A stretch of DNA of 32,325 bases from Deltaproteobacteria bacterium (GTDB lineage: Bacteria > Desulfobacterota > Desulfomonilia > UBA1062), in contig WFSG01000031.1 of assembly GCA_015486075.1 (NCBI GenBank), positions 1 through 32,325 on the forward strand, given 5' to 3'. Shown here piece by piece: positions 1-32,325 of the stretch. A program made the translations under genes and the position numbers. Below the pieces are notes generated by a model. The model made no database searches, had not been told where the DNA came from, and was given only the letters and a program-made list of their open reading frames with translations. How positions within the stretch are numbered: the stretch's first letter is position 1; each line of letters starts with the position of its first letter.

Positions 1-420
1 GTATGGGTATAAGAGGGCAAGGTGGCGCAGGTTGTGGCGGATGGAGATACAGGATTTTCTTATTGCTGCTGTACAGAACATCTCCATCCTTATAAGGCAT
101 ATGACAGGGAAGAAGACAGAGTGTAAGGCACAGGGAAGGCAAAGGAAGATCTCTATAGCCAGGAATAATCCTTTTTACTATGGCTATTTCTCGTTCTTGA
201 CCAGATACAGCTTATTTACAAGATATCTAGGTCTTACCCCTACTCCAAGTCCCACTTAATCCCCATATGAACAAGTTACCCAAAACTTTCTTAAACCACT
301 ATTCGGGCAACAAGCCCCTGAAACCTTAAACCTGACACCTGAAACCTTAAACCTGACACCCGGAACCCTGTCTTTCCCTATGCCTTCTGCCTTGTTTTCT
401 AGCTGAAGACTGATGGCTTT
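1..420. repeat. Intergenic heptad-repeat element A (left end outside window)
   Basis: No credible gene lies here. The right part (about 317-394) is a run of degenerate 7-bp units such as CCTGAAA, CCTTAAA, CCTGACA and CCCGGAA. A 21-bp block of three units at 317-337 is repeated exactly at 338-358. The left part (1-150) has the opposite, G-rich orientation (GGGTATAA, AAGGCACAGGGAAGGC), so the two sides face each other as imperfect inverted arms. The 19 bases at 376-394 match 2180-2198 of element B with one mismatch, which shows that the copies are related. Two local inverted repeats lie in the left and middle parts. The weak ORF at 32-259 has no ribosome-binding site and no recognisable protein, so I treat it as noise. 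Function unknown. Confidence 0.75.
39..89. repeat. 10-bp perfect inverted repeat (hairpin) inside element A
   Basis: GGATGGAGAT at 39-48 is the exact reverse complement of ATCTCCATCC at 80-89, separated by 31 bases. It could form a hairpin in DNA or RNA. It is not followed by a T-run on either strand, so it does not look like an intrinsic terminator. A second nested inverted repeat lies downstream: ATAGCC at 155-160 against GGCTAT at 182-187, with AGGA and TCCT inside. Confidence 0.6.
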
Positions 421-504
421 TTCAACAGGCCGCGGGCAATAATTACATAGCTAGGCTGTCTGTCAGGCGTTTTTTCCGGGTTTTACTATGTTGGCGAAAT
501 TAGG

Positions 505-533
505 TTGATAGCTGGTTACGAATGATATATTAC
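505..533 (+). promoter_or_regulatory. Probable sigma-70 promoter of asnS
   Basis: TTGATA at 505-510 resembles a -35 box. Downstream, TATATT (526-531, spacer 15) or TATTAC (528-533, spacer 17) could be the -10 box. The expected start of transcription is about 15-20 bases before the asnS ribosome-binding region. The neighbouring sequence 421-504 holds nothing else I can recognise. The call rests on similarity to consensus only. Confidence 0.35.
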
Positions 534-558
534 GGAACACAAAAAACGGGGTGTTATA

Positions 559-1851
559 ATGCCAGAATGCACCATATCTGAATTTCCGGCCCACGTGGGC
601 GAGCTGGTGACTATAAGGGGCTGGGTGCAGAACAGGAGATCTAGCGGAAAGATATCCTTTCTAATAATAAGGGACGGTAGCGGGATATGCCAGGCGGTTA
701 TAACCAGAGATGTGGCGGGAGAGCCGTACCAGGAGATAAAGAAGCTTCCCCTGGAGTCATCGGTTATTGTAAGTGGCGTTGTCATCATGGAGGATAGGGC
801 ACCCGGCGGCTATGAAATGCAGGTAAAAGGTGTTGAGATAGTAAGCAAGGCGGATGAGTTTCCCATCGGCAAGAAGGAACACGGCCCAGATTTTTTGCTA
901 AGTCACAGGCATCTGTGGCTACGTTCGCCCAGGCAGATAGCCATACTTAGGATAAGGGATACACTTGTAAGACACGTGAGGGCCTATTTTGCAAACAAGG
1001 GTTTCACCCTCGTTGATACCCCCATATTTACCACCACTTACGGCGAGGACTCCACAAACCTCTTTTCTGTCGAGTATTTTGACCTTGGAAAAACTTACCT
1101 CACGCAGACCGGCCAGCTTTATCTCGAGGCAGCCATATTTGCCCTGGGCAGGGTCTATTGCCTGGGACCTACGTTCAGGGCGGAGAAGTCAAAGACAAGG
1201 AGACACCTAACTGAGTTCTGGATGGCAGAGGCTGAGATGGCCTTCTGTGATCACGAAAAGAATCTCGAGATCCAGGAGGATTTCGTGAGCTACGTAGTTC
1301 AGAACACTATTGCAGACAGGGAGAACGAGCTGAGGCTTTTGGAAAGGGATACTGAACAACTAAAGAAGGTCAGGCCACCTTTTTACAGGATCAGCTACGA
1401 TGATGCAATAGAGCTCTTGAGGAAAAAGGGCCATGAGACAGCTTGGGGAGAGGACCTCGGAGGAGACGAGGAGACGCTTATCTCCAATACCTTTGATAAG
1501 CCGGTTTTTATAGAGAACTACCCGAGGAAGATAAAGGCCTTCTACATGAAGCAACACCCTGAAAGAAAGGATTGTGCATTGTGCGCTGATCTCCTTGCCC
1601 CCGAGGGGTACGGCGAGATAATAGGTGGATCACAGAGAGAAGATGATATAGGTGTACTTCTGAAGTCTATGCAAGAGCATGCTCTTGATCCAGCTAGGTA
1701 TGCTTGGTACGTTGACCTCAGGAAATACGGATCAGTACCACATTCCGGGTTTGGCCTTGGAATTGAGAGGACCCTGAGCTGGATATGCGGTCTTCACCAC
1801 GTGAGGGAGACAATACCCTTCCCGAGGATGCTTTATAGGGCCTATCCATAG
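559..1851 (+). CDS. asnS: Asparagine--tRNA ligase
   Basis: Class II aminoacyl-tRNA synthetase that charges tRNA-Asn with asparagine using ATP in the cytoplasm. The first ~100 residues form the OB-fold anticodon-binding domain (VTIRGWVQNRRSSGKISF). The rest is the class II catalytic core. Motif 2 appears as GPTFRAEKSKTRRHLTEFW, and motif 3 as GFGLGIERTLSWICG followed by RETIPFPRM, a tail typical of AsnRS rather than AspRS. At 430 residues it has the usual length. The ATG start has a GGGGTG ribosome-binding site five bases upstream. It stands alone behind element A and is convergent with tRNA-Gly. An archaeal-type AspRS is the main alternative, but the C-terminal motifs argue for AsnS. Confidence 0.95.
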   Translation: MPECTISEFPAHVGELVTIRGWVQNRRSSGKISFLIIRDGSGICQAVITRDVAGEPYQEIKKLPLESSVIVSGVVIMEDRAPGGYEMQVKGVEIVSKADEFPIGKKEHGPDFLLSHRHLWLRSPRQIAILRIRDTLVRHVRAYFANKGFTLVDTPIFTTTYGEDSTNLFSVEYFDLGKTYLTQTGQLYLEAAIFALGRVYCLGPTFRAEKSKTRRHLTEFWMAEAEMAFCDHEKNLEIQEDFVSYVVQNTIADRENELRLLERDTEQLKKVRPPFYRISYDDAIELLRKKGHETAWGEDLGGDEETLISNTFDKPVFIENYPRKIKAFYMKQHPERKDCALCADLLAPEGYGEIIGGSQREDDIGVLLKSMQEHALDPARYAWYVDLRKYGSVPHSGFGLGIERTLSWICGLHHVRETIPFPRMLYRAYP

Positions 1852-1863
1852 AAAAGGGGTTAT

Positions 1864-1938
1864 TGGAGCGGGAAACGGGATTCGAACCCGCGACCATAAC
1901 CTTGGCAAGGTTACACTCTACCGCTGAGTTATTCCCGC
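1864..1938 (-). tRNA. tRNA-Gly (anticodon GCC)
   Basis: Read on the minus strand, the sequence begins GCGGGAA and ends TTCCCGC, a perfect 7-bp acceptor stem. The anticodon loop TTGCCAA sits on a 5-bp stem (AACCT/AGGTT) and gives anticodon GCC. The T arm has GGTTCGAAT. The discriminator base is U, as expected for glycine tRNA, and the 3' CCA is encoded (TGGA at 1864-1867 on the plus strand). The D arm (CTCAGCGGTAGAG) is also normal. It is convergent with asnS, 12 bases away. Confidence 0.96.
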
Positions 1939-1955
1939 TCAAAGTGTATGGATTT

Positions 1956-1984
1956 TATATAACTATCTGGTATTTTTTTGTCAA
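1956..1984 (-). promoter_or_regulatory. Promoter of tRNA-Gly
   Basis: On the minus strand a perfect -35 box TTGACA (1984-1979) is followed by a 17-base spacer and TATATA (1961-1956). Transcription would start near 1949, about 10 bases before the mature tRNA 5' end at 1938. This is one of the best consensus promoters in the window, as expected for a stable RNA. Repeat element B begins only 16 bases upstream of the -35 box. Confidence 0.7.
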
Positions 1985-2000
1985 CCCCTGACTTGAACGG

Positions 2001-2240
2001 AAGGTATAAGGTATAGGGTACAAGGTGCAAGGTATAAGGCTTAAGGCACAGATGCCGGTTTCCAGGTAGAGGAAAGGCGTAATGAGCATTCAGCTTTCAG
2101 CGAAAAAAGTTTGACCATAAACCTTACACCTCGAACCTTTCACTATTTTTACCCGGAACCCGGCACCTGGAACCTCTAGCCCTATGCCTTCCGCCTTGAG
2201 CCTTGAACCCCTATACCTTACACCTTAAACCCTATACCTT
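2001..2240. repeat. Intergenic heptad-repeat element B
   Basis: From 2001 to 2049 the sequence reads as seven consecutive 7-mers: AAGGTAT, AAGGTAT, AGGGTAC, AAGGTGC, AAGGTAT, AAGGCTT, AAGGCAC. After a non-repetitive centre (about 2070-2115) the opposite orientation takes over to about 2240, with units such as ACCTTAC, ACCTTAA, ACCCTAT and ACCTTGT. The element is therefore an imperfect inverted repeat built of 7-bp units. The stretch TTTTTACCCGGAACCCGG near 2147-2164 has a close counterpart in element C near 12265-12282. No coding potential is seen. Function unknown. Confidence 0.8.
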
Positions 2241-2302
2241 GTCTTTTAATAGACCATGGACAACTTATTGAAACTTTGGGCATGAAGTGTTAACCTCTTT
2301 AT

Positions 2303-2665
2303 ATGTTGTCGATAGGATACAGGCTTTGGGTGGAAAAGGATGGTGTACCTCTCTTTGGTCCAGGCCTGTACGAGCTGCTTTTCCTCGTAAAGATCAAGGG
2401 TTCCCTGCATAGTGCTGCTAAGGAGCTCCGTATGTCCTATAGGGCTGCATGGGGCATGGTTAGGGAACATGAGAAAAGGATCGGTATAAGCCTGCTTGAG
2501 AAGGGTAGGCATGGAAGAACAGGCGCTCACCTGACTAAAGAAGGTATAAAGGTTCTGAAGCTCTACGAGGAAATAACCTCCAGGGTATCAAGGCTTATCT
2601 CTTCTGGCGAAATAAATGCTATCCTGAGGAGCATGGAGGAACTCTCGGACTCGGATGAGAGCTGA
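2303..2665 (+). CDS. ModE-like winged-helix DNA-binding protein
   Basis: A 120-residue protein made almost entirely of a ModE/LysR-type winged helix-turn-helix: LLFLVKIKGSLHSAAKEL, then MSYRAAWGMVREHEKRIG, then the wing with GRTGAHLTKEGIKVLKLYEE. This matches the N-terminal DNA-binding domain of the molybdate regulator ModE. The molybdate-binding TOBE domains of full ModE are missing, and the tail after residue ~95 is short and acidic. It is probably a transcription factor, but its ligand, if any, cannot be told. The start ATG lacks a clear Shine-Dalgarno site. The last 11 bases overlap pgpA, so it is the first gene of the long downstream train. No molybdenum gene is nearby. Confidence 0.75.
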   Translation: MLSIGYRLWVEKDGVPLFGPGLYELLFLVKIKGSLHSAAKELRMSYRAAWGMVREHEKRIGISLLEKGRHGRTGAHLTKEGIKVLKLYEEITSRVSRLISSGEINAILRSMEELSDSDES

Positions 2666-3125
2666 TCAACTCAGGTTTACCCTATACAGGTGGATCGCCA
2701 CTTTCTTCGGTGCTGGATATTCACCAAGAATACCCGGAACGATAGGGACAGTGGCAACAATACCACTGTTTCTCTTGATACGGGGGCTATCATTCTTGTG
2801 GTACTCAGCCGTTGTCTTTGTGATAACCCTGGCTGGTATATACACCTCTTCGGCGATGGAGAAGGAATGGGGAAAAGATCCTTCAATGGTTGTAATAGAC
2901 GAGGTGGCTGGATTTCTGGTGGCTCTTGTACCAAGGCCCAGGAAGTGGCAAACGATCCTTTATGCCTTTGTTATCTTCAGGGCCCTTGATATACTCAAGC
3001 CACCACCCATAGGTACTGTGGACAAAAAGGTGAAAGGTGGTCTAGGTATCATGGGGGATGACCTGCTGGCAGGGGGTATGACCGCCTTGATACTGAGTAT
3101 CATGGGATGCCTGGTGAAGAGATGA
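2655..3125 (+). CDS. pgpA: Phosphatidylglycerophosphatase A
   Basis: Integral membrane lipid phosphatase that dephosphorylates phosphatidylglycerol phosphate to phosphatidylglycerol. The 156-residue length fits PgpA. Family motifs are visible in order: SPRIPGTIGTVATIP near the N-terminus, DPSMVVIDEVAGF with the conserved acidic pair in the middle, FRALDILKPPPI, and GGLGIMGDDLLAG near the C-terminus. Hydrophobic segments at about 33-60 and in the final 20 residues suit a membrane protein. Its start overlaps the ModE-like gene by 11 bases, and its stop overlaps the cinA start (ATGA). Translation of the three is probably coupled. Confidence 0.93.
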   Translation: MRADQLRFTLYRWIATFFGAGYSPRIPGTIGTVATIPLFLLIRGLSFLWYSAVVFVITLAGIYTSSAMEKEWGKDPSMVVIDEVAGFLVALVPRPRKWQTILYAFVIFRALDILKPPPIGTVDKKVKGGLGIMGDDLLAGGMTALILSIMGCLVKR

Positions 3126-4222
3126 TGAGGCAAGCTGCGGTCTTGATAACTGGTAGCGAGATAATAAGCGGCCTGAGACAGGATGTACTGGTATCTCCCT
3201 TTGCGCGCATGTTGAAGGCAAAGGGTGTCGAGGTGAGAGAGGTAAGGATGATAGGGGACGATCCCTCAATGGTCCTTTCTTCTGTCGAGGACATGGCCAG
3301 AAGTACCAACCTTGTCATAGTAACAGGCGGCCTTGGCGATACACCAGATGATAGATCCCACACCGTTATTGAAGAACTGAAGCTTAGGTTCAGCTCGGCC
3401 AGGATACGTTACCTGGATAATCCGGTTGGCCTTGCAAGAGGGGTCGAAGTGGAAATCAAGGGCACAAGGGTAATATTCATGCCAGGTGTGCCCCACGAGG
3501 CAAAGGCCATGCTGGAAGGTGTTATTAAGTCTTTGCCTGATCGGGGACCGGATACAACCACGGTTGCCGTATTCGGACTCAGGGAGACTGAGGCGGCAAA
3601 TATGCTCGGCGACCTTGCCAATGAATGCAGTTTCCTTCCAAAGGACATGGAGATAAAGATCCTTGTACCTATGGGTCTGGAGACAAGGGTAAGGGAGATC
3701 CTTGGCAGATTTGCCCTAGATGGCGAAGACCTGTGTAGCTCGTTTGCTTCTACTATGAGGTCGAGGGGACTCACTGTGGCATGTGCTGAGTCGATAACAG
3801 GTGGACTTATCGCTCACCTAATAACGCAATTACCCGGTAGTTCAGAGTACTTCAAAGGAGGCATAGTAGCATACAGCAATGATATAAAGGAGAATGTTCT
3901 CGGCGTACCACGGGAGACCCTTGCTGCACACGGTGCAGTGAGCAGGGAGGTGGCCGATTCCATGCTCCTTGGTGTACTTGGTACGACCGGTGCTGACGTT
4001 GGTATGGCCACGACCGGGATTGCAGGTCCCTCCGGCGGTACAAAGGATAAACCCGTGGGTACCGTATGGATAGCAGTTGGTTCCACGGAACAGCGCCAAT
4101 CCAGGCGGTTCGTATTTCCGTTCCAGAGGGATGGTAACAAGCTGGTTACCGCCAAGGTGGCACTGTTTATGTTGAGGTCACTAGTACATGATAAGGACAT
4201 TCATAGCAATACCCTTGCCTGA
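3122..4222 (+). CDS. cinA: CinA family protein (MoaB-like domain plus nicotinamide-nucleotide amidase domain)
   Basis: The N-terminal half is a MoaB/MogA-like COG1058 domain (ITGSEIISG, VIVTGGLGDTPDD, FMPGVPHEAKAM). The C-terminal half is a PncC-type NMN deamidase domain (CAESITGGLIAHLITQLPG, FKGGIVAYSNDIK, TTGIAGPSGG). PncC recycles nicotinamide mononucleotide made by NAD-dependent DNA ligase, and in some bacteria CinA is tied to competence. I chose the ATG at 3122, which overlaps the pgpA stop as ATGA. An upstream ATG at 3107 and the ATG at 3125 are alternatives. About 366 residues is somewhat short for full CinA (~410), and the linker between the domains looks reduced. It overlaps thpR by 35 bases and lies two genes before recA. 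Confidence 0.92.
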   Translation: MMRQAAVLITGSEIISGLRQDVLVSPFARMLKAKGVEVREVRMIGDDPSMVLSSVEDMARSTNLVIVTGGLGDTPDDRSHTVIEELKLRFSSARIRYLDNPVGLARGVEVEIKGTRVIFMPGVPHEAKAMLEGVIKSLPDRGPDTTTVAVFGLRETEAANMLGDLANECSFLPKDMEIKILVPMGLETRVREILGRFALDGEDLCSSFASTMRSRGLTVACAESITGGLIAHLITQLPGSSEYFKGGIVAYSNDIKENVLGVPRETLAAHGAVSREVADSMLLGVLGTTGADVGMATTGIAGPSGGTKDKPVGTVWIAVGSTEQRQSRRFVFPFQRDGNKLVTAKVALFMLRSLVHDKDIHSNTLA

Positions 4223-4739
4223 GCACGTAAAGAAAGAGGTTCACAGGGTAATTGGACTACTTAGGCAGCGCAACAGGGGCGTCCGGTGGGTAAAGCCGGA
4301 TAATATGCACCTGACACTCAAGTTTCTCGGAAACATAGATGAATCTTTCGTGGACGATATATCTCGTGCACTAGATGATATTGCATCTCATTACGCCCAG
4401 CTAGAGCTGTCTATAGATAGGCTTGGGAGTTTCCCTGGACCTGAGAGGCCAAGGGTAATATGGGTGGGGCTGGACGGTGACTTGAAAAGTCTCAGTGAGA
4501 TCGCCCGGGATATAGACGGCATGGCCACAGACTTCGGGGTGAAGAGGGAAACAAGGCCTTTCAGGGCACATATCACCCTGGGTAGACTAAAGATTCCAAC
4601 TATGATAGATATGGATGTGCAACTGGATAACTTGGGTTTTCAGTCAACCGAGTTGTTATTCTTTAAAAGCGAGCTATTACGAAATGGTGCTCGTTACACC
4701 GTGCTTCACAGGAGCAAATTAATATCTCAAGGAGGATAG
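4188..4739 (+). CDS. thpR: RNA 2',3'-cyclic phosphodiesterase (2H family)
   Basis: Member of the 2H phosphoesterase / LigT family, which opens 2',3'-cyclic phosphates at RNA ends. The two catalytic H-x-T/S-x motifs are intact: MHLTLKFLG (His near residue 42) and AHITLGRLK (His near residue 128). Other family marks are RTFIAIPLP at the start and [14 protein letters not shown] in the middle. The length of 183 residues is normal. The start lies inside the end of cinA, and recA follows after one base. The real substrate in the cell is not clear for this family. Confidence 0.92.
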
Positions 4740-4740
4740 C

Positions 4741-5775
4741 ATGGAAGAGGGGAGAAAACAGGCCCTTAAGGATGCCATATCAAAGATAGAGAGGACCTTT
4801 GGCAAGGGTTCCATAATGAGGATGGGCTCTGACTCTATAGCAAAAGGAATCCCCGTGATATCGACGGGTTCGTTGTTGCTTGATCACGTTGCACTTGGAA
4901 TAGGTGGCATACCCAGAGGCAGAGTCACAGAGATATACGGATCCGAGTCATCAGGTAAAACCACGCTCTCTCTGCACTGTATTGCATCGGCGCAACGGGT
5001 AGGTGGTATTGCCGCTTTCATAGATGCAGAGCATGCGCTTGATATTACATATGCCAAAAAACTTGGGGTGAACATAGATGACCTTCTGGTATCCCAGCCC
5101 GACTCGGGTGAACAGGCGCTTGACATAGCCGAGACCTTGGTGCGCTCCAATGCCGTGGACATCATCGTGGTGGATTCTGTGGCAGCCCTTGTTCCAAGGG
5201 CTGAGATCGAGGGTGATATGGGCGATGCGCACATGGGCCTACAGGCGAGGCTTATGTCGCAGGCACTAAGGAAGCTCTCAGGGGCAATATCAAAGACCAA
5301 CACGACTGCGGTGTTCATAAACCAGACAAGGCAGAAGATAGGTGTGTTCTATGGTAATCCAGAGACCACTACGGGTGGCAATGCACTCAAGTTCTATGCA
5401 TCTGTAAGGTTGCAGATAAGAAAAGCCGATGTAATCAAAGAGGGTAGCACTATAGTGGGCAACCGTACAAAGGTGAAGGTAGTAAAGAATAAGTTGGCTC
5501 CGCCATTCAAGGAGGTGGAGTTCGACATCATGTTTGGGGAAGGGATCTCCAGGTACGGGGAGGTTCTGGATGTTGGCTCTAGGAGTGATATAGGCATAAT
5601 AGAGAAAAGCGGTGCGTGGTACAGCTACAACAAGCAGAGGCTCGGCCAGGGCAGGGAGGCGGCCAAGGCATTTCTGAAGGAGCACCCTGAGATCTTCGAG
5701 GAGATCTACACGGCAGTGAGGCAGAAGCTTGCGCCGTTTCCTGCAGAAGAGCAACCTGCCGAAGAAGGGGAGTAA
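4741..5775 (+). CDS. recA: Recombinase RecA
   Basis: DNA strand-exchange ATPase for homologous recombination and the SOS response. The sequence is typical throughout: [19 protein letters not shown] at the N-terminus, Walker [11 protein letters not shown] near residue 67, Walker B region [20 protein letters not shown], the L1/L2 DNA-binding loop region with [19 protein letters not shown], and [13 protein letters not shown]. The 344-residue length is normal, and it ends in the usual acidic tail ([12 protein letters not shown]). A strong AAGGAGG Shine-Dalgarno site lies before the ATG. The stop overlaps the pilT start (TAATG). I did not find a clear LexA box directly upstream, and expression may come from a promoter further up the train. 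Confidence 0.98.
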
Positions 5776-6953
5776 TGATTGAAATAAACGAGATACTAAA
5801 AAAAGCCGTGGGCATGAAGGCCTCTGACATACATATGAAGGTAGGCCTGCCGCCTGTGATAAGGCGCTACGGCGCACTGATGGCACTCAAGGATTTTCCA
5901 AGGCTAAAGAGCGAGGAGATAGCAGAGATTGCCTTTGATCTCATGAGTCAGTACCAGAAGGCGAAGTTCGAGACAACGAGCGAGATAGATTTTGCCTATT
6001 ACTTGCCGGAAGTTGCACGTTTCCGTGTCAACTGCTTCAAGCAGAGAGGTAACTTTGGTATTGTATTCAGGGCCGTACCCACAGAGCCACCAGAGCTGGA
6101 TACGCTTAATCTTCCAGATGTGATAAAGACCATAAGCATGGAGACGAAGGGCCTGATCCTTGTAACGGGAACAACGGGCTCGGGTAAATCGACCACCCTG
6201 GCAGGCATGGTGCACCACATCAATACCTACAGGAACTGCCATATAATTACCATAGAGGATCCCATTGAATTCATACACAGGGATAGGAAGTCAATCATAA
6301 ACCAGAGGGAAGTGGGCTCTGATACGAACTCCTTTGCCATGGCATTACGGGCGGCATTGAGGCAGGATCCTGATGTTATAATGGTCGGCGAGATGAGGGA
6401 CAAGGAAACAATAGACATTGCTTTGACCGCGGCAGAGACAGGTCATCTCGTGATATCTACGCTGCATACCCTGGACGCTGTGGAGACTATAATGAGGATT
6501 ATAGCTGTATACCCGCCATACCAGCATCAGCAGGTGCGCATACAACTCTCGGGTGTATTGAGAGCCGTTATATCCCAAAGGCTCATGCCCAGGATGGATG
6601 GTAATGGCATGATCCCTGCTGCCGAGGTAATGGTCTCGACGGAGAGGATAAAGGAATGCATAATGGACGAGACAAGGACATCCGAGATAAACGATGCCAT
6701 AGCCCAGGGCACGATATCCTACGGTATGCAGACGTTTGACCAGTCCCTGATGTCCCTGGCGCAGAAGGGCCTCGTGTCTTACCACGAGGCCCTCAGGCAG
6801 TCCACCAATCCAAATGACTTTGAGCTCAGAATGAAGGGTATTGTAGGGACCAGCGATTCAAGGTGGGACCAGTTCGTCCCCGCTGAAAAGGCCCAGGAGG
6901 AAAAGCCTGGTGACAAACCGCAGATCTTCAGGGAAACAGAATTTAAAAAATAA
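5775..6953 (+). CDS. pilT: Type IV pilus retraction ATPase, PilT/PilU family
   Basis: Hexameric secretion-type ATPase that drives pilus retraction from the inner face of the cytoplasmic membrane. The N-terminus has the PilT-type start (ILKKAVGMKASDIHMKVG). Walker A GTTGSGKSTT is near residue 132, the Asp box near IITIEDPIEFIH, Walker B as DPDVIMVGEMRD near residue 200, and the His box as ETGHLVISTLHT. At 392 residues it is about 40 longer than classic PilT because of a charged C-terminal tail (after about residue 355). That length leaves PilU or another PilT paralogue possible. It overlaps recA by one base and separates recA from recX. No other pilus genes occur in the window. Confidence 0.88.
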   Translation: MIEINEILKKAVGMKASDIHMKVGLPPVIRRYGALMALKDFPRLKSEEIAEIAFDLMSQYQKAKFETTSEIDFAYYLPEVARFRVNCFKQRGNFGIVFRAVPTEPPELDTLNLPDVIKTISMETKGLILVTGTTGSGKSTTLAGMVHHINTYRNCHIITIEDPIEFIHRDRKSIINQREVGSDTNSFAMALRAALRQDPDVIMVGEMRDKETIDIALTAAETGHLVISTLHTLDAVETIMRIIAVYPPYQHQQVRIQLSGVLRAVISQRLMPRMDGNGMIPAAEVMVSTERIKECIMDETRTSEINDAIAQGTISYGMQTFDQSLMSLAQKGLVSYHEALRQSTNPNDFELRMKGIVGTSDSRWDQFVPAEKAQEEKPGDKPQIFRETEFKK

Positions 6954-6963
6954 CAGAGAGGCC

Positions 6964-7373
6964 ATGGGGTATGCCTTGGAAGTACTATCGAGAAGGGCCA
7001 TATCCTCGGCAGAACTAAAAAAAAACTTCAAGACAGGCATGCAACAGAAGATGTAATCGATGCCACCATATCCAGGCTGAAAGAACTTGGCTATATTAAC
7101 GACGAAGAATACGCCGTGCGCAGAGCGCAGGTGCTTGCATCAAGGGGATACGGCAACTATTACATACAATATACCCTTGAGAGAATAGGCCTTCCGGAGG
7201 ATCTCGTGGAAATGGCAACTAAGAAGGCTACCGAGATCCTTGGAGAGGAGGATAGAATAAAGGCCGTGATGAGGAAGAAGATTAACCTTGATAAAGAAAG
7301 GCTTATTAGGCATCTTTCTTACAGGGGTTTCAACATGGAGACCATACTAAGGGTTATGAAAGAGGAGATTTGA
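6964..7373 (+). CDS. recX: Regulatory protein RecX, split by an apparent frameshift in an A9 run
   Basis: RecX binds RecA filaments and modulates RecA activity. The N-terminal part starts at ATG 6964 (MGYALEVLSRRAISSAELKK), just after GAGAGG. This frame then meets a stop at 7054-7056. The rest of RecX, including TEDVIDATISRLKELGY and NDEEYAVRRAQVL, continues in the next frame to 7373. The switch falls in a run of nine A at 7017-7025. One extra A, or a -1 slip, would join them into a normal ~136-residue protein. Without the shift, only an internal GTG at 7116 gives an 85-residue fragment. Causes could be a sequencing error, slippage by polymerase or ribosome, or true mutation. The stop overlaps alaS (TGATG). 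Confidence 0.82.
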
Positions 7374-10039
7374 TGAAGGGCTCGGAGGTAAGGTCCAAGT
7401 TTCTCAGGTATTTCGAGGAGATGGGACACACGGTGGTACCAAGTTCATCCCTCGTGCCAGCTAGTGATCCATCCCTGTTGTTTACAAATGCCGGTATGGT
7501 GCAGTTCAAGTCCGTTTTTCTGGGTAGCGAGAAGAGGCCCTATACCAGGGCTACTTCCTCGCAGAAGTGTGTCAGGGCTGGAGGAAAACACAATGACCTA
7601 GAGAACGTGGGGGTCACTGCTAGGCATCACACGTTTTTCGAGATGCTCGGCAACTTTTCATTTGGTGACTACTTCAAGGAGGGCGCAATAGGATATGCAT
7701 GGGATTTTCTGGTCAACGTACTTGGCCTGGACCCTGAACGGCTGTGGGTAACGGTGTACAAGGACGACGACGAGGCCCACGATATATGGCAGGACAAGAT
7801 AGGAGTTAGACCGGAGAGAATAGTCAGGCTCGGAGAAAAGGATAATTTTTGGTCAATGGGTGATACAGGCCCGTGTGGGCCCTGTTCCGAGATTATATAT
7901 GATCAAGGCCCTGGAGTGGGTTGTGGCAGGCCAGAGTGTAACATAGAGTGCGAGTGCGACAGGTACCTCGAGATATGGAATCTAGTGTTCATGCAATACA
8001 ACAGGGATGAATCCGGCAGGCTTAGTCCCCTCCCTAGGCCAAACATAGACACTGGCATGGGTCTGGAGAGGATAACAGCGGTTCTCCAAGGGGTGCACAG
8101 TAACTATGATACAGACCTCTTCATACCTATAATAGATTATCTGGCAAGGCTCTCTGGTATTAGTTACGGTAGCAGTGATGACACAGACATCGCCATGAGG
8201 GTTATTTCAGACCATGCAAGGGCGAGTGCCTTTCTTGTCTCTGACGGTGTACTGCCTTCGAACGAGGGCAGGGGATACGTGTTGAGGCGTATCATAAGGC
8301 GTGCCTTGAGGCATGGGAAGACCTTGGGTTTGAAAGGTAGTTTTCTCAGCAATGTAGCAGGTGTAGTGGCTGAGGAGATGGGGGATGTATACCCGGAGCT
8401 CAAGTCCAGGTGGGGCTTCGTGGACAAGGTTATTTCTTCAGAGGAAGAGCGGTTTTTAAAGACCCTTGACAAGGGCCTGGCCATGCTGGACCAGGTGATG
8501 TCGACAGTAAGGCAATCCGGTAGGAACGTGATACCTGGAGAGGATGTATTCAGGCTTTACGATACATACGGTTTCCCCTGGGATCTTACTGCGGACATTG
8601 CAAAAAGCAAGGGTCTTGAGATTGACAGGGATGGATTTGACAGGGAAATGGAGAAACAGCGTGAACTGGCAAGGGCAGCGAGTAGTTTTAGTTCGATTTC
8701 CTCTAGTGGTCCTGGTATGACGAGAAATCTTCATACGGATTTCTTTGGCTACGATAGCCTGAGTCTTAATGCCAGGGTATCGGCAGTCTTTACAATTCAA
8801 TCTGGCAAGGAGAATCCTACATTCCAGGACGGCCAGGAAGTGGGTTCGATCCCGGAAGGAGCAGAGGGGTTTATTGTAACCGATGCAACACCATTTTACG
8901 GTGAATCAGGGGGGCAGGTTGGAGACACCGGTACCATGAGGGCCCCCGGGCTTGATGCCGTTGTCGTGGATACCCTGAAACCTGCTCAGGATCTTATAGT
9001 GCACAGGGTAAAGGTAAAAAAAGGTGTTCTGAAGAAGGGCCAAGACCTTCTCCTGGAGGTGGATGCAGAAAGGAGAATGGCCATAATGAGGCATCACAGT
9101 GCAACTCACTTGCTACAGAGTGCATTAAGGCAGGTACTTGGTGATCACGTGCATCAGTCTGGCTCACTTGTCACCGAGACCAGGCTTAGATTTGACTTCA
9201 CGCACTTTGCCGCACTTAGCAATGAAGAAGTAGACAGGATAGAAGACCTGGTAAATACACATGTACTTAGGGACCTGCCCATTAAGGTAGAGATACTTCC
9301 ACGGGAGCAGGCAATGCAGATGGGGGCCATGGCCTTGTTCAGCGAGAAGTACGGTGATGAGGTCCGGGTTGTAACCATGGGAGACGTGTCAGTAGAACTC
9401 TGTGGGGGGACCCACTGCACGAGCACAGGCCAGATTGGCCTTGTAAAGATAATATCAGAGGCAGGGGTTGCTTCTGGTATAAGGCGGATAGAAGCTATCG
9501 CAGGCCTACAATCCTTAAGGCTTTTCAGGGAACTCTCGCTTACCGTGGACAGACTTTCCGATGCACTTAAGTGTACAAAGGACGAGGTTCTGGACAGGGT
9601 AGAGACCGTGAAGAGGCAGGTAAAGGATCAGGATCGCAAGATAAAGGAGCTCAAGCTGAGCCTCATGGCTGGTTCTGGTCATGGTGACGGGGATGAGGAC
9701 ATGATCGAGTCAGGCGGCGTGAGGCTTTTGGTAAAGCGGATAGACGCGGACAATCCGTCCCAGATGAGGGAAGCTGGGGATCGCCTCAAACAGAGGATAA
9801 AATCGGGTGTGGTTTTCGTGGTATCTCCAATAAAGAACAAGGTTACATTCATAATCATGCTTACCGAGGACATGGCCCAGAGGTTTGATGCAGGGATGCT
9901 CATGAAGAGGATATGCAGCGAGCTGAATGGACGTGGTGGCGGTAAAAAGTTGTTTGCACAGGGTGGCATGGATGATCCTTCAAGTATAGATAGGGCGGTT
10001 GAGGTGCTTAAGCAGGAGATCTTTGGAGGTGTAGTATGA
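7373..10039 (+). CDS. alaS: Alanine--tRNA ligase
   Basis: Charges tRNA-Ala and clears mischarged Ser/Gly-tRNA-Ala through its editing domain. The catalytic N-terminus has FTNAGMVQFKSVFLG and RHHTFFEMLGNFSFGDYF. The editing site shows the zinc motif HHSATHLLQSAL together with LCGGTHCTSTGQIG. The C-terminal C-Ala domain contains NGRGGGKKLFAQGG. The full length of 888 residues is normal. I chose ATG 7373, which has AGGAG five bases upstream and overlaps the recX stop, over a TTG three bases earlier. The stop region overlaps hisB by four bases (ATGA). The recX-alaS order is common in bacteria. Confidence 0.98.
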   Translation: MKGSEVRSKFLRYFEEMGHTVVPSSSLVPASDPSLLFTNAGMVQFKSVFLGSEKRPYTRATSSQKCVRAGGKHNDLENVGVTARHHTFFEMLGNFSFGDYFKEGAIGYAWDFLVNVLGLDPERLWVTVYKDDDEAHDIWQDKIGVRPERIVRLGEKDNFWSMGDTGPCGPCSEIIYDQGPGVGCGRPECNIECECDRYLEIWNLVFMQYNRDESGRLSPLPRPNIDTGMGLERITAVLQGVHSNYDTDLFIPIIDYLARLSGISYGSSDDTDIAMRVISDHARASAFLVSDGVLPSNEGRGYVLRRIIRRALRHGKTLGLKGSFLSNVAGVVAEEMGDVYPELKSRWGFVDKVISSEEERFLKTLDKGLAMLDQVMSTVRQSGRNVIPGEDVFRLYDTYGFPWDLTADIAKSKGLEIDRDGFDREMEKQRELARAASSFSSISSSGPGMTRNLHTDFFGYDSLSLNARVSAVFTIQSGKENPTFQDGQEVGSIPEGAEGFIVTDATPFYGESGGQVGDTGTMRAPGLDAVVVDTLKPAQDLIVHRVKVKKGVLKKGQDLLLEVDAERRMAIMRHHSATHLLQSALRQVLGDHVHQSGSLVTETRLRFDFTHFAALSNEEVDRIEDLVNTHVLRDLPIKVEILPREQAMQMGAMALFSEKYGDEVRVVTMGDVSVELCGGTHCTSTGQIGLVKIISEAGVASGIRRIEAIAGLQSLRLFRELSLTVDRLSDALKCTKDEVLDRVETVKRQVKDQDRKIKELKLSLMAGSGHGDGDEDMIESGGVRLLVKRIDADNPSQMREAGDRLKQRIKSGVVFVVSPIKNKVTFIIMLTEDMAQRFDAGMLMKRICSELNGRGGGKKLFAQGGMDDPSSIDRAVEVLKQEIFGGVV

Positions 10040-10614
10040 GGAGTGCATCTGTAAAAAGGAAGACCAAGGAGACGGATATAGAGGTGGAGATAAATCTGGA
10101 TGGTGGCGAAGTGAATATAGATGTCCCTTCAGGATTTTTTGCCCATATGCTGGATAGTCTGAGCCGTCATTCCGGAATGGGGCTGAAACTCGTGGCAAGG
10201 GGAGATACTGACGTTGATCTGCACCATACAGTGGAGGACATTGGGATTGTCATGGGCCTTGCCATTAAAAAGGCACTTGGAGACAAGGCAGGTATAAATA
10301 GGTTCGGACTTGCCAAGATACCCATGGATGAATCCCTGGTAGAGGTGTGCATGGATATATCTGACAGGCCCTACTTTGCAATACACGGTGAGGACCCGTT
10401 TCATGGCCAGGTGGGTGATCTTGCCCTTGAACTTATACCTGAATTTTTCAGGGCAGTGGCATTCAACGCTGGCATAACCCTTCACGTTACGGTTCAGTCT
10501 GCCAGGAATTCCCACCATGTATCAGAAGCGTGCTTCAAGTCCTTTGCAAGGGCATTGAGACAGGCCGTGAGGCTTACTGGTAGCGAAATACCTTCTACCA
10601 AGGGTGTACTGTGA
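10036..10614 (+). CDS. hisB: Imidazoleglycerol-phosphate dehydratase
   Basis: Sixth step of histidine biosynthesis: dehydrates imidazole glycerol phosphate to imidazole acetol phosphate. It is the monofunctional form (192 residues) without the histidinol phosphatase domain. The duplicated metal-binding motifs are visible: DLHHTVEDIGIVMG near residue 60 and NSHHVSEACFKSFARAL near residue 157. The early FFAHMLDSLSRHSG is also typical. It overlaps alaS by four bases upstream and the small unknown gene by four bases downstream (GTGA). Of the other his genes only hisA follows here, so the pathway is scattered or lies elsewhere. Confidence 0.96.
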   Translation: MRSASVKRKTKETDIEVEINLDGGEVNIDVPSGFFAHMLDSLSRHSGMGLKLVARGDTDVDLHHTVEDIGIVMGLAIKKALGDKAGINRFGLAKIPMDESLVEVCMDISDRPYFAIHGEDPFHGQVGDLALELIPEFFRAVAFNAGITLHVTVQSARNSHHVSEACFKSFARALRQAVRLTGSEIPSTKGVL

Positions 10615-10880
10615 CATTTACATTCACAAAGGTCAAGACTAGGGATAGTTATCGCGTTCCAGGCATACCCAGGTTCGTGGAGCTGGAAGGCAAACTGATC
10701 AAGGTTGTCGAGGTGGAGAGAAGGTGGCACGAGGCATACCTTGATTCCAGCTGGTACCCCATGGAGTATTTTCGGATAAGGACAGAGGATAACAGACGTT
10801 TTGTGTTGAGGTATTCCACCCTTTTCAAGAGTTGGGGCATAAGGCCTGAGACAGACCTAACACCTAGCGAGGGTACGTAG
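10611..10880 (+). CDS. Small protein of unknown function between hisB and hisA
   Basis: An 89-residue protein that I do not recognise with confidence. It starts at GTG 10611, overlapping the hisB stop as GTGA, and ends five bases before hisA, so it is almost surely translated with them. It has no signal peptide or membrane segment. The middle is rich in aromatic residues and arginine (VERRWHEAYLDSSWYPMEYF, then RFVLRYSTLFKSWGI). The RW...YFRI...RFVLRY pattern vaguely recalls small DUF6504-type proteins, but this is a weak memory-based likeness. It sits where some bacteria place hisH, yet it is far too short and shows no glutaminase Cys motif. Confidence 0.75.
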   Translation: MTFTFTKVKTRDSYRVPGIPRFVELEGKLIKVVEVERRWHEAYLDSSWYPMEYFRIRTEDNRRFVLRYSTLFKSWGIRPETDLTPSEGT

Positions 10881-10885
10881 ATGGT

Positions 10886-11626
10886 ATGATTGTTATTCCG
10901 GCCATAGATCTTCACGATGGTAAGGTGGTCAGGCTCAGGCAGGGCAGATTCGAGAGTGCGAAGCAGTACAGTGATGACCCAGTCGCCATTGCAAGAGAGT
11001 TCGACGAGGCAGGCGCAAAGAGGATCCATGTAGTCGATCTGGATGCGTCTCTCAAGGGAAAGTCAGTAAACATAGCTGTTATAGAAAGGATATGCAGGTC
11101 TGTTAATGCCGAGATAGAGGTGGGCGGCGGTGTACGCACCCTGGATGATGCGGCAAGGCTGATGGACCTAGGTGTTGATTTTTTTATACTTGGTACAGCG
11201 CTCGTGAAAGAACCAGGTTTGGCCGGGGATATAATGAATGCGTACCCATCGAGGGTGGGTCTCGGTATAGATGCCAGGGATGGCAAGGTTGCGGTGTCCG
11301 GATGGACCGAGGAGACAGAGTACAGTGCTCAGGACCTGCTGAAGATGTACGAAGGTCTTTCGCCTGCTTTTGTGGTTTATACGGATATAAAGAGGGATGG
11401 CATGCTAACGGGACCGAACATTGAGGCCATTACCGCCATTGTGTCGTTTACCCGCATACCCGTGGTGGCATCAGGTGGTATCTCTACCATGCATGACTTG
11501 GTATTGCTTTCTGGCATAAAAGGTTTAATGGGTGCAATCACGGGTAAGGCCATATACGAAGGGAGTCTGGATATAAAGCAGGCCCTCTCCAGGTTCGGTA
11601 GTGATGGTAATATAAATAGAAGATAG
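10886..11626 (+). CDS. hisA: Phosphoribosylformimino-5-aminoimidazole carboxamide ribotide isomerase
   Basis: Fourth step of histidine biosynthesis: Amadori rearrangement of ProFAR to PRFAR. It is a (beta-alpha)8 barrel of 246 residues. IPAIDLHDGKVVRLRQG at the start carries the catalytic Asp. The first phosphate loop is IEVGGGVRTLDDA. The second half has YTDIKRDGMLTGPN with the second catalytic Asp and VVASGGISTMHDL. These HisA-specific motifs separate it from HisF. It follows the small unknown gene by five bases, and a HIT-family gene comes 24 bases later. Confidence 0.96.
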   Translation: MIVIPAIDLHDGKVVRLRQGRFESAKQYSDDPVAIAREFDEAGAKRIHVVDLDASLKGKSVNIAVIERICRSVNAEIEVGGGVRTLDDAARLMDLGVDFFILGTALVKEPGLAGDIMNAYPSRVGLGIDARDGKVAVSGWTEETEYSAQDLLKMYEGLSPAFVVYTDIKRDGMLTGPNIEAITAIVSFTRIPVVASGGISTMHDLVLLSGIKGLMGAITGKAIYEGSLDIKQALSRFGSDGNINRR

Positions 11627-11650
11627 AGGCGTGAGTACGTGGAGGTTTAC

Positions 11651-11989
11651 ATGGAAGACTGTATTTTCTGCAAGATCATAGCAGGGGATATACCCTCGAG
11701 CAGGGTTTACGAGGATGAGGACGTGTATGCATTCGACGACATAGAACCACAGGCGCCCGTACATACACTCGTGGTGCCAAAGATGCATGTTGCAACCCTT
11801 AACGACATTGATGATAACTCCCTGTGGAATTCCATGCTCAAAGGTATAAGGGAGGTTGCAAGGATAAAGGGTATAGTGGAGAGTGGATACAGGGTTGTTG
11901 TGAACTGTGGTGAACAGGGCGGTCAGATTGTAATGCATCTACACGTTCATGTACTAGGCGGTAAACGTCTTGACGACAAGATGGGCTAA
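11651..11989 (+). CDS. HIT-family purine nucleoside phosphoramidase (HinT-like)
   Basis: Histidine triad hydrolase that cleaves AMP-lysine-type phosphoramidates and related adenylated compounds. It begins EDCIFCKIIAGDIPSSRVYE and includes VYAFDDIEPQAPVHTLVVPK. It ends with the triad HLHVHVLGG preceded by GGQIVM, so the catalytic histidines are present. I chose ATG 11651 because GGAGG sits five bases upstream. A GTG at 11639 would add four residues and leave that site inside the gene. The 112-residue length is normal. It is the last gene of the plus-strand train and is followed at once by a palindrome and repeat element C. Confidence 0.93.
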   Translation: MEDCIFCKIIAGDIPSSRVYEDEDVYAFDDIEPQAPVHTLVVPKMHVATLNDIDDNSLWNSMLKGIREVARIKGIVESGYRVVVNCGEQGGQIVMHLHVHVLGGKRLDDKMG

Positions 11990-12002
11990 TTCTAATTAGA
12001 AT
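11989..12002. repeat. 14-bp perfect palindrome at the left edge of element C
   Basis: ATTCTAATTAGAAT reads the same on both strands and starts at the last base of the HIT gene stop codon. It has no loop, so it is a poor terminator. It could be a protein-binding site or an insertion target. No matching palindrome marks the other end of element C. Confidence 0.5.
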
Positions 12003-12340
12003 ACAAGGCAAAGGGCGTAGGGCAGACAGAAGGCGGAAGGATAGAAAAGGGACAAAGGCATAGAGGCACAAAGTAAAAGAAACAGGTACATGGTATAAGG
12101 TGTAGGGTATAAGGTTTAAGGTATAGGGTTAAGTAGAGGTGCCGGGTACTAGGCAAATAATCTGACAGATGATGCCTAATCTAAACTTTATGCCTCTGTG
12201 CCTTTGTCCCTTGTTTTCTTTACCTTATATCCTACCATACCTTGGACCCTGGACCTTTTATTATTTTTACCTGGCACCCGGTACCTGAGACCTTATCTTT
12301 TTTACCTTAAACCTTGTACCCTATACCTTGTACCTTTACC
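12003..12340. repeat. Intergenic heptad-repeat element C
   Basis: The third copy of the repeat family. The left arm has G-rich 7-mers (AAGGCAA, AGGGCGT; then AGGTGTA, GGGTATA, AGGTTTA, AGGTATA). The right arm has their complements (ACCTTAA, ACCTTGT, ACCCTAT, ACCTTGT, ACCTTTA). The 22 bases at 12047-12068 are the reverse complement of 12191-12212 with one mismatch, so the arms can pair over a long distance. The centre (about 12140-12180) is not repetitive. The right end runs directly into the truncated FAD oxidoreductase gene and supplies its last codons and stop. Function unknown. Confidence 0.8.
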
Positions 12341-12705
12341 CCGGCCTCGTGTAACATGTCGTGTGAAACGAACTTGTACACCTCGGGATCGAATGCATTG
12401 GCACTTGAGAAATCATATTCCACTTCTGTTGGCAGGTGCTTTACATAACCTCCAGATTTAGACATCCTATCGAGGAATTCTTCTATAATGCCTCCTTTAC
12501 CAAGGACCTCTGGCAAGGGATTAATGAGGTTTGCAGTTGCTGAACCCCCCAGGAAACCCTCCTGTTCAACAAGAAAGGTGTGACAACCGTTTCTGGCTGA
12601 TGCCAGGGCGGCCATTATGCCGGATGGTCCTCCCCCGCAAACAAGTACGTCCACCTCGTCAATAACAGGTGTTTCCCTTGGCTGTTCCCTAATGGTTCTT
12701 CCCAT
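12307..12705 (-). pseudogene. Truncated FAD-dependent oxidoreductase (N-terminal fragment)
   Basis: Only the N-terminal FAD-binding part of an FAD_oxidored-type flavoprotein remains. It has the dinucleotide-binding motif VDVLVCGGGPSGIMAALAS, an acidic strand end (TFLVEQ), and GFLGGSATANLINPL. Related proteins run to several hundred residues, and this frame stops at 132. The last ~10 codons (VKVQGIGYKV) and the TAA are read from heptad units of element C, so the true gene was cut off there. A good AAGGAGG site still lies seven bases before the ATG, and the gene follows rlmI by 20 bases. It could yield a small non-functional protein. The missing part is not elsewhere in this window. Confidence 0.8.
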
Positions 12706-12725
12706 AATACGACCTCCTTATTGAA

Positions 12726-13880
12726 TCATTCCACGTATAAAAGGTAACCTATCATGTGCATCCCCTGCGGATGGCTGGTAAGGTAGGGAAAATCCGGTGA
12801 CTGGGATAGCCTGGCTATTATCCTCGTACGTCTGCCAGTGGCCCTGGTTGACCTAGCCACGTATTTTATCATATCGTCCGGGGGCAGGGTGTACGGGAAT
12901 GAAGTGGTAAAGGACATAATTCCACCAGGCCTGAGTCTTTTAATGGCAAGATTAGTTATCTTCTCAAGTATCTCCTGTTCCTTTGGAAAGGGGGGAGGAT
13001 CGCAAATAACAAGGTCATAGGTCTCCCTGTCTTGCGAAAGGAAGCTCAACATATCTGCCCTTACTGACCTCCAGGCAAATGCAGGTATGTGGTTTATGTC
13101 CATGTTCCTTTTGAGGATGTCAAGGGCAGGTGCAGACGAATCCACGGCCACAGCCGACCTTGCACCACCTCTAAGCGCAGAAACCGTGAAACCACCCGTG
13201 TAGCAGAACAAGTCTAGCACGTCCCTATCCTTAGCGATTGATCTTATTATTTGCCTGTTCACCCTGTGGTCCAGGTAGAAACCGCTTCTCTCGCCCCTTT
13301 TAACGTCCACTAGGAAATGCATCCCCATCTCAACTATCTCGATCTCTCGTTCTGGCAGGCTTCCGTGAAGTGGCATGCTAAGGGGCTTGAGGCCCTCTAC
13401 GTGCCTTGACCTGTCATCTGAGCGTTCGTGTATCACGTGTTCGGGATATATCTCGTTCAGGATGCCTATTATTGTATCCCTGTGCCTTTCTATACCCGGG
13501 CAGAGGAACTGCACAACTATTACCCCGGAATATATGTCAACTAAGAGCCCGGGTATGCCATCGCCTTCGGCATTTACTATCCTGAAGCCAGTCGTGCCCT
13601 CTGGTATAATGGAAGACCTCATGCTGATGGCGCGTTCTATCCTCTGCATAAAGAAATTCTTGTCTATCTTATCCTTTCCCAGGCTTAAGACACGAACAGA
13701 AATTTGGGAATAAGGATTAAAAAAACCCTGGCAAACAAACCGGCCTCTTGAATCAAGTACCCTGCATATGCTACCTACCTTTGAATCTCCCTTAACATCA
13801 TCAATGGCGCCAGAGTAAATCCATGGATGGCCTCCCAATATCGGTGCTTCCTTCCTTTCTTTTAAACGAACTATAAGCAT
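12726..13880 (-). CDS. rlmI: Class I rRNA large-subunit methyltransferase, RlmI family
   Basis: SAM-dependent RNA methyltransferase, expected to make 5-methylcytosine in 23S rRNA. The first ~75 residues are a PUA RNA-binding domain (GGHPWIYSGAID, then GSICRVLDSRGRFVCQGFFN). A central domain includes FRIVNAEGDGIPGLLVDIY. The Rossmann methyltransferase half has VLDLFCYTGGFTVSALRGGA for SAM binding and YDLVICDPPPFPK at the catalytic site. The 384 residues fit the family. The start has no Shine-Dalgarno site and a promoter-like sequence ends only a few bases upstream, so the mRNA may be almost leaderless. The exact target base is inferred from the family. Confidence 0.88.
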   Translation of the reverse strand: MLIVRLKERKEAPILGGHPWIYSGAIDDVKGDSKVGSICRVLDSRGRFVCQGFFNPYSQISVRVLSLGKDKIDKNFFMQRIERAISMRSSIIPEGTTGFRIVNAEGDGIPGLLVDIYSGVIVVQFLCPGIERHRDTIIGILNEIYPEHVIHERSDDRSRHVEGLKPLSMPLHGSLPEREIEIVEMGMHFLVDVKRGERSGFYLDHRVNRQIIRSIAKDRDVLDLFCYTGGFTVSALRGGARSAVAVDSSAPALDILKRNMDINHIPAFAWRSVRADMLSFLSQDRETYDLVICDPPPFPKEQEILEKITNLAIKRLRPGGIMSFTTSFPYTLPPDDMIKYVARSTRATGRRTRIIARLSQSPDFPYLTSHPQGMHMIGYLLYVE

Positions 13881-13889
13881 AGGTTATGA

Positions 13890-13918
13890 TAATTACCATA
13901 TAGGATGATAACTGCCAA
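13890..13918 (-). promoter_or_regulatory. Possible promoter of rlmI
   Basis: On the minus strand TTGGCA (13918-13913), a 17-base spacer and TAATTA (13895-13890) resemble a sigma-70 promoter. The predicted start near 13883 is only about three bases before the rlmI ATG at 13880, which implies a nearly leaderless message. The remaining 130 bases up to the holA stop show no other feature that I can support. Confidence 0.35.
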
Positions 13919-14050
13919 CCTAGAAACAGAAGGGAAGTGCTTGAATAAGCCAATTACTGGAAATTGACTATAATCTGGGAAAACACGGTAGATACACAAG
14001 GACTTGGTTTTTCAACCGAACGCTGAGGGCTTAGAACTATTTAGGCTTTT

Positions 14051-15073
14051 TTATACCCGGTGCCTGCCCATAGTTGCCTGGCGCCTTATCACGTATCTGG
14101 AGCTTATCTCTGCCAGGTTGGCATAGATATGCACTGATTTGCCTGTCTTTATCTTTGTCTCAAGTTTTCTTACGTCTCCCAGGAGTTGCAGGAGCTCTCC
14201 TAGTGACCACAGACTTATCCTTGGCCTGATCTTCCATTCGCCCTTTATTCTTGTTTTACTACCCTTTGAACTTGGATCCATGTCCTTGAAAACCTGGTAG
14301 TGGTTGATGATTTTTTTCTCCAGCATATTCACGACTATCATGGGCTCTACACCGTTACGTTCTAGCTCGAAGAGCCGATAAACGGCATCTGCACGCCTGT
14401 CAAAGAGATTGTCCATGTATTTGAAAATCGATGCCTCTTTTGTTTGCATGACAGCATCTTCAACGTCGCTCTTCGTTATGGGGGCATTGCCCGGGGTGTA
14501 CATGCAGAGCTTCTCTATTTCTGTTGCTATTAGCCAGGTGTTGGAGTCAGTTACATCACTGAGTAGAGATGCTGCATCGCTCTCTATCTTCCTGCCATAG
14601 GAAGATACCCTGTCCATTATCCAGTCTATTAGGCTTTTACCTGTAAGCCTGTCGAACCTCTTTATCTTTAGGTTAGGGAGTATTCTGCTCAGTGCCGTAA
14701 CCTTGTCGGCTAATCCTTTGGTTTGCTTGGGCTCTTCGATGGTGAGCACCAGCGTGGTAGATTCTGGAAGCTTTCTAAGGAGTTCCAAGACCTTGTCCAT
14801 TATCGATATGGGGATCTTGTGCATGTTGTGCAGTACCACGAGTCTTCTAGAGGAGATAAAGGGTAAGGTCATGCAAAGGGATATGAAATCATCGGCCTGC
14901 CGTAGATCCCATATTTCCTCCCCGTTGAAGTTGGCATAGTTTATTGAGGAAGGGTCGTCTAGGGAAGCCCTCATGAGGTCTATGATCTCTTTCATGAGGA
15001 AGGTCTCGCTGCCGATGAACAGATAAACCTGCTCCAGCTTGCCCTTGCTTATGTCCCTCTTCAGCTGCTTCAT
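14051..15073 (-). CDS. holA: DNA polymerase III subunit delta
   Basis: Clamp-loader subunit that opens the beta sliding clamp. At 340 residues it has the HolA length. It starts with KGKLEQVYLFIGSETFLMKE, the typical HolA beginning, followed by LPFISSRRLVVLHNMHKIP and ESTTLVLTIEEPKQTKGLAD. Like other delta subunits it lacks a working Walker A motif. The C-terminal helical part (LFELERNGVEPMIVVNMLEK, SLWSLGELLQLLGDVRKLE) matches the family pattern. Its ATG overlaps the lptE stop (ATGA). The leuS-lptE-holA order supports the call, since this trio is common in Gram-negative bacteria. Confidence 0.9.
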   Translation of the reverse strand: MKQLKRDISKGKLEQVYLFIGSETFLMKEIIDLMRASLDDPSSINYANFNGEEIWDLRQADDFISLCMTLPFISSRRLVVLHNMHKIPISIMDKVLELLRKLPESTTLVLTIEEPKQTKGLADKVTALSRILPNLKIKRFDRLTGKSLIDWIMDRVSSYGRKIESDAASLLSDVTDSNTWLIATEIEKLCMYTPGNAPITKSDVEDAVMQTKEASIFKYMDNLFDRRADAVYRLFELERNGVEPMIVVNMLEKKIINHYQVFKDMDPSSKGSKTRIKGEWKIRPRISLWSLGELLQLLGDVRKLETKIKTGKSVHIYANLAEISSRYVIRRQATMGRHRV

Positions 15074-15546
15074 GGGCCTACCGCTGGTATGGAACTGGCA
15101 ATCCTGTCAGCTATCTTACTGAGTGCGCTGTCGAGTGCATCCTCTTCCTGCCCACCCGAACTATATGTCCCCTGGTCGCTGAACTCTGATTGCCATATGG
15201 TGTTCCCCTTGGAGTCTTTAAGCAGGGCCTTGACGTGCACGAAAACGCGGTACCGGTTTGTCGAGGTCTTTGATATGTCCGTTATCTCGTTCTTGTCGCT
15301 AGAGATAATGGTGCAGTGTAGAACGGGCAGGCCAGGCTTGTTCGACAACATACCTCTAGAAGTGAGAGACTTCTCCAGGTATGAGTCCATCAGCATGTCT
15401 GCACCCATGAGATTGGTCATGTTTACCGTGTGTTCATAGTTTACCTGTTGCTTGCTGGTATTTCCCAGCGTGAAGCTGTAGTAAGTGCATCCCGGTATGC
15501 TATTTAGAAGCAGTAATAATAATATTGATAACCCTGTTCGGTACAT
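15070..15546 (-). CDS. lptE: LPS-assembly lipoprotein LptE
   Basis: Outer-membrane lipoprotein that plugs LptD and helps insert lipopolysaccharide. The 158-residue protein opens with a lipoprotein signal peptide (hydrophobic leucine-rich stretch) and a lipobox ending in PGC at about residue 19. After it comes [12 protein letters not shown], and the body shows the LptE-like pattern of beta strands ([20 protein letters not shown]) and a helical C-terminus ([20 protein letters not shown]). Identification rests on signal, size and position between leuS and holA, because LptE sequences are poorly conserved. The signal peptide forces a start inside leuS, so the two genes really overlap by 47 bases. 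Its presence argues for a diderm cell with LPS. Confidence 0.85.
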
Positions 15547-17986
15547 ATATTACCCTTGTTACCTTGTTATTATTCACGAACCTCTTTACATTCTGCTCTG
15601 AGAGTGCCGTGCGAGTAGCATCCTCTTCAGACGTGTCCTTTGGAATGTCTATGGTTGCCCTCAGCTTGCCGTTAACCTGGACTGCCAGCGTAATGATGCT
15701 TTTCTCGGCCCAGGTAGCATCATATTCAGGCCACGGATGCTCCAAGAGCATGCCTTGATGGCCCAGCATGTACCATAGTTCGTCTGCTATGTGAGGAACG
15801 AACGGTGATAGCATTATTACAAGATTTTCTATGGCCTCCTTGATAACGGCAAGATCTTCGTGATTATCCTGGATAGTATCCTTTACCTTGTATAGTTCGT
15901 TTACCAGTTCCATCATGCTGGCAATGGCCGTGTTGAACCTGAATCGCCTGTCTATGTCTTCGGTCACCTTCTTTATAGTGTGGTGTGTTTTCTTCTTTAT
16001 ATTTTCTAGGTTGCCAGGCCTACCATCGGCCTGGTCCTCGGTACTCTTTAGCCTGTCCTTCAGCTCGTCAACCAGTCGCCACAACCTTCCAAGAAACCTG
16101 TACGAGCCTTCTATACCCTGGTCGCTCCAGTCCATGTCCTTCTCTGGAGGTGCTGCAAAAAGGCAGAATAGCCTTGTGGCATCGGCACCGTAGGTGTTTA
16201 TCATATCGGCAGGGTCAACCACGTTACCCTTTGACTTGGACATCTTTGCACCGTCTTTTATGACCATACCCTGGGTAAGGAGACGTTCGAAGGGTTCGCT
16301 GATCTCCACGTATCCCAGGTCCCTTAAGACCTTTGTAAAGAACCTGGCATAGAGAAGGTGAAGTATGGCATGCTCGATGCCACCTATGTATTGGTCAACC
16401 GGCATCCAGTAGCTTGTCTTTTCTGGATCAAATGGCCTGTCGTTCTCGTGCGGGCTGCAATAGCGTATAAAGTACCACGATGACTCCACGAACGTGTCCA
16501 TGGTATCTGTCTCTCTTCTTGCAGGTCCTCCGCACCTTGGGCACTTTGTGTTCACGAAATCATCTATTCCCTCCATGGGGGAGACTCCCTTTCCGGTTAT
16601 CTCCACGCCCTCAGGAAGCAGCACCGGCAGGTCCTCTTCCTTCACGGGCTGTACACCACACTTGTCGCAATATACTATGGGTATCGGTGCACCCCAGTAC
16701 CTTTGCCTTGATATACCCCAATCCCTTATGCGAAAGTTTATCGTGCTTGAACCCATGCCCATATCTTCAAGGTGTGATGTAATCTTTGTCATGGCATCCT
16801 TGTTCTTTAGCCCGTTGAAAGGACCTGAATTCACGAGTACTCCCTCGTCCTCGTATGCCTGTTCCATGGCAAGTGGATCCAGGTGTTCTCCCCGTGGTTC
16901 TATGACAACTATTATGGGTAACCCATACTTTTTGGCGAACTCGAAGTCCCTCTGGTCATGTGCCGGTACAGCCATGACTGCTCCTGTACCGTAATCGTAT
17001 AGGACGAAGTTTGCAACGTAGATGGGCATCTTTAGTCCGGTGACGGGGTTTATGCAATAACGTCCGGTGAACACGCCCTTTTTCTCGTACTGTTCCGAGG
17101 TACGGGTGAACCTGTCTTCCTTTAGGGTTTCTTCTACGAAATTTAAGACATTGCTTTCGTTTTTCGTGTCCTTTACAAGGGTTTTAACCAGGGGGTGCTC
17201 TGGTGCAAGACTCATGAAAGTGGCCCCGTAGAGTGTATCCGGCCTTGTTGTAAATACCTCTATCTCACCATCCATGCCATCCAACTTGAACTTTATCAGG
17301 GTACCGGTGCTTTTGCCTATCCAGTTCCTCTGCATACTAAGCACCCTCTCTGGCCAGTTGCCCGATAGTTTCTCAATGTCGTCTAGAAGTTCTTGGGCAT
17401 AGGCCGTGATCTTGAAAAACCACTGGTCGTATTCCTTGAGAAGCACCTGGGAGCCACATCTCCAGCAAAGTCCACCTTCAACCTGCTCGTTTGCAAGCAC
17501 TGTTTTACAGCTATCACACCAGTTCACAAAGCACCTGTCCCTGTACACTAGGCCTTTTTCAAACATCTTTATGAAAAACAGTTGCTCCCACTTGTAGTAG
17601 TCAGGGTCGCAGGTGGCAAACTCCCTATCCCAGTCATAGCTGAATCCCATGCGTTTTAACTGGGACCTCATGTAGTCTATGTTTTCATAGGTCCATTTCT
17701 TTGGCGCCACGCCACTTCCTATTGCTGCATTCTCCGCTGGCAGTCCAAATGCATCCCATCCCATTGGATGGAGCACGTTGAAGCCCTTCATTCTCTTGTA
17801 CCTAGCAACAACATCTCCGATAGTATAGTTGCGTACGTGGCCCATGTGTATACGTCCAGAAGGGTAAGGAAACATCTCTAAAAGGTAGTATTTCTTTTTG
17901 GTACTATCTATCTCTGCCTTGAACAGGTTCTTCTCTTCCCATAGTCTTTGCCATTTCTTTTCAACAGCTTCCGGCTTGTACTCCAT
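15500..17986 (-). CDS. leuS: Leucine--tRNA ligase
   Basis: Class I synthetase for tRNA-Leu with an editing domain. It shows the HIGH motif ([15 protein letters not shown] near residue 45), the catalytic KMSKS motif ([14 protein letters not shown]), and the CP1 editing insert with [20 protein letters not shown] zinc-type cysteine set is present (CDKCGVQP and CPRCGGPAR). The length of 828 residues is normal. I chose the ATG at 17986, which is preceded by GGGAGG about 10 bases away. A TTG at 18004 lies before that site and is less likely. The 3' end carries the start of lptE. The region 18005-18197 upstream is a divergent promoter zone without a clear consensus promoter. Confidence 0.97.
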
Positions 17987-18197
17987 GCTTACATTTCCTC
18001 CCAAGTAATCTTGGACCCATTTACCACACCACCTGGCATAGCGTCCAGTACCTATGTTTTACGGTATAGTAACAAGATGAAAATTGTGTTATTTTCTCTT
18101 AGTAGGTGAAGTCGATCATGACAAGTTTTTCTTGCACCTTGTACGCTTAGATTGTATGGGATAGTTGCTATGTGCCTTATGGCCAAGAAGGATCTGT

Positions 18198-20501
18198 ATG
18201 AGGTTTCTTAAGATATTTGCTCTAGGTATACTTGTTGTCTTTACTATCTTGATTGCTTGGTTCTATTTGTTTGTACTGAGAGGACTGCCTTCCATAGATG
18301 AACTAAAGTGCATAAAGCATACGAATCTCGTTACAATTCTCGCAGCAGACGGTTCACCTATTGCATATCTTCCTCCTGGTGGGAGGATCGTGGTTGATGG
18401 AAAAAAGATCCCGACCGTGGTGAAACAGGCGTTCATAGCTGCGGAAGATGCAACTTTCTACCAGCATCCGGGTATTGACCTGAGTCGGATATTCAGCGCA
18501 TTGATAAGTGACATAAGGAGTGCTTCCTATGTGCAGGGCGCATCCACCATAACGCAACAGGTAGTACGCAGTTATTTGCTAAGCAGGAGAAAGACCATAA
18601 CAAGAAAGCTTAAAGAAGCTATACTTGCACTCAGGATCGAAAAGAAACTTACCAAGGACGAGATACTCAACCTTTACCTTAACCGCATATACCTGGGTAG
18701 TGGGGCCTACGGGGTGGAGGCTGCATCATTAAGGTATTTCTCCAAGCACTGCTGGGATCTGGATCTCTCGGAGGCATCGCTCATAGCAGGGCTTGCCCCT
18801 GCACCCTCGAGGTACTCCCCGCTCAAGGATTTCAGGGCAGCAAAGAGGCGCCAGTGGTACGTGCTCACAAGGATGGTGCAGGAAGGATACATATCAGATG
18901 CAGAGGCAATAGACGCATACCAGTCACCGCTTAAGATAACTGCTATAGAAAAGGCAAGCCTGACCAGGTATCCGTATGTAAGTGACTATGTAAAGTCCCT
19001 TTTGAGCCAGAGGTTTGGCGATGATATATTTACCAAGGGTGCACTGGTGAATACCACGATAGTACCTAGGCTCCAGGACGTGGCAAAGACAGCCGTCAGG
19101 AAAGGTGCCATAGAACTGGAGATGAGGCAGGGAGAATACCGTGGCCCTGTAAAAGACGTTGATGACATGGAAAAGGAGAGGCTGCTGGCATTCCAGGCAA
19201 ACCAGCTGGCATGGAGGGGCTTCGAACCTTATCACATTTACTGGGCAGAGGTAGAGAAGGTATCCCCTTTGGTTGTAAATCTTGGAGAAGGTCACATAAC
19301 CCTAAAGAAGGAAAGTTATGGATGGATAACACCAAAAGGCACATGGGATCCCAAGGACTATCTCAAGCCGGGTGATCTCATACAGGTCTGTTACACGGGG
19401 AAAGGCCTAGTTGTTTCACAGGAACCGGTTGTCCAGGCTGCACTGTGTGCATTTAACATCAATACATCCAGCATAGTGGCAATGGTAGGGGGTGTTGATT
19501 ACCCTCATAGTCAGTTCAACAGGGTAATTTATGCGCACAGGCAAAGCGGATCGGCTATAAAGCCGTTCATATATGCCGCTGCCATTGACAAGGGGCTCAC
19601 GCCTGCAACCATAATCGTGGATACGCCAATAACATACAGGGATAAAGAACAAGATAAGACCTGGAGGCCCAAGAACTACGAGGAAAGGTTCTATGGTCCC
19701 ACTACCTTGAGGACAGGGCTGGTATTCTCAAGGAACGTGGTCACTGTAAAGATACTCAAGCGCATAGGTATAGGCTATACCACCTCTTACCTGGAGAGAT
19801 TTAACCTTGCCAAGGAATTACCACATGACCTTTCTCTGGCACTTGGATCAGCATCTCTTGTACCCTTTGACCTTATAAGGGCATATGGAACTTTTGCAAC
19901 CTATGGTTTTTATTTTAAACCCCACATCATATCGTCCGTGGTTAATAGCAAATCTGTTCCAATGTTCACTGCAAACAAGGTGATTTACCAGGACAAGGAG
20001 GATCTGCCATCGTCAGGTGTCGAGGTGGCCAAGAGGATACTCTCGGAGCAGACGTCTTACATAATAACCAACATGCTTACAGATGTCGTAAAAAGGGGCA
20101 CAGGATGGAGGGTAAAAGCCCTGGATAGACCAGTAGCTGGTAAGACTGGTACATCGAATGACAACAGGGATGCCTGGTTCATAGGCTATACGCCTGATAT
20201 ACTCTGTGGTGTGTGGGTGGGCTATGACAACATGATGCCGCTTGGGGATAACGAGACAGGTAGTAGAGCTGCATCGCCTATCTTTGTTGACTTCATGAAG
20301 GAAGCACTTAAGGGTATGCCTGCTAAGAATTTCAGGGTACCGGATGGCATTGTGTTTGCCAGGATTGATACAAGGACAGGGAAACTGGCGGCTAGCACAA
20401 CCCCGGAAAGATTCGTGAGATTCGAGTGTTTCAAGAAAGGCCAGCTTCCCCCTGTGGAGAAGCCCGTGTCCAACGAGATATTGCTTAAGGAGGTTTATTA
20501 A
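18198..20501 (+). CDS. Class A penicillin-binding protein (PBP1A type)
   Basis: Bifunctional peptidoglycan synthase in the inner membrane. It has a single N-terminal membrane helix (residues ~5-27). A GT51 glycosyltransferase domain follows, with EDATFYQHPG (catalytic Glu near residue 84), QGASTITQQ and KDEILNLYLNRIYLG. The transpeptidase domain has the SxxK active site in RQSGSAIKPF (near residue 452), SRN in VFSRNVVTV, and KTGTSNDNRDAWF (near residue 648). An OB-like insert lies between them (residues ~320-410). I chose ATG 18198 because AAGGA lies about six bases upstream, over a TTG at 18165. About 767 residues is normal for PBP1A. Its stop overlaps the next gene as TAATG. Confidence 0.95.
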   Translation: MRFLKIFALGILVVFTILIAWFYLFVLRGLPSIDELKCIKHTNLVTILAADGSPIAYLPPGGRIVVDGKKIPTVVKQAFIAAEDATFYQHPGIDLSRIFSALISDIRSASYVQGASTITQQVVRSYLLSRRKTITRKLKEAILALRIEKKLTKDEILNLYLNRIYLGSGAYGVEAASLRYFSKHCWDLDLSEASLIAGLAPAPSRYSPLKDFRAAKRRQWYVLTRMVQEGYISDAEAIDAYQSPLKITAIEKASLTRYPYVSDYVKSLLSQRFGDDIFTKGALVNTTIVPRLQDVAKTAVRKGAIELEMRQGEYRGPVKDVDDMEKERLLAFQANQLAWRGFEPYHIYWAEVEKVSPLVVNLGEGHITLKKESYGWITPKGTWDPKDYLKPGDLIQVCYTGKGLVVSQEPVVQAALCAFNINTSSIVAMVGGVDYPHSQFNRVIYAHRQSGSAIKPFIYAAAIDKGLTPATIIVDTPITYRDKEQDKTWRPKNYEERFYGPTTLRTGLVFSRNVVTVKILKRIGIGYTTSYLERFNLAKELPHDLSLALGSASLVPFDLIRAYGTFATYGFYFKPHIISSVVNSKSVPMFTANKVIYQDKEDLPSSGVEVAKRILSEQTSYIITNMLTDVVKRGTGWRVKALDRPVAGKTGTSNDNRDAWFIGYTPDILCGVWVGYDNMMPLGDNETGSRAASPIFVDFMKEALKGMPAKNFRVPDGIVFARIDTRTGKLAASTTPERFVRFECFKKGQLPPVEKPVSNEILLKEVY

Positions 20502-22075
20502 TGGCCAGAAAAATTACTGTGTGCCTGGTGGTCACTTTGACTTTAGCCCTTGGTGCAAGTGCGAAGAACATAACCCTGGTCAAGCACGCAAAGAGACAGA
20601 GAAACCTTGATACCGTCATATACACTGTGAGGAATGATGACACTCTCTGGAAGATATTCATGAACCTCTTTGATGCAAAGCCAGAGGATCTGCCTTACCT
20701 GTACAAGAGATTCAGGGATCTAAATCCTTCAATAAAGGACCTTGACCACATAGTGGCAGGACAGAAAATAATCATACCCAAGCCCATCAGGGTATCAAGG
20801 AAGAAGGGATACGAGATAAAGCAGGTGGATTACGATCTTTACGTTATCAAGGAAGGACAGCACTTGGCGTCTATACTCAGGGAGATATATGGCCTGCCCG
20901 ACAGGGTAATATTCAATAGCTACCTTAAGTTGATCAAGAAGTTGAACCCCGGCATAAATGACCTTGACCATCTTTACCCTGGCCAGAAAATAAAGATACC
21001 AAGGACCATGGAGAAGGTAGAACACAAGGCAAGACCTACTGTTGCAAAGGGCAAGGCTGCGACCAGGGCAGGGAACGTGGTTGAAAAGCCCTCGGGAAAA
21101 GCAGGGGTACAGGTAGATGTGGACAAGCTTGTAAAAAACACCATGATGCCTGCTTTCAGGGAAATGGGTTGGTCAGGAAGGGAGAAGGGCACGTATTACA
21201 TGCCTATTGGAGGTGGTACCAACATATCTGTTAACACCTCGGAGATACCCGTGCTTGAACTGGACAATGGAAGACGTATCATCCTTGACATGAAGGGCAA
21301 GATATCACCAAGGGTAAAGAAGCTCATTGAGCAGACATTCCCGAACTGCAAGGTGCTCTCAAAGCCCGGCAAGAACCTCGAGGATATAATGGACAAGGTG
21401 TTGCGCGTGTCCGGGTATTTTTCCGTGAACAAGAATGCAGCCCCGCTCATGGTGGGTGAGCAGGAAAAGGTGACGTTCTCTGGCAAGTGGATAGTATACA
21501 AGGATTTCTCCAGGAGGAATGTCTTTGTCATAAACATCCTGGGTGACAAGGACAGGAAGACCCCGATTACTGTGCAGAGGTATGCCTCAAGGTTCGGTAT
21601 AGAACTCATAGACATTGGTGGCAAGGAGATCGAGCCCCAGGTTGCGAAGAAGGGAGTAATAAGGAATCTCAATCATTCCTACAAGGCATTGTTTAGTGAC
21701 CTCGGGGTAAAATATGCCTCTGGGAAGGAGATAACGCTACTTAAATCCAAGGTTGTGCACGTGGTCTACAAGGCACCTATAATGGTGGGTAACGCAATAC
21801 TAGCAGACACGCCCCCAAGTGATGCATTGCTTTCACTGATAAAGAAGAAGCAATTGAGATTTATAGACTCGAAGAAGGTACCGTTAAAAAACGTGCTGAC
21901 AACCCTACTAAAGGGGGTAGAGGGTCCGCCCGTTAAGATCGTTGTCTCAAGAAATAGAACAACGATCGAGTTGCCGGGCATGAAGTACGGTAACAACATT
22001 ATATCCGAGGTTCCCATAGACAGAGATATACTTGAATACATAACCTCAAGCGGTATGAACGTGTTATTATGGTAA
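20501..22075 (+). CDS. Secreted protein with two LysM domains and an unknown C-terminal domain
   Basis: A 524-residue exported protein. A signal peptide spans about residues 1-21 (hydrophobic, ending in GASA). Two LysM-like peptidoglycan-binding modules follow, near residues 38-94 and 110-166. They end in near-identical forms, DLDHIVAGQKIIIP and DLDHLYPGQKIKIP. A Lys/Ala/Gly-rich linker (about 167-200) leads to a ~320-residue C-terminal part that I do not recognise. No peptidase or amidase active site is evident. Its start overlaps the PBP stop and its end overlaps the ROK kinase start by seven bases, so the three are likely co-translated. A periplasmic helper of wall synthesis is a reasonable guess. 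Confidence 0.85.
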   Translation: MARKITVCLVVTLTLALGASAKNITLVKHAKRQRNLDTVIYTVRNDDTLWKIFMNLFDAKPEDLPYLYKRFRDLNPSIKDLDHIVAGQKIIIPKPIRVSRKKGYEIKQVDYDLYVIKEGQHLASILREIYGLPDRVIFNSYLKLIKKLNPGINDLDHLYPGQKIKIPRTMEKVEHKARPTVAKGKAATRAGNVVEKPSGKAGVQVDVDKLVKNTMMPAFREMGWSGREKGTYYMPIGGGTNISVNTSEIPVLELDNGRRIILDMKGKISPRVKKLIEQTFPNCKVLSKPGKNLEDIMDKVLRVSGYFSVNKNAAPLMVGEQEKVTFSGKWIVYKDFSRRNVFVINILGDKDRKTPITVQRYASRFGIELIDIGGKEIEPQVAKKGVIRNLNHSYKALFSDLGVKYASGKEITLLKSKVVHVVYKAPIMVGNAILADTPPSDALLSLIKKKQLRFIDSKKVPLKNVLTTLLKGVEGPPVKIVVSRNRTTIELPGMKYGNNIISEVPIDRDILEYITSSGMNVLLW

Positions 22076-22983
22076 TAGGCATAGACCTGGGTGCTACCAA
22101 TATCCACGCGGGTCTTGTTGACAAGGATGGAAACGTATCCGAACACGTAGTACGTGGATATGCTGAAAGGTCAAAGCATGCCGTTGTTGATACCCTTCTG
22201 GAGGTCGTCTCCTCGTTAAAGAGTAAGGACTCGTCCGTGCAGAAGATAGGCTTGGTATGTCCAGGTCCCGTGGACATTGATGCTGGCCTGCTGATGAATG
22301 TAACAAACATGCCTAGCTGGGGCATATTACCGATAAAAAGTATGGTAAGGGACGCAACTGGCATGGATGTATGTCTTGATAACGACGCAGTGGGTGCAGC
22401 CCTTGCAGAGGCATGGGTGGGCAAGGCAAGGGGGCTTGACACATTCATTACCGTCACCCTTGGCACGGGTGTGGGCACGGGGGTGGTCTTGAATAGAAAG
22501 GTGTTTCGCGGCGGCAGGAGGAAGGGTACGGAGTGGGGGCACGTGATAATGTCCCGGCAGGGCCTTTACAGGTGTGGCTGCGGTAACGATGGGTGCATAG
22601 AGACCATGTGTTCTGCAACTGCGCTTGTCATGCTAGCAATAGAGAAGGGTTTGGATGTTACGTCGGCCGTGGATGTCTGTAGTGCCGCAGAAAATCAGGA
22701 TAGGACTGCTCTTGACGTAATGGATGAGTACTCTTTTAATCTTGCAAGGGCATTATACAACTACATAATGGTGCTTGGACCCGAGATAGTAGTGCTCTGC
22801 GGCGGTCTTTCGGCATCGCACGGGCTGTTCCTACCGCGTGTCAGGGAGTATCTCAAGGAACTTTTCACAGGCAAGGAATACATGATGCCCCCCCTGGGTG
22901 TCGAAGTAACCGATTACCCGAATCATGCCGGCATCATAGGGGCGGCCTACCTGTGTATGGAGGATCGCCACATTGGTCTTTGA
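22069..22983 (+). CDS. ROK-family sugar kinase (glucokinase-like)
   Basis: ATP-dependent sugar kinase of the ROK (repressor, ORF, kinase) family, without the DNA-binding domain of ROK repressors. The phosphate loop is GIDLGATNIHAGLVD at the start. The catalytic region has CLDNDAVGAALAEAW, and the adenosine site is TVTLGTGVGTGVV. The zinc motif is complete: EWGH followed by RCGCGNDGCIE. The length of 304 residues is typical. Glucose is the default substrate, but the cell-wall neighbours also allow GlcNAc or ManNAc from wall recycling. The sequence does not decide this. It starts inside the end of the LysM gene and is convergent with the transglycosylase gene, 13 bases apart. Confidence 0.92.
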   Translation: MVIGIDLGATNIHAGLVDKDGNVSEHVVRGYAERSKHAVVDTLLEVVSSLKSKDSSVQKIGLVCPGPVDIDAGLLMNVTNMPSWGILPIKSMVRDATGMDVCLDNDAVGAALAEAWVGKARGLDTFITVTLGTGVGTGVVLNRKVFRGGRRKGTEWGHVIMSRQGLYRCGCGNDGCIETMCSATALVMLAIEKGLDVTSAVDVCSAAENQDRTALDVMDEYSFNLARALYNYIMVLGPEIVVLCGGLSASHGLFLPRVREYLKELFTGKEYMMPPLGVEVTDYPNHAGIIGAAYLCMEDRHIGL

Positions 22984-22996
22984 GCATTGTTTCATT

Positions 22997-24538
22997 CTAG
23001 GATTGTTCGATGAATATGGTAATCTTATCACCTGGATATATCGTGGCCTTTGAGGTAAGCCTGTTCCAGCGAATTATGTTGTCCGGGGATACATCAAAAT
23101 GCCTTGATATGGCCCATATGGTGTCTCCTTTTCTCACCCTGTAGGTTATGGACTTGGACCTGGGCCTCTGCCTGAACAGGGCTATTACGTTTGGAATCCG
23201 TATGCTTGAACCTGGTATTATGAAGTATGGACTACCTATGTGATTTGCCCTTATGATGTCTACAACGGACACTCCGAACATATGTGATATGCTTTCTATG
23301 GTATCTCCTTCCCTTACCATATATGAAGCCTTGTTGCTCTTTATCCTCCTGGCGGAATTGACAGGCACAACAAGTTCCTTTCCCACGGGAAGTATGTCCG
23401 ACGGGTCAATTCTGTTAACCAATGCTATGTGGGATATAGTGCTGTGGTAGCGCTTGGATATGTCGTATAGCGTATCTCCCTTCCTTGTCATGTAAACGAT
23501 GAAACGTATGCCCTTGTTCTTGCTGTGTATCCTGTCAAGGTATGCAATGGCCATGTCCTTCTTGTCCCTGGGTACCTTGATCGTGTACACACCCTTTCCA
23601 GGAGGTGTACAACCGCGTATGAACTCTGGATTTAGCCTGGATAAAAGTTTCGGGGATGTGCCTATGGATTGTGCAAGCCTATCTAGATAGACAAAGCCCC
23701 TCACCTTGACAACCGCGTATTGACGACTTAGGTGGTTGTTTCTCGGTTGCCTGAATCCGTACCTATCGCGGTTTTCGCTTATTGTAAGTGCAGCCAGGAA
23801 CCTTGGAACGTATGCAAGTGTTTCCCTTCTTATGGGCATGTTGCCTGATATATCCCAGAAGGACCTTATGTACGGGTATCGTTTCATTAACCTCTGGATT
23901 CTGCCCTCGCCTGCATTGTATCCAGCACATGCAAGAAGCCAGTCGTTGAACAGGGAATGCAGGTGCCTGAGGTAAACCGCAGCTGCCTTAGTCGACTTTT
24001 CCAGGTTTCTCCTCTCGTCAATCCACTTGTTTACCTTTAGGCCGTACTTCATGGCAGTCCCGCGTATGAACTGCCAATACCCGGTTGCACCGGCCGGGGA
24101 CACGGCATTTGCTTTGCCCTCGCTTTCTACCAGAGACAAGTAGACAAGCTCGCGTGGGACGCCGTTTTCTTGGAATATCTTTTCCATTTGGGGTCTTATC
24201 TTGTCAAATGCATAGAGATTTCTCTCGAACATCTGGCGGTCCTTACCCGTGTACTTATCTATCCACTGGTCAACCCTGGGGTCATGGGAGAACACGAGCA
24301 TGGATCTAGTTGTGCGTTTACTCCTTGTCCGTGCCCCTTGTTGGTTTCCCTTGATGGTAAATGGCCTGTCTATGCTTGCCTGTGTTGTGTCCTCGCGGAT
24401 AGAAACATTCTCCCTTGGTGGTTTCAACCCGGAAGGGATTTCTACAGGGGGAAATTCCCTTGTGTTGTAACTCGTACATGCACCGAGGATTAAAACCAAG
24501 GGGAGTAACCAGTAACCAAGATGCTTCTTACACGCCAT
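22997..24538 (-). CDS. Membrane-bound lytic transglycosylase with LysM domains (MltD-like lipoprotein)
   Basis: Cleaves peptidoglycan glycan strands to 1,6-anhydro products. A lipoprotein signal ends in LGAC near residue 21. The SLT catalytic domain (about residues 100-270) contains YLSLVESEGKANAVSP with the catalytic Glu, GATGYWQFIRGTAMKYG and CAGYNAGEGRI. The C-terminal half carries two clear LysM repeats (FIVYMTRKGDTLYDISKRYH and ITYRVRKGDTIWAISRHFD) and one between them (YMVREGDTIESISHMFG). The length of 513 residues and the domain order fit MltD. GGAGG lies upstream of the ATG. It faces the PBP-LysM-ROK operon, so synthesis and trimming enzymes of the wall sit side by side. Confidence 0.92.
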   Translation of the reverse strand: MACKKHLGYWLLPLVLILGACTSYNTREFPPVEIPSGLKPPRENVSIREDTTQASIDRPFTIKGNQQGARTRSKRTTRSMLVFSHDPRVDQWIDKYTGKDRQMFERNLYAFDKIRPQMEKIFQENGVPRELVYLSLVESEGKANAVSPAGATGYWQFIRGTAMKYGLKVNKWIDERRNLEKSTKAAAVYLRHLHSLFNDWLLACAGYNAGEGRIQRLMKRYPYIRSFWDISGNMPIRRETLAYVPRFLAALTISENRDRYGFRQPRNNHLSRQYAVVKVRGFVYLDRLAQSIGTSPKLLSRLNPEFIRGCTPPGKGVYTIKVPRDKKDMAIAYLDRIHSKNKGIRFIVYMTRKGDTLYDISKRYHSTISHIALVNRIDPSDILPVGKELVVPVNSARRIKSNKASYMVREGDTIESISHMFGVSVVDIIRANHIGSPYFIIPGSSIRIPNVIALFRQRPRSKSITYRVRKGDTIWAISRHFDVSPDNIIRWNRLTSKATIYPGDKITIFIEQS

Positions 24539-24571
24539 AGAAAGGTGCCTTCCTCCAGTATGCTAACTCTT

Positions 24572-24599
24572 TTTATATTACGGATTGTGAATCCTTCAA
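24572..24599 (-). promoter_or_regulatory. Probable promoter of the lytic transglycosylase gene
   Basis: On the minus strand TTGAAG (24599-24594), a 16-base spacer and TATAAA (24577-24572) resemble a sigma-70 promoter. Transcription would start near 24565, leaving a ~27-base leader that contains the GGAGG site before the ATG at 24538. Confidence 0.5.
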
Positions 24600-24647
24600 C
24601 GGATTATTTTCTCTAAACTATCGGAAGGAATCAGGATCACTTAACAC

Positions 24648-24676
24648 TTGAATTGGGGCAGAGTAAACACTATAAC
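24648..24676 (+). promoter_or_regulatory. Promoter of rpoH-hsp20
   Basis: TTGAAT (24648-24653), a spacer of exactly 17 bases and TATAAC (24671-24676) form a good housekeeping-type promoter. The predicted start near 24683 leaves a short leader with AAGGAGG (24690-24696) nine bases before the rpoH ATG. The -10 box lies inside the palindrome annotated next. Confidence 0.6.
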
Positions 24677-24689
24677 GATAAATAGTGTT
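24666..24689. promoter_or_regulatory. CIRCE-like palindrome overlapping the rpoH promoter
   Basis: AACACTAT (24666-24673) and ATAGTGTT (24682-24689) are exact reverse complements separated by eight bases. The palindrome covers the -10 box and the predicted transcription start, the usual place for a repressor operator. Its shape recalls the CIRCE site of HrcA (TTAGCACTC, nine bases, GAGTGCTAA), but several positions differ, so HrcA binding is only a suggestion. A further half-site, CTTAACACT (24640-24648), lies at the -35 box and can also pair with AGTGTTAAG (24684-24692). Confidence 0.5.
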
Positions 24690-24705
24690 AAGGAGGAAGG
24701 CAAAT

Positions 24706-25572
24706 ATGAGTTTACCGGCTGTTGTACAAAGGGTTCCAGCTGAGCTTATAAAGAAGATCGAGAGTTATCCTGTCTTGAGCAAGGAAGAGGAGTTTGACCT
24801 TGCTGTTCGACTCAGGAAGTACAACGATATAGATGCTGCCCACAAACTGGTTACTTCGAACCTCAGAAACGTGGTGCGTATAGCGATGAATTACTCTGGT
24901 TACGGACTTCCACTCGAGGACCTGATCCAGGAAGGTACCATAGGGCTCATGGTAGCTGTAAAGAAATTTGATCCATACAAGGGCTACCGCCTCATGACCT
25001 ATGCAATCTGGTGGATAAAGGCCATGATACATGACTACATAATGAGGTTCTACTCCCAGGTAAAGATAGGGACGACCAAGTTGCAGAAAAAGCTCTTTTA
25101 TGGCCTTAACAAGCTTTCAAACGATGAGCAACAACTGGATGAGGACCATGCAAATGCAACAAATACCATAGATGCTATTTCTGCGAAGCTCGACGAGGAT
25201 CCAAGGAAGGTAGAAGAGGTGGTGTACAGGCTTACGCAGCGCGACCAGTCACTGGAAAACAGCATGGGTGATGATAGCAATACCAGTTTCAAGGACTTCC
25301 TGGTAGACGCCGGCGCTAATCCCGAGGAAGAGATTATAGAGATGGAAAAGGGGCAGCTAGTAAAGAGACGTATAGAGAACGCACTTAGCACAATGAGCGA
25401 AAGGGAACAAGTAATAGCGAAGCAGAGGCTCATGTCTGATGAACCTGCCACGCTTGAAGAACTGGGCAGAAAGTACAACATATCCAAGGAAAGGGTTAGG
25501 CAGATAGAGGTGGGGGTGAAAAACAAGCTCAGGAAGGCACTGGAGGACCACAGGGATCTGGTATCAATGTAA
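24706..25572 (+). CDS. rpoH: RNA polymerase sigma factor RpoH (sigma-32 type)
   Basis: Heat-shock sigma factor of the sigma-70 family. Region 2 has [20 protein letters not shown] and [19 protein letters not shown]. The following [12 protein letters not shown] resembles the RpoH box. Region 4 ends with [20 protein letters not shown], the helix-turn-helix that reads the -35 box. Region 1.1 is absent, as in RpoH. I chose ATG 24706, because a GTG at 24685 would place the AAGGAGG site inside the coding region. The 288-residue length is right for RpoH. A small heat-shock protein gene follows by ~30 bases, which supports the heat-shock role. A general group 2 sigma factor is the main alternative. 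Confidence 0.9.
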
Positions 25573-25603
25573 TGGACGTGTACTTGGAGGAAGCTTGACT
25601 GTT

Positions 25604-26038
25604 ATGAAGAAACAATCCCTGAAAGAGCTGTTGTATCTCCAGGAAAGGATGAACAGGGCTTTTGAGGAAAGCATAAGGGACAAGGAACTGTCAACACAGT
25701 CAGGGCAGTGGGTGCCACTAGTGGATATATTCGAGGATGATGAGTCCATTATCTTGAGGGCAGAGCTGCCTGGTGTAAAGAAGGATGATATAATACTTGA
25801 TGTCAGTAATGGCGTGCTAACGCTCAGTGGCAAGAAGCAATTCAGGCACGAGGAGCAATGCGAGAACTATCACATGATAGAACGCCAGTATGGTACGTTC
25901 AGGAGGTCTTTCTCCCTGCCTGACATCGTGGACGTGGATAAGATAGACGCCAAGTACGAAAGAGGGGTTCTCGAGGTAGTGTTGCCCAAGACAGAGAACT
26001 CCATAACGCGCCAGATACCTATTACAGAGGGTAAGTAG
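25604..26038 (+). CDS. Small heat-shock protein, Hsp20 family
   Basis: ATP-independent holdase chaperone that binds unfolding proteins in the cytoplasm. The alpha-crystallin domain spans about residues 35-130: WVPLVDIFEDDESIILRAEL, PGVKKDDIILDVSNGVLTLS, then YGTFRRSFSLPD and ERGVLEVVLPK. The C-terminal tail has the I-x-I motif (IPI) used in oligomer assembly. The length of 144 residues is typical. The start is uncertain: ATG 25604 is 13 bases from GGAGG, whereas TTG 25595 is four bases from it and would add three residues. It lies just after rpoH and probably shares its promoter. Confidence 0.94.
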   Translation: MKKQSLKELLYLQERMNRAFEESIRDKELSTQSGQWVPLVDIFEDDESIILRAELPGVKKDDIILDVSNGVLTLSGKKQFRHEEQCENYHMIERQYGTFRRSFSLPDIVDVDKIDAKYERGVLEVVLPKTENSITRQIPITEGK

Positions 26039-26121
26039 CCGCTAGATTACCTTGGTTGGCTATGGCATCTTTGCCGGGGTCTCAGTAACACCAGGAAAAA
26101 CTTTTTTTATGTGCCTTTAGA

Positions 26122-26655
26122 TCACTTCATGACATAGGTGTAAAGGTATACCCTTGGATTAGAGCCTGATGGCCTTTGGCTTACACGCCTAAACAGGTGA
26201 CTATCCAGGCGTGGCCTGGAAGTTGAGATGTAATAAAAACGTCCTTTGGGGTTTAGAGATCTCCTTACCGCTTGTTCCAGCTCTGTAATGGGTGAGAATG
26301 CCCTTGACATAAGGGCATGGAACCTCTTTGTTGTATCTTTTAGCGGATCACCCTCGAGTATAAATGTATTATCCAGGCCCAGTTTGTCTCTTACGTGCTC
26401 CAAGAACACGGCCTTATTATGTGCCCTTTCTATGAGGTATACGTGGGAGTTGGGATGCAATATGCTGAATATTATTCCCATGAGCCCAGAACCTGCCCCA
26501 AGGTCTGCTATCTCAGCCTCCCTTATGTCACCGAGGAGAGAAACAGTCTCTTCTGCAAGGCCTTCAATATTATCAAGGGCACCCCGTCCCAGTAATCCCA
26601 GACCCTTGTTAAAGGTCCTTACCTCTGATATCCATGTACTTATGCTAGCTTTCAT
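26122..26655 (-). CDS. rsmG: 16S rRNA (guanine-N7) methyltransferase RsmG
   Basis: SAM-dependent enzyme expected to make m7G527 in 16S rRNA. The SAM-binding loop is EIADLGAGSGLMGIIFSIL, followed by YLIERAHNKAVFLEHVRDKL and, later, HALMSRAFSPITELEQ, all in the order seen in RsmG. At 177 residues it is about 25-30 shorter than the usual protein, mainly at the N-terminus, where FNKGLGLLG stands in for the usual NLT segment. The ATG overlaps the mnmE stop (TAATG), giving the widespread mnmE-rsmG order. It is the last gene of the rpmH operon. The 83-base gap to hsp20 holds only a weak A/T run. Confidence 0.85.
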   Translation of the reverse strand: MKASISTWISEVRTFNKGLGLLGRGALDNIEGLAEETVSLLGDIREAEIADLGAGSGLMGIIFSILHPNSHVYLIERAHNKAVFLEHVRDKLGLDNTFILEGDPLKDTTKRFHALMSRAFSPITELEQAVRRSLNPKGRFYYISTSRPRLDSHLFRRVSQRPSGSNPRVYLYTYVMK

Positions 26656-27968
26656 TACTTTCCCACACAGAACTTGGAAAAGATTTTTTCAACCACGTCC
26701 AGGTTTATCTCGTCCCCGGTAAGCTCGTTTAGTGCAGATAGTGCTTCTCTTATATCGATGGTGACTGCGTCGAGCGTTAAACCCGAATCAAGTGTTTCTA
26801 TGCCTGAACGTACGTAGGACATCGCGCGCTTCATGAGGTTTACGTGCCTTTCCAGGAATACCATTGGTGCGTTGTCAGGTATATCGCGCGTTATAATGTC
26901 GATGAGTCTGTCTATACCCCAGTTATACTTGGCACTAACCTTGACCACGTCCATGTCTCCTAGGAGCGGTGCATTGTAGTCACAGAGATCTACCTTGTTT
27001 ATTACCAGTACGGTTCTCTTGCCTATATTGAGCCACCTGGTCTCTTGCCTGGAGATACCCCTTGTTGCATCAACCACGTATAAGACTAGGTCTGCCTTAC
27101 CTAGAATATCCATCGTCTTCTCTATGCCTATCTGCTCAGGACCCTGAGCAACTTCCTTTATGCCAGCTGTGTCGTAGAATACGAACTCCAGTCCCTTTAT
27201 CAGGACATGCTCGCTCACAAGGTCTCTCGTGGTGCCTTCTACCTCATGCACGATAGCCCTTGGATAGCCTACTATGGCATTAAAGAGTGAAGACTTTCCC
27301 GCGTTTGGGAGACCGGCTATGGTGGTAACAACACCGTTAAACATGCTGTGGCCAGCATCGGATGACTCCACCAGGGAATTGATTGATTCCATGACCTGCT
27401 TGAGGGACCGTTTTATCTCTTGTTCATCTACTTCGTTGTCAGATACAAAGGAGGCCTCTATATCCGTTAGTATGTCAAGGAGTTTCTCCCTGATCCCGTA
27501 TATTTCAGAGGAGAGCTCTCCTTTAAGTGTCTTTAAGGCCATGTCAAGCCCGAGCAGGCTCTTGGCGCCTATAAGTGCACCCACTGCCTCTGCCTCCACC
27601 AAGCTCATCTTTTTATTGAGGAACGCTCTCATGGTGAATTCACCAGGCAATGCAACGCGTGCCAGGCCGGTAACACTTATCCTTTCCATTATCCTGGCAA
27701 CGATTAATGGGTTGGCATGACAGCCTATCTCTGCAAGGTCCTCGCCTGTATAGGAATGTGGTTCTGGATGAAGGCAGACCGTGACCTGGTCTATGATGTC
27801 TTTATCTCTACCTTGAATCTCTGAGAGGACCTGCATGTGGTCAGGGAAAGAATGACGTGGCGTGATTATCGAGAGTATCTCGCGCGTCCTGTTTCCGCTA
27901 AGCCTTACTATGCTTATACCCCCGTATCCCCTGGGGGTGGATTCTGCGTATATCGTATCCTCTAGGAT
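26655..27968 (-). CDS. mnmE: tRNA modification GTPase MnmE, with a probable non-canonical AUC start
   Basis: Works with MnmG to place the cmnm5 group on U34 of certain tRNAs. The N-terminal folate-binding domain begins EDTIYAESTPRGYGGISIVR and later has HSYTGEDLAEIGCHA. The G domain shows G1 GLPNAGKSSLFNAI (near residue 220), DTAG and NKVD. It ends with the conserved FCVGK. No ATG, GTG, TTG or CTG occurs in frame between the upstream stop and residue 44, and an ATG at 27836 would delete conserved sequence. ATC at 27968 lies seven bases after AAGGAAGG and overlaps the jag stop, so I propose it as the start. A sequencing error is the main alternative. From ATC it is 437 residues, close to normal. 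Confidence 0.88.
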   Translation of the reverse strand: MLEDTIYAESTPRGYGGISIVRLSGNRTREILSIITPRHSFPDHMQVLSEIQGRDKDIIDQVTVCLHPEPHSYTGEDLAEIGCHANPLIVARIMERISVTGLARVALPGEFTMRAFLNKKMSLVEAEAVGALIGAKSLLGLDMALKTLKGELSSEIYGIREKLLDILTDIEASFVSDNEVDEQEIKRSLKQVMESINSLVESSDAGHSMFNGVVTTIAGLPNAGKSSLFNAIVGYPRAIVHEVEGTTRDLVSEHVLIKGLEFVFYDTAGIKEVAQGPEQIGIEKTMDILGKADLVLYVVDATRGISRQETRWLNIGKRTVLVINKVDLCDYNAPLLGDMDVVKVSAKYNWGIDRLIDIITRDIPDNAPMVFLERHVNLMKRAMSYVRSGIETLDSGLTLDAVTIDIREALSALNELTGDEINLDVVEKIFSKFCVGK

Positions 27969-28708
27969 TTTGACGCCTTCCTTGGAGATATTACTATACT
28001 TTTGTACAGGCCTTCACCAATACTCTTTGTGTCAACCTTGCTGTCGTTCTTGAGTGCTAGGTGTATTATGCGCCTGTCGTATGGGTTCATCTTCTCAAGG
28101 GATATTGCCTTGCCCGTACGCTTTACCTTCTGGCCAAGCCTTATGGCAATTGTTTTCAGGTGTTCAACGTGCCTTTTCCTGTAACCTTGGGCATCTATCC
28201 TTATGCGCGTTGAATTCTCAGAGCCCTTGTTTACCATTCTGTTGATTAGAAACTGCAGGGCATCAAGGGTCTTTCCGTGCTTGCCTATTATGATCCCGAT
28301 ACCTTTACCGGTTATCTCTATGTAGTTATTGACATTTATCTTAGACTCTGCGTCAATGTGCATTAGTTTCAGTACCTTGGTAAGCATGTCCTTTGCCCTT
28401 AGCAAGGTCTCCATGTCTTTATTCGATGTTTCTACCGACGCCTTATCATTATTTACTTCATTTACTTCTTTACCCTGCATTTCGTGGTCGGCCTGGTTTG
28501 ACCGGCCAAGTACTTCTTCATCCTCGCTATTAAGTCTTCTTGCCATGATCTTTGCATTTTTTTGTCCCATAAGGCCGAATAAACCCTTGGAGCCCTCTGA
28601 TATTACCTTTATGTCTAGCTCTTCGAATGGCACCCTGAATTCCTTCATCGCCGCAACTATTGCCTCGTCTACTGACTTTGCCTCGAATTCCTTGTACTCT
28701 GATGTCAT
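27962..28708 (-). CDS. jag: RNA-binding protein Jag/KhpB
   Basis: Cytoplasmic RNA-binding protein that often follows yidC and is linked to control of cell elongation and sporulation genes in other bacteria. The N-terminal Jag domain is present (EYKEFEAKSVDEAIVAAMKE, then SEGSKGLFGLMGQKNAKI). An acidic, Glu/Asn-rich linker follows. The KH domain has the GxxG loop in GIIIGKHGKTLDALQ. The R3H domain at the end has NPYDRRIIHLAL. I chose ATG 28708, six bases after AAGGA; an ORF extension to 28777 runs into yidC. The length of 248 residues is normal. The last seven bases overlap the proposed mnmE start. Confidence 0.93.
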   Translation of the reverse strand: MTSEYKEFEAKSVDEAIVAAMKEFRVPFEELDIKVISEGSKGLFGLMGQKNAKIMARRLNSEDEEVLGRSNQADHEMQGKEVNEVNNDKASVETSNKDMETLLRAKDMLTKVLKLMHIDAESKINVNNYIEITGKGIGIIIGKHGKTLDALQFLINRMVNKGSENSTRIRIDAQGYRKRHVEHLKTIAIRLGQKVKRTGKAISLEKMNPYDRRIIHLALKNDSKVDTKSIGEGLYKSIVISPRKASKS

Positions 28709-28724
28709 TTTGATTCCTTCCCTC

Positions 28725-30338
28725 CTATATAGTATGTACGCGATTGATGTATGCCTGCTGCGCAATCGAGAGGACATTACTCACCAGCCAGTATATTACC
28801 AAGCCCGAAGGGAAATTAAGGAAAAAGAAGGTGAATACTATGGGCATGAAAAGCATCATCTTTTGCTGTGTGGGATCCCCTCCCGTTGGTGTCATCTTTT
28901 GCTGGATGAACCAGCTCAGGCCCATCAAAATAGGCGTGATGTAATACGGGTCCTTTGCCGACAGGTCGGGTAACCAGGTACCCACGATGTGGAAAGGGGT
29001 GTGCCTTAGTTCAATAGCTGAGAGGAATATCCTGTAAAGTGCAAACAAGATTGGTATCTGGAGAAGCATGGGTAGGCAACCACCCATTGGATTGACCTTG
29101 TGCTCGGAGTATAGCTTCATCAGTTCCTGGTTCAGTTTCGACTTGTCATCCTTGTACTTGGCTTGTATCTCTTTCATGAGGGGCTGGATCTTCTGCAGTT
29201 CCTTCATGGACTTGAAACTCTTCAGGCTCAGTGGATACAACAGGAGCTTGATTATGACAGTGAGTATGATGATTGACCAACCGTAACTGTGTACGTAAGT
29301 GTGTATCCAATTAAGCGATATAAGCATTGGCTTTGCAAAGAAGTCAAAGAATCCGAAATCCAGTGCCTTCTTCAGGTCATAGCCGGCTAGCTTGAGGTTC
29401 TTGAGTTCCTTTGGGCCTATGTAGAAGAGCATGTCCAGGGTTTGTTTCTTGCCGGCAGGTATGGTGATTTCGCCAAGGCCGTAGACCAAGTCCACGTCCA
29501 AGTTGCTGGTTCTTTTTATGTAAAGCTCCGAGTCAAAGGGATCTTTTACAATGAGCGTTTTCAGAAAGTACTTATCCTCGAAGCCGAACCATTTTATGGG
29601 TCCCTCGAACTGTCTGAACTCGCCTGGTTTCTTTATCTTGGAGATTTTGAATTCCTCGAGGTGCTTGCCGTTTAGTAATACCGGTCCTTCAAAGATATAG
29701 CGGGATCTTGATTTTTTCTTGCTGTATGCCTCTTCCATGCTCACGTTTGCGTCAAATACCATGGGCTCTTTTGTCGTATTGGTAAATATTGTCTTGTAGC
29801 CTATCTTGTAGGTGTCAGGACTTATCGTGTACACGTGGGTTATGGTGAGACCACCCATATTGGGCGATGTGAACCTGAGCTCAACCTTTCTTCCTTTTAC
29901 TTCTATAATGGAACTTGCCTTGGTCTCGTAGTTGATAGAGGATGTGTCCAGGCCTCCCTTTATCCCGAGCCTGGGCATGCCTGTATGTATCATCTCCACG
30001 AGAGGGGAATCTGGTTTCAACGTCTCCTTGTACTTTTTCAGCTTTAGGGATAAGAGCTCTGCCCCCCTTGTATTCCAGACCGCCCTGTAGAGAGGCGTGT
30101 CCACCACTATCTTCCTACCAGGAGAACTCTCATGCTTGCCTGCCTTGGCAAGACCCTTGGTTACACTAGCCGGTATCTCTGGTCTTGATGCTTTTTTTTC
30201 AGTTGTAACACTTACCTTTTTTTCAGGTGCATTTGTTGGTAATGGTTTTTTTGTATTTGGACGGACAAACAACATGTCCCAGAGCAGCAGTATGGCAATC
30301 GATAGTACAATGGCTATTAGTGTCCTTTTCTCTTCCAT
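28725..30338 (-). CDS. yidC: Membrane protein insertase YidC
   Basis: Inserts proteins into the inner membrane, alone or with SecYEG. The Gram-negative long form is present: an N-terminal membrane helix (TLIAIVLSIAILLLWDMLFV), then a ~300-residue periplasmic domain after a low-complexity linker. The conserved C-terminal five-helix core follows (YGWSIIILTVIIKLLLYPLS, NPMGGCLPMLLQIPILFALY, FFLNFPSGLVIYWLVSNVLS). The length of 537 residues is normal. It lies 23 bases after yidD and just before jag, the classic order. A GAGGAG site lies about 10 bases before the ATG. Confidence 0.97.
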   Translation of the reverse strand: MEEKRTLIAIVLSIAILLLWDMLFVRPNTKKPLPTNAPEKKVSVTTEKKASRPEIPASVTKGLAKAGKHESSPGRKIVVDTPLYRAVWNTRGAELLSLKLKKYKETLKPDSPLVEMIHTGMPRLGIKGGLDTSSINYETKASSIIEVKGRKVELRFTSPNMGGLTITHVYTISPDTYKIGYKTIFTNTTKEPMVFDANVSMEEAYSKKKSRSRYIFEGPVLLNGKHLEEFKISKIKKPGEFRQFEGPIKWFGFEDKYFLKTLIVKDPFDSELYIKRTSNLDVDLVYGLGEITIPAGKKQTLDMLFYIGPKELKNLKLAGYDLKKALDFGFFDFFAKPMLISLNWIHTYVHSYGWSIIILTVIIKLLLYPLSLKSFKSMKELQKIQPLMKEIQAKYKDDKSKLNQELMKLYSEHKVNPMGGCLPMLLQIPILFALYRIFLSAIELRHTPFHIVGTWLPDLSAKDPYYITPILMGLSWFIQQKMTPTGGDPTQQKMMLFMPIVFTFFFLNFPSGLVIYWLVSNVLSIAQQAYINRVHTI

Positions 30339-30361
30339 AAAGTAATTTCTCCTCGAATGAC

Positions 30362-30571
30362 TTAAACCGGATCATAACCACCTGGGTGGAACGGGTTGCA
30401 TTTGAGTACCCTTATGGCTGATTTTCCTAGGCCCTTTAATACCCCGTAGTGCTCAATGGCCTGTATGGCGTAGGTTGAGCAGTTTGGATAAAACCTGCAT
30501 GTCTGTGGAAAGAATGGAGAGATCGCCGTCTGGTAAAATCTTATTATTGATATCAGGATTTTTTTTGCCAT
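30362..30571 (-). CDS. yidD: Membrane protein insertion efficiency factor YidD
   Basis: Small membrane-associated protein of 69 residues that aids YidC-dependent insertion. The family pattern is complete: [20 protein letters not shown], then [20 protein letters not shown], and the ending [12 protein letters not shown]. The conserved cysteines are all present. Its start lies inside the last 19 bases of rnpA, and yidC follows. The exact biochemical role of the family is not settled. Confidence 0.96.
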
Positions 30572-30912
30572 GTATCTGTCTTTAGGGCCTCAGCAACCTC
30601 GTGGTAAATATCGCCGTAACCTATCTTTTCTAAACCTGGTTTTGCTATAAACACGTAATCAAAGCCTGGGCTAAACAGAGACTTGTTTCTCCTATAACAT
30701 TCTCGCAGTAACCTTTTTACCCGGTTCCGTTTTACTGCCTTGCCAACCTTTTTGCTTACCGTGATACCTATCCGCGTGCCTGTCATGTGATTAGGGGCCA
30801 CAAGAATGACCAGGTGTTTTGTCTTTATCCTTGCGACCTTGTTATTCTCTACCTGCCTGAATTCCCGTGTCTTTCGAAGCCTTTGTTCTTTCGGGAACCT
30901 TTCATCTGACAT
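30553..30912 (-). CDS. rnpA: Ribonuclease P protein component
   Basis: Protein cofactor of RNase P, which trims the 5' ends of tRNA precursors. It starts [20 protein letters not shown], as usual for RnpA, and holds the RNA-binding motif [17 protein letters not shown] in the second half. The length of 119 residues is normal. I chose the ATG at 30912, which overlaps the rpmH stop as TAATG. The same frame stays open upstream through all of rpmH to a GTG at 31053. That would add 47 residues and recalls the nested arrangement described in Thermus. It has no good ribosome-binding site of its own there, so I keep the short form. Confidence 0.93.
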
Positions 30913-31046
30913 TATACGGCCAGGCGTCTGCGTCCCTTGGCTCTCCTCCGTGATATCACAGCCTTGCCACCCCTTGTGCGCATCCGCACCAAGAAACCGT
31001 GCGTCCGCTTCCTCCGCGTGTTGTGAGGTTGATATGTTCGCTTCAT
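30912..31046 (-). CDS. rpmH: 50S ribosomal protein L34
   Basis: A 44-residue, arginine-rich ribosomal protein. Translation gives [20 protein letters not shown] at the start, [20 protein letters not shown] next, and ends RLAV, which is a textbook L34. GGGGTGG lies just before the ATG. It heads the operon rpmH-rnpA-yidD-yidC-jag-mnmE-rsmG and overlaps rnpA by one base. I did not see dnaA or DnaA boxes next to it, although dnaA often sits beside rpmH. Confidence 0.97.
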
Positions 31047-31082
31047 TGTCCACCCCGTTCGCTTTACCGTTTGAGTTCTAAG

Positions 31083-31111
31083 TTTTTACATGCCCCTCTG
31101 TTTGTTGTCAA
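31083..31111 (-). promoter_or_regulatory. Promoter of the rpmH operon
   Basis: On the minus strand a perfect -35 box TTGACA (31111-31106), a 17-base spacer and TAAAAA (31088-31083) lie upstream of rpmH. The predicted start near 31076 gives a ~30-base leader. A strong promoter is expected for a ribosomal protein operon. Confidence 0.65.
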
Positions 31112-31322
31112 GCAGCAAAAGTTTAGAGCATGTTAAGTCGTTCTTTCGGGTACTTGCAGCCTTATACCGGCTAGCCATCTTCCATCGTGTTTTTAGGACT
31201 AAACCTTTGTTATGCCTGAGGCCGCTAATAAAGGTGGTGGTATTTCTTAGTGTATGCCTCATTTTCCTGATTTTTTGTCTTGCATTTTCCTTCAAAACCC
31301 TTATTATTTCAAAAGCTCCACA

Positions 31323-31328
31323 TATAAT
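31323..31328 (+). promoter_or_regulatory. Possible -10 box of the hup promoter
   Basis: A perfect TATAAT lies 20 bases before the hup ATG. The -35 region is poor (TTATTA near 31301-31306). The leader would be very short, starting close to the AAGGAGG site at 31337-31343. The rest of the 31112-31322 interval shows no gene that I can support. Confidence 0.4.
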
Positions 31329-31347
31329 TACGTTATAAGGAGGTCAT

Positions 31348-31617
31348 ATGAACAAGGGAGATCTTGTTGGAGAGGTGGCAAAGGTTCTAAAGACTAAGAA
31401 GGATGCCCAGGCAGCTGTAGATCGTGTCATTTTCGCCATCACGAACAGTCTAAAGAAGGGCGAGTCAGTAAGGCTTGTTGGCTTTGGGACGTTCAAGGTT
31501 GACAAGAGAAAGGCCAGGAAGGGTAGACATCCGAGGACCGGTGAACCAATAAAGATAAAGGCCAAGAAAGTACCAAAGTTTGTTGCTAGCAGCGTACTTA
31601 AGGACGAGGTGGCTTAG
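31348..31617 (+). CDS. hup: DNA-binding protein HU
   Basis: Small histone-like protein that bends and compacts DNA as a dimer. The 89 residues match HU over their full length: MNKGDLVGEVAKVLKTKKDA at the start, VRLVGFGTFKVDKRKARKGR in the middle, and the beta arm with RHPRTGEPIKIKAKKVPKF carrying the DNA-intercalating proline. IHF is less likely because of the N-terminal MNKGDLV pattern and the length. AAGGAGG is four bases before the ATG. It diverges from the rpmH operon and is a single gene. Confidence 0.95.
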   Translation: MNKGDLVGEVAKVLKTKKDAQAAVDRVIFAITNSLKKGESVRLVGFGTFKVDKRKARKGRHPRTGEPIKIKAKKVPKFVASSVLKDEVA

Positions 31618-31727
31618 CAGGTCGGCCCTATTTTCTGACCAGAGAGTTCTGGGCACTAGGCCTTTAACCTAGATGCTGAGTTTTGTTATTTATTGTTTAA
31701 AGTGAAAGGGTTGTGGTTCAGTTTACA

Positions 31728-31751
31728 TATGCACCGCGGGCAGCGTGCATA
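31728..31751. repeat. 7-bp perfect inverted repeat between hup and purQ
   Basis: TATGCAC (31728-31734) and GTGCATA (31745-31751) are exact reverse complements, separated by ten bases. With a bulged C it can also fold as TATGCA plus CGC against GCG plus TGCATA. It lies in the convergent gap between hup and purQ and is not followed by a T-run on either strand, so it is not a standard terminator. It may be a binding site or a processing hairpin. Confidence 0.4.
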
Positions 31752-31824
31752 CTGGACAAGTTGAAAGTGATGTTTAATCTTATTGGTGGCTATTGAGTTA
31801 ATTATTTAAGGACATACCCCTAGG

Positions 31825-32325
31825 TCAGATATTCTCTTTTAAATACTGGACTGCATTGTCAAATATAGCCATACCTTGGCCCCTTTCCGGGAGGCTTAGC
31901 CTTGTCCAGCTTGGATGGTTTGTTGCATGCGTGAATGCCTCTGGGTGGGGCATGAGGCCGAAGATCCGACCGGTGGGGTCGCATATGCCTGCTATTGCAT
32001 TGGTTGAACCGTTTGGGTTCATGGGGTAGTCCATGGTGGGTTTCCCTGTATCATCCGCATAGAACAGGGTTGCCAGGTTTTGCCTGGCCAGTCTTTCCAT
32101 GGTCTCCTGGGTATCGGTGACGAACTTGCCTTCCCCGTGCCTGACAGGTAGGTATAGCCTGTCTAGGCCCTTTGTAAATATGCAAGGGCTGGTGCGGTTA
32201 ATCACTAGTCTCACCCACCTGTCCTCGAAGCGCCCGGAATCGTTAAACGTGAGGGATACGCACCTCTTGCCTGGTGGAATACCCGGAAGAAGGCCTGATT
32301 TCACCAGCGTCTGGAACCCGTTGCA
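31825..32325 (-). CDS. purQ: Phosphoribosylformylglycinamidine synthase, glutamine amidotransferase part (partial)
   Basis: Supplies ammonia from glutamine for the fourth step of purine biosynthesis. The gene runs off the right edge, and the first visible codons read CNGFQTLVKSGLLPG, which hold the catalytic Cys of a class I amidotransferase. The other triad residues are in GLMPHPEAFTH. The segment PMNPNGSTNAIAGICDPTGR is typical of PurQ and of the C-terminal domain of large PurL. From the visible part I cannot exclude a fused PurL-PurQ protein. About 167 residues are present, and the N-terminal part is missing only because the window ends. Confidence 0.9.
   Translation of the reverse strand, partial: CNGFQTLVKSGLLPGIPPGKRCVSLTFNDSGRFEDRWVRLVINRTSPCIFTKGLDRLYLPVRHGEGKFVTDTQETMERLARQNLATLFYADDTGKPTMDYPMNPNGSTNAIAGICDPTGRIFGLMPHPEAFTHATNHPSWTRLSLPERGQGMAIFDNAVQYLKENI

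Follow-up and report, generated by a model that had tools for sequence, protein, structure and literature searches.

Conserved AUA/AUC codons as the predicted mnmE start at the jag-mnmE junction in a family of Desulfobacterota

The mnmE reading frame and its junction with jag

The window analysed here, a stretch of 32,325 nucleotides (contig WFSG01000031.1, positions 1 to 32,325), carries on its minus strand the gene for the KH/R3H protein Jag and, overlapping its end in another frame, mnmE, for which a non-canonical AUC start is predicted. The features of the junction, with the evidence on which each assignment rests, are as follows.

26655..27968, minus strand: mnmE coding sequence, 437 codons counted from ATC (Pfam domains and whole-genome match to relatives)
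27966..27968, minus strand: predicted non-canonical AUC initiation codon of mnmE (AUA/AUC in 22 of 22 collinear family members; same codon in the sister genome)
27969..28016, minus strand: upstream in-frame stretch up to and including the stop TGA 28014-28016, free of ATG, GTG, TTG and CTG
27834..27836, minus strand: first in-frame ATG of mnmE, use of which drops 44 residues including much of TrmE_N (ORF list and Pfam)
27962..28708, minus strand: jag, upstream overlapping gene in another frame (ORF list; conserved C-terminal motifs)
27976..27983, minus strand: Shine-Dalgarno (SD)-like AAGGAAGG with a seven-base spacer to AUC, within the Jag P-R-K codons (sequence, duplex energy and AGG preference)

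Read directly, the mnmE frame spans from TGA 28014-28016 down to 26655, and ATG, GTG, TTG and CTG are all absent between this stop and the ATG at 27834-27836, which confirms the claim of an earlier note on this DNA that mnmE has no ordinary start codon. The codons running from the upstream stretch into the gene are AGG CCT GTA CAA AAG TAT AGT AAT ATC TCC AAG GAA GGC GTC AAA ATC CTA GAG GAT ACG ATA. From ATC 27966-27968 to the first ATG there are 44 codons, exactly the stretch by which, according to the same note, a gene caller would trim the protein. MnmE matches Pfam TrmE_N and MnmE_helical at full model length and MMR_HSR1 over positions 3-113 of 113, and its residues 1-437 are matched in relatives by whole-genome comparison. 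Because model position 1 of TrmE_N falls at open-frame residue 20 and ATC is residue 16, placing the domain four residues downstream, translation of a whole MnmE must begin at ATC 27966-27968 or immediately ahead of it. A second, earlier in-frame ATC at 27987-27989 (AAT ATC TCC) was rejected as the start; it is worse placed, with AAGGAAGG coming after it, and is not the codon that aligns with AUH (AUA, AUC or AUU) in the family. Reading frame, domain boundary and the conservation described below together indicate that mnmE very probably initiates at an AUH codon, AUC in this genome.

The jag stop TAG occupies 27962-27964, and the start of jag at ATG 28706-28708 is our choice within a mechanically called ORF that begins at 28777. 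The earlier note had the ATC overlapping the jag stop; the two genes do overlap by seven bases (ATCCTAG), but the ATC codon itself shares no base with TAG. The C-terminal motifs of Jag, MNPYDRRIIHLALK and P[RK][RK], are conserved across the family. The SD-like sequence lies seven bases before ATC, as had been noted, and its duplex energy of -7.6 equals the genome median of -7.6, calculated with an anti-SD assumed to be E. coli-like and not read from the 16S rRNA. At the Arg codon within this site, AGG is used in 19 of the 22 family jag genes, whereas the rest of jag has AGG at 133 of 459 Arg codons (Fisher p = 8e-8, a value overstated since the sequences are related); the neighbouring Lys codon has no codon bias in these genes. 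Conserved RNA structure is absent from the jag-mnmE junction (alifold z = 0.16).

Start codons of mnmE, hflX and infC in the family and the phylum

Our family sample comprises 24 genomes, 23 of them with the 5' end of mnmE; 22 are collinear and carry AUH, the exception being G009. The aligned start codon in the 22 collinear relatives is ATA (13) or ATC (9), positioned one codon further up in G013, and none of the 22 has ATG, GTG or TTG in frame anywhere from the upstream stop to the mnmE start, although CTG occurs in frame in two of them, more than 130 codons upstream. Such uniformity exceeds what chance would give. The sister genome (G001, identical to locus L006; QMLJ01000121.1, a Guaymas MAG with a 77% identical MnmE) reads GAGGAAGGCGTCAAAATCCTAGAAGAT, in which both the ATC and its context recur. 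The assignment of the start to ATC 27968 in the earlier note is supported, as neither of the two refuting outcomes that it named arose: a corrected base is not borne out, the sister genome having been assembled independently, and close relatives have no ordinary start at this position. Judged by these genomes, the missing ordinary start is not a sequencing error. Beyond what that note had described, the AUH trait is family-wide, with A or C alternating as the third base, and hflX shares it. In G009, the sole family genome without AUH at the site, jag ends in TGA, there is a two-base difference in spacing, the SD-bearing AGG is replaced by CGC, and a TTG preceded by AAGAAGG lies 12 codons upstream. 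Outside the family, most of the mnmE genes examined have ATG, GTG or TTG near the domain start, with ATG throughout the sister family f2; no AUH start of mnmE was recognised in 26 further genomes of the phylum or, outside the genus, in any locus that could be read, other phyla included.

The jag stop overlaps or adjoins the AUH codon in the family and is at most about 8 bases away in the collinear relatives. In 11 of 22 genomes, A-T-A combines the final A of a Lys or Arg codon with the T-A of the jag stop (AAATAG, CGATAA) and is thus partly fixed by these codons, which counts against an independent conservation of AUH. In the remaining genomes jag has an additional codon, for Ser or Tyr (AAA TCC TAG, AAA TAT TAG, CGA TCG TAA) and AUA/AUC is still present; in G016 jag ends earlier, yet AUA/AUC is retained. 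AUH is therefore kept both with an overlapping jag stop (ATAG/ATAA) and with one placed three bases further on, and since the codon persists while the stop moves, it is not a mere by-product of the jag stop.

Using a frame-specific fifth-order Markov model, we scored 2.11 of the 2.30 Mb of the source genome (G000; about 1700 genes) for strong coding signal ahead of a gene's first ATG, GTG or TTG. Few genes pass, in the order prfB, mnmE, recX, a tetR-like gene, a DUF1573-like gene and infC, with hflX tenth. The top-ranked prfB (RF2; C35, plus strand, about 123066), with its usual CTTTGA +1 frameshift site, serves as a positive control. In the source genome infC reads GGAGGTTGCT-ATA, so that the infC AUU start cited in the earlier note proves an apt parallel, and hflX reads GGAGGGAGGCAGT-ATA (locus L238; C18, minus strand, reverse-complement coordinate about 43592). 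Given that the scan returned few such genes, among them mnmE, infC and hflX, AUH starts are rare in this genome and are found in translation genes; a genome-wide relaxation of start use was rejected, only a handful of about 1700 genes being headless. Other possible AUH starts with an SD, in genes whose names were read off translations only, are those of the tetR-like gene (AUA; C12, plus strand, about 67238), a DedA-like gene (AUA; C11, minus strand, about 18910) and a TauE-like gene (AUU; C22, plus strand, about 40286).

Two of the scan candidates were set aside. The recX gene, considered as a further AUC start, is frameshifted instead: in the window (6954-7370, plus strand), its canonical N-terminus (ATG 6964, MGYALEVLSRRAISSAELK) is in a different frame from its body, and the frames join at a run of nine A (A9) at 7017-7025. 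Of 14 relatives resolved, 12 show both this A9 and the split between frames, while G013 (A10) and G016 (an extra T) are in frame. The pattern suggests programmed -1 frameshifting or, alternatively, transcriptional slippage from A9 to A10. The DUF1573-like gene (C32, minus strand, reverse-complement coordinate about 64132) is probably not headless, and has an in-frame TGA at an expected Cys (LDIGHT-TGA-GVSIDV); the source genome also has a tRNA-Sec gene (C11:10524-10620), and the protein is possibly a selenoprotein.

The start column of hflX in the family contains ATA (13), ATC (6) and ATT (5), i.e., AUH in 24 of 24 genomes and never ATG, GTG or TTG; that of infC contains ATA (21) and ATC (1), i.e., AUH in 22 of 22. 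In other families of the phylum, hflX has AUH in 13 of 24 genomes, an upper reading because a few of these outgroups have an in-frame ATG, GTG or TTG 4 to 11 codons upstream, with TTG or GTG in f2, ATG or TTG in four others and one unclear case. The corresponding figure for infC is 22 of 30, with ATG in f2 and two others. Since the outgroups carry standard starts in the same column, the hflX column is the start. The AUH case may be stronger for hflX than for mnmE. On the MnmE and HflX tree, start codons changed at least three times in mnmE and at least eight times in hflX, with at least one change in infC; over the three genes this amounts to at least 12 third-base changes, none of them to G. 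The expected share of changes to G is 0.40 (parsimony changes from non-G bases at four-fold sites of mnmE and hflX), so that 12 changes without one to G have a chance of p about 0.002, although mnmE alone, with three changes, gives a weak p of about 0.2. AUG, a single base away, thus seems to be avoided, the evidence coming mainly from hflX.

Alternative explanations

If a sequencing or assembly error hid a true ATG, GTG or TTG, a single base would restore an ordinary start, and the metagenome-style assembly in 49 contigs lends this some initial plausibility; the same ATC in an independent sister genome and AUH in 20 further family genomes refute it and leave its chance negligible. Nearly as improbable is that MnmE begins at the internal ATG 27836 without its first 44 residues, which is what a gene caller limited to ATG, GTG and TTG would choose. 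Such a protein loses the TrmE_N residues DTIYAESTPRGYGGISIVRLSG, conserved in every relative, and this ATG is itself not conserved: across relatives, the anchor is followed by a first NTG anywhere from 16 to 89 codons in. The SD energy of ATG 27836, 0.7, amounts to none. A programmed -1 frameshift, in which ribosomes translating jag slip one base back before the stop and produce a Jag-MnmE fusion, would make an mnmE start unneeded. The placement of mnmE in the -1 frame of jag, AAGGAAGG upstream and a last Lys codon, AAA, that in the source genome can re-pair one base back are all compatible with it. However, the slip site is not conserved, re-pairing fails in relatives with TCG AAA TAG or TCA CGA TCG TAA, and no conserved slippery sequence of the dnaX type precedes the jag stop (AAA TCC TAG, AAA TAG and CGA TCG TAA in relatives). 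A frameshift would moreover not predict the conservation of AUH, and no in-frame jag-mnmE fusion was seen; we regard it as very unlikely.

A far more serious contender accepts the AUH start as real and takes it for a slightly deleterious relic, in which weak initiation and coupling to jag keep MnmE low, with no response to IF3 and no control in common with hflX or infC. The geometry of the jag coupling alone could give enough initiation, and the sets of genes with AUH starts differ between families, mnmE having AUH only in this one (f1). Against a relic, the third base of mnmE, hflX and infC never changes to G over a deep tree, as expected if AUG is avoided, and IF3 is known from E. coli and Streptomyces to discriminate against codons of this kind (PMC5472188). 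We consider it plausible that the codon is a relic, at somewhat below even chances.

Proposed coupling to jag, IF3 and known systems

The explanation that we favour overall, with good though not complete confidence, is a conserved weak start of the infC type, an AUH codon discriminated against by IF3, with mnmE coupled to jag. According to this model, translation of mnmE would begin at a genuine AUC (in the family, AUA or AUC), on which the ordinary initiator tRNA (anticodon CAU) would be placed by the SD-like sequence at the end of jag, and ribosomes finishing jag within about 0-8 bases of AUH would probably help initiation. As a third-base-mismatched codon, AUH would be kept by selection, holding MnmE synthesis low and sensitive to IF3 and initiation stringency, and the same class of start would serve infC and hflX in the family. 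ARAGORN identifies three tRNA-CAU genes, one of them showing the features of an initiator, namely an anticodon stem with three G-C pairs, and no tRNA with a UAU anticodon in 2.11 of 2.30 Mb of the source genome; with CAU tRNAs only in this part of the genome, a special initiator tRNA is unlikely. We infer initiation at AUH, coupling to jag, a low MnmE output and the IF3 sensitivity of mnmE. Going by the general mode of action of IF3, the mnmE start is likely sensitive to this factor, and synthesis of MnmE and HflX would be low here and rise as IF3 activity falls. More tentatively, and with the balance tipping against it, infC, hflX and mnmE may form an IF3-controlled translation set in this family, in which IF3 activity sets the levels of HflX and MnmE. 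If true, an IF3 shortage would automatically raise a ribosome-splitting GTPase (HflX) and a tRNA-modifying GTPase (MnmE).

To our knowledge, few bacterial genes start with AUA, AUC or AUU. Gene callers limited to ATG, GTG and TTG would truncate or mis-start such proteins, MnmE by 44 residues in the present case. At overlapping gene junctions of the ATGA type, a downstream gene begins within the stop of its upstream neighbour; similarly, in 11 of 22 genomes the mnmE start and the jag stop form a 4-base overlap, with the difference that the start is AUA (AUAG/AUAA) and not AUG (AUGA). The mnmE case also resembles an earlier prediction that another translation-related GTPase needs an AUU start, which differs in concerning single genomes without a conservation test. 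A conserved AUH start is a known kind, and mnmE and hflX appear to be unreported as members: our search, outside which most subscription journals lay, found no papers on non-AUG starts of either gene.

In Staphylococcus aureus, AUH starts of cvfC1 (AUU), ccpN (AUA) and citZ (AUA) were identified by start-trapped ribosome profiling, and reporters with AUA or AUU starts reach about 10% of the output of AUG, a figure that rises to as much as 30% for ccpN in rich medium (PMC13009471). These cases share with mnmE the conservation of the AUH start (cvfC1 and ccpN), but they involve other genes in another phylum and a strong extended SD, and the text makes no mention of mnmE or hflX (PMC13009471). 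In vitro, IF3 together with EF-G and RRF disfavours third-base mismatches (PMC10158994). A parallel in codon type is infC, whose AUU start in E. coli is repressed by IF3 in an autocontrol (as cited in PMC5472188). Like the AUU, AUA or AUC starts of infC, that of mnmE is an AUH codon with an upstream SD and is conserved across relatives, whereas mnmE has a weaker SD-like sequence, embedded in the coding sequence of jag; because mnmE encodes no initiation factor, its control by IF3 would act in trans and would not be autocontrol. Such control of a gene other than infC has a precedent in Streptomyces sigR, whose conserved non-canonical GUC start is repressed by IF3, infC fidelity mutants raising SigR and extra IF3 lowering it (PMC5472188); it differs from mnmE in having GUC instead of AUH and in encoding an RNA polymerase sigma factor. 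The same study raises, as still open, the question of the full set of genes repressed by IF3 (PMC5472188), for which the AUH starts of mnmE, family-wide, and of hflX, in the family and about half of the other phylum genomes sampled, provide named, testable candidates, all of them translation genes.
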